The notes under the pieces were generated by a model, which saw only the letters and a program-made list of their open reading frames with translations, was not told the DNA's origin and searched no databases. 42,442 bases of DNA from an uncultured Mediterranea sp. (lineage in GTDB: Bacteria > Bacteroidota > Bacteroidia > Bacteroidales > Bacteroidaceae): the NCBI GenBank assembly GCA_939791845.1, contig CALNEX010000002.1, positions 1 to 42,442 on the forward strand, given 5' to 3'. The translations under genes were made by a program, and so were the position numbers. Position 1 is the stretch's first letter; every line of letters starts with the position of its first letter. Of the stretch, positions 1 through 42,442 are shown one piece after another.

Positions 1-55
1 AGGCGAGGATGACGCCCAGTTTGGTGCCGAAGTTGGCTCTTTTGTCTGTTGTCAT
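1..55 (-). CDS. N-terminus of a sodium-dependent transporter (SNF/NSS family), truncated by window edge
   Basis: Minus-strand reading from ATG at 55: MTTDKRANFGTKLGVILA, resembling the conserved NSS transporter N-terminus (KRxxFGSKLGVILASAG). Only 18 codons visible. Confidence 0.6.
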   Translation of the reverse strand, partial: MTTDKRANFGTKLGVILA

Positions 56-93
56 AGCCTTGTGGTTTTCTTGCAAATTGTTATTAAAAGTGA

Positions 94-111
94 TACATTT
101 GCGCAAATGTA
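94..111. promoter_or_regulatory. Perfect palindrome TACATTTGCGCAAATGTA containing a TAnnTTTG element on each strand
   Basis: Sequence read directly. TAnnTTTG is the Bacteroides sigma-ABfr -7 consensus; the element lies between divergent genes. Confidence 0.6.
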
Positions 112-152
112 GGAAATCTTCCGTACTTTTGGGGCGCAATTCGTAATTTTTT

Positions 153-545
153 ATGTGTATGCTGTACTTTATCAAGAAATACCCCCTCTCGTTGCTGGTG
201 ATACTGGCTGTGATTTACCTTTCTTTCTTCCGTCCGCCCAGCACGGAGTTGAGCACCATCCCTAATATAGACAAGGTGGTGCATGTGTGCATGTACTTCG
301 GCATGTCCGGCATGTTGTGGCTGGAGTTCCTGCGGGCGCACCGGCGGGACCATACGCCCTTGTGGCACGCCTGGGTGGGCGCGTTGCTCTGTCCCGTCTT
401 GTTCAGCGGGGTGGTGGAGCTGTTGCAGGCCTATTGCACCACCTACCGTGGCGGCGACTGGTGGGACTTTGCCGCCAACACGGCAGGGGCACTCTTGGCG
501 TCGGGGGTGGCGCAGGTGGTGCGCAAGAAGGCGTTTAATGAGTGA
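153..545 (+). CDS. VanZ-like family membrane protein
   Basis: 130 aa; hydrophobic helices, IPNIDKVVHVCMYFGMSGMLW and RGGDWWDFAANTAGALLA motifs typical of VanZ-like proteins. Confidence 0.75.
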   Translation: MCMLYFIKKYPLSLLVILAVIYLSFFRPPSTELSTIPNIDKVVHVCMYFGMSGMLWLEFLRAHRRDHTPLWHAWVGALLCPVLFSGVVELLQAYCTTYRGGDWWDFAANTAGALLASGVAQVVRKKAFNE

Positions 546-610
546 TTAGTGTTTGGTGTGATTCACCTTGCTTGTCACTTATCATTAACCACTAATCACT
601 AACCACTACG

Positions 611-1924
611 CTATTCAAGCGCTTCCGCCACCGTGTTCAGGTGCATCCCGTTGGAGCCTTTTATCAGGATGGTCTTGCCCGTGGGGCGGTGTGCGCGCAG
701 CTCGGCGATGAGGGCAGGGGCATCGGGATAAGTGGGATAGCGGTGGCGTGTGGCGGCGAATTGCGTGCCCACCAGCACCACGTCCTCGAATCCGCAGGCC
801 TCCAGGTGGTCCACTATCTCCTGGTGCAGGGCGGGGCTTTCGGCTCCCAGTTCGCGCATGTCTCCCAGTATCAGCATCTTGTGTCCGGCCTGCATCTTGT
901 GGAAATTGTCAATGGCGGCCCTCATGCTGGTGGGGTTGGCGTTGTAGGCATCCACGATGAGGGTGTTGTCTGCCGTGCGCACCAGTTGCGAGCGGTTGTT
1001 GTGGGGGGCGTATTCTTCCAGGGCCTGGTCAATCTGCTCGGCCGGGACATGGAAATAATGTCCCACGGTGATGGCGGCCAGTGCGTTGGGCAGGTTGTAT
1101 TCGCCGATGAGGCGTGTCTGCACGGAGTGTGCCTCCGTGTCCCCTTCCGCTTTCCATTGCAAGGCCAGGCAGGGCGAGTTGTCGGTCATCTGCCCGCTGA
1201 CGTACAGTCCTGCCTGCGTGCCGTAGCACACCTGCTTCAGGTCGTGCGCCATTTCTTTCAAGTACGGGTTGTCTTCGTGCACGAAGACCATCGCCCCGCC
1301 TTTCTCCCGCAGGAAGTCGAACAGTTCGCCTTTGGTGCGGATGACGCCCTCGAAGGAGCCGAAGCCCTCCAGGTGTGCCCGTCCCACGTTGGTGATGAGG
1401 CCGTAGTCCGGCTCGGCGATGTCCACCAGCTCGCGGATGTCGCCCGGATGGCTGGCGCCCATCTCAATGACGGCTAGTTGGTGCTCGGGGCGCAGGCCCA
1501 GCAGGGTGAGGGGCACGCCGATGTGGTTGTTCAGGTTGCCTTGCGTGTAGTGCAGGGCGTATTTCCGGGAGAGGACGGCGGCCATCAGTTCCTTGGTGGT
1601 GGTCTTTCCGTTGGTGCCGGTGATGCCTATGACGGGGATGCCCAATGCGCGGCGGTGGTGGCGTGCCAATCCTTGCAGGGCCTTCAGGCAGTCGTCCACC
1701 AGGAGGTAGCGCGCGTCGCCTTCGGGCAGGTACTTGGGATTGTCGATGACGGCGTAGGCACAGCCGTCCTTCAGGGCTTGGGCGGCAAAGGCGTTGCCGT
1801 CGAACGTCTCGCCCCGGAGGGCGAAGAACAGGGAACCCGCGGGGCAACGGCGGCTGTCGGTGGTGACGCCCGTGCTTTGCAGGAATATCCGGTAGAGGGT
1901 GGTGAGGTCTGTCATTGTAGTCAT
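611..1924 (-). CDS. murF: UDP-N-acetylmuramoyl-tripeptide--D-alanyl-D-alanine ligase
   Basis: Mur ligase P-loop GITGTNGKTTTKELMAAVL, TTDSRRCPAGSLFFAL N-terminus, DAYNANPTSM motif. The ORF track starts at a TTG at 1933; ATG at 1924 is preferred. Confidence 0.95.
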   Translation of the reverse strand: MTTMTDLTTLYRIFLQSTGVTTDSRRCPAGSLFFALRGETFDGNAFAAQALKDGCAYAVIDNPKYLPEGDARYLLVDDCLKALQGLARHHRRALGIPVIGITGTNGKTTTKELMAAVLSRKYALHYTQGNLNNHIGVPLTLLGLRPEHQLAVIEMGASHPGDIRELVDIAEPDYGLITNVGRAHLEGFGSFEGVIRTKGELFDFLREKGGAMVFVHEDNPYLKEMAHDLKQVCYGTQAGLYVSGQMTDNSPCLALQWKAEGDTEAHSVQTRLIGEYNLPNALAAITVGHYFHVPAEQIDQALEEYAPHNNRSQLVRTADNTLIVDAYNANPTSMRAAIDNFHKMQAGHKMLILGDMRELGAESPALHQEIVDHLEACGFEDVVLVGTQFAATRHRYPTYPDAPALIAELRAHRPTGKTILIKGSNGMHLNTVAEALE

Positions 1925-1941
1925 ATCAGTCAAGTGGTTTG

Positions 1942-2253
1942 TTACATAAAGACAGGTGAGAAATTCATCCGCAGCGCACGGGCAATGCGCAGGAAACTGG
2001 ACAATTGTATGTCAGTCTCCCCCTTTTCGATGCGGGCTATGTAGCTGCGGGCTGTCCCTGTCTTTTCGGCAAGTTCCTTTTGGGTCATTTTCAGTTCTTT
2101 GCGCCGATCACGCAGAATGTTTCCATAATAATAGGCTTGTGCTTTCTCATCGAATGCCTTGCGGCTTTCGGTGCCTTCTTCTCCGTATTTCTCGTTGAGC
2201 AATTCGTCTGCATTGTGCAGTTGCATCAGCTTGTTTTCGTCAAAGTGTATCAT
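1942..2253 (-). CDS. XRE-family helix-turn-helix antitoxin (HigA-like)
   Basis: 103 aa with HTH MTQKELAEKTGTARSYIARIEKGETDIQLSSFLRIARAL; overlaps the 3' end of the upstream toxin-like gene by 14 nt. Confidence 0.85.
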   Translation of the reverse strand: MIHFDENKLMQLHNADELLNEKYGEEGTESRKAFDEKAQAYYYGNILRDRRKELKMTQKELAEKTGTARSYIARIEKGETDIQLSSFLRIARALRMNFSPVFM

Positions 2254-2584
2254 TTGTATATCCTCCCAATATGTTTTCTGCTATTTCTATCTGCTTCTTG
2301 TAATCTTTGCCGGATTTCTTCAGGAATGCGTTCAAGACCAGTATTTTGGTGGCGAGAATGAGATTGTCGTGGTTGACGGCAAATAGTATGGTGCGGTATT
2401 CATTCGTGCCGACTGATACACGCATTTCATACAGCGTGCTGTTTTCCAAGTGCTTTACGAATTTGGTCGTGAGTACTTTTTCCGTGCGGATAATACTGAT
2501 GACATAGTCAAACTTGCGTTGCACTTTGTCTTGTTGTTTATGGTAGAATTCCCAAAATTCATTTGAAAAGTATAACTCCCGCAT
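2240..2584 (-). CDS. HigB/RelE-superfamily toxin (phage-derived Gp49-like)
   Basis: 114 aa from ATG at 2584; KHLENSTLYEMRVSVGTNEYRTILFAVNHDNLILATKILVLNAFLKKSGKDYKKQIEIAE is typical of Gp49-like/HigB toxins; paired with an HTH antitoxin. Confidence 0.85.
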   Translation of the reverse strand: MRELYFSNEFWEFYHKQQDKVQRKFDYVISIIRTEKVLTTKFVKHLENSTLYEMRVSVGTNEYRTILFAVNHDNLILATKILVLNAFLKKSGKDYKKQIEIAENILGGYTNDTL

Positions 2585-2609
2585 TGCTTGAAATCTTTTA
2601 ATGGTGTTG

Positions 2610-2617
2610 CAAAGGTA
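2610..2617 (-). promoter_or_regulatory. Predicted Bacteroides -7 element (TACCTTTG) for the toxin-antitoxin-murF direction
   Basis: Reverse complement of caaaggta, about 25 nt upstream of the toxin ATG. Confidence 0.55.
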
Positions 2618-2741
2618 ACTAATTGGATACATTCGAGCAAGAAAGAAGTGTTTTTTTTATGACAGATGTCCCTTTCCTCTTTATGGATTATAAGGGCATC
2701 CTTTTAGGGCTGATTTCCTCTTGTTTTATATGGCTTTGCTT

Positions 2742-2829
2742 GGCGGTATCTTCGCCCGCGCCCGGCGGTACGCCCAAGCGTGCTTGGCGGTACGCCCGCC
2801 CGTGCTTGGGCGTGCCTCCGCCTAAACGC
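2742..2829. repeat. Degenerate tandem array, 22-nt period, 4 units
   Basis: Units: 2742 GGCGGTATCTTCGCCCGCGCCC; 2764 GGCGGTACGCCCAAGCGTGCTT; 2786 GGCGGTACGCCCGCCCGTGCTT; 2808 GGGCGTGCCTCCGCCTAAACGC. Confidence 0.8.
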
Positions 2830-2925
2830 TGAAAATGAGGGGCATCGGCATGAAGAAATGCACATCGGATGCGGGCTTCCGATGAAAAAATCAAGCGCAC
2901 AGGCATAGGGTAGTGCTTTTTTCCT

Positions 2926-2933
2926 TACTTTTG
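2926..2933 (+). promoter_or_regulatory. Predicted -7 element TACTTTTG upstream of folP
   Basis: TAnnTTTG match 24 nt upstream of the folP ATG. Confidence 0.6.
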
Positions 2934-2956
2934 CAAGGACTAAGCGAAAACAGACT

Positions 2957-3814
2957 ATGCAGACAACCTATACAATCAATGTGAACGGCACGCTGATGGA
3001 CCTTTCCACACCCCGCGTGATGGGCATTGTCAACGTGACGCCCGATTCCTTCTTCGCGGGAAGCCGCACGCAGACGGAGGACGCCATCGCCCGCCGCGTG
3101 GAGCAACTCATGGCGGAGGGAGCCGATATCCTTGACATTGGCGGCTACTCGTCAAGACCGGGGGCGGCCGATGTATCGCCCGAAGAAGAATGTGAACGCC
3201 TGCGCCTCGGTCTGTCGGTCATCCGCCGGGTGTCTCCCGGGGCCGTGGTGTCCGTCGATACCTTCCGGGCGGACGTGGCGCGGATGTGCGTGGAGGAGTA
3301 TGGCGCGGCCATCATCAACGACATTTCGGGGGGCGAGCTGGACGCGGAGATGTTTCCCACCGTGGCCCGGCTGGGTGTTCCCTATGTCCTGATGCACATG
3401 CAGGGCACGCCGCAACACATGCAGGACGCTCCCCATTATGACGATGTGTTGCGTGATGTCTTCCTCTACTTTGCCCGCAAGGTGCAGCAGCTGCGCGACC
3501 TGGGGGCGAAGGACATCATCCTCGACCCCGGCTTCGGCTTCGGCAAGACGCTGGAGGACAATTACACCCTGCTGGCGCACCTGGACGAGTTTCCTTCCGT
3601 CTTCGGCCTGCCCGTATTGGTCGGCGTGTCGCGCAAGTCGATGATAACCAAGGTGCTGGGCATCACGCCTGCCGAAGCCCTGAACGGCACCAGCGTGCTG
3701 AACACCCTCTGCCTGACGAAAGGCACCTCCATCCTGCGCGTGCACGACGTGCGTCCTGCCGTGGAGGCCGTCCGGCTGGTGCAGGCGGCAGGCCGAAGCG
3801 TCACTAATCACTAA
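2957..3814 (+). CDS. folP: Dihydropteroate synthase
   Basis: MGIVNVTPDSFFAGSR, DIGGYSSRPGA, ILDPGFGFGKT and GVSRKSMI motifs. Confidence 0.96.
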   Translation: MQTTYTINVNGTLMDLSTPRVMGIVNVTPDSFFAGSRTQTEDAIARRVEQLMAEGADILDIGGYSSRPGAADVSPEEECERLRLGLSVIRRVSPGAVVSVDTFRADVARMCVEEYGAAIINDISGGELDAEMFPTVARLGVPYVLMHMQGTPQHMQDAPHYDDVLRDVFLYFARKVQQLRDLGAKDIILDPGFGFGKTLEDNYTLLAHLDEFPSVFGLPVLVGVSRKSMITKVLGITPAEALNGTSVLNTLCLTKGTSILRVHDVRPAVEAVRLVQAAGRSVTNH

Positions 3815-3848
3815 CCCCTAATCACTAATCACTAACCCCTAATCACTA
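3803..3848. repeat. Simple direct repeat of CACTAATCACTAACCCCTAAT
   Basis: cactaatcactaacccctaatcactaatcactaacccctaatcact spans the folP stop codon and the spacer to the next gene. Confidence 0.7.
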
Positions 3849-3853
3849 CTCCC

Positions 3854-4615
3854 GTGTTTTTCGCATTTGGCATAAAAGACCTCATAGACATCCTGCTGGT
3901 GGCCCTGCTGCTGTACTACACGTACAAGCTGATGAAGGCCTCCGGCTCCCTCAACGTGTTCATCGGCATCCTGGTGTTCATCCTCCTTTGGCTGGTGGTG
4001 TCGCAGGTGCTGGAGATGAAACTGCTGGGCTCCATCTTCGACAAGCTGGTCAGCGTGGGCGTGCTGGCCCTCATCATCCTTTTTCAGGAGGAGATCCGCC
4101 GCTTCCTGCTGACGTTGGGCTCGCACCGGCACATCAAGAAGTTCGTCAACTTCTTCACGGGCAACAAACAGGCCGACGTCACCCACGAGGACATCATGCC
4201 CATCGTGATGGCCTGCGTCAGCATGGGCCGCCAGAAGGTGGGCGCGCTGATAGTCATCGAGCACGACATGCCCCTGGACGACGTGGTGCGCACGGGCGAT
4301 GTCATAGACGCCAACATCAACCAGCGGCTCATTGAGAACATCTTCTTCAAGAACAGCCCCCTGCATGATGGGGCGATGGTCATCAGCAAGAAGCGCATCA
4401 AGGCCGCGGGCTGCATCCTGCCCGTGTCCCACAACCTGGACATCCCCAAGGAATTGGGCTTGCGCCACCGTGCCGCGCTGGGCATCTCGCAGGTGTCCGA
4501 TGCCCACGCCATCATCGTCTCCGAGGAGACGGGCGGCATCTCCGTGGCCTACAAGGGGCAGTTCCACCTCCGGCTGAATGCCGAGGGGCTGGAGAGTCTG
4601 CTGACGAAACAATAG
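3854..4615 (+). CDS. cdaA: Diadenylate cyclase (c-di-AMP synthase, CdaA/DacA type), GTG start
   Basis: N-terminal TM segments then DisA_N domain; SPLHDGAMVIS, LGLRHRAALGISQVSDAHAIIVSEETGGISVA motifs. Confidence 0.95.
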   Translation: MFFAFGIKDLIDILLVALLLYYTYKLMKASGSLNVFIGILVFILLWLVVSQVLEMKLLGSIFDKLVSVGVLALIILFQEEIRRFLLTLGSHRHIKKFVNFFTGNKQADVTHEDIMPIVMACVSMGRQKVGALIVIEHDMPLDDVVRTGDVIDANINQRLIENIFFKNSPLHDGAMVISKKRIKAAGCILPVSHNLDIPKELGLRHRAALGISQVSDAHAIIVSEETGGISVAYKGQFHLRLNAEGLESLLTKQ

Positions 4616-4636
4616 TTACCTAAAATATAGAATCAC

Positions 4637-6172
4637 ATGAATAGAAGAAATTTTCTGCGGACGGGAAGCCTGGCAGCCCTGGGGGCATTGGCCGTACCGT
4701 CTTTGGCCATGCCTGCCTCGGTGCGCCGCGCCTTGGGTGAGTCGGATGGCTCGTCGCCCGTGGCCGCCGCGATGGTCCATTTCGGCGTGACCGAAAGCGA
4801 CCTGAAGAAGGTGATGGCCGCCGCCTTGGAGAAAGGAGGCGATTATGCCGACTTGTACTTTGAACATACCTTCAACAACAGCGTGAGCCTGCTGGACGGC
4901 AAGGTGAGCAATTGCGGCTCGAACATCGACTTCGGCATGGGCGTGCGCGTTGTGGCGGGCGACCAGACGGGCTATGCCTATGTGGAGGGCGTCACCCTGG
5001 ACGAGATGCTCCGTGCCGCCCGCACCGCCGCCCGCATTGCCACGTCCGGACAGTCTCACAAGCCCGTCGGCCTGACGGAGAAGGCCCTTCCCAAAAGCCG
5101 CTATGCCGTGACCCAGTCTTGGGAGGACGTCAGTGTCAAGGCCAAAATCCCCTATCTGGAGAAGCTGAACGAGCGCATCTTTGCCCTCGACCCCCGCGTG
5201 CGCAAGGTGCAGGCGGCGTTGAGCGACAGTACGTCCCACGTCCTCTTCTGCAATTCGCTGGGCGTGTCCTACTATGATTATCGTCCGATGGTGTCCTTCG
5301 CCGCTGTCTGCATCATGGAGGAGAACGGCCGGATGGAGAACAATTATGCTTCGCGCTCCTATCGCCAGGGCTTTGAGTTCCTGACCGATGATGTTGTGGA
5401 GACCTTGGCCCGCGAGGCGGTGGACCGCACGTCCATCCTCTTCAAGGCCGTCAAGCCCAAGGGCGGCGAGATGCCCGTCGTGATGGGGGCAGGCGGCTCG
5501 GGCATCCTGCTGCACGAAGCCATCGGCCACGCTTTCGAGGCTGACTTCAACCGCAAGCGCACCTCCATCTTCTGTGACCTGCTGGGCAAGAAGGTCTGTG
5601 ATGCGCACATCAACGTGGTGGACGACGGCACCATCCCCTTCAACCGCGGCTCGGTGAACTTCGATGACGAGGGGGTGGAAGGGCAGAAAACCTACATCGT
5701 CCGCGAGGGCATCCTCACCAGCTACCTGCACGACCGCATCAGTGCCCGCCACTACGGCGTGGAGCCTACGGGCAACGGCCGCCGCGACACCTTCCGCAAT
5801 GTCCCCATCCCCCGTATGCGCGCCACCTACATGGAGGCTGGCAATGTGAAAGAGGCCGACATCATCGCCTCCGTCAAGCAAGGCATCTTTGTGGACACCT
5901 TCACCAACGGGCAGGTGCAGATTGGCGCGGGCGACTTCACCTTCTTCGTCAAGTCCGGCTACCTCATCGAGGACGGACGCCTGACGCAGCCCATCAAGGA
6001 CATCAACATCATCGGCAACGGTCCCAAGGCTTTGGCGGACATCACGATGGTGGCCTCCAACCCCAAGATTGACAACGGCACCTGGACCTGTGGCAAGGAC
6101 GGGCAGTCCTGCCCCGTGACGTGCGGAATGCCTTCGGCCTTGGTCAGCAAACTGACGGTGGGCGGTGAATGA
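4637..6172 (+). CDS. tldD: TldD family metalloprotease subunit
   Basis: HEAIGHAFEAD (HExxxH) and GDFTFFVKSGYLIEDGRLTQPIKDINIIGNG; Tat-like N-terminus MNRRNFLRTGSLAALGALAVPSLA. Confidence 0.92.
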   Translation: MNRRNFLRTGSLAALGALAVPSLAMPASVRRALGESDGSSPVAAAMVHFGVTESDLKKVMAAALEKGGDYADLYFEHTFNNSVSLLDGKVSNCGSNIDFGMGVRVVAGDQTGYAYVEGVTLDEMLRAARTAARIATSGQSHKPVGLTEKALPKSRYAVTQSWEDVSVKAKIPYLEKLNERIFALDPRVRKVQAALSDSTSHVLFCNSLGVSYYDYRPMVSFAAVCIMEENGRMENNYASRSYRQGFEFLTDDVVETLAREAVDRTSILFKAVKPKGGEMPVVMGAGGSGILLHEAIGHAFEADFNRKRTSIFCDLLGKKVCDAHINVVDDGTIPFNRGSVNFDDEGVEGQKTYIVREGILTSYLHDRISARHYGVEPTGNGRRDTFRNVPIPRMRATYMEAGNVKEADIIASVKQGIFVDTFTNGQVQIGAGDFTFFVKSGYLIEDGRLTQPIKDINIIGNGPKALADITMVASNPKIDNGTWTCGKDGQSCPVTCGMPSALVSKLTVGGE

Positions 6173-6199
6173 GTATAAATTGATAAACCGAAGAATCTT

Positions 6200-7519
6200 A
6201 TGATAAGCAAAGACAATAAATCACTGGCCCAGTGGGCAATGGACTTCGCCCTGAAGAACGGCGCGCAGGCTGCCAAACTGGTGCTCTACAACAACTCCAG
6301 CTCGTCCTTCGAGCTGCGCAACGCCAAGATGGACCGCCTGCAGCAGTCCACCGAGAACGGCCTTGGCATCAACCTCTATGTGGACGGGCGCTACGGCTCC
6401 TTCTCCACGAACCGGCTGGACAAGAAAGAATTGGAGAAGCTCATCCTGGGCGGCATTGAATCCACCCGCTACCTGGCCCCTGACGAGGCCCGCGCCTTGC
6501 CCGACCCCTCACGCTACTACAAAGGCGGGCTGCCCGACCTGCAACTGTTCGACAAGACCCTTTACGACATCCATCCCGACACGAAGGTGGACCTGGCTCG
6601 TGCCGCCGCCGAGGAGGCAATGGGAAAGGACGAGCGCATCATCTCCGTGGATTCCTCCTACAGCGATGGTGAAAGTTCGTCCTACCGGCTCATCAGCAAC
6701 GGCTTCGAGGGTGAGTCCTCCAGCACTTGGTTCTCCCTTTCCGCTTCTGTTTCTGTCAAAGGCGAGGGCGAGGCACGTCCTTCAGACGGGTGGAGCGACA
6801 CGGCCCTCTTCCATGACAAACTGAAGACCACGGGCATCGGCACGCGCGCCCTGCAACGCGTCTTGCGCAAGTTGGGGCAAAGGAAGGCGGCCAGCGGACA
6901 ATATACGCTGGTGGTGGACACGCTGGTGGCGGGCACGTTGTTCTCGCCGATGCTCGGTGCCATCTATGGCTCGGCCTTGCAGCAGCGCAACTCCTTCCTG
7001 CTGGACAAGCTGGGCACAAAGGTGGCTTCCGGCCTCTTCACCCTGCGTGACGAACCGCACGTCATCGGTGCCAACGGCTCCCGCTACTTCGATGCGGAGG
7101 GCGTGGCCACCACGTCGCGGGCCGTCTTCGACCAAGGCGTGCTGAAGACCTATTATATAGACACGTACAATGCCCGCAAGATGGGCGTGGAGCCTACCAT
7201 CAGTTCGCCTTCGCGCCTAGTATTGACACCCGGCACGAAAGACCTGGACGGCTTGGTGGCCGATGTGCGGAAGGGCATCCTTGTCACGGGCTTCAACGGA
7301 GGCAACAGCAACAGCAGCACGGGCGACTTCTCCTACGGCATCGAGGGTTTCCTCATCGAAGACGGCAAGCTGGTGCAGCCTGTCAATGAGATGAACGTCA
7401 CGGGCAACATGCTGACGCTGTGGCAGTCGCTCGTGGCCGTGGGCAACGACCCGCAGCCCATCCGCTCGTGGCAGATTCCGTCGCTGGTCTTCGAGGGCGT
7501 CAGCTTCAGCGGCTTATAA
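6200..7519 (+). CDS. tldE: TldE/PmbA family protein
   Basis: GDFSYGIEGFLIEDGKLVQPVNEMNVTGNM motif; directly follows the TldD gene. Confidence 0.9.
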   Translation: MISKDNKSLAQWAMDFALKNGAQAAKLVLYNNSSSSFELRNAKMDRLQQSTENGLGINLYVDGRYGSFSTNRLDKKELEKLILGGIESTRYLAPDEARALPDPSRYYKGGLPDLQLFDKTLYDIHPDTKVDLARAAAEEAMGKDERIISVDSSYSDGESSSYRLISNGFEGESSSTWFSLSASVSVKGEGEARPSDGWSDTALFHDKLKTTGIGTRALQRVLRKLGQRKAASGQYTLVVDTLVAGTLFSPMLGAIYGSALQQRNSFLLDKLGTKVASGLFTLRDEPHVIGANGSRYFDAEGVATTSRAVFDQGVLKTYYIDTYNARKMGVEPTISSPSRLVLTPGTKDLDGLVADVRKGILVTGFNGGNSNSSTGDFSYGIEGFLIEDGKLVQPVNEMNVTGNMLTLWQSLVAVGNDPQPIRSWQIPSLVFEGVSFSGL

Positions 7520-8209
7520 CAAGCCCAGCCACCGCAACAGGGTAGGCGTCAGCAGCGCTGTGAAAATGCCGTTCAGCGTCAGCCCCAGGCTGGCGAAGGC
7601 GCCATACTTGCTGCTGACGTCCATCGCGGTGGAGGTGCCGACGGCGTGGGCCGCCGTTCCCATGGAGAGTCCCTGGGCCATCGGGCTGCCAACGTGGGTC
7701 AGCTTCAGGGCCTTGAACCCCAGGATGCCGCCCAAGAGGCCTACGCAGACCACGACCGCCGCCGTCAGCGACGGGATGCCGCCCAGCGACTGGGTCACTT
7801 CCATCGCGATGGGGGTCGTCACCGACTTGGGGGCCAGCGAGTAGATGATTTCCTCCGAGGCACCCATCCACTTGGCTATGAGCACCACGGATACGACGCC
7901 CACCACACAGCCCGCCAGTTGGCTGAGCAGGATGGGCAACAGTTGCTTCTTGATGGTTTCCAACTGGAGGTAGAGGGGCACGCCCAAAGCCACGACGGCG
8001 GGCTTCAGCCAAAACTCAATGAGGTGGCCGCCCTCGCTATACGTTTCATAACTGATGCCGGCCATCTTCAGGAAGATGATGAGCACGGCAATGGACAGCA
8101 GGATGGGGTTGAGCAACATCAGCCCCGTCTTTTTTTGCAGCAGCTTGGCCAGGAAGAACACGATGAAGGTGACGGCCAGCAGGAAAAATTCGTTCTCTAA
8201 GAAAGACAT
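7514..8209 (-). CDS. lrgB: LrgB family protein (CidB/LrgB)
   Basis: 231 aa; LAPKSVTTPIAMEVTQSLGGIPSLTAAVVVCVGLLGGILG and GTAAHAVGTSTAM motifs. Confidence 0.92.
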   Translation of the reverse strand: MSFLENEFFLLAVTFIVFFLAKLLQKKTGLMLLNPILLSIAVLIIFLKMAGISYETYSEGGHLIEFWLKPAVVALGVPLYLQLETIKKQLLPILLSQLAGCVVGVVSVVLIAKWMGASEEIIYSLAPKSVTTPIAMEVTQSLGGIPSLTAAVVVCVGLLGGILGFKALKLTHVGSPMAQGLSMGTAAHAVGTSTAMDVSSKYGAFASLGLTLNGIFTALLTPTLLRWLGLL

Positions 8210-8228
8210 AAGACAGGATGGTTAGCGG

Positions 8229-8576
8229 TTAGTGATGGGTGTTTATTTTCCGTGCCAGCTGGTGCACCCAGCCCGTCACGACCAGCACCAGCAGCGTGCT
8301 GGCCACGGTGGCTGTCACGATGGGCCAGAATTCGGCCCGGATGATGTCGAAGTAGAGCATCAACGCCACGCCGGGCGGCACGAAGAAGAATCCGAGGTTG
8401 GCAACGAGGAAGTCGGACATTCCCTGCACCCATTGCAGCTTGATCCAACCCAACTTGAGGAAGAGAGTGAGCAACAGCATCCCGATGATGCTGGACGGTA
8501 GTTTGACACCCGTCAGCCAGACGACCAGCTCGCCCAACGCGAGGCATCCGAAGAGGATGGCACATTGACGAATCAT
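8229..8576 (-). CDS. lrgA: CidA/LrgA family protein
   Basis: 115 aa; PSSIIGMLLLTLFL and FFFVPPGVALM; immediately upstream of lrgB. Confidence 0.9.
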   Translation of the reverse strand: MIRQCAILFGCLALGELVVWLTGVKLPSSIIGMLLLTLFLKLGWIKLQWVQGMSDFLVANLGFFFVPPGVALMLYFDIIRAEFWPIVTATVASTLLVLVVTGWVHQLARKINTHH

Positions 8577-8631
8577 AATCTCTTAGGTTTCAATCGTTAC
8601 TAAAAAAACAGCTAATCTCTGAAAACGGGCG

Positions 8632-8639
8632 CAAAGGTA
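8632..8639 (-). promoter_or_regulatory. Predicted -7 element TACCTTTG for lrgA/lrgB
   Basis: Reverse complement of caaaggta upstream of the lrgA start. Confidence 0.5.
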
Positions 8640-8824
8640 CGCATTCTTTCCGTTGCTTGGTGCGTTTCAAAGCGGTTTTTTCGGGGTTTTGCTTCGTGCT
8701 GCCGTTGGATACGGGCGTTTTTTTAATCCCGAATTTGGCTGTTTTAGTACCCGTATTCTACCAAATAGACGTGTAAAAACGAAAAAAAGCGGAGTGGCGT
8801 GTGCGTAGTTTGAAAATAATTCTC

Positions 8825-8832
8825 TACATTTG
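8825..8832 (+). promoter_or_regulatory. Predicted -7 element TACATTTG for the 8902-11959 gene set
   Basis: TAnnTTTG match about 70 nt upstream of the first gene. Confidence 0.5.
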
Positions 8833-8901
8833 TCCTCACATAGAGTAACGAGTATTTGGTTGCTCGTATGCGAATAATTAACCTTTAAAATGTAGACGAT
8901 T

Positions 8902-9585
8902 ATGAGAAAAGGATTCTTTATCACGGTATTGACAGCCATCGCCCTGATGTTTGTCGTGAATGTGAATGCCCAGCAACGGGCCACGGGCGAAGCTCGCGAG
9001 GCTTTGCAGAAGCATGAGAAAGTGTTGGATAAGGATTTGAAGAAGAAGGCCATCAAGGAAGCCCGCAAGGAGGCCAAGGCGCTGAAGAAGGAAGGCTTCC
9101 GCACGCCGGTGGGCAAGCTCCCCTTGGACAAGCAGCTGGAGGCAGCTTGGGAAAAGCAGGCCGAACTGGACATGGAGGGCAATCCGTACTGGTATGTGGC
9201 TTCGGCCCGTATCATCGGTGGAAACCAGTCCGCCGCCGCCTTGCAGGCCACGAATGCCGCCAAGATTGACATTGCCGGCCAAATCCAGACCAAGGTGACG
9301 CAACTCATCGAGGAAAAGACAGCCAATGACGACATGGGTCAGGAAGAGGCTGCCAGCCTGAAGAGCATGGTGGCTACCAGCAAGAGCATCATCTCCGGCA
9401 CATTGGGTCGCACGGTGCCCTTGGTAGAGGTGTACCGCACGTTGCCCAACAAGAACGTGGAAGTGATGGTGACCATCGGCTGCACGGCCCAGATGGCCAA
9501 TGAAACAGCCGTGAAGGCCATCCGCAAGGCATTGGCCGACAAGTCGGAGGAACTGGCCAAGGAATTGGACAAACTCGGTTATTAA
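8902..9585 (+). CDS. Secreted hypothetical protein, possibly LPP20-like fold
   Basis: Signal peptide MRKGFFITVLTAIALMFVVNVNAQ; Lys/Ala-rich helical segment; C-terminal ITVxVTIGC-type region. Confidence 0.8.
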   Translation: MRKGFFITVLTAIALMFVVNVNAQQRATGEAREALQKHEKVLDKDLKKKAIKEARKEAKALKKEGFRTPVGKLPLDKQLEAAWEKQAELDMEGNPYWYVASARIIGGNQSAAALQATNAAKIDIAGQIQTKVTQLIEEKTANDDMGQEEAASLKSMVATSKSIISGTLGRTVPLVEVYRTLPNKNVEVMVTIGCTAQMANETAVKAIRKALADKSEELAKELDKLGY

Positions 9586-9609
9586 TTAGTCAGGAGAGGT
9601 CGCGGCTGA

Positions 9610-10407
9610 ATGAGACAGGACAGTCTGACAAAGTGGCTATTTCTCTTGTTGATAATCGCTCTGGCGGCGCCGTTGCACGCGCAGAAGACCGTCAAGGTAC
9701 GCAATGTGCAAGGGCGCTGGCAGGTGAGCGACAATGTCACGCTGAAAGAGGCCGAGGAACGCGCGCTGAACGAAGCCAAGAAAGAGGCCTTGCGGCGTGC
9801 GGGAGTGATGGAGAACGTGTGGTCCGTCTTCGGGCAAATCACCCAGGAGAACGGGACCGAGTTTGAAGAGGCCTATTCGCAGATGAATGTGCTGGCCATC
9901 GGCGGCATGGTGAACATCACCAAGCAGAAGGTGGAGGAAGTGTGGGATGTGGACACCCGCAGCCTCTACAAAGTGGTGACCATCGATGCCGAGGTGAAGA
10001 AGCAAGACGATACGGACAACACGTATGCGCTGGAGGTGAAGGGCATAGACCCGCTTTATGAATCGGGAGAGTCCTTGCATTGCACGTTGCGTGTGTTCGG
10101 TACGAATTCCTACTTGAAGTTCTTCTGGTTCGACAGCACCGGAGGCTCGTTGATTTATCCCAATGAATACGAGCCGGACAGGCTGCTGGAGGCCGGGAAG
10201 GAATACCAGCTCCCCTTTGACGCGCGTTTTGACTATCAGATGGTCAAGCAGCAGGAAGGCGGCGAGAAAGTGAATCTGATATGGGTGCTCACCAAGGAGA
10301 ACATCCCGTTCACGGGCGAGGTCACCTATCAGAACGTCTTGAAGTGGATATATGCCATCCCCGGCAGCCAGCGTTGCGCCCATTATGATATGGTGATGAT
10401 TAAATGA
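9610..10407 (+). CDS. Secreted hypothetical protein, DUF4384-like with FlgT/LPP20-like N-terminus
   Basis: Signal peptide MRQDSLTKWLFLLLIIALAAPLHAQ; LKEAEERALNEAKKEALRRAGV helix; YESGESLHCTLRVFGTNSYLKFFWFDSTGGSLIYPNE resembles DUF4384. Confidence 0.75.
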   Translation: MRQDSLTKWLFLLLIIALAAPLHAQKTVKVRNVQGRWQVSDNVTLKEAEERALNEAKKEALRRAGVMENVWSVFGQITQENGTEFEEAYSQMNVLAIGGMVNITKQKVEEVWDVDTRSLYKVVTIDAEVKKQDDTDNTYALEVKGIDPLYESGESLHCTLRVFGTNSYLKFFWFDSTGGSLIYPNEYEPDRLLEAGKEYQLPFDARFDYQMVKQQEGGEKVNLIWVLTKENIPFTGEVTYQNVLKWIYAIPGSQRCAHYDMVMIK

Positions 10408-10417
10408 CAATAGTGAC

Positions 10418-11959
10418 ATGGATAAAATGAGAAGCGCGGTGGTGGCATGCCTGGCTCTGATGTGGCCGGGATTGCCCTCCTTTGCGCAAGATATAGAAAA
10501 GGAGTTTGAAGACTTCGCCAGGCAGCAGCAGCAGGCTTACGACGAGTTCAAGAGCAAGGCGGATGCCGAGTACGAGTCTTTCTTGAGGGCCGCGTGGGAA
10601 GCCTACGACGCCTTTGCGCCGGAACCCGCGCCCGTCCGCCCCGAACCGCCCAAGCCGGTCAAGTATGACCCGAAGAGGCCGGAACTGCCTCCGGTGGACA
10701 TCAAGCCGGGCGACTTGAAGGTGCCCCAGGCACCGGTGCCGGGCGTGGGCGAGAAGGTGCCGGTGAAGTATCCCGGCCTGCCCGATATGGCCAACAAGCC
10801 TGCTCCGGGCGTCTACGTGCCGGGCATGCCTTATACGCCGGTCATAGTGGTTCCTCCCACGGTGAAGCCGGGACGGACCGTCTATCGCACGCCGATAGCC
10901 TTCTATGGCACGGAGTTCGAGCTGGCTACGGATGCCGTCGAAGGACTTTCGCTGGCCGGCATCCAGGAAGCCAATGTGGCCGATGCCTGGAAGGAATTGT
11001 GTACGAAGGACTACGAGCAGTTTGTCAACGACTGCATGACCCTGAAGAAGGAGAAGAACCTGACCGACTGGGCCTATCTTTCGCTGAGTAAGCAGATTGG
11101 CGAGCAATTGTACGGCGCAAACCGTCCCAATGACGTGGCTTTCCTGCAGATGTTCCTGCTGAACAAGTCCGGATACAAGGTGCGCCTGGCCAAGATTGAC
11201 GACCGGCTGAAACTGCTGGTGGCTCCGGCAGGTACCATCTACGGCACGCCCTATCTGCGCATCAACGGCGATAAGTATTATGTGTTCGAGCCGGTGCCCG
11301 ATGCTTCCATGCGCATCTACACTTACAAGCAGGACTTTGCCGATGCCAAGAACCTGGTATGCCTGAATATCGACGGCATACCTTCACTGACAATGTCCGA
11401 AGAGAACCGCACCTTCACCTCGGCCGATGGCAAGGTAAGTGTCCAGACGGTGGTCAACAAGAACCTGATGGACTTCTACCGCGACTATCCTCAGTGCGAC
11501 GTGGTGATTCACTACAAAGCCCCGATGAGCGAAGGGTTGCGCGAGCCCTTGTACGCCCAGTTGCGCAAGGCCATTGCCGGCAAGTCGGAGGTGGAGGCGG
11601 CCAATATCCTGCTGCATTTCGTGCAGACTTCCTTCCAGTACATGACGGATGGCGACCAGTTCGGTTACGAGAAACCCTTCTTCCCCGACGAGACGTTCTA
11701 CTACCCGTACTGCGACTGCGAGGACCGCGCGATGCTCTACTCCACGCTGGTGCGCGACCTCCTGGGGTTGGAGACCATCCTGTTGGACTATCCCAACCAC
11801 ATAGCCTCGGCCGTGCGCTTCACGGAGAAAGTGCCCGGCGATGCCGTTGTGGTGGCCGACGGCACGCGATACGTGATTTGCGACCCCACGTACATCGGAG
11901 CCCCTGTGGGCCAATGCATGGACCAATATAAAAGCGTAGGGCCGCAGGTAATCTATTGA
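10418..11959 (+). CDS. Secreted transglutaminase-like protein with Pro-rich linker
   Basis: Signal peptide; Pro-rich segment PKPVKYDPKRPELPPVDIKPGDLKVPQAPVPG; candidate Cys/His/Asp triad in YCDCEDRAMLYSTLVRDLLG, NHIASAVRF and VICDPTYIGAPVG. Confidence 0.78.
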   Translation: MDKMRSAVVACLALMWPGLPSFAQDIEKEFEDFARQQQQAYDEFKSKADAEYESFLRAAWEAYDAFAPEPAPVRPEPPKPVKYDPKRPELPPVDIKPGDLKVPQAPVPGVGEKVPVKYPGLPDMANKPAPGVYVPGMPYTPVIVVPPTVKPGRTVYRTPIAFYGTEFELATDAVEGLSLAGIQEANVADAWKELCTKDYEQFVNDCMTLKKEKNLTDWAYLSLSKQIGEQLYGANRPNDVAFLQMFLLNKSGYKVRLAKIDDRLKLLVAPAGTIYGTPYLRINGDKYYVFEPVPDASMRIYTYKQDFADAKNLVCLNIDGIPSLTMSEENRTFTSADGKVSVQTVVNKNLMDFYRDYPQCDVVIHYKAPMSEGLREPLYAQLRKAIAGKSEVEAANILLHFVQTSFQYMTDGDQFGYEKPFFPDETFYYPYCDCEDRAMLYSTLVRDLLGLETILLDYPNHIASAVRFTEKVPGDAVVVADGTRYVICDPTYIGAPVGQCMDQYKSVGPQVIY

Positions 11960-11988
11960 GACTGTTAAATTTTCCAATAATGGTCGGG

Positions 11989-12014
11989 CGGGGTGCAACA
12001 TTGCACCCCGTTTT
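11989..12014 (+). terminator. Rho-independent terminator
   Basis: Perfect stem CGGGGTGCAA-CA-TTGCACCCCG followed by TTTT, just after the stop at 11959. Confidence 0.85.
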
Positions 12015-12039
12015 GCTATCCGCGTCTGGCAAAATTGTG

Positions 12040-12047
12040 TATTTTTG
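12040..12047 (+). promoter_or_regulatory. Predicted -7 element TATTTTTG upstream of pta
   Basis: TAnnTTTG match upstream of the pta start. Confidence 0.5.
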
Positions 12048-12120
12048 CAGGGCGGACAGTGCCTGGTTATCCGGGCACACGGATTTTGCATCAATTTAGC
12101 TATATACAATTTATAACATC

Positions 12121-13137
12121 ATGCAGAGGTTAATTAATGAAATCGTTGAGCGCGCCAAGGCGAACCGCCAACGCATCGTCCTTCCGGAAGGCACGGAAGA
12201 ACGCACATTGAAAGCTGCCAACCAAGTATTGACGGACGGAGTTGCTGACTTGATTTTGCTGGGCAATCCGGATGAAATCCACGCCTGCGCCAAGGAATGG
12301 GGCCTGGGCAACATAGACAAGGCCACCATCATCGACCCGGACAACAATCCCCGCGCGGAGGAATACGCCCAACTGCTGTGCGAGCTGCGCAAGAAGAAGG
12401 GCATGACCATCGAAGAGGCCCGCGAACTGGTGCACAACCCCTTGTACCTGGGCTGCCTGATGATCAAGAACGGCGATGCCGACGGCCAGTTGGCCGGTGC
12501 CCGCAACACGACGGGCAACGTGCTGCGTCCCGCCTTGCAGATTATCAAGACCTCCCCGGGCATCACGTGTGTGTCTGGCGCCATGTTGCTCCTGACCCAT
12601 GCGCCCGAGTATGGCAAGAACGGCATCCTGGTGATGGGCGACGTGGCCGTGACGCCCGTGCCCGATGCCCATCAGCTGGCCGAGATCGCCGTCAGCACGG
12701 CACGCACGGCACAGGCTGTGGTAGGCATCGACCCGAAGGTAGCCCTGCTGAGCTTCTCCACGAAGGGTTCGGCCAAGCACGAAGTGGTGGACAAGGTGGT
12801 GGAAGCCCTGAAGATTGCCAAGGAAATGGCCCCGGACATCGCCATCGACGGTGAATTGCAGGCCGATGCGGCCCTCGTGCCCGAAGTGGGCGCCAGCAAG
12901 GCTCCCGGCTCGGCCATCGCCGGACACGCCAACGTGCTGGTGGTGCCGTCGCTCGAGGTGGGCAACATCTCCTACAAACTGGTGCAGCGCCTGGGACACG
13001 CCGACGCCATCGGCCCCATCCTGCAAGGCATTGCCCGCCCGGTGAATGACCTGTCCCGCGGTTGCTCCATCGAGGATGTCTACCGCATGATAGCCATCAC
13101 GGCCAACCAGGCCATCGCCGCCAAGAACCAGAAATGA
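12121..13137 (+). CDS. pta: Phosphate acetyltransferase
   Basis: PEGTEERTLKAA, SFSTKGSAKHEVVDKV, DGELQADAALVPEVG, NVLVVPSLEVGNISYKLVQRL; followed by ackA. Confidence 0.95.
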   Translation: MQRLINEIVERAKANRQRIVLPEGTEERTLKAANQVLTDGVADLILLGNPDEIHACAKEWGLGNIDKATIIDPDNNPRAEEYAQLLCELRKKKGMTIEEARELVHNPLYLGCLMIKNGDADGQLAGARNTTGNVLRPALQIIKTSPGITCVSGAMLLLTHAPEYGKNGILVMGDVAVTPVPDAHQLAEIAVSTARTAQAVVGIDPKVALLSFSTKGSAKHEVVDKVVEALKIAKEMAPDIAIDGELQADAALVPEVGASKAPGSAIAGHANVLVVPSLEVGNISYKLVQRLGHADAIGPILQGIARPVNDLSRGCSIEDVYRMIAITANQAIAAKNQK

Positions 13138-13157
13138 CACACTCTAATCTGATAGAC

Positions 13158-14354
13158 ATGAAAGTATTAGTATTGAACTGCGGCAGTTCGTCCATCAAGT
13201 ACAAGTTGTTCGACATGGACCACAAGGCCGTTATTGCCCAAGGAGGCATCGAGAAAATCGGTTTGAAGGACTCGTTCCTGAAGTTGACCTTGCCCAACGG
13301 CGAGAAGAAAATCCTGGAGAAGGACATCCCTGAGCACACGGCCGGTGTGGAATTCATCCTGCAGACGCTGACCGGCGCCGAGTATGGCGTGGTGAAGTCG
13401 ATGGACGAAATCGACGCAGTGGGCCACCGCATGGTGCACGGAGGCGAGAAGTTCAGCCAGTCCGTCCTGCTGACCCCGGAGGTGCTGGCCGCCTTCGAAG
13501 CCTGCAACGACCTGGCCCCCCTGCACAACCCCGCCAACCTGAAGGGCGTGCACGCCATCGCGGCCATCCTGCCCAACGTGCCCCAGGTGGGCGTGTTCGA
13601 CACCGCCTTCCACCAGACCATGCCCGACTACGCCTACATGTACGCCGTCCCCTACGAGCTGTACGAGAAGTACGGCGTGCGCCGCTACGGCTTCCACGGA
13701 ACATCACACCGCTACGTTTCGCAGCGCGTATGCGAGTTCCTGGGCGTGAAACCCGAAGGACAGCGCATCATCACCTGCCACATCGGCAACGGCGGCTCCA
13801 TCACGGCCATCAAGGACGGCCGGAGCGTGGACACCAGCATGGGCCTCACCCCGCTGGAGGGCCTGATGATGGGCACCCGCAGCGGTGACATCGACGGCGG
13901 CGCCGTGACCTACATCATGGAGAAGGAAGGACTGGACGCAGCCGGCATGTCCAACCTGCTGAACAAGAAGAGCGGCGTGCTGGGCATCTTCGGCGAGTCG
14001 AGCGACATGCGCGACCTGGAGTCCGCAGCCGCTGCCGGCAACCAGCGTGCCCTCCTGGCCGAGCGCATGTACTTCTACCGCATGAAGAAGTACATCGGCT
14101 CGTATGCCGCCGCCCTGGGTGGCGTGGACATCATCGTCTTCACCGGCGGTGTGGGCGAGAACCAGGCTTCCGCCCGCTGGGCCGCCTGCGAGGGGCTGGA
14201 GTTCATGGGCGTCAAGCTGGATGCCGAGAAGAACAAGGTGCGCGGCGAGGAAGCCGTCATCTCCACCGACGACTCCCGGGTGAAGGTCGTGGTCATCCCG
14301 ACGGACGAGGAACTGATGATTGCATCGGACACGATGGACATCCTGAAGAAGTAA
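13158..14354 (+). CDS. ackA: Acetate kinase
   Basis: MKVLVLNCGSSSIKYKLF, GHRMVHGGEKF, RYGFHGTSHRYVS, CHIGNGGSITAI, FTGGVGENQASAR. Start corrected from the 13062 ORF. Confidence 0.97.
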   Translation: MKVLVLNCGSSSIKYKLFDMDHKAVIAQGGIEKIGLKDSFLKLTLPNGEKKILEKDIPEHTAGVEFILQTLTGAEYGVVKSMDEIDAVGHRMVHGGEKFSQSVLLTPEVLAAFEACNDLAPLHNPANLKGVHAIAAILPNVPQVGVFDTAFHQTMPDYAYMYAVPYELYEKYGVRRYGFHGTSHRYVSQRVCEFLGVKPEGQRIITCHIGNGGSITAIKDGRSVDTSMGLTPLEGLMMGTRSGDIDGGAVTYIMEKEGLDAAGMSNLLNKKSGVLGIFGESSDMRDLESAAAAGNQRALLAERMYFYRMKKYIGSYAAALGGVDIIVFTGGVGENQASARWAACEGLEFMGVKLDAEKNKVRGEEAVISTDDSRVKVVVIPTDEELMIASDTMDILKK

Positions 14355-14392
14355 CTCCCTCCTATATATAATAAGGAAGCAAGCGCGCCGAG

Positions 14393-14446
14393 GGGCTGTG
14401 CTTGTCCCGGTTGCCGGAACTGTCCGGGCCGGGACGGGCGCAGCCC
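14393..14446 (+). terminator. Strong hairpin/terminator downstream of ackA
   Basis: GGGCTGTGCTTGTCCCGG (14393-14410) pairs along all 18 positions, allowing G-U, with CCGGGACGGGCGCAGCCC (14429-14446); followed by ttcttcctt. Confidence 0.75.
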
Positions 14447-14487
14447 TTCTTCCTTATGCCCCTCCAGGCCCTTCCGGACCTTGTTTC

Positions 14488-14575
14488 TTCTACATGGCAT
14501 GTAGGACCCTTCTACATGGCATGTAGGACGCTTCTACATGGCATGTGGAACCCCTCTACATGGCATGTAGGAAAA
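14488..14575. repeat. Tandem array, 22-nt period, 4 units, each with an inverted repeat core CTACATG-G-CATGTAG
   Basis: 14488 TTCTACATGGCATGTAGGACCC; 14510 TTCTACATGGCATGTAGGACGC; 14532 TTCTACATGGCATGTGGAACCC; 14554 CTCTACATGGCATGTAGGAAAA. Confidence 0.92.
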
Positions 14576-14696
14576 ACCCGCATCTGCAAGGGCGCGTTAA
14601 CAGAAGTGTAACAGGCCCGTAAAGGGAATGAGAATGCGTTGCAATCCCCATGTAACCGTCAACATCTTACTTTGCATCCAAATTAATGCTTGTAGT

Positions 14697-17600
14697 ATGA
14701 AACGGAAATTCCTTTTAGTAAGATGTATGTTATGCCTGTCCATGGGGTTGCTGTCTGTCGGCACATCCGCATGGGCCACGGGTGATGAGCGTCCTGCCGC
14801 CTCGGTGGACCAGGTGCGCGCCAAGATTCAAGTGAAGGGCCAGGTGGTGGATGCCGCCGGCGAGCCCTTGCCGGGCGCCACTGTGCTCGAACCGGCCACG
14901 GGCAACGGGGCCATCACGGACATTGACGGCAACTTTGCGGTGTCCGTCTCCGCCGATGCCGTGCTCGAAGTCAGCTACGTGGGCTTCCGCACGCAGCAAG
15001 TCCAGGTGTCGGGCCGCCGACAGCTGAAGGTCGTGCTCGAGGAAGATGCCGCCACGCTGGGCGAGGTCGTGGTCGTGGGATACGGCATCCAGAAGAAGGT
15101 GAACCTCTCCGGCTCGGTGGACCAAATCAACGCCAAGGACCTGGAGAAACGCCCCATCTCGGACCTGTCCCGCGGCTTGCAGGGCATGATTCCCAACCTC
15201 AACATCGACTTCACCAGCGGCGAGCCGGGACAGGCCGCCAACATCAATATCCGCGGCGAGGCTTCCATCAACGGTGGCAGTCCCCTCATCCTGATTGACG
15301 GCGTGGCTGCCGATGCTGAGGAGATGAACCGCCTCCTCCCCGAAGACATCGAGAGCCTGTCCGTGCTGAAGGACGCTTCGTCTGCCGCCATCTACGGTGC
15401 GCGTGCCGCCTTCGGCGTCATCCTTATCACCACCAAGCAGGGAGCGGGCGACCGTGTGCAGGTCAACTACAACGGCAATTTCGGCTGGAAACGCCCGTCA
15501 ATGCTGACCGAGAAGACCTCTGACCCCTACATCTACTTGAAACTGAAGAATATCGCCGTGCTCAACACTCCTTGGAGCTCGGGACACGTCACCAGCGACG
15601 AGCGTCTGGAGTGGGCGCGACAGCGTTCGGACAATCCCGCCGGCACGCCTGCTGTCCGACTCAATCCGTTGGACGAGACCCAGTGGGAGTATATGGGCAA
15701 TCGCGACTGGACCAGCTACTACCTGGACCGCAGTACCTTCAACCAGACACACCAAGTGTCCGTGTCCGGTGCCACGGACAAGACTCGCTTCTACCTTTCC
15801 GGCGGTTTCGATGACGAGGCGGGCATGTTCTCCAACTTGGTGAAGAACGACAAGTACCGCCGCTACAGCATGCGTAGCAAGGTGAGCTATGACGTGTGGG
15901 ATTGGCTGACCCTCTCCAACAACACCTCCTACGTGGTGACGGAGCGCAAGAAGCCCAGCTATTATAACATCTCCTCCTTCTTCGACCTCGAACCTCACGA
16001 CATGGACCGCAACCCCGACGGCACGTGGGCCAGCGGCGAATTGGGCGAAGCTTTGGCTCAGTTGGTGGACGGTGGCGAGGAGAAGACTACTTATGGACGC
16101 TTGCAGAGCACCTTCTCCGGCGAGCTGAAATTTTGGGAACGCATGCTGGTTGTCAATGCCAACTTCACCTTCATGAAGGGGCACGAGGAATACGACTGGT
16201 ACAAGACCCCGTACTCCATAGGCTACGGTCCCGAAGATATCCGCGAATTGGGCGAAAGCCGTGCCTACAAGGGCAGTACGGACGACCTCTATACCGTACT
16301 CGAGCTTTATGCTACCTTCAATAAGCTGTTTAAGGAGCACCACCAGGTGACGGCTATCCTCGGCTTCAACCAAGAGTACAATCGTTCGGACAACTTCACG
16401 GCCGAACGCTACGACATCATTTCCAACAGCTTGCCCTCCATCGGCTTGTCCTCCGGCGTGCAATACGTGGATCAAACTTATAAGGACTGGGCCATCCGCG
16501 GCCTCTTCTTCCGCGCCAACTACTCGTATGACAACCGCTATATCTTCGAGATGAACGGCCGCTATGACGGTACGTCGCGTTTCCCCAAGAACAAGCGTTT
16601 CGGTTTCTTCCCTTCGGGTTCGGTGGCTTGGCGCGTGGACAGTGAATCCTTCTTCAAGGAGTCCCGCCTGACGGACATCTTCTCGCAGTTCAAGTTGCGT
16701 GCGTCTTATGGTTCGCTTGGCAACCAGTTGGTGAGCGAATACGGCTATATTCCTTATATGAGTTCACAGCTGGGCAGCTACCTGGTGGACGGCGAGTTGC
16801 AGCAGACCGTCACCGCCCCCGGCCTCGTGTCGCCCGACTATACGTGGGAGCAGGTGCAGACCATCAACGGCGGCATCGACCTGGGCTTCCTGCGCAACAA
16901 GCTGACCATGACCTTCGACTTCTACCGTCGCGACACCAAGGGCATGCTGACCCTGGGACGCGAGCTGCCCGGCGTGCTGGGCAAGGAAGAGCCGCAGGAG
17001 AACGCCGCCAACCTGAAGACTCGCGGCTGGGAGCTCTCCATCGGCTATCAGGACAATTTTGGCCTGGCCGGGAAACCCTTCAATTGGGGAGCACGCTTCG
17101 TCCTCTCCGACAGCCGCACGTGGATTACCAAGTTTGATAACCCCACCAAGAACCTGACGCAGTATTACGAAGGCCAGGAAATCGGCGAAATCTGGGGCTT
17201 GCAGAGCGACGGCTTCTTCCGTAGCGCCGAAGAGATTGCCGCCTTGGACGAGACGGAAATCATCCCTTGGGGCGCCTTGGAAATCGTGGAAGGCTGGCCT
17301 AAGTACAAGGACCTGAACGGCGACCACCGCATCACCAAAGGCACCACGGTGGACAATCCCGGCGACCTGAGCGTCATCGGCAACTCCGCCCCGCGCTTCC
17401 GCTTCGGCCTGAACCTCAATGCCGAATGGAACGGGTTTGACGTGGCCGTCTTCCTGCAAGGCATCGGCAAGCGCGACTTCTATCCGCAGAGCTTCCTCTA
17501 CTGGGGCTTCTACCAACAGCCGTACAGCGGCGGACAGGTGCACACCTTCGACTTCTACCGTCCCACCACGGACAGTGATGTCGAGATGGCCAAGCACTCG

Positions 17601-17978
17601 CAGTCCTACATCGCTGCCGGACTGGCCAACCAGAACCTCAACGCCAAGTTCCCCGTGCTCCAGTCCTGGCTGGCCGACAAGAACCTGGGTACCCGCATCG
17701 ACCAAGCCATGGGCTTGGCCATCCCCCAGACCGGCTACATGCTGAACGCCTCCTACCTGCGCATCAAGAACATCACCATCGGCTACACCCTGCCGCAAGA
17801 GTGGACGCGCAAGTTCCGCCTGAACCGCGTGCGCCTCTACGTCAGTGCCGACAATCTCTTTGAGTGGAGTGGCGTGAAGCCCTTCTTTGACCCTGAGTCT
17901 ATCACGGACACATCCACCTTCGGCTACGTTTACCCCTTCAGCCGCCAGTATTCCTTCGGACTTAATGTAACATTCTAA
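14697..17978 (+). CDS. SusC/RagA family TonB-linked outer membrane protein
   Basis: Carboxypeptidase-D-like domain GQVVDAAGEPLPGATV, TonB-box-like EVVVVGYG, plug NINIRGEASINGGSPLILIDGV, C-terminal beta-strand YSFGLNVTF. Confidence 0.95.
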   Translation: MKRKFLLVRCMLCLSMGLLSVGTSAWATGDERPAASVDQVRAKIQVKGQVVDAAGEPLPGATVLEPATGNGAITDIDGNFAVSVSADAVLEVSYVGFRTQQVQVSGRRQLKVVLEEDAATLGEVVVVGYGIQKKVNLSGSVDQINAKDLEKRPISDLSRGLQGMIPNLNIDFTSGEPGQAANINIRGEASINGGSPLILIDGVAADAEEMNRLLPEDIESLSVLKDASSAAIYGARAAFGVILITTKQGAGDRVQVNYNGNFGWKRPSMLTEKTSDPYIYLKLKNIAVLNTPWSSGHVTSDERLEWARQRSDNPAGTPAVRLNPLDETQWEYMGNRDWTSYYLDRSTFNQTHQVSVSGATDKTRFYLSGGFDDEAGMFSNLVKNDKYRRYSMRSKVSYDVWDWLTLSNNTSYVVTERKKPSYYNISSFFDLEPHDMDRNPDGTWASGELGEALAQLVDGGEEKTTYGRLQSTFSGELKFWERMLVVNANFTFMKGHEEYDWYKTPYSIGYGPEDIRELGESRAYKGSTDDLYTVLELYATFNKLFKEHHQVTAILGFNQEYNRSDNFTAERYDIISNSLPSIGLSSGVQYVDQTYKDWAIRGLFFRANYSYDNRYIFEMNGRYDGTSRFPKNKRFGFFPSGSVAWRVDSESFFKESRLTDIFSQFKLRASYGSLGNQLVSEYGYIPYMSSQLGSYLVDGELQQTVTAPGLVSPDYTWEQVQTINGGIDLGFLRNKLTMTFDFYRRDTKGMLTLGRELPGVLGKEEPQENAANLKTRGWELSIGYQDNFGLAGKPFNWGARFVLSDSRTWITKFDNPTKNLTQYYEGQEIGEIWGLQSDGFFRSAEEIAALDETEIIPWGALEIVEGWPKYKDLNGDHRITKGTTVDNPGDLSVIGNSAPRFRFGLNLNAEWNGFDVAVFLQGIGKRDFYPQSFLYWGFYQQPYSGGQVHTFDFYRPTTDSDVEMAKHSQSYIAAGLANQNLNAKFPVLQSWLADKNLGTRIDQAMGLAIPQTGYMLNASYLRIKNITIGYTLPQEWTRKFRLNRVRLYVSADNLFEWSGVKPFFDPESITDTSTFGYVYPFSRQYSFGLNVTF

Positions 17979-17995
17979 AACAACGGACAGACACT

Positions 17996-19795
17996 ATGAG
18001 ACAAAAGATACATACCCTCGTGGCCTTGTCGGCCTCCTTGCTGCTGGGCACTTCGTGCAACGACTCCTTCATGGACCGGCAGCCCCACACGGAAATCGGT
18101 GTGGAGAGCTACTTCAATACCGAACGCGACTTGCAGATGTACTGCTACGGCCTGATGAACACGCCGGGCTACAGCTACAATTCGGACCAGGGCACCGACG
18201 ACCAGGCCACTACCGACATGGTGCTCATCAAGAACATCATGGCCTCGCCCAACCCCACCTCCGTCACCATAGACGCCGGGTGGGACTGGGAGCGCCTCTA
18301 CGACATCAACTTCTTCCTGGCCAACTGCGAGCGTGCCAACGTCACGCCCGAAGTGCTGGCCCACTACCAAGGCGTGGCGCGCTACTACCGCGCCGCCTTC
18401 TACATGGACAAGGTGAAGACCTACTCCGACGTGCCTTGGTATGACAAGGTGCTGACCACCGACGACCCCGACCTCTACAAGGCCCGCGACAAGCGCGAGG
18501 TGGTGGTGCAGCACATCTTCGAGGACTATGACTTTGCCGCCCAACATGTGCAGCCCGGCCAGCCCAAGGGTGCCATAGACAAGTGGATTGTCCTCGCCAC
18601 GCTGGCCCGCCATGCCCTCTACGAAGGCACTTACCGCAAATATCACCCCGAGCTGGCATTGGAAGCCACGGCCGACGAATTCCTGCGCAAGGCCGCCGAT
18701 GCCGCCTGGCAAATCATGCAGGAGGGCGGTTTCAGCATCTACAACACCGGCAAGCCCTACGAGGACTACTACACGTTGTTCAACAGTGAAGACCTCACCA
18801 CCAATCCGGAGATGATCCAGGCCCGTTACTATGAGAACGATGTGGCCGAGAACGGCTTCTGGGCCTATATGTTCGGCAGCTACATCCCCTGTCCCACGAA
18901 GGACCTGGTGCAGGCCTACCTGATGGCCGACGGCTCGTACTACTCTTCGCAGCCGGACTACCAGACCAAGCAGTTCGTCGAGGAGTTCCGGGACCGCGAC
19001 CCCCGCATCTACCAGACCTTGGCCTATCCGGGCTGGGAACTGATAAACACCATGACCTACGCCACCGGTGCCGGCATCTATGTGCAGGAGCTGAACAAGA
19101 ACTTCTCCGGCTACCACCAGATCAAGGGCTTCATCAACAACAAGGACGAGAACTATTACATGGGCATTGACTTCCCCGTCATCCGCTACGCCGAGGTCCT
19201 GCTGACCTATGCCGAGGCCAAGGCCGAGCTGGGTGAACTGACGCAGGACGTGCTGGACGAGACTGTCAACCTGCTGCGCGACCGCGCCGGCATGCCCCAC
19301 CTGATGATGAACCCGCCTGCCGACCCCGTGATGCAGGCCGCCTTCCCCGGCGTGGAGTCCACCCTGCTCGAAATCCGTCGCGAACGCCGCGTCGAACTGG
19401 TGTTCGAGGGCTTCCGCTTCGACGACCTCATGCGCTGGCACGCCGGCAAGCTGCTGGAGAAGGAGCCCGAAGGCCTCTATTTCCCCAGCCTGGGCAAGTT
19501 CGACCTGACAGGCGACGGCATCGAGGACATCTGCCTCATCCCCTCCGATCAGGACATCCCCGCCGAGGAGGACAAGGAAACGAACGCGTTGGGCAAGAAA
19601 CTGGCCTACTATCGCACGGGCACCATCGATGACCAGAACGCCACCGTCTACCTGACGGAAGGGGACCATGGTGTCATCCTGACCATCAAGGACATGGGCA
19701 CGTTCCAGGAACCGAAGTTCTATTACCGCCCCATACCGAACCACGAGATGGAACTGAACCCCAATCTGGGCCCGCAGCTCTTCGGCTGGGAGTGA
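17996..19795 (+). CDS. SusD/RagB family nutrient-binding outer membrane lipoprotein
   Basis: Lipobox LLLGTSC; FPVIRYAEVLLTYAEAKAELG and LLEIRRERRVELVFEGFRFDDLMRW motifs; directly after susC-like gene. Confidence 0.95.
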   Translation: MRQKIHTLVALSASLLLGTSCNDSFMDRQPHTEIGVESYFNTERDLQMYCYGLMNTPGYSYNSDQGTDDQATTDMVLIKNIMASPNPTSVTIDAGWDWERLYDINFFLANCERANVTPEVLAHYQGVARYYRAAFYMDKVKTYSDVPWYDKVLTTDDPDLYKARDKREVVVQHIFEDYDFAAQHVQPGQPKGAIDKWIVLATLARHALYEGTYRKYHPELALEATADEFLRKAADAAWQIMQEGGFSIYNTGKPYEDYYTLFNSEDLTTNPEMIQARYYENDVAENGFWAYMFGSYIPCPTKDLVQAYLMADGSYYSSQPDYQTKQFVEEFRDRDPRIYQTLAYPGWELINTMTYATGAGIYVQELNKNFSGYHQIKGFINNKDENYYMGIDFPVIRYAEVLLTYAEAKAELGELTQDVLDETVNLLRDRAGMPHLMMNPPADPVMQAAFPGVESTLLEIRRERRVELVFEGFRFDDLMRWHAGKLLEKEPEGLYFPSLGKFDLTGDGIEDICLIPSDQDIPAEEDKETNALGKKLAYYRTGTIDDQNATVYLTEGDHGVILTIKDMGTFQEPKFYYRPIPNHEMELNPNLGPQLFGWE

Positions 19796-19830
19796 TGCGT
19801 TTACAATATAATAACCTGATAGCAATGACA

Positions 19831-20739
19831 ATGAAAAGAAGAAATCTCCTGAAATGGTCGGCCCTGTGCTGCCTGACCATCCTGCTGGCCTCTTGCGGCA
19901 CGGCAGGAAAAGAAAAACAACCCGCACAACCCGCCACGAAGCTGACCTTCGCCTACCTGACCGACGTGCATCTGAACAAGGACAATGCCGGGAATGGCAA
20001 CGAGGGTCTGAAGAAAGCCTTGAAGGCCGCCGTGGACAACGGCGCGGAGTTCCTGATGTTTGGCGGTGACAATGCCGACACCGACCGCCTGGGCGATGCC
20101 GAAACCACGGCCGACACCCTCCACGCCCGCTTCGTCCGCCTGGTGGAAGAAGCCGGACTGCCCGCCTACTATACCATAGGCAATCACGACCGTTACTATC
20201 GCTTCGAGGGGCAGGCGGACACATTGGGCTTCAAGACATTCGAGAAGCACTATGGCCCCACATACCGGTCCTTCACGCAGAAGGGCGTGCACTTCGTTAT
20301 TCTCAATGCCCTCCATCCGCAGGGCGATGAGGCCCCCTACACCGTAGGCGCGGAACAACTGGCATGGCTGAAGGCCGATTTGGACACCGTGGCCCGGGAG
20401 ACCCCCGTCATCGTGTCCATCCACGTGCCCATGCTCTCGCTCTACTATCCCGTGGTGGAGGGCAGCATGAAGGCTTGGGACATGATAGCCGACACCAAGG
20501 CCGTGGTAGATTTGCTGAAGGAGCACAACACGCAACTCGTCCTCCAGGGACACCAGCACATCTACGAGCAGATTCAGGAACGCGACCTGTGGTTCGTCAC
20601 CGCCGGTGCCGTGTCTGCCTACTGGTGGCAAGGCGCTTTCCTGACGACCGAGGAAGGCATCCTGCTGGTCAAGGTGGACGAGAACAACCGCGTCACGTGG
20701 GAATACGTGGACTACGGTTGGGATGTGGAGAAGAAGTAA
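19831..20739 (+). CDS. Metallophosphoesterase (calcineurin-like) lipoprotein
   Basis: Lipobox ILLASC; metal-binding motifs YLTDVHLNK, GGDNADTDR, TIGNHDRYYR, QGHQHIYEQ. Start at 19825 or 19831. Confidence 0.88.
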   Translation: MKRRNLLKWSALCCLTILLASCGTAGKEKQPAQPATKLTFAYLTDVHLNKDNAGNGNEGLKKALKAAVDNGAEFLMFGGDNADTDRLGDAETTADTLHARFVRLVEEAGLPAYYTIGNHDRYYRFEGQADTLGFKTFEKHYGPTYRSFTQKGVHFVILNALHPQGDEAPYTVGAEQLAWLKADLDTVARETPVIVSIHVPMLSLYYPVVEGSMKAWDMIADTKAVVDLLKEHNTQLVLQGHQHIYEQIQERDLWFVTAGAVSAYWWQGAFLTTEEGILLVKVDENNRVTWEYVDYGWDVEKK

Positions 20740-20764
20740 ATGATCATTAAACCCTCAAATAAGA

Positions 20765-21892
20765 ATGAGAAGCAAAAGCATCATCCTGGCAGCGACGCTG
20801 CTTGCTGCCTCGGCCGGCTGGACTGGCATGTCCGCCCAGCAAGGCCAAGACCTGCCCGACCGCGTGAAGATGGGGCAGGAGAGAGTGAAAGTGCGCAAGG
20901 AAATCCGCCTCCCGCAGGTGGCCGGTTACGACTTGCTGAAGTGCGACCTGCATATCCACACCATCTTCTCCGACGGTATCGTGTGGCCGTCGTTGCGGGT
21001 GCGCGAGGCGTGGGAAGAGGGCTTGGATGCCATCGCCCTGACCGACCATGTAGAGGGGCAGCCCGCCCGCGAAGGCGTGCAGAAGGGTGACCTCGACCTG
21101 GCCTGCAAGAACGCCGAGGAAGAGGCCGACCGCCGCGACATCGTCTTGATAAAAGGGGCCGAAATCACCCGCTCCATGCCTCCAGGCCATCTCAACGCCC
21201 TCTTCCTGCAGGACGTGGACGCCTTGCAGCAGGACGACGTGCTCGATGCGCTGCGCGAGGCCAAGAAGCAGGGCGCGTTCATCTTCTGGAATCATCCGGG
21301 CTGGAACGTCAAGGAGGTGAAGTGGCACGACCTGCACGAACAGCTTTGGCAGGAAGGCTTGCTGAACGGCATCGAGGTCTTCAACGAGTTCGAGTGGTAT
21401 CCCAAAGCCCTGGAGTGGGCCAAGGAGAAGAACCTCACCATCGTGGCCAATACCGATGTGCACGACGTTATCGAGCGCCTGTATGACAAGCGTTATGCCT
21501 CCCACCGTCCCCTGACGCTGGTGATGGCCAAGGAGAAGAGTGCCGCCGCCATCAAGGATGCGCTCTTTGCCGGCCGCACCCTCATCTGGTTCTATGACAC
21601 GCTGTTGGGCAAGGCCGATTACCTGGAGGAGTTTTTCCGGGCGGCCGTGCAGGTGGAGACTCCTCACCACGTGACGGACGCCTATGCCTACCTGACGGTG
21701 AAGAACACCTGCGATGTCCCCTTCACACTTCAGGCTGAAGATGCTCCCCAAGGCTATCCCGCTTTCATCGTGCTGCCCGCCGGGGCATCGGTGGTGGTCA
21801 GCGTGCCGAAGGACGGGGCCGGCAACGTCACTTATACGGTGACCAACCTGCTCACCGCCTACGGGCAAGGCGTGGAAGTTTCATTGTTTTAA
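20765..21892 (+). CDS. PHP-domain phosphodiesterase (Sb-PDE-like)
   Basis: PHP motifs CDLHIHTIFSDG, ALTDHVEGQ, GAEITRSMPPGHLNALF, WNHPGW, ANTDVHD; signal peptide. Confidence 0.85.
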   Translation: MRSKSIILAATLLAASAGWTGMSAQQGQDLPDRVKMGQERVKVRKEIRLPQVAGYDLLKCDLHIHTIFSDGIVWPSLRVREAWEEGLDAIALTDHVEGQPAREGVQKGDLDLACKNAEEEADRRDIVLIKGAEITRSMPPGHLNALFLQDVDALQQDDVLDALREAKKQGAFIFWNHPGWNVKEVKWHDLHEQLWQEGLLNGIEVFNEFEWYPKALEWAKEKNLTIVANTDVHDVIERLYDKRYASHRPLTLVMAKEKSAAAIKDALFAGRTLIWFYDTLLGKADYLEEFFRAAVQVETPHHVTDAYAYLTVKNTCDVPFTLQAEDAPQGYPAFIVLPAGASVVVSVPKDGAGNVTYTVTNLLTAYGQGVEVSLF

Positions 21893-21908
21893 CGGACAAT
21901 AAGGACAG

Positions 21909-21931
21909 AGGTAGGCCGAAAATGCCTACCT
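21909..21931 (+). promoter_or_regulatory. Inverted repeat AGGTAGGC-n7-GCCTACCT overlapping a -7 element TACCTTTG (21927-21934)
   Basis: Perfect 8-nt arms read directly; right arm overlaps the putative promoter of the alkaline phosphatase gene. Confidence 0.6.
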
Positions 21932-21993
21932 TTGTTCGCATTTCTACGGACGTGGACAATAACTTTCATTTCAAACCATAAACATTTGCAGTT

Positions 21994-23394
21994 ATGAAGA
22001 GACTGACCTATCTTTTGTTTTTCGTCCTGCTGGCGGTGACAGCCCAAGCCCAGCGGGCCAAGTATGTGTTCTATTTCATCGGCGACGGCATGGGCCTGAA
22101 CCAGGTGAACACCACGGAGATGTATCTGGGCGAACAGGAAGGCCGCATCGGTATCGCCCCCCTGACCTTCGCCTCGTTCCCCGTGGCTGGCATGGCAACG
22201 ACCTACTCCGCCACCAACTCCATCACCGACTCGGCGGCAGGCGGCACGGCTCTGGCCACCGGTTCGAAAACCTACAACGGCGCCATCGGCGTGAACACGG
22301 ACAAGGAAACCGTGATGAGCGTGGCCGAGCGTGCCAAGCGTTCCGGCAAGAAAGTGGGCGTGACCACCAGCGTCAGCGTGGACCACGCGACGCCCGCTTC
22401 CTTCTATGCCCATCAGCCGGACCGAAACATGTATTATGAAATCGCCCAGGATATGCTGAAGGCAGGCTTCGACTTCTATGCCGGCGGCGGTTTCCTGAAG
22501 CCGGACAAAACTTTCGATGGCAAGTCGGCCCCCAGCATCTTCCCGCAAATCGAGGAGGCCGGTTACACGCTGGCCCGCGGTGTGGACGAGTATGAGGCCA
22601 AGTGTGCCGATGCCGACAAGATGGTGCTGATTCAGGACGAGGATGCGGTCGACACCAACCTGCCCTATGCCATCGACCGCGAGGAAGGCGACCTGACGCT
22701 GAAGCAAATCACCGAGAGCGCGATAGATTTCCTGATGAAGGACAACAACAAGGGCTTCTTCCTGATGGTGGAAGGCGGCAAGATTGACTGGGCCTGCCAC
22801 AACAACGACGTGGCCACGGTGGTCCGTGAGGTCCTGGACTTGGACGAGGCGGTCAAGGTGGCCTACGAGTTCTACAAGAAGCACCCGAAGGAGACGCTTA
22901 TCGTCATCACCGCCGACCACGAGACGGGCGGCCTGGGCATGGGACGTGAAGGCTACACGCTGGCCCTGAAGTCGGTGGTCAACCAGGACAATTCGCAGGA
23001 AATGCTGTCCCGCGCCATCACCGACCTGCGCAAGAATGCGGGCCACAAGGCCACGTGGGAGGAAGTGAAGGCCCTGCTGGCCGACAAGATGGGCTTCTGG
23101 GAGGAACTCCCCTTGAGCTGGGAGCAGGAACGCCTGTTGCACGATGTCTATCAGGAATCCTTCGTGGAGAACCACGTGGAGTTTGCCGAGAGCATGTACG
23201 CCAAGACCGAGCCGTTGGCCGCTGCCGCCCGCAAGGTGATGAGCCAGTTGGCGTTGGTCGGCTGGACGTCGGGCGACCACACGGCCGAGTATGTGCCTGT
23301 CTTCGCCATCGGTGCCGGATCCAAGGCGTTTTTCGGCAAGATGGACAATACGGACATCCCCAAGCGCATCGCCAAGGCTGCCGGTTACAAATAA
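21994..23394 (+). CDS. Alkaline phosphatase (PhoA superfamily)
   Basis: FIGDGMGLNQ metal site, TDSAAGGTALATG catalytic Ser motif, TADHETGGLGMG, WTSGDHTAEYVPVFAIG; signal peptide. Confidence 0.94.
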   Translation: MKRLTYLLFFVLLAVTAQAQRAKYVFYFIGDGMGLNQVNTTEMYLGEQEGRIGIAPLTFASFPVAGMATTYSATNSITDSAAGGTALATGSKTYNGAIGVNTDKETVMSVAERAKRSGKKVGVTTSVSVDHATPASFYAHQPDRNMYYEIAQDMLKAGFDFYAGGGFLKPDKTFDGKSAPSIFPQIEEAGYTLARGVDEYEAKCADADKMVLIQDEDAVDTNLPYAIDREEGDLTLKQITESAIDFLMKDNNKGFFLMVEGGKIDWACHNNDVATVVREVLDLDEAVKVAYEFYKKHPKETLIVITADHETGGLGMGREGYTLALKSVVNQDNSQEMLSRAITDLRKNAGHKATWEEVKALLADKMGFWEELPLSWEQERLLHDVYQESFVENHVEFAESMYAKTEPLAAAARKVMSQLALVGWTSGDHTAEYVPVFAIGAGSKAFFGKMDNTDIPKRIAKAAGYK

Positions 23395-23414
23395 CGGGCA
23401 AACCGATATAAGTC

Positions 23415-23489
23415 AGGCGCGGATTACGCGGATTTCACGGAATAAACCCATAAGGGGAAGAATCCGTGGAATCCGCGTAATCCGCGCCT
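23415..23489. terminator. Long inverted repeat between convergent genes, possible bidirectional terminator
   Basis: Left arm 23415-23443 AGGCGCGGATTACGCGGATTTCACGGAAT; right arm 23461-23489 reverse-complements it at 27 of 29 positions; 17-nt loop. Confidence 0.7.
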
Positions 23490-23501
23490 CTTTTCGTGAC
23501 G

Positions 23502-24266
23502 TTACAACTGCGTTTCTCCCTCGATGTAGTTCTCCAGGAAGAGGTGTTCCCCGTCGAACACGGCGTAGGAGAAGAAGTTGATCCAGTCGCCCAGGATGAC
23601 CACGCGCGACGTGGCGTTCAGCATCAGGTCCAGCTCGATGTGGCGGTGCCCGTAGATGAAGTAGTTGATGTCCGGGTGCGTCTTCAGGTAGTTCTTGGTG
23701 TAGAGCACGAGGGGTTCCTTGTCCTCGCCCATATAGTCCGGGTCCTTGCCGTCCACGCGCTTCAGGCGGCTGTGTTTGGCCCAGTTCAGGCCCAAGGCCA
23801 CGCTCCAGCGGGGATGCAGGGCGGAGAAGAGGCGTTGCATCGTGCGGCTGTGGAACAGCAGGCGCAGCAGCTTGAAGCCCGCATCGGGGTCGCCCAGACC
23901 GTCGCCGTGGGCCAGGTAGAACTCCTTGCCATGGATTTCGGTGGTCAGCGCCTCGCGGTGCAGGATGACGCCGCACTCCTTCTCCAGGTAGTCGCCGCAC
24001 CAGATGTCGTGGTTGCCGATGAAGAAGTGCACTTCCACCCCGAGGTCCGTCAGCTCGGACACCTTGCCCAGGAAGCGCGTGTAGCCCTTGGGCACGACGG
24101 TTTTGAATTCGTACCAGAAGTCGAACATGTCGCCCAGCAGGTAGACGGCCGAAGCCTTGTGCTTGATGCTGTCCAGGAAACGGACCAGGCGGCGTTCCTG
24201 TGTCCGTCCGTGGGGGATGGCGAGGGAGCCCAGATGGGCATCGGAGAGGAAGTAGACGTTCTTCAT
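23502..24266 (-). CDS. lpxH: UDP-2,3-diacylglucosamine diphosphatase family metallophosphoesterase
   Basis: FLSDAHLGS, GDMFDFWYEFK, GNHDIWCGDYL, AHGDGLGDPD, YGHRHIELDL. Confidence 0.9.
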   Translation of the reverse strand: MKNVYFLSDAHLGSLAIPHGRTQERRLVRFLDSIKHKASAVYLLGDMFDFWYEFKTVVPKGYTRFLGKVSELTDLGVEVHFFIGNHDIWCGDYLEKECGVILHREALTTEIHGKEFYLAHGDGLGDPDAGFKLLRLLFHSRTMQRLFSALHPRWSVALGLNWAKHSRLKRVDGKDPDYMGEDKEPLVLYTKNYLKTHPDINYFIYGHRHIELDLMLNATSRVVILGDWINFFSYAVFDGEHLFLENYIEGETQL

Positions 24267-24323
24267 AAGCGTGTTGATAAGTAGTGATTCATATAAAAAT
24301 AAGGGATGGCGTTCCTTTGGCTT

Positions 24324-25442
24324 TTATGGCCGATGTCCCAGCAGGTCGTTCAGCAAGTTGTACGAGAAATCCACTTGTACAATCTTTCCTTCCGGGTCAA
24401 TAAGCACCTTCGTGGGAAAATGCTGCACGTTATAGGCTCTCGTTATTTCGCCGTGTTCGTTATGGTCAAATACGTTCACCCAAGGCAGTTTGTATCTTTC
24501 CACTGCTTTCCTCCATCGGTCTTCCGTGTCGTGGCAGCAGATGGCCACTACTTCCAGTTTGTCTTTGTATTTGGCGTAGTGCTCTTTCAACTCCGGGAAA
24601 CCTTTGATGCACCAGATGCACCAACTTCCCCAGAAGTCAAGGATGACGTATTTGCCCCGTAGTGAGGATAAGGTGAAGTCATGGCCTTGCAGGTCTTTCA
24701 AGGTGAAGTCGGGGGCGTTTTCCCCTTTCAGGACTTCTTTCTTGTTCTCCTGCTCCTGTCCTATCTGCACCAGCTTTTGGTAGAGCGGGGCCAACGGGCC
24801 GCCCTTAACTTGGTCGGACAGGTCGTGCAGCGGGGAGCCGTTGTGTCCGGTAATCCCCCTTTTATAGCAGAGGTAGAGGGCCGCGTCTTCGCCCGAGTGT
24901 TCGTGGATGTATTCCAGGATGGCTTCGTCCATGTCCTGATAGTAGTCATAGTAGGCCATGCGGAAGTTGCTGATGGAGTCGCGGTCCACGCCGGCTGCCT
25001 GCATGGAATCGGCCTGTGCTTCGGCTTGGGCAATCTTGTCCAGGTAGGGCTGCCATAGTTTTTCGCTGTCCAGGTAGGTTTGGTAGAACGCGCTCCCTTT
25101 TACTTGATAGCTGTCCACCGAGCCTGTCACCTTGACGGACTCTCCGGGCAAGACCACTACCTCGATTTCCTGTTGTTTCTTTTGCTTGAGGGGATAGAGG
25201 GTGATTCTCACCGGAAGCGAATCTTTCTCGATGGGCAAGGAGAAGGCGCCTTGTTGGCAGACGATGATGTCCGTCCGCATGTGTTCATCCTTGATGTCGT
25301 CCACAAAACGGCTGGATACGAGCAGTGTATCGTTGGGAAGCCCGGTCAGTGTCCCGCTGAGGCTTGTCTCGCGCGGAGCATTGGCTTGGCAGGCTGTCAA
25401 CAATAGCACAATGCTTGTCCAGGTGATAATGCAATTCTTCAT
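24324..25442 (-). CDS. TlpA-family thioredoxin-like lipoprotein, DUF4369-like N-terminus (paralog 1, CIWC)
   Basis: Lipobox LLLTAC; SLSGTLTGLPNDTLLV N-domain; DFWGSWCIWCIKGFPELKEHYAKYKDKLEVVAI. Confidence 0.9.
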   Translation of the reverse strand: MKNCIITWTSIVLLLTACQANAPRETSLSGTLTGLPNDTLLVSSRFVDDIKDEHMRTDIIVCQQGAFSLPIEKDSLPVRITLYPLKQKKQQEIEVVVLPGESVKVTGSVDSYQVKGSAFYQTYLDSEKLWQPYLDKIAQAEAQADSMQAAGVDRDSISNFRMAYYDYYQDMDEAILEYIHEHSGEDAALYLCYKRGITGHNGSPLHDLSDQVKGGPLAPLYQKLVQIGQEQENKKEVLKGENAPDFTLKDLQGHDFTLSSLRGKYVILDFWGSWCIWCIKGFPELKEHYAKYKDKLEVVAICCHDTEDRWRKAVERYKLPWVNVFDHNEHGEITRAYNVQHFPTKVLIDPEGKIVQVDFSYNLLNDLLGHRP

Positions 25443-25450
25443 GCGGGGTG

Positions 25451-26590
25451 TTATTTGAACAGTTCGTCCAGGTATTCATAGAAGGCCGGGTCTTCGCCCA
25501 CCACAATCTTGGCAATCTTGCCTTCGGGGTCCACGACAATCTTCGTGGGATAACCCTGTATGGCGTAGAGGATGCTGACATCGGGGTCGCCGGCGTTGCG
25601 CACGTGCAGCCAGGGCAATTCATGCTTCTCCACGGCGGCCTTCCATTTCTCCTCCGTGTCGCGGCAGTCGATGCCCAGGATTTCCAGCTTGCCCTTGTAC
25701 TTTTCGTAGTACTTCTTCATATCGGGGATGCCCTTGATGCACCAGCCGCACCAGCTGCCCCAGAAGTCCAGCACTACGTATTTGCCGCGCAGGGAGCTGA
25801 GGGAGAGGGGTTGGCCGTTGAGGTCGTTCAGGGTGAAGTCGGGGGCAGGAAGGCCCTCCTTGATTTTGGCTTCGGCTTCCTCACGGGCCTTTGCCTTTTT
25901 CACTTGTGCATCCAAATATTGGTAGAATCCGGAGAATACGCCGTTTTTGGCTTTGTCGCCCAGCAGGGACAGGGCTTCTTCCATCCGGCTTCCGGATTGG
26001 GAGGCCAGGAAAACGGAGGCATCCTCGTCCGGATGTTGGCGAATATAATCGATGTGCAGAGCCATCGCCCGTTGTCCCAACGCTTGTATTTGTGCGGTGA
26101 TGGTGGAATCTTCCGGGAGGTCTGTCGGGTCGATGTTGCTGTGCTTCTTCAGGATGGTTTGGAGAGAGTCGATGGTGGGTTGCCACGTCTTTTCGGCTTC
26201 GTTGAGGGAGGCATAGAAGTCACTGCCTTCCACTTTATAATCTTCCAATGAGCCGTTCACTGTCAGTGCGTCGTTGGGGAAGGCCACGATTCGGATGTTC
26301 TGGGTCATGTTGAGCATCTTGTTGCCAGCAGGTTTGGCGAAGATGACGGCTTGTATGGGCAGGGTGTCACACTCCAGCGTGAGGCTGAATTTGCCGTCTA
26401 GCAGGGCAACGGTGTCCAACTTGGTGGCGGAACTTCCACCGGAAACTGTAGGCAGGGCTGCGTGCGTCACCAGCAGCGTGTCACTCTCCACCCCCGTCAG
26501 CGTGCCGCTGATGGTGATGTTCTTCGATGAGGGTTGGCAGGCGCAGAGCAGTGCAGCCCCGGCCAACATCATAAGTACGTTCTTTTTCAT
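25451..26590 (-). CDS. TlpA-family thioredoxin-like lipoprotein, DUF4369-like N-terminus (paralog 2, CGWC)
   Basis: Lipobox ALLCAC; DFWGSWCGWCIKGIPDMKKYYEKYKGKLEILGIDCRDTEEKWKAAVEKHELPWLHVRN. Confidence 0.92.
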   Translation of the reverse strand: MKKNVLMMLAGAALLCACQPSSKNITISGTLTGVESDTLLVTHAALPTVSGGSSATKLDTVALLDGKFSLTLECDTLPIQAVIFAKPAGNKMLNMTQNIRIVAFPNDALTVNGSLEDYKVEGSDFYASLNEAEKTWQPTIDSLQTILKKHSNIDPTDLPEDSTITAQIQALGQRAMALHIDYIRQHPDEDASVFLASQSGSRMEEALSLLGDKAKNGVFSGFYQYLDAQVKKAKAREEAEAKIKEGLPAPDFTLNDLNGQPLSLSSLRGKYVVLDFWGSWCGWCIKGIPDMKKYYEKYKGKLEILGIDCRDTEEKWKAAVEKHELPWLHVRNAGDPDVSILYAIQGYPTKIVVDPEGKIAKIVVGEDPAFYEYLDELFK

Positions 26591-26605
26591 CTGAATGTAT
26601 CGGTT

Positions 26606-27739
26606 TTAGTTAAACAATTTGTCCAAGTATTCATAGAAAGCCGGACCTTCGCCCAGGACTATCTTGGCAATCTTGCCTGCGGGGTCGATGACTATCTTGG
26701 TGGGATAGGCTTGGATACCGTAAAGCAGGCTGACATCAGGGTTGTCCTCGTTGCGGACGTGCAGCCAGGGTATCTTGTGCTTCTCCACGGCGGCCTTCCA
26801 TTTCTCCTCCGTGTCGCGGCAGTCGATGCCGAGGATTTCCAGTTTGTCCTTGTACTTCTTATAGTATTCTTTCATCTTGGGAATGTCCGCGATGCACGAG
26901 CCGCACCAGCTTCCCCAGAAATCCAGCACGACATACTTGCCGCGCAGAGTACTGAGGGTGAAGGGCTGGTCTTGCAGGTTTTTCAGCGTGAAGTCCGGGG
27001 CTTCGATACCTTTCTTGATGCGTTTTTGGGCTGCCTCGCGCTTGTCCGCCACTTTGATGGAGTTTTCGAAGGTGCGGTAAAGCGGGGCAAGCGGACCGTT
27101 CTTGACCTCGTCGGCCAGCGTAGGCAGCAGTTCACGGATGTTGCCTAATCCCATCATGGAGAGCAAATAGAGGGAAACATCGTTGTCTGGATGCCGCTTC
27201 ACGTAGTTCCGGCGTACGTCCATCATTTGTTCGAGGGCCGGACGGTATGATTCGGTGTATATCTTGCGGACTTTTTCCTTGGCTTTTTTGCCCTGCTCTT
27301 TCTCCAGTCGGAACATGGTGTCGCTTAGTGCGTAGACCTTGCGTTCGTAAGGCCTTAAGGTGTCAAGTATTTGCTGCAAGGCCGTGTTGAAGGGGCTGCC
27401 CTCCACCCGGTAGTCGCTTGTCGTGCCGCTCACGGTGAGCGACTCGCCAGGAAGGAGTACAAGCTCCAGGTAGTTGAGCTTGTCCTGAGGGGTGTGCAGG
27501 ATGATTTGGTAGGGCACGGTATCGCAGGGCGCCTGGAACATGAACTTTCCTTCTTGCAGGACGAGGGTGTCCTTCACTCTCTCTTTGTCTTTGCTACCAT
27601 CCATCGGAATACTGGTAGCGAGGAGCGTATCGTTCCCTATGTCCGTCAGTGTGCCGCTAACGGTGCCGGGCCTTTGTGCGGGCTGGCAGGCGCAGAGCAG
27701 TGCCGCCCCGGCCAGTCCCATAAGCGTTGCTTTCTTCAT
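26606..27739 (-). CDS. TlpA-family thioredoxin-like lipoprotein, DUF4369-like N-terminus (paralog 3, CGSC)
   Basis: Lipobox ALLCAC; DFWGSWCGSCIADIPKMKEYYKKYKDKLEILGIDCRDTEEKWKAAVEKHKIPWLHVRN. Confidence 0.92.
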   Translation of the reverse strand: MKKATLMGLAGAALLCACQPAQRPGTVSGTLTDIGNDTLLATSIPMDGSKDKERVKDTLVLQEGKFMFQAPCDTVPYQIILHTPQDKLNYLELVLLPGESLTVSGTTSDYRVEGSPFNTALQQILDTLRPYERKVYALSDTMFRLEKEQGKKAKEKVRKIYTESYRPALEQMMDVRRNYVKRHPDNDVSLYLLSMMGLGNIRELLPTLADEVKNGPLAPLYRTFENSIKVADKREAAQKRIKKGIEAPDFTLKNLQDQPFTLSTLRGKYVVLDFWGSWCGSCIADIPKMKEYYKKYKDKLEILGIDCRDTEEKWKAAVEKHKIPWLHVRNEDNPDVSLLYGIQAYPTKIVIDPAGKIAKIVLGEGPAFYEYLDKLFN

Positions 27740-27772
27740 ACGTTGTTCTTCATTATTCGTTCTTCATTTCCT

Positions 27773-28084
27773 TCAGAGGAATCCCAGCTCCAGCTTCGCC
27801 TCCTCGCTCATCATGTCCTTGTCCCATTCCGGCTCGAACACCAGGTTGACGGTGGCGGTCCGGACGCCCTCGATGGATTCCAGCTTCTGGCGCACGTCCT
27901 CCATGATGAACTCCGCCGCGGGGCAGTTGGGGGCGGTCAGCGTCATGTCCACGCTGATGTCGAAGTCGTCCGTCACGTCTATCCGGTAGATGAGGCCCAG
28001 GTTGTAGACGTCCACCGGGATTTCGGGGTCGTACACCGTCTTCAGCATGGCCACGATTTTCTCTTCTATCTCAAATTTGGTCAT
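27773..28084 (-). CDS. MIP18/DUF59 family metal-sulfur cluster assembly factor
   Basis: 103 aa; LKTVYDPEIPVDVYNLGLIYRIDV, MTLTAPNCPAAEFI motifs. Confidence 0.9.
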   Translation of the reverse strand: MTKFEIEEKIVAMLKTVYDPEIPVDVYNLGLIYRIDVTDDFDISVDMTLTAPNCPAAEFIMEDVRQKLESIEGVRTATVNLVFEPEWDKDMMSEEAKLELGFL

Positions 28085-28111
28085 ATCAGTATGCAGTTTT
28101 GGTTAGGACGG

Positions 28112-28119
28112 CAAAGCTA
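28112..28119 (-). promoter_or_regulatory. Predicted -7 element TAGCTTTG upstream of the DUF59 gene
   Basis: Reverse complement of caaagcta. Confidence 0.5.
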
Positions 28120-28159
28120 ACCATTTTCCGTGAGATGGCAAAGCCTGTCCCTCTGATTT

Positions 28160-28846
28160 TCACAGCCGTCCCTCGTCGTTGAAGCTGTAATACGCGCCGT
28201 CCGTCACGATGATGTGGTCCAGCACGTGGATGTTCATCAGGCGGGCCGCGTCGCGCACGGCCTGGGTGAGGCGGGTGTCGTCCGGGCTGGGCTGCGTGTT
28301 GCCCGAGGGGTGGTTATGTACCAATACCAGCTGGGTGGCGCGTGCCAGCAGTGCCTCGCGCAGGATGGTGCGCACGTCCGCCGTGGTCTGGTCCAGGCCG
28401 CCGCGGCTGATGCGCACGCGGTCGATGACGCGGGCACTCTGGTTGAGCAGCAGCACCCAGAACTCCTCGGTGGCAAGGTCGCAGAGCAGGGGGTGGAACA
28501 GTTCGTAGATATCCTTTGACGAACGGATGACGGGGCGTTCGGGCCTTTCCTGCAGCGTGCGGCGTTTTCCCAGTTCGAGGGCGGCCATGATGCTGATACT
28601 CTTGGCGGGCCCCAGGCCCTTGAAGCGGGCGAAGTCGCGCACCTGCCACTTGCCCAGGCGGTGCAGGTTGTTGCCCGCCTCGGCCAGCACGCGCTGCATC
28701 AGGGCGACGGCGCTCTCCTCCGTGTTGCCCGAGCCGATAAGGATGGCCAGCAGTTCGGCGTCGCTCAGGGCTTCGGCGCCTTTCTGCATCATTTTCTCGC
28801 GTGGGCGGTCTTCTTCGGCCCACTGGTTGATGTTGAGTTTGTCCAT
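28160..28846 (-). CDS. radC: RadC family JAB-domain protein
   Basis: ELLAILIGSG, QTTADVRTILREALLARATQLVLVHNHPSGNTQPSPDD, LDHIIVTDGAYYSF. Confidence 0.95.
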   Translation of the reverse strand: MDKLNINQWAEEDRPREKMMQKGAEALSDAELLAILIGSGNTEESAVALMQRVLAEAGNNLHRLGKWQVRDFARFKGLGPAKSISIMAALELGKRRTLQERPERPVIRSSKDIYELFHPLLCDLATEEFWVLLLNQSARVIDRVRISRGGLDQTTADVRTILREALLARATQLVLVHNHPSGNTQPSPDDTRLTQAVRDAARLMNIHVLDHIIVTDGAYYSFNDEGRL

Positions 28847-28921
28847 AGATTGTCAGGATTAATCAAAGGTGTGAGTATAAGGGTATATATTTTGTAAATG
28901 ATTGTCTGTCAGCTATCTGCT

Positions 28922-29031
28922 CAGCGTATTCTCCGGGTGTGTCCGTCGGCTCCCGCGAGCGCGTTCCGCGGTGCCGGCGAGCACGTTCGTCGGATACGGC
29001 GAACTTACTCGGCTTATGGCGGCCGGAAGCC
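28922..29031. repeat. Degenerate array, 22-nt period; three alignable units at 28944, 28966, 28988 with weaker flanks
   Basis: CGTCGGCTCCCGCGAGCGCGTT / CCGCGGTGCCGGCGAGCACGTT / CGTCGGATACGGCGAACTTACT. Confidence 0.6.
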
Positions 29032-29051
29032 GGGCAGAGGCTTGTAAGGTT

Positions 29052-30041
29052 TTATTTGTAGAAGTTGTGCCGGAACGCCTCAAACTCCGCTTGGCCCCGC
29101 ACGCACCGCCGCCACCAGGCCCGCCAGAAGCCCGTGCCGTATCCGATAAGCTGCACGTAGGCGGCCGCCACGGACAGCAGGCCGATGCGCAGGCTGCGGT
29201 TCTGCACCGTGCTATCCAGGCAGACCAGCAAGGCATAGAGCACCAGCGGCGCCGGCGACCAGGGGCAGACCGCCGTGCCCAGTAACAGTATGGCCGTTCC
29301 CAGGGTGAAGACACCCGGCAGGAGGTGGACCACCTTCAGCGAGTCGGGGTATTTCTTATAGAGATTGATGCGGGCAATGCCCGAATTGTGTACTTGCTTG
29401 AAGAACTTGCGCAGGTCTGTCCGCCGTTTGTGCCACACCCACGCCTCCGGGAACAGGCGGCAGCGGTAGCCCCCGCGGAAGATGCGGATGCTGAAGTCAA
29501 TGTCCTCGCCGAACCGCATGGCGGAGAAGCCTCCCAGCGCCTGATACACCGTGCGCCGCACGCCCATGTTGAAACTGCGCGGATAGAATTTGTCCATCTT
29601 CTTCTTGCCTCCCCGGATGCCGCCGGTGGTGAAGAAAGAAGTCATCGAGTAGTTGATGGCCTTCTGCAGGGGCGTAAACGACGGATGTGCACGGTCCGGC
29701 CCGCCGAAGGCGTCGCACGGTTCGCGTTGCAGTTCCCGGTCCACGGCCTCCAGGTAGCCCGGGGGCAGGATGCAGTCCGAGTCGAGGATGAGGAGATAGT
29801 CGCCCTGGGCGCGTTCGGCGGCAAAGTTGCGCGTCTGTCCGGGGCCGGAGTTGGGCTTGGTGAAGTAGTGCAGGTCCAGCCGGCCGGCATATCGGTCCGC
29901 CACCTCCCGGCAGGGGAGGGACGAGCCGTCATCCACGACAATGACCTCGAAATCCCGGAGGGTCTGCGCCGTGAGGCTTTGCAATAGTTCGTCCACTTCG
30001 TCGGGGCGGTTGTAGACGGGGATGAGTAGGGAATATTTCAT
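29052..30041 (-). CDS. Glycosyltransferase family 2
   Basis: YSLLIPVYNRPDEVDELL, VIVVDDGSS, DYLLILDSDCILPPGYL, RFGEDIDFSIR; C-terminal hydrophobic segments. Confidence 0.92.
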   Translation of the reverse strand: MKYSLLIPVYNRPDEVDELLQSLTAQTLRDFEVIVVDDGSSLPCREVADRYAGRLDLHYFTKPNSGPGQTRNFAAERAQGDYLLILDSDCILPPGYLEAVDRELQREPCDAFGGPDRAHPSFTPLQKAINYSMTSFFTTGGIRGGKKKMDKFYPRSFNMGVRRTVYQALGGFSAMRFGEDIDFSIRIFRGGYRCRLFPEAWVWHKRRTDLRKFFKQVHNSGIARINLYKKYPDSLKVVHLLPGVFTLGTAILLLGTAVCPWSPAPLVLYALLVCLDSTVQNRSLRIGLLSVAAAYVQLIGYGTGFWRAWWRRCVRGQAEFEAFRHNFYK

Positions 30042-30062
30042 AGGTGCGGGGATGTCTGTAAG

Positions 30063-30100
30063 AAAAAAGCCCCGAATGTGCCTCTCGGCGCATCCGGGGA
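30063..30100 (-). terminator. Rho-independent terminator downstream of efp
   Basis: Minus strand TCCCCGGATGCGCCGAGAGGCACATTCGGGGC followed by TTTTTT. Confidence 0.85.
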
Positions 30101-30138
30101 CTGAATTTTAATCTTGTCGATTGTTCTGTTGTTCGGCA

Positions 30139-30705
30139 TTATGCCTTTACGCGGCTGACGTACGAGCCGTCGCGCGTGTCAATCTCAATCATTTCGCCTT
30201 CGTTGATGAAGAGGGGTACACGCACCGTGGCGCCGGATTCCACCGTAGCGGGCTTCAGCGTGTTGGTGGCCGTGTCGCCTTTCAGGCCCGGCTCGGTGTA
30301 GGTCACCTTCATTTGTACCTTCACGGGCACTTCGGCATAGAGCACGGTCTCCGTCGAGGCGTCGGACACTACGTCCACCACCATGCCTTCCAGCAAGAAG
30401 TCCACGCCGTTGATGAGGTCGTGGGCGATGGGAATTTGTTCGAAGGTTTCCTGGTTCATGAAGATGTAGTCTTCACCTTCCTTGTACAGATATTGGTGCG
30501 GGCGACGTTCTACGCGCACGTCTTCCAGCTTCTCACCGATGTTGAAGCGACGCTCCAGCACATAGCCGTTCACCACGTCCTTCAGCTTGGTGCGCATGAA
30601 GGTGTTGCCTTTGCCGGGTTTCACATGCAGGAAGTCGATGCAGAAGTAGAGCTTGCCGTCCATGCGGATGGCAGTGCCGATTTTAATGTCTTGGGCATTA
30701 ATCAT
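30139..30705 (-). CDS. efp: Elongation factor P
   Basis: 188 aa; AQDIKIGTAIRMDGKLYFCIDFLHVKPGKGNTFMRTKLKDVVNG and C-terminal DTRDGSYVSRVKA. Confidence 0.96.
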   Translation of the reverse strand: MINAQDIKIGTAIRMDGKLYFCIDFLHVKPGKGNTFMRTKLKDVVNGYVLERRFNIGEKLEDVRVERRPHQYLYKEGEDYIFMNQETFEQIPIAHDLINGVDFLLEGMVVDVVSDASTETVLYAEVPVKVQMKVTYTEPGLKGDTATNTLKPATVESGATVRVPLFINEGEMIEIDTRDGSYVSRVKA

Positions 30706-30779
30706 ACGTGATACTATATTATTATGTTATACGATGCATGAAGGAAGTCGAGCCAAGGAACCGGCTCGCTTTTCGGCTG

Positions 30780-30787
30780 CAAAAGTA
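30780..30787 (-). promoter_or_regulatory. Predicted -7 element TACTTTTG for efp
   Basis: Reverse complement of caaaagta. Confidence 0.55.
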
Positions 30788-30861
30788 ATGTATTTCGGCA
30801 AAAAACACAAAAGATTTGAGAGAAAATGAGTTATCCCCTTGGTTATTTCGCGAAAACTCCC

Positions 30862-30869
30862 TACTTTTG
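30862..30869 (+). promoter_or_regulatory. Predicted -7 element TACTTTTG for rpmH
   Basis: TAnnTTTG match upstream of rpmH. Confidence 0.6.
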
Positions 30870-30913
30870 CAGCCCGAAACTGGGAGAATAATAACATAAA
30901 AAAAGATACAGCG

Positions 30914-31075
30914 ATGAAAAGAACATTCCAACCCTCTAACAGAAAGAGAAGAAACAAGCACGGTTTCCGTGAGAGAATGGCCACTGCAAACGGCCGTAGA
31001 GTATTGGCTGCACGCCGCGCCAAAGGCCGCAAGAAGCTGACCGTATCCGACGAGTACAACGGCGTGAAGGCATAA
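30914..31075 (+). CDS. rpmH: 50S ribosomal protein L34
   Basis: [53 protein letters not shown]. Confidence 0.98.
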
Positions 31076-31095
31076 GCGCGGAACCCGCTCGAACA

Positions 31096-31146
31096 GACAA
31101 GAGCCGCCCGGCATCGCAGTGAGTGCAGTGCCGGGCGGCTCTTGTC
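31096..31146 (+). terminator. Terminator hairpin downstream of rpmH, 18-bp perfect stem
   Basis: GACAAGAGCCGCCCGGCA (31096-31113) and TGCCGGGCGGCTCTTGTC (31129-31146) are exact reverse complements. Confidence 0.85.
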
Positions 31147-31314
31147 ATTACGTTTGGCGTGACAGGCAGTGTGCCCCTTGTTTCTGCGGGCCTCTGCGCT
31201 CGTCCGCGCGGTCTGTGTCCTCTCCCGGTGCCAGTGCGCTCCACACCTATTTTATATTATAATGGCATGAAGGAAAATTCAAGCCCGGAGAGATTCGTTT
31301 ACGAATTTTATCGT

Positions 31315-31322
31315 TATCTTTG
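31315..31322 (+). promoter_or_regulatory. Predicted -7 element TATCTTTG upstream of the 31567 gene
   Basis: TAnnTTTG match; implies a leader of roughly 240 nt. Confidence 0.5.
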
Positions 31323-31566
31323 CCGTCAGTGGACGATTACGCCGCTCGTATGTGGAGCGGTTTGGCAGGCATGTGGAACCTGCAACCCGGGGAAGAAAGA
31401 GAATGGGTGCTGAATGTGCCTGTCCGTGTCCTACAAAAGCTGGAAGGCATTGCTTTCGAACCTGTCCGCGGTGATGGGCGGTCATCGTTTCCGTCTGAAA
31501 GCTCCGCAAGGCAACGGTATGGCAGGCATTATTAATTATATATTCACCTAAAAAGTAAATACCAAA

Positions 31567-32700
31567 ATGGGAACGTATGCGAATGATGCCGCTTTCTTGC
31601 ACCAGCACGGCATCGGATTTCAGGAATTGGTTTCGGCCGATGGACAATCCAAAGTGATGGTTGTGCCCGCCTGGCAGGGACGTGTGATGACATCTTCGGC
31701 CTCCGGGAACGAGGGCGACAGTTATGGATGGATAAACTACCGCTTTATCGCGGAGGGAAAAGTCAGCCCGCAGATTCAGCCCGTGGGCGGGGAGGAACGT
31801 TTCTGGCTGGGGCCGGAAGGCGGGCCTTTCTCCCTCTATTTCAAGCCGGGTGCGGAGCAGGTGTATGCCAACTGGGCAGTGCCGTCCGTGCTGGACACTG
31901 AGGCTTTCGAGGTGGACGCGCAGACGGATGCCTGTATCCGGCTCTCCAAGAGTGCCCGCCTGCTGAATGCCTCGGGCACCACATTGGACCTGGGTATGCA
32001 GCGTGCCGTCACTTTGATGGACCGTGAGGCTGCCGGCCGGGACTTGGGTGTCCCCGTGCCCGAGGGCGTGAAGCTGGTGGGCTATCGGACGGACAATCGG
32101 ATTACTAACATCGGCCTCCGGGCGTGGACCCGTGACACGGGGCTGGTGTCTGTCTGGATGCTTGGGTGTTTCAATCCCACTCCGTCTACCACTGTATTTA
32201 TTCCCTACAACCGGTATGCCGAGGGGCCCGTGGTGAACGACACATACTTCGGTCGGATTCCCTCAGACCGGTTGGTGGTGGACGATGGGCTGGTTTACTT
32301 CCGCATAGACGGGCGTTTCCGTTCCAAGCTGGGTTTGCCCGCCGGGCGTGCTTTGGACCTTTGTGGCAGTTATGATTCGGGGCAGGGCGTACTGACCGTC
32401 TTGCGGTACCGTCGTCCCGGCGAGCCGTGCGTGTATGTCAACGGTCAGTGGGGACCGCAGGACAATCCTTTTGATGGCGATGTGATCAATGCCTACAACG
32501 ACGGGCCGCTGGACGATGGTTCCATCATGGGGCCGTTCTATGAGATTGAGACTTCTTCGCCGGGGGCCGAACTGGCTCCGGGCGAGAGCCTGACGCACAC
32601 CCAGCAGGTGATTCACTTGCAGGGCAGCGACGAGGCACTGGCTCCCATTGTGCGGGGAGTGTTCGGTGCGGACTTGGACGTGATAAAGAACCGGTTCTGA
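31567..32700 (+). CDS. DUF6786-like family protein of unknown function
   Basis: 377 aa intact ORF; ARQGRVMTSS-type N-region (VVPAWQGRVMTSSASGNEGDSYGWINYRFI), EERFWLGPEGGPFSLYF, FIPYN motifs. Family name is from memory. Confidence 0.75.
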   Translation: MGTYANDAAFLHQHGIGFQELVSADGQSKVMVVPAWQGRVMTSSASGNEGDSYGWINYRFIAEGKVSPQIQPVGGEERFWLGPEGGPFSLYFKPGAEQVYANWAVPSVLDTEAFEVDAQTDACIRLSKSARLLNASGTTLDLGMQRAVTLMDREAAGRDLGVPVPEGVKLVGYRTDNRITNIGLRAWTRDTGLVSVWMLGCFNPTPSTTVFIPYNRYAEGPVVNDTYFGRIPSDRLVVDDGLVYFRIDGRFRSKLGLPAGRALDLCGSYDSGQGVLTVLRYRRPGEPCVYVNGQWGPQDNPFDGDVINAYNDGPLDDGSIMGPFYEIETSSPGAELAPGESLTHTQQVIHLQGSDEALAPIVRGVFGADLDVIKNRF

Positions 32701-32724
32701 CTGTTGTCGTTCGCCGGGCGATGG

Positions 32725-33405
32725 TCAGTGGCCCATCTCGAAGGCATGGCTCTCCATCTCCCCCTCATCATTGCGCAGGCTGAAGCGGACGGACACGCTT
32801 TCCGCGCCGTCCGCGGTGTAGGGATACAAGGGGATGGAAAGGTAGACGCGGCGGGTGTAATACCGCGGGTCGTTGCCGGCATCGTGGTAGAGCGACAGGT
32901 CGACCTCGCGGCAGGCGGCGGCTTCGTCCCACCGCACAGCCTCCTCCACGAAATGAAAGGCGTGGCCTCCGCCGCCGGTCTTGATTTCCAGCACGATGTT
33001 CAGGTAGTCCAGTCCCGGCCAAATGCTCAGCACGGAAGCGGGGTCAGCCTTGATGCCGTCTTCAAACTCCTTCGCCGGGCGGGGCAGGGGCGACACGGTG
33101 GTCTGCGCCGCATAAAGTCGAACGCCCGTGCCGCCGTTTCCGTCTGTCTCGCAGGTATAGTTGGCTACGATGCGCAAGGTAGTGTCCGGCGTGGCATTGG
33201 GAGCGGAGACGGCATTCAGCACGTCATAAAGCGTGCCATCGTCCGCCAGGACCGTCTCCAGCCGTCCGTCCGCGCCGCTGTGGGCCGTCAGGTATTCCAT
33301 GACGATGTCGGGGTAGTGGTAATCGTCCCCGCCGCAGGCTGTCCCCAGCAGGAGAAGCAGGGGCAGTAGGAGCAGGCGGCACAGGCTATGGGCAGACTTC
33401 TTCAT
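32725..33405 (-). CDS. NigD-like lipoprotein
   Basis: Lipobox LLLLLGTAC; DDYHYPDIVMEYLTAHSGADGRLETVLADDGTLYDV resembles NigD-like proteins. Confidence 0.78.
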   Translation of the reverse strand: MKKSAHSLCRLLLLPLLLLLGTACGGDDYHYPDIVMEYLTAHSGADGRLETVLADDGTLYDVLNAVSAPNATPDTTLRIVANYTCETDGNGGTGVRLYAAQTTVSPLPRPAKEFEDGIKADPASVLSIWPGLDYLNIVLEIKTGGGGHAFHFVEEAVRWDEAAACREVDLSLYHDAGNDPRYYTRRVYLSIPLYPYTADGAESVSVRFSLRNDEGEMESHAFEMGH

Positions 33406-33406
33406 C

Positions 33407-34546
33407 TTACAGGCTCAGTTGGTTGCGCAAGGGGTTGGCATACATCAGCAGCAACTTCTCGCGCAGGAAGGCCTCGTCCTTGCCGGGCAGGTCGATGCGG
33501 GCCAGTTGGCGGGACAAGTAGTCCGTGAAGCGTTGCTTGTCCTCCACGGTGTAGTGCGAGGCGAAGCGGTTGCTCCCGTCCAGCAGGTCGGCGGCCACGT
33601 AGTTGTTGGGATAGAGGCGGTAGTTGGCGAAGATGCCGCGGTCCACCAGTTTGGCGGCGCGGACAAAAAGCTCTTGCTTGGGCAGGGAGCGGTCCAAGGC
33701 TTCCAACTGCTCGTTGAGGCAAGGGGCGGTGCAGAAGTGCACGTGGCCTTTATAACCCAGCAGGCCGGTCTGCATGTTCAGCAGGTCATCGGCAGTGGTC
33801 TTCTTGTAATTGGGATTGTCGCGTTTCTGCTGGAACTCCTTGGCTTTAAGGAAGTCGCACGGGTCGTATTCGTAGGAGATAGCCAAGGGGACGATATTCA
33901 TCTCCTTCAGTCGGCTAATGATGTCGCCTTCGCCCGCCATGGCCATCATCTTGAGGATGCTCTCCTGCGTGCGGTCGTTGGAGTCCTTGGCACGGCCTTC
34001 GCGCTGGGCAATCCAGATGGACTGGTGCTTGTCGCGGATGGTGTGGTGCATATACCTCGACATGCGGGCGGACGATTCCAGCATCTGGCGCATGGTGAGG
34101 GCGCGCTGCACGATGAAGGACTTGTTGATGCGCACCAGCTTCTTGATCCACGGGTAGATGAGGAGGTTGTCACCGATGGCGATTTCCACCGTGTTTTGTC
34201 CTTGCTCCACCAACATCAGCGAGAGGAAACCGGAGTCGAGCACGATGTCGCGGTGGTTGGACACATAGGTATAGGCGCCTCCCCGCTCCGGCTGGGCGGA
34301 GTTGTCGAAGGTGACGCCCAGCGTAGCCTCCCGGATGATGCGTTTGAGGATGTTGTAGCAGATGTTCACCTGAAACTCCTGCTTGGTCTTGCAGGCGCGC
34401 ATTTGGTTGGCCAGTGCCTCGAAGGGGATGCCGGGCAGGGCGACCTCGGCCACTTGACGAAAGGCGGGATCGGCAATCAGTTCCTCGTAGATGGCGGGAA
34501 GTTCCTCGTCGTGGTAGGGGCGGATTTCATCGAATTCCTGGTTCAT
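33407..34546 (-). CDS. 1-acyl-sn-glycerol-3-phosphate acyltransferase-like protein
   Basis: YVSNHRDIVLDSGFL (Hx4D), IWIAQREGRAKDSNDRTQESILKMM. Confidence 0.85.
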   Translation of the reverse strand: MNQEFDEIRPYHDEELPAIYEELIADPAFRQVAEVALPGIPFEALANQMRACKTKQEFQVNICYNILKRIIREATLGVTFDNSAQPERGGAYTYVSNHRDIVLDSGFLSLMLVEQGQNTVEIAIGDNLLIYPWIKKLVRINKSFIVQRALTMRQMLESSARMSRYMHHTIRDKHQSIWIAQREGRAKDSNDRTQESILKMMAMAGEGDIISRLKEMNIVPLAISYEYDPCDFLKAKEFQQKRDNPNYKKTTADDLLNMQTGLLGYKGHVHFCTAPCLNEQLEALDRSLPKQELFVRAAKLVDRGIFANYRLYPNNYVAADLLDGSNRFASHYTVEDKQRFTDYLSRQLARIDLPGKDEAFLREKLLLMYANPLRNQLSL

Positions 34547-34565
34547 GATAATTAATGTTCAATGG

Positions 34566-35540
34566 TTAATGGTCATTCTCTATGATGTCCGTCATCACGT
34601 CCTTGATGTCCAGCCCGGCGGCGCGCACCTGCTGGGGAATGAAGCTGGTGGCGGTCATGCCGGGCGTGGTGTTCACCTCCAGCAGATTGATTTTGGAACC
34701 TTCGGTGATGATGTAGTCCACGCGGATGATGCCCCGCGCGCCCAGAATGTCGTAGATGGCGGAGGTCAGTTTCTGCACGCGGTCGCGCAGTTCGTCGGGG
34801 ATGCGGGCAGGGGTGATTTCGTCCGAATCGCCCTTGTATTTGGCGTCGTAGTCGAAATACTCATGGTGGGACACTACCTCGGTGATGGGGAAGACCACGC
34901 TGCTTTGACTTGTTTTATAGCATCCGCAGGTGATTTCCGTGCCGTCCATGAAGGCTTCCACAATGACCTCGGGTGCCTCTTCAAAAGCCTTGGCAATGGC
35001 GGGCTGAATCTGCTCCGGAGCCTTCACCTTGGTCACGCCGAAGCTGGAGCCTCCCAAGTTGGGCTTGATGAAGCAGGGCAGGCCGATTTTCTGAATGACA
35101 TCCTCGTCCGCGATGCTCTGTCCGCGGCGCAGGAGGAGCGACTCGGCGATGCGCACCCCGAAGCCCTTGAGGTACTGGTTGCACACAAACTTGTCGTAGG
35201 TCAGGGACGAGGCCAGCACGCCGCAGCCGGAGTAAGGCAAATGTAGCATGTCGAAGTAGCCTTGCAGGCGGCCGTCCTCGCCGGGCGTGCCGTGGATGAT
35301 GATGTAAGCATAGTCGAAAGTGGTCTTCTGCCCGTTTACTGTAAAGCTGAAGTCGTTGCGGTCGATGGGGGCCGTGGTGCCGTCGGCCAACTGGACGTGC
35401 CAGTCCGTGCCGTGCAGTACGACAATATAGGGGTTGTACTTGTCCTTGTCCAGGAAAGAATAGATGCCTTGCGCGCTGCGCAGGGAAACTTCATACTCGG
35501 AGGTGTCGCCTCCAGCCACGATGGCGATTGTACGTTTCAT
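34566..35540 (-). CDS. ddl: D-alanine--D-alanine ligase
   Basis: ATP-grasp motifs GLPCFIKPNLGGSSFGVTKV, IHGTPGEDGRLQGYFDMLHLPYSGCGVLASSLTYDK, LLEVNTTPGMTATSFIPQQ. Confidence 0.96.
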   Translation of the reverse strand: MKRTIAIVAGGDTSEYEVSLRSAQGIYSFLDKDKYNPYIVVLHGTDWHVQLADGTTAPIDRNDFSFTVNGQKTTFDYAYIIIHGTPGEDGRLQGYFDMLHLPYSGCGVLASSLTYDKFVCNQYLKGFGVRIAESLLLRRGQSIADEDVIQKIGLPCFIKPNLGGSSFGVTKVKAPEQIQPAIAKAFEEAPEVIVEAFMDGTEITCGCYKTSQSSVVFPITEVVSHHEYFDYDAKYKGDSDEITPARIPDELRDRVQKLTSAIYDILGARGIIRVDYIITEGSKINLLEVNTTPGMTATSFIPQQVRAAGLDIKDVMTDIIENDH

Positions 35541-36628
35541 TCGATGTCTCTGTTACTGATGTAGCTCCGCCATTTGTCTATCAGCGCGGTCATGTCGGGG
35601 GGAATGGGACAGGTGAAGTCCATCTCTTCGCCCGTGACGGGGTGCTTGAAGCCCAGCGTCATGGCGTGCAGGGCCTGCCGCGGACAGATGTCGAAGCAGT
35701 TGTTTACAAATTGTTTGTATTTGGCGAAACGGGTGCCGCGCAGGATTTCGTGGCCCCCGTAGCGTTGGTCGTTGAAAAGGGTGTGTCCGATGTGTTTCAT
35801 GTGGACACGTATCTGGTGGGTACGCCCGGTCTCGAGCACGCACTCCACGAGGGTGACGTAGCCCAGCCGCTCCAGCACGCGGTAGTGGGTGACGGCATGA
35901 CGTCCCTCGCCTTCGGGCAGGACGGTCATCAGCATGCGGTCCCGCGGGTCGCGGCCGATGTTGGCGATGACGGTGCCCTCGTCCTGCTCCACGATGCCCC
36001 ACACCAGGGCACGGTAGCGGCGACGGGTGGTCTTCAGCAGGAACTGGTTGCCCAGGGCGGTCTTGGCATCGGGCGTTTTGGCCACGACCAGCAGGCCGGA
36101 CGTGTCCTTGTCGATGCGGTGGACGAGGCCCACGTGCGGGTCGTTGGCATCGTAGCGGGGATTGTCCTTCAGGTGCCAGGCGATGGCGTTGACCAGCGTG
36201 CCGTGCCAGTTGCCATGGCCGGGATGCACCACAAGTCCTGCGGGCTTGTTGACCACCAGTACGTCGTTGTCTTCATATACGATGTCGAGGGGAATGTCTT
36301 CGGGAGTGATGTCATTCTCGTAGGGCGGACGATCCATCGAGAGGGTGATGACGTCCAGCGGCTTCACCCGGTAACTGCACTTCACGGGACGCCCGTTGGC
36401 CAGCACGAAGCCCGCGTCGGCGGCCTTCTGGATGCGGTTGCGCGAGGCATTCTGGATGCGGTCGAAGAGGTACTTGTCCACGCGCACCATTTCCTGCCCC
36501 TTGTCCACCACCACGCGGAAGTGTTCGTAGAGCTGTGCCTCGTCGCCCGTGGCGGTGGGCTCCAGCTCGTCCAGTTCGTTGTCGGTCAGTTCGTCCTGCA
36601 AATCGTCAACCCATTCTTCGTTCTTCAT
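35537..36628 (-). CDS. rluD: RluD/RluA family 23S rRNA pseudouridine synthase
   Basis: S4 domain VRVDKYLFDRIQNASRNRIQKAADAGFV; GLVHRIDKDTSGLLVVAKT; ECVLETGRTHQIRVHMKHIGH. Start corrected to ATG at 36628. Confidence 0.94.
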   Translation of the reverse strand: MKNEEWVDDLQDELTDNELDELEPTATGDEAQLYEHFRVVVDKGQEMVRVDKYLFDRIQNASRNRIQKAADAGFVLANGRPVKCSYRVKPLDVITLSMDRPPYENDITPEDIPLDIVYEDNDVLVVNKPAGLVVHPGHGNWHGTLVNAIAWHLKDNPRYDANDPHVGLVHRIDKDTSGLLVVAKTPDAKTALGNQFLLKTTRRRYRALVWGIVEQDEGTVIANIGRDPRDRMLMTVLPEGEGRHAVTHYRVLERLGYVTLVECVLETGRTHQIRVHMKHIGHTLFNDQRYGGHEILRGTRFAKYKQFVNNCFDICPRQALHAMTLGFKHPVTGEEMDFTCPIPPDMTALIDKWRSYISNRDIE

Positions 36629-36656
36629 TCTTTGTTCTTCATTAAAGATGGATAAG

Positions 36657-37307
36657 TCAGAACCAGGACTCGTCTGCAGCGCCAGTCTCCCCGGCTTCGT
36701 CCACCGGGATGGGGGTGGAAATGTCCGTCGTGTCCATTTGCATCTCCGCATGCGAATGCCCATCGCCCACTACGATGGTCAGGTAGGCGCCTTGGGGCAC
36801 CTTCTCCCGCTGGCCCAGCACGCGGCCCGCCAGTTTCACGCCATAGACCCAGTCTTTCTCGCCGGGCACAGTGTCATTGGGCATCAGCTTGAAGCCGGCC
36901 GCCAGCAGACGGGCCTCGGCTTCGCGTAAGGAACTATTGTCCGCCACATCGGGCAGTTCCATCAAAGGGACATTTTGCGTGTTGACGGTCAAATAGATGA
37001 TGCGGCCTTTCTTGACCTTCTGGTTGACAGGCGGGTTATAGTCCAACACACAACCTGGTGGCAGGGTCTTGACGTAGGTGGAGTCCGTCACCTGTCCTTG
37101 CAGGCCCTCGGCCTCCAGCGTGCGCAGGGCTTCGGACACAGGCTTGTGTTTCACATCGGGCACGATGACGGCCTCGCCGTGGCGGGTATAGGCATCCAGC
37201 CACCGCAGCGTGGCGAACACCCCGATAATCAGCACCACCGGCATTGCCAGGATGTTGAGCCAGAAAAAGCGGTTGGCGCGGAAGGAGAAGAATTCTTTTA
37301 TGGTCAT
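36657..37307 (-). CDS. PASTA-domain membrane protein
   Basis: N-terminal TM; VIVPDVKHKPVSEALRTLEAEGLQGQVTDSTYVKTLPPGCVLDYNPPVNQKVKKGRIIYLTVN is a PASTA repeat. Confidence 0.9.
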   Translation of the reverse strand: MTIKEFFSFRANRFFWLNILAMPVVLIIGVFATLRWLDAYTRHGEAVIVPDVKHKPVSEALRTLEAEGLQGQVTDSTYVKTLPPGCVLDYNPPVNQKVKKGRIIYLTVNTQNVPLMELPDVADNSSLREAEARLLAAGFKLMPNDTVPGEKDWVYGVKLAGRVLGQREKVPQGAYLTIVVGDGHSHAEMQMDTTDISTPIPVDEAGETGAADESWF

Positions 37308-37341
37308 AAGTCGATAATCAATGCGTTCGGTTTATATTCTG

Positions 37342-37349
37342 CAAAGATA
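37342..37349 (-). promoter_or_regulatory. Predicted -7 element TATCTTTG for the PASTA-rluD-ddl direction
   Basis: Reverse complement of caaagata, adjacent to hairpin AAGGATTCT...AGAATCCTT (37350-37381). Confidence 0.55.
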
Positions 37350-37402
37350 AAGGATTCTCCGGCTTGCGCCAAAGAATCCTTCTCCTATTTTTATACAGCG
37401 GC

Positions 37403-37885
37403 TCATCTCTCTGCCAGCAGCGCAGCATCCACCTCATGCTCCCCGGTCAGGCACCAGGCGTCCGCCTTGGCATCGTATTCGTAGGCCTGGTAGGTCAATC
37501 CCAGGGCATCGGCGGCGTAGACGGCCTTCTCGCGGACATCCGTATAGGCTTGGTCTTGCCGGCTCCAAAGGGCGCACTCCACGGTGACGGCATCGCCATC
37601 GTAGGCATAGTGCAGGGCGTAGGCGGGGCAATACTTGGCGGAGACGGCGTCCCAGCGAAGGATTTCCTTCGTCAAAAGTCTGCATTGGCCGTCGTAGGTG
37701 CTGCGGTATTGCAGGTGGTGGCGGAGATATTGGCCGTCCGCGGACACCTTATATATATACTGCATCTCGGTGCCCGTGCTGTCCGTCTCCGTGTTGTAGG
37801 CGAAGCGTTGCGTGGCATTCCCTGCGAAAGCGTTGTTGAACAATCCGGTGGCTGCAATGACAAATGACATGACTAAAGTCTTCAT
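37403..37885 (-). CDS. DUF3836-like secreted protein
   Basis: 160 aa with signal peptide MKTLVMSFVIAATGLFNNAFA; YNTETDSTGTEMQYIYKVSADGQYL resembles DUF3836. Confidence 0.75.
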   Translation of the reverse strand: MKTLVMSFVIAATGLFNNAFAGNATQRFAYNTETDSTGTEMQYIYKVSADGQYLRHHLQYRSTYDGQCRLLTKEILRWDAVSAKYCPAYALHYAYDGDAVTVECALWSRQDQAYTDVREKAVYAADALGLTYQAYEYDAKADAWCLTGEHEVDAALLAER

Positions 37886-37948
37886 AATCGTACTGGTTTT
37901 AATGGGTTATACTATTGTTTTACTTCTTTCTTTGTCCTTTTGACACTG

Positions 37949-37956
37949 CAAAGATA
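37949..37956 (-). promoter_or_regulatory. Predicted -7 element TATCTTTG for the DUF3836 gene
   Basis: Reverse complement of caaagata. Confidence 0.5.
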
Positions 37957-37978
37957 GGGTGGCTTAGGGAGGTGGAAG

Positions 37979-38011
37979 GTTAAGGCTACGTTAAGGTTAG
38001 GTTAATGCTGA
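37979..38011. promoter_or_regulatory. Three 11-nt direct repeats (GTTAAGGCTAC GTTAAGGTTAG GTTAATGCTGA), possible OmpR/PhoB-type operator
   Basis: Exact 11-nt spacing; lies just upstream of the DUF3836 -7 element on the minus strand. Confidence 0.6.
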
Positions 38012-38065
38012 GGAAAACATCCGCGAAAGCCGCCCGAAAAGTTGCCGAAAGCCGGGATGATCTGT

Positions 38066-38191
38066 ATTTCTAGGCTAGAAATACATATTTCCAGCCTAAG
38101 AATGTATATTTCCAGTCTAGAAATATACATTTTCAGCCTAGAAATGAAGTTTTCAAGCGGCTTCGACAAGTTTTCCAAGCGGTTTTAGAAA
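38066..38191. repeat. Tandem array, exact 21-nt period, 6 units, several with inverted repeat core
   Basis: ATTTCTAGGCTAGAAATACAT / ATTTCCAGCCTAAGAATGTAT / ATTTCCAGTCTAGAAATATAC / ATTTTCAGCCTAGAAATGAAG / TTTTCAAGCGGCTTCGACAAG / TTTTCCAAGCGGTTTTAGAAA. Confidence 0.88.
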
Positions 38192-40419
38192 CGAAGAGTC
38201 GCCCTAAACTCGCTATAGCTGCGCCCGTCGCTCCGCACCTCCACCCTGCCGCCGTGCGCCCGCACCACTTGCCACACGAAGTTCAATCCCAAGCCGAAGC
38301 CGGAAGCCCCCGTGGTACGGCTGCCCGATGCCACGCGCTCGAACTTGCCGAAGATGCGTTGCTGTTCACGTAGAGGAATACCGATACCGTTGTCGCGCAC
38401 ACAGATACACATGCTCCCGTCCGCTCCCAGTTCAGCAGAAAGCCGGATGGACACCTCCTCGCGGGAGTACTTGATGGCATTGTCTATCAGGTTGGAAAGC
38501 ACCTCGCGCAGGCAGAAGGCATCGGCATTTGCCAGCAAGTCCTTGTCGCAGGCGATGTCGAAGGAGACGGGCTTCGGAGCCTTCAGGCGGAACTTGGCGG
38601 CCAGGTCTTCCAGCAGCGGGCGCAAAGGGATATCCGTCCGGTGCAGCTCCAGTTCGCCGCGCTCCATCTGCGTCAGGGTGACTACGCGGTTGGAGAGGGT
38701 CAGCAGGTGGTCGCACTCGTCGGTCATGGCTTGGCGGATGCGGACGGCCTTCTCCGAGCCTTCGGGCAGGCGGCCGCTTGACAGAATTTGCGCACCCATC
38801 AGGACGGATTGCAGGGGCGACTTCATGTCGTGTATCATGGAGTAGGTGAAGTCTTCGCGGAATTGCCCCAGCTTGCGCAAACGCCGCCCCACGTACCACA
38901 AACCCACGATGCAAGCCAAGGTCAACAGGGAGATAAGACGCAAGGCCACGAACAGATACCACACCGATTGGAGAATAAAAGTCCCAGGGAAAGGCACGAT
39001 GCCTTCCATCCACCGTGTTCGGTCAGTGGTCACGGCCACGGGCCGAGTAACCATATCCTTCCCAAGGGTGAACAACATACCTGGCCCTTGCCCGATGATG
39101 TTTCCGGCAGTCTGGTCGGACAAGCGGATATGCCCCTCCGGTAACCCCGCCGCCCTCAAACGCACATTGAAAAACGAATCCATCATCACGCTGTCCAGCG
39201 GCACATAGGGAACACCGGCGTCCTTGAAAATCTCCTGATTGTTGTAAGCACGACGGACACGGGCATTTTCCTCCATGTTCATACCGCCCCGCCGGACGAA
39301 CGCCATGCCTATCCAAATGCTGTCCCCCCGCTTCAACAAGGTGTCGGTCTGCCGGTAGCAGAAGTCCGTGGCCGTCCGGGCCCGCGGGTGTTCAGGCAGG
39401 GAGTCTACCAGGTGTTGATAACGGTGGGCGCTTTCGCTCACAAACGCCTCCTCGAAGCAGACTTGCACCTCGTGCGCCATCGCCAGGCGTTGCTCCCGGT
39501 AGATATAGTTGCTCCAAAGAAAAGTCAGTAGCAGAGAGCTGACCAAGGCAAGCCCCAGCCAACAGAGGGAAGAGGCCGGACGGCTCCGATGTGCCCGGGC
39601 ATCCTTCTGCTTGGCGTGCGTCAAGGTTGCTTCCGTGGCGGTCAGCAACCGTTGCGCCGTCTCTCGGGCTTGCGCCCACCGGGCGGCGTCCAAATCATCC
39701 TTCATCCGGCGGACAGGCATTTCCATCTCCTTGGCCTGCCCGTAAAACTCACGCCGCTGCCCGTCGATGGCCGCTTGCTCCCGCTGCAACCTGCGCATAC
39801 GGACGACAAAAGGAATGATGACTGCCAAGGCAAGCAGTAATGTCACCGCATAAAATAAAAGCATCCGCCCCATATATCCCTTATAGTAAGGTTGGCAAAG
39901 CCGTGCCTCCACGGCAATGCCTTTTGCCTCGTGCAGGCTGGCCCTCTCGGAGATGACATATATGCCCGGTGCATGGCCTTCGGACGCATCGGGCACGCAT
40001 TGCAAGGTTTCTCCCGTGCGGGCATTGAACTTTCGGATGCTGACATCGCCCTCCACGCCGTCATAGCGCAGTTCGCTCTCCAACCTCCGGCGCAGGGAGT
40101 CGAGCGACATTTCCGGCTGCCCATAGGCATCTTGCAGGATGGCAGACGTCTGCTGGGAGGTATAGAAGCTGAACAGTTCTTCGTCCTGCAGGTAGAGGGA
40201 ATCGGCAGGCGTATAAATCAGGTGGGTGACGGTGCCGTCGGGATAGGGCAAGGCGTTGACCTGTTCGTCCACCAACGTGTCAAATGCCTTCCGGAAAGCG
40301 GCCTTCAGCGACACATCAGCCTTTTCCTTCAGCGAATGGTAGGCGTATCCGATACCTATGCCTTGGAAGAGGATGACCAACGCGCAGACCGAAAGCAGGA
40401 TTATCTTCTTTGTCTTCAT
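38185..40419 (-). CDS. Membrane sensor histidine kinase
   Basis: H-box FTYSMIHDMKSPLQSVL, N-box LSNLIDNAIKYS, G-boxes VRDNGIGIPLREQQRIFGKFERV and GFGLGLNFV; several TM segments. Start corrected to ATG at 40419 (744 aa). Confidence 0.93.
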   Translation of the reverse strand: MKTKKIILLSVCALVILFQGIGIGYAYHSLKEKADVSLKAAFRKAFDTLVDEQVNALPYPDGTVTHLIYTPADSLYLQDEELFSFYTSQQTSAILQDAYGQPEMSLDSLRRRLESELRYDGVEGDVSIRKFNARTGETLQCVPDASEGHAPGIYVISERASLHEAKGIAVEARLCQPYYKGYMGRMLLFYAVTLLLALAVIIPFVVRMRRLQREQAAIDGQRREFYGQAKEMEMPVRRMKDDLDAARWAQARETAQRLLTATEATLTHAKQKDARAHRSRPASSLCWLGLALVSSLLLTFLWSNYIYREQRLAMAHEVQVCFEEAFVSESAHRYQHLVDSLPEHPRARTATDFCYRQTDTLLKRGDSIWIGMAFVRRGGMNMEENARVRRAYNNQEIFKDAGVPYVPLDSVMMDSFFNVRLRAAGLPEGHIRLSDQTAGNIIGQGPGMLFTLGKDMVTRPVAVTTDRTRWMEGIVPFPGTFILQSVWYLFVALRLISLLTLACIVGLWYVGRRLRKLGQFREDFTYSMIHDMKSPLQSVLMGAQILSSGRLPEGSEKAVRIRQAMTDECDHLLTLSNRVVTLTQMERGELELHRTDIPLRPLLEDLAAKFRLKAPKPVSFDIACDKDLLANADAFCLREVLSNLIDNAIKYSREEVSIRLSAELGADGSMCICVRDNGIGIPLREQQRIFGKFERVASGSRTTGASGFGLGLNFVWQVVRAHGGRVEVRSDGRSYSEFRATLRF

Positions 40420-40443
40420 CGGGTTATTGGGGATTAGCAGGTG

Positions 40444-40451
40444 CAAAGATA
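40444..40451 (-). promoter_or_regulatory. Predicted -7 element TATCTTTG for the histidine kinase
   Basis: Reverse complement of caaagata, about 25 nt upstream of the ATG. Confidence 0.55.
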
Positions 40452-40490
40452 GATAGAAATCGCGGTTCTTATGCTTGTGGATGGGATAAA

Positions 40491-40556
40491 GATACCCGTG
40501 TCTCTGCTTGGAGGTATCTGCGCCCGTGCTCGCGGGTATCGAGGGACACAGGCTCC
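40491..40556. repeat. Weak 22-nt-period repeat, about 3 units
   Basis: GATACCCGTGTCTCTGCTTGGA / GGTATCTGCGCCCGTGCTCGCG / GGTATCGAGGGACACAGGCTCC; GGTATC recurs at 40513 and 40535. Confidence 0.45.
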
Positions 40557-40631
40557 TTTTTCCGGAACTATATGCTTGTCTCCGCGGAATTTTTTCCTTA
40601 TCTTCGCAGGACATTAAGAGAACGTAACCAA

Positions 40632-41525
40632 ATGGAACGCAAACTGAAAGATTACCTGCTGCTCTCGCTGAAAGGCATCTGCATGGGGGCGGCGGATGTG
40701 GTGCCCGGCGTTTCGGGTGGGACCATTGCCTTCATCGTGGGCATTTATGATGAACTGATAGACTCCATCAAGAGCATTAACACGCGGAGCCTGAAGATGT
40801 TGTTCACCGGACATTTCGCCGCTTTTTGGCGGATGATAAACGGCAATTTCCTTTTCTTCCTGCTGCTGGGCATCGGCATCAGCATTTTCTCGTTGGCCAA
40901 GCTCATCACGTGGCTGCTCGTGGCCTATCCCGTGCTGGTGTGGGCCTTCTTCTTCGGACTGGTGCTGGCGTCCACGTGGTTTGTGGGCAAGGACATCAAG
41001 GGATGGAACTGGCGGACGGTGCTGGCTTTCATCGTGGGGGCGGCGGTGGCCTATTATATCACGGTGGCCACGCCCATGGAGACCTCCACGCATCCGCTCT
41101 TCATCTTCTGTTGCGGTGCCATAGCCATCTGCGCCATGATTCTGCCGGGCATATCGGGCAGCTTCATCCTGGTGCTGCTGGGCAAGTACTTCTACATCAT
41201 GGAGGCGGTGAAGACGCTGGATCTGTTGACGCTGGGCATCTTTGCCGTGGGCGCATTGTTGGGCATCACATCGTTCTCACGCGTGTTGTCCTATGCCCTG
41301 AAGCATGTGCGCAACCTCACGCTGGCCTTGCTGACGGGTTTCATGCTGGGCTCGCTCAATAAGGTGTGGCCTTGGAAGGAAGTGGGCGAGAACCTGCATG
41401 GCATGGTGGTGGAGACCAATGTCCTGCCCAATGAACACGTGGCGGCGGCGGTGGTCTTGATGCTGACAGGCTTCTTCTTGGTCTACGTGCTGGAGAAGAT
41501 TTCGGGCCGGAAGACGGAAAAATGA
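40632..41525 (+). CDS. DUF368 domain-containing membrane protein
   Basis: LKGICMGAADVVPGVSGGTIAFIVGIYDELI and AMILPGISGSFILVLLGKY motifs. Start corrected to ATG at 40632. Confidence 0.93.
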   Translation: MERKLKDYLLLSLKGICMGAADVVPGVSGGTIAFIVGIYDELIDSIKSINTRSLKMLFTGHFAAFWRMINGNFLFFLLLGIGISIFSLAKLITWLLVAYPVLVWAFFFGLVLASTWFVGKDIKGWNWRTVLAFIVGAAVAYYITVATPMETSTHPLFIFCCGAIAICAMILPGISGSFILVLLGKYFYIMEAVKTLDLLTLGIFAVGALLGITSFSRVLSYALKHVRNLTLALLTGFMLGSLNKVWPWKEVGENLHGMVVETNVLPNEHVAAAVVLMLTGFFLVYVLEKISGRKTEK

Positions 41526-41588
41526 CTTTTTCCTGCCTTCGTTGGCAAAAAATGTGCTTTCAGGAGGAGGCGGTTGCCCGATAATGCG

Positions 41589-41596
41589 TATATTTG
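41589..41596 (+). promoter_or_regulatory. Predicted -7 element TATATTTG upstream of the cytidylate-kinase-like gene
   Basis: TAnnTTTG match. Confidence 0.5.
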
Positions 41597-41645
41597 TCGT
41601 TGACAAACCTGATGTCTTATCATAATAAAGCAAGAGGATTGGAAT

Positions 41646-42275
41646 ATGGACAATAAATATGTAGTGAACATCGGTCGTCAGTTGGGAAGCGGCGGCCGTG
41701 AGATAGGCGAGAAGCTGGCTGCCCGTTTGGGCATCTCCTTCTATGACAAGGAACTGATTACGCTGGCCTCGGAAGAGAGCGGCCTGTGCAGTGAGTTCTT
41801 CGAGCGGGCCGACGAGCGTCCGGCCAAGACGCTGATGGGCGGATGGTTCGGGATGCGTTTCCCTTTCATCACGGACGGCACCATACCGGCGACCAATTGC
41901 CTGAGCAATGACTCGTTGTTCAAGGTGCAGAGCGATGTCATACGGAAGCTGGCGGCCGAGAAGTCGTGTCTCTTTGTGGGCCGTTGTGCCGACTACATTC
42001 TGCGCGAGCATCCGCGTTGCGTCAACATCTTCATCTCTTCCACCCGTGAGGACCGCATCGCCCGCTTGTGCCGCATCCACGGCATCGGAGAGGAGGAGGC
42101 CGAGAACATGATGGCCAAGGCGGACAAGAAACGCTCGGAGTATTACAATTATTACAGTTACAAGACGTGGGGTGCCGCGGCGTCCTATCATCTCTGCATC
42201 GACTCGTCCGTGCTGGGCATTGAGGGGACGGTGGACTTCATTGAGGAATTTGTAAGCAAGAAGCTTTCGCTCTAA
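41646..42275 (+). CDS. Cytidylate kinase-like family protein
   Basis: VVNIGRQLGSGGREIGEKLAARLGISFYDKELI, SCLFVGRCADYILREH, YYNYYSYKTWG. Confidence 0.92.
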   Translation: MDNKYVVNIGRQLGSGGREIGEKLAARLGISFYDKELITLASEESGLCSEFFERADERPAKTLMGGWFGMRFPFITDGTIPATNCLSNDSLFKVQSDVIRKLAAEKSCLFVGRCADYILREHPRCVNIFISSTREDRIARLCRIHGIGEEEAENMMAKADKKRSEYYNYYSYKTWGAAASYHLCIDSSVLGIEGTVDFIEEFVSKKLSL

Positions 42276-42301
42276 ATACGCGCGCGGAGGCATTGCAAAA
42301 A

Positions 42302-42344
42302 GAAACCGGCTGCATGGCGGAAATTCCGCGGTGCAGCCGGTTTC
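42302..42344. terminator. Hairpin downstream of the cytidylate-kinase-like gene, probably bidirectional
   Basis: GAAACCGGCTGCA (42302-42314) and TGCAGCCGGTTTC (42332-42344) are exact reverse complements between convergent genes. Confidence 0.75.
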
Positions 42345-42369
42345 GTTGTATGGAGTCAGGCCGTCGGCC

Positions 42370-42442
42370 TTACATCATTGTCAGCAGAATCATCTGTCCC
42401 GCCAAGATGCGGAGGAACATGGTGAGCGGGTAGACGGTGGAG
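42370..42442 (-). CDS. C-terminus of a membrane protein, truncated by window edge
   Basis: Minus strand reads ...STVYPLTMFLRILAGQMILLTMM-stop; too short for family assignment. Confidence 0.45.
   Translation of the reverse strand, partial: STVYPLTMFLRILAGQMILLTMM

Follow-up and report, generated by a model that had tools for sequence, protein, structure and literature searches.

An intergenic element of four palindromes at a 21-bp pitch dispersed in genomes of the Bacteroidaceae

Results

The palindrome array beside a sensor histidine kinase gene in a 42,442-nt stretch of DNA from an uncultured Mediterranea sp. (the window) is one copy of a dispersed, directional and symmetric intergenic element with a fixed four-unit core, an exact pitch and vertical persistence at orthologous loci. 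The element appears to be undescribed; the open-access literature, which was searched by motif as well, yielded no description of it. The draft genome (G000) to which the window belongs, as contig C2, comprises 1.93 Mb and is 63% complete. Genes were called with a home-made coding model on draft MAGs, some of the counts given below are pattern-ascertained, and samples outside two species are small.

The Array at the Kinase Locus

Four 17-bp palindromes separated by 4-nt linkers follow one another at an exact 21-nt step from 38066 to 38145 (Table 1). The unit pattern was matched four times against 0.22 expected by chance, and a sequence-agnostic array score was 0.85, whereas 800 kb of Markov sequence gave no score above 0.51. 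Unit 1 is the perfect palindrome GTATTTCTAG-G-CTAGAAATAC, as had been described in an earlier reading of the sequence alone. That sequence-only reading counted six units at the 21-nt step, of which the last two are only half-sites. At positions 5 and 6 the left half-site agrees in 6/8 letters each and the right half-site in 0/8 and 2/8, respectively, and 1/8 and 2/8 palindromic pairs are retained. The TTTTC motif does advance by 21 nt (38150 to 38171), but the AAGCGG core, said to keep the same period, advances by 22 (38155 to 38177). The segment 38147-38163 matches the reverse complement of 38027-38043 at 82% and, as an inverted copy, is assigned to an outer arm. T-tracts of the right arm lie at 38150 and 38171, and the supposed fifth and sixth units fall within this arm. 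On the basis of the half-site scores, the outer inverted repeat and a profile of 39 copies (below), the six-unit array was dropped. The array beside the kinase gene is the core of a symmetric element of ∼210 bp, in which outer arms flank the four palindromic units to the left and right. It had been remarked that simple unit duplication does not explain a change of core sequence without loss of phase. This is correct, for a reason other than the one implied: a fixed core of four palindromes gives way to mirrored arms of half-site T-tracts in 21-bp phase.

Table 1. Arrays, arms, promoter box and genes in the window
Feature	Position	Strand	Sequence or remark
Palindromic unit 1	38066..38082	.	ATTTCTAGGCTAGAAAT
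Palindromic unit 2	38087..38103	.	ATTTCCAGCCTAAGAAT
Palindromic unit 3	38108..38124	.	ATTTCCAGTCTAGAAAT
Palindromic unit 4	38129..38145	.	ATTTTCAGCCTAGAAAT
Right arm position	38148..38210	.	Three 21-nt periods, half-site-like; profile of 39 copies and half-site match
Left arm position	38001..38063	.	A-tract periods mirroring the right arm; profile of 39 copies
Outer inverted repeat, left copy	38027..38043	.	AAGCCGCCCGAAAAGTT
Outer inverted repeat, right copy	38147..38163	.	AAGTTTTCAAGCGGCTT
Sensor histidine kinase gene, upstream	38185..40614	-	HATPase_c; HisKA slightly under cut-off
Downstream gene, DUF3836 family (PF12930)	37403..37885	-	
Outward -7 promoter box of the DUF3836 gene	37949..37956	-	TATCTTTG; 107 bp from array edge
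Second window array, four palindromes at 22 bp	14488..14572	.	TCTACATGGCATGTAGG; other family of the broader class

The TTA at 38185-38187 is the kinase stop codon, as previously read, and together with the last codons of the gene it overlaps the right arm. The implied tie between array and stop codon is incidental, because in Candidatus Bacteroides merdigallinarum the corresponding element lies ∼120 nt past the kinase stop. The spacer is 81 nt shorter in the window, which places the stop codon inside the arm. The distance from the promoter box of the DUF3836 gene to the array is the same in both species. No array was found beside more distant kinase homologs (52-67% identity).

Several other features of the locus were recorded. 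The open frame of the kinase (809 aa) begins upstream of its likely start, MKTKKIILLS (window 40420-40614), which agrees with the start of the Candidatus B. merdigallinarum ortholog. Upstream of the DUF3836 promoter, at 37977-38009, stand three direct repeats of 11 bp (AGGTTAAGGCT-like) that are kept in Candidatus B. merdigallinarum; their spacing is typical of sites for OmpR/PhoB-type response regulators, and the kinase gene adjoins. In an uncultured Bacteroides bin, kinase and array recur at 99% identity on a 43-kb contig (L054; G160:C91:43173-43393). The GltD found elsewhere in the bin has just 69% identity, so this is probably bin contamination; the sequence past unit 4 differs in this copy and may be an insertion-sequence end.

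Copy Number and Architecture of the Dispersed Element

A one-unit pattern matched G000 at 52 places, against one for the reversed control. These places make up 14 loci, every one of which has exactly four units at 21 bp with no indel. Among the named genomes scanned, Candidatus B. merdigallinarum has the element at 28 loci: 25 carry four units, one carries three and two carry two. All 15 loci sampled in G187, a genome of another genus, have four units, and a fifth would have been visible. At least 53 four-unit arrays are present in that genome, which was searched with a four-unit pattern that would miss shorter copies. Nine additional genomes, belonging to several genera, contributed one locus each, and 8/9 of these loci have four units; one of the eight scored five under a loose threshold, with 5 mismatches at the fifth position, which was not counted. 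Across loci and species, nearly all copies have four units.

The profile of 39 copies showed ∼210 bp of conservation, with the four units lying between an A-tract left arm and a T-tract right arm. Each arm spans about three periods in the same 21-bp phase as the core and has one A/T-tract half-site per 21 bp. Conservation fades past the arms instead of stopping sharply, and the arms are mirrored (compare the terminal inverted repeats of MITEs). Four 17-bp palindromes with a pitch of exactly 21 bp, or two helical turns, and mirrored 63-bp arms make up the element, in all ∼210 bp or 20 turns of the helix. Its copies share a direction, with 131.7 bits when oriented against a null of 123.8 ± 0.2.

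Half-site letters vary by species and locus, while palindromy, pitch and copy number are constant. The dominant half-site is ATTTCC in the window species and Candidatus B. merdigallinarum and ATCTCC or ATCTTT in other genomes; a central AG-N-CT is kept across genera. Specific positions are near-invariant inside a species, as judged from the 39-copy profile. A strict two-unit pattern, which is biased by half-site sequence, matched only four of 160 genomes of the genus. A relaxed three-unit pattern, for which the control gave no matches, detected the element in 16 of 399 Bacteroidaceae genomes, which represent 7 of 30 genera. The distribution is patchy, with sister species of the same genera often lacking the element.

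Orthologous Spacers and the Possibility of Mobility

In the gltB-gltD spacer the units are ATTTCCAG in the window species, ATCTCCAG in Candidatus B. merdigallinarum and AACTTTAG in the sister genome G014, all arranged as 4 × 21. The 84-bp array is free of indels in 7/8 ortholog pairs and differs by one 21-bp step in the other. Two G014 loci have two units and are 42 bp (four turns) shorter, with flanks and promoters conserved. At the DUF3109 and ABC-transporter spacers G014 carries an unrelated array family instead. Two ortholog assignments scored as having no array are probably paralog mismatches (spacers of 17 and 28 bp). A regulon under one regulator is disfavored, since four loci of one family in the window species have other half-site types or families in G014.

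Part of the evidence would suit a non-autonomous, MITE-like mobile element without host function, whose palindromes and arms are recognized by a transposase and which lands intergenically. We consider this rather unlikely, although it is the nearest rival of the reading that we prefer (see Discussion). It would account for the high copy number together with the patchy distribution, for the directional shared consensus and mirrored arms, for the variants shared by many copies in G139 (such as a third unit ending GGATTT) and for the occupation of all gene orientations in G187. On the other hand, the copies are diverged rather than near-identical and stand at orthologous sites in two or three species, and the small sample of orthologous spacers compared showed neither a clean empty site nor a target duplication. 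The promoter register of the window species and Candidatus B. merdigallinarum (below) is a further point against it. Mobilization by RAYT is unsupported: the Y1/RAYT transposase domain PF01797 is present in G046, G178 and G187 but missing in 7 of the 10 carriers tested, namely G000 (only 63% complete), G068, G014, G139, G110, G196 and G224.

Among described elements, the BrickBuilt MITE of Porphyromonas gingivalis invites comparison. It has 19 dispersed intergenic copies of 23-nt dyad-symmetric tandem repeats with reported promoter activity, in arrays of 1 to 22.8 repeats with a unique leader and tail, and is confined to P. gingivalis and P. gulae (PMC4596501). The two share the bacterial order, an intergenic and dispersed location, a similar repeat length with dyad symmetry and segments flanking both sides. 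In contrast to BrickBuilt, the present element almost always has four units at a pitch of exactly 21 nt, has periodic arms and occurs in several genera. The IS5-like terminal inverted repeat of BrickBuilt, GAGACC...GGTCTC (PMC4596501), is absent from the flank consensus of the 39 copies. REP/BIME sequences are likewise short extragenic palindromes, dispersed and clustered, with several families per genome, and differ in lacking a fixed four-unit architecture; most carriers of the present element are without the Y1 (RAYT) transposase that goes with the GTAG type. REP palindromes bear GTAG or CGTC tags, CGTC repeats being listed for some Bacteroidetes (PMC3733652). No such unpaired tag at the palindrome foot, as defined there, was found in the unit and arm consensus of the 39 copies. 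CRISPR arrays also are tandem, partly palindromic and of fixed spacing, whereas the element has no unique spacers, has 4-nt linkers and is dispersed.

A Broader Class of Palindrome Arrays

Arrays were also sought irrespective of sequence, with a detector whose null scores reached about 0.53 at most; it found 43 in 759 kb of G000 and 29 in 668 kb of G014. Many families are represented; unit counts run from 3 to 7, and most arrays have 3 to 5. When periods from 15 to 45 were scanned, nearly all arrays fell at 21-24 bp; other Bacteroides, in small samples, had mainly 22 bp. Palindrome arrays with a pitch of 22 ± 1 bp form a wider class that extends across Bacteroides. The second array of the window belongs to a family, TCTACATGGCATGTAGG, found at two more loci with four units each (C17:2765-2849 and C37:13000-13084).

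The multiplicity of unrelated palindrome families, and the orthologous arrays in which every unit has changed in concert, would be expected if slippage bred tandem palindromes and template switching perfected them, with no function at all. Such a mutational by-product is improbable in view of the four-copy rule over several genera, the restriction of pitch to 21-24 bp and the phasing of arms and promoters.

Further arrays and repeats were noted. In the orthologous 23-bp arrays L131:4046-4115 and L215:13181-13227, three of four units show a double complementary change (GTATC/GATAC to GTCAC/GTGAC) and one retains the old form, a concerted change part-way. The window array at 14488-14572 directly follows a terminator-like hairpin. 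Weak 22-bp arrays of GC-rich palindromes (GGCGGTACGCC-like) at window 2764-2809 and 28929-29003 are possibly decayed members of the class, with close relatives at L143:17148 and L136:13625. A nine-unit 21-nt palindrome array, GAATTTCCAANTTRGAAATTC, lies near contig ends in Tannerella sp. MAG Im510_bin93 (L039 and L040), apparently as one element in two orientations. The TCACTAA/TCACTAATCACTAACCCCTAA tandem repeats at window 575-608 and 3801-3848, directly after or between genes, are non-palindromic and outside this class.

Gene Orientation and Promoter Register

Of the 35 copies classified in the window species and Candidatus B. merdigallinarum, 16 are flanked by divergent genes and 2 by convergent ones. 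Outward TAnnTTTG -7 boxes were found on 37/52 sides facing a gene start against 1/22 facing a gene end. At many of the copies between divergent genes these boxes lie beyond the array. In this species pair the boxes lie preferentially some 65, 86, 107 or 128 bp from the array, or at half-steps in between. With orthologs removed (n = 27), the best period was 10.8 bp, and none of 3000 jittered sets matched the peak at any period. The promoter link is strong for these two species and is claimed for them alone, since the register was not seen in G187 (n = 8) and convergent sites are common there (6 convergent, 6 divergent, 3 tandem). The other array families gave no promoter register (n = 27, Z = 0.14) and no clear orientation bias.

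DNA or RNA

The sequence-only reading had called for folding the 3'-UTR of the kinase mRNA. A single strand of the array does fold far more stably than shuffled sequence (RNA z = -7.3; DNA z = -6.8), as expected of any palindrome array; a role for a 3'-UTR RNA is unsupported by the divergent sites and by the lack of compensatory pairing. Besides the stable fold, 3'-UTR hairpins or an attenuator of the kinase mRNA could explain why the non-Watson-Crick pairs inside an array are mostly G.T and on one strand, usually the sense strand at tandem sites. We nevertheless regard such an RNA element as highly improbable. Copies between divergent genes with outward promoters beyond the array would escape transcription, and this placement favors action at the DNA level. 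T-A pairs are not in excess over independence, other families have no sense bias, and the polarity of the G.T pairs follows from the shared direction of the element copies. RNA stems are accordingly disfavored by the covariation and polarity tests. No Rfam model matched in the window, and no intrinsic terminator (G+C-rich stem with T-run) was found at 37850-38300. Replication-strand mutation bias is unsupported as the cause of the polarity, which flips inside contigs and ignores GC skew. A coding heptad repeat (21 nt equaling 7 codons, with short frames such as LEIYISR on both strands) was set aside because first and second codon positions vary too and the predicted frames are short.

The strong folding, the joint change of half-sites over all units with their complementary partners and the rarity of convergent sites in the window species pair would also be compatible with a structural role of the DNA, in which cruciforms or hairpins absorb negative supercoiling between transcription units and pairing is kept rather than sequence. 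This is unlikely by a wide measure, given the near-invariant positions within species, the AG-N-CT core kept across genera, the lack of a compensatory excess in palindrome pairs within the family and the common convergent sites of G187. Moreover, a cruciform needs no exact 21-bp pitch.

Discussion

Our best reading, put forward tentatively and at somewhat less than even probability, is that the dispersed DNA element is a platform for a multimeric sequence-specific protein. In its favor are the four-unit rule, the phased arms, the near absence of indels within the array, the two-unit G014 loci with conserved flanks and promoters, the outward boxes and their helical period, the scarcity of convergent sites in the species pair, the half-sites dominant in each species and the shared direction of the copies. 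Multi-operator and nucleoid-protein sites, such as the lambda operators and parS clusters, have several palindromes about two helical turns apart. The element resembles them in this spacing and differs in almost always having four palindromes, in its tens of copies by unrelated genes and in half-sites that drift between species. On the platform reading, one dimer would bind each palindrome, all on one face of the helix, and weaker protein contacts would be made on the half-sites of the arms. In the species pair such a complex would be placed immediately upstream of promoters, in helical register with them, where it might tune or insulate neighboring transcription units. Copies may have spread by copying of a directional ancestor and then been kept in place. 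Against a platform stand the missing register in G187 and other families and the frequent convergent sites of G187. A single protein would explain the data poorly, because half-sites differ between loci of one genome (gltB-gltD; Candidatus B. merdigallinarum and G014). The platform and mobile-element readings are compatible, since a copied element may have turned into a binding platform.

A bolder and more doubtful proposal is that the Bacteroidaceae possess a large undescribed system of intergenic palindrome arrays of many sequence families, pitched at two helical turns, in which a four-dimer complex would mark transcription-unit boundaries and set the helical register of promoters, and in which palindromes could be rewritten, or exchanged in place for those of another family, with the architecture kept. 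If the findings on the element hold, a common group of gut bacteria has an unannotated chromosomal element in which the number of units (four) and the pitch (21 bp) are fixed and the relation to promoters can be measured. The 22 ± 1-bp arrays of different sequence at the same spacers in sister species separate architecture from sequence in a testable way. The element would suggest a novel protein, either DNA-binding or a transposase, and would inform how the regulatory regions of Bacteroides are built.
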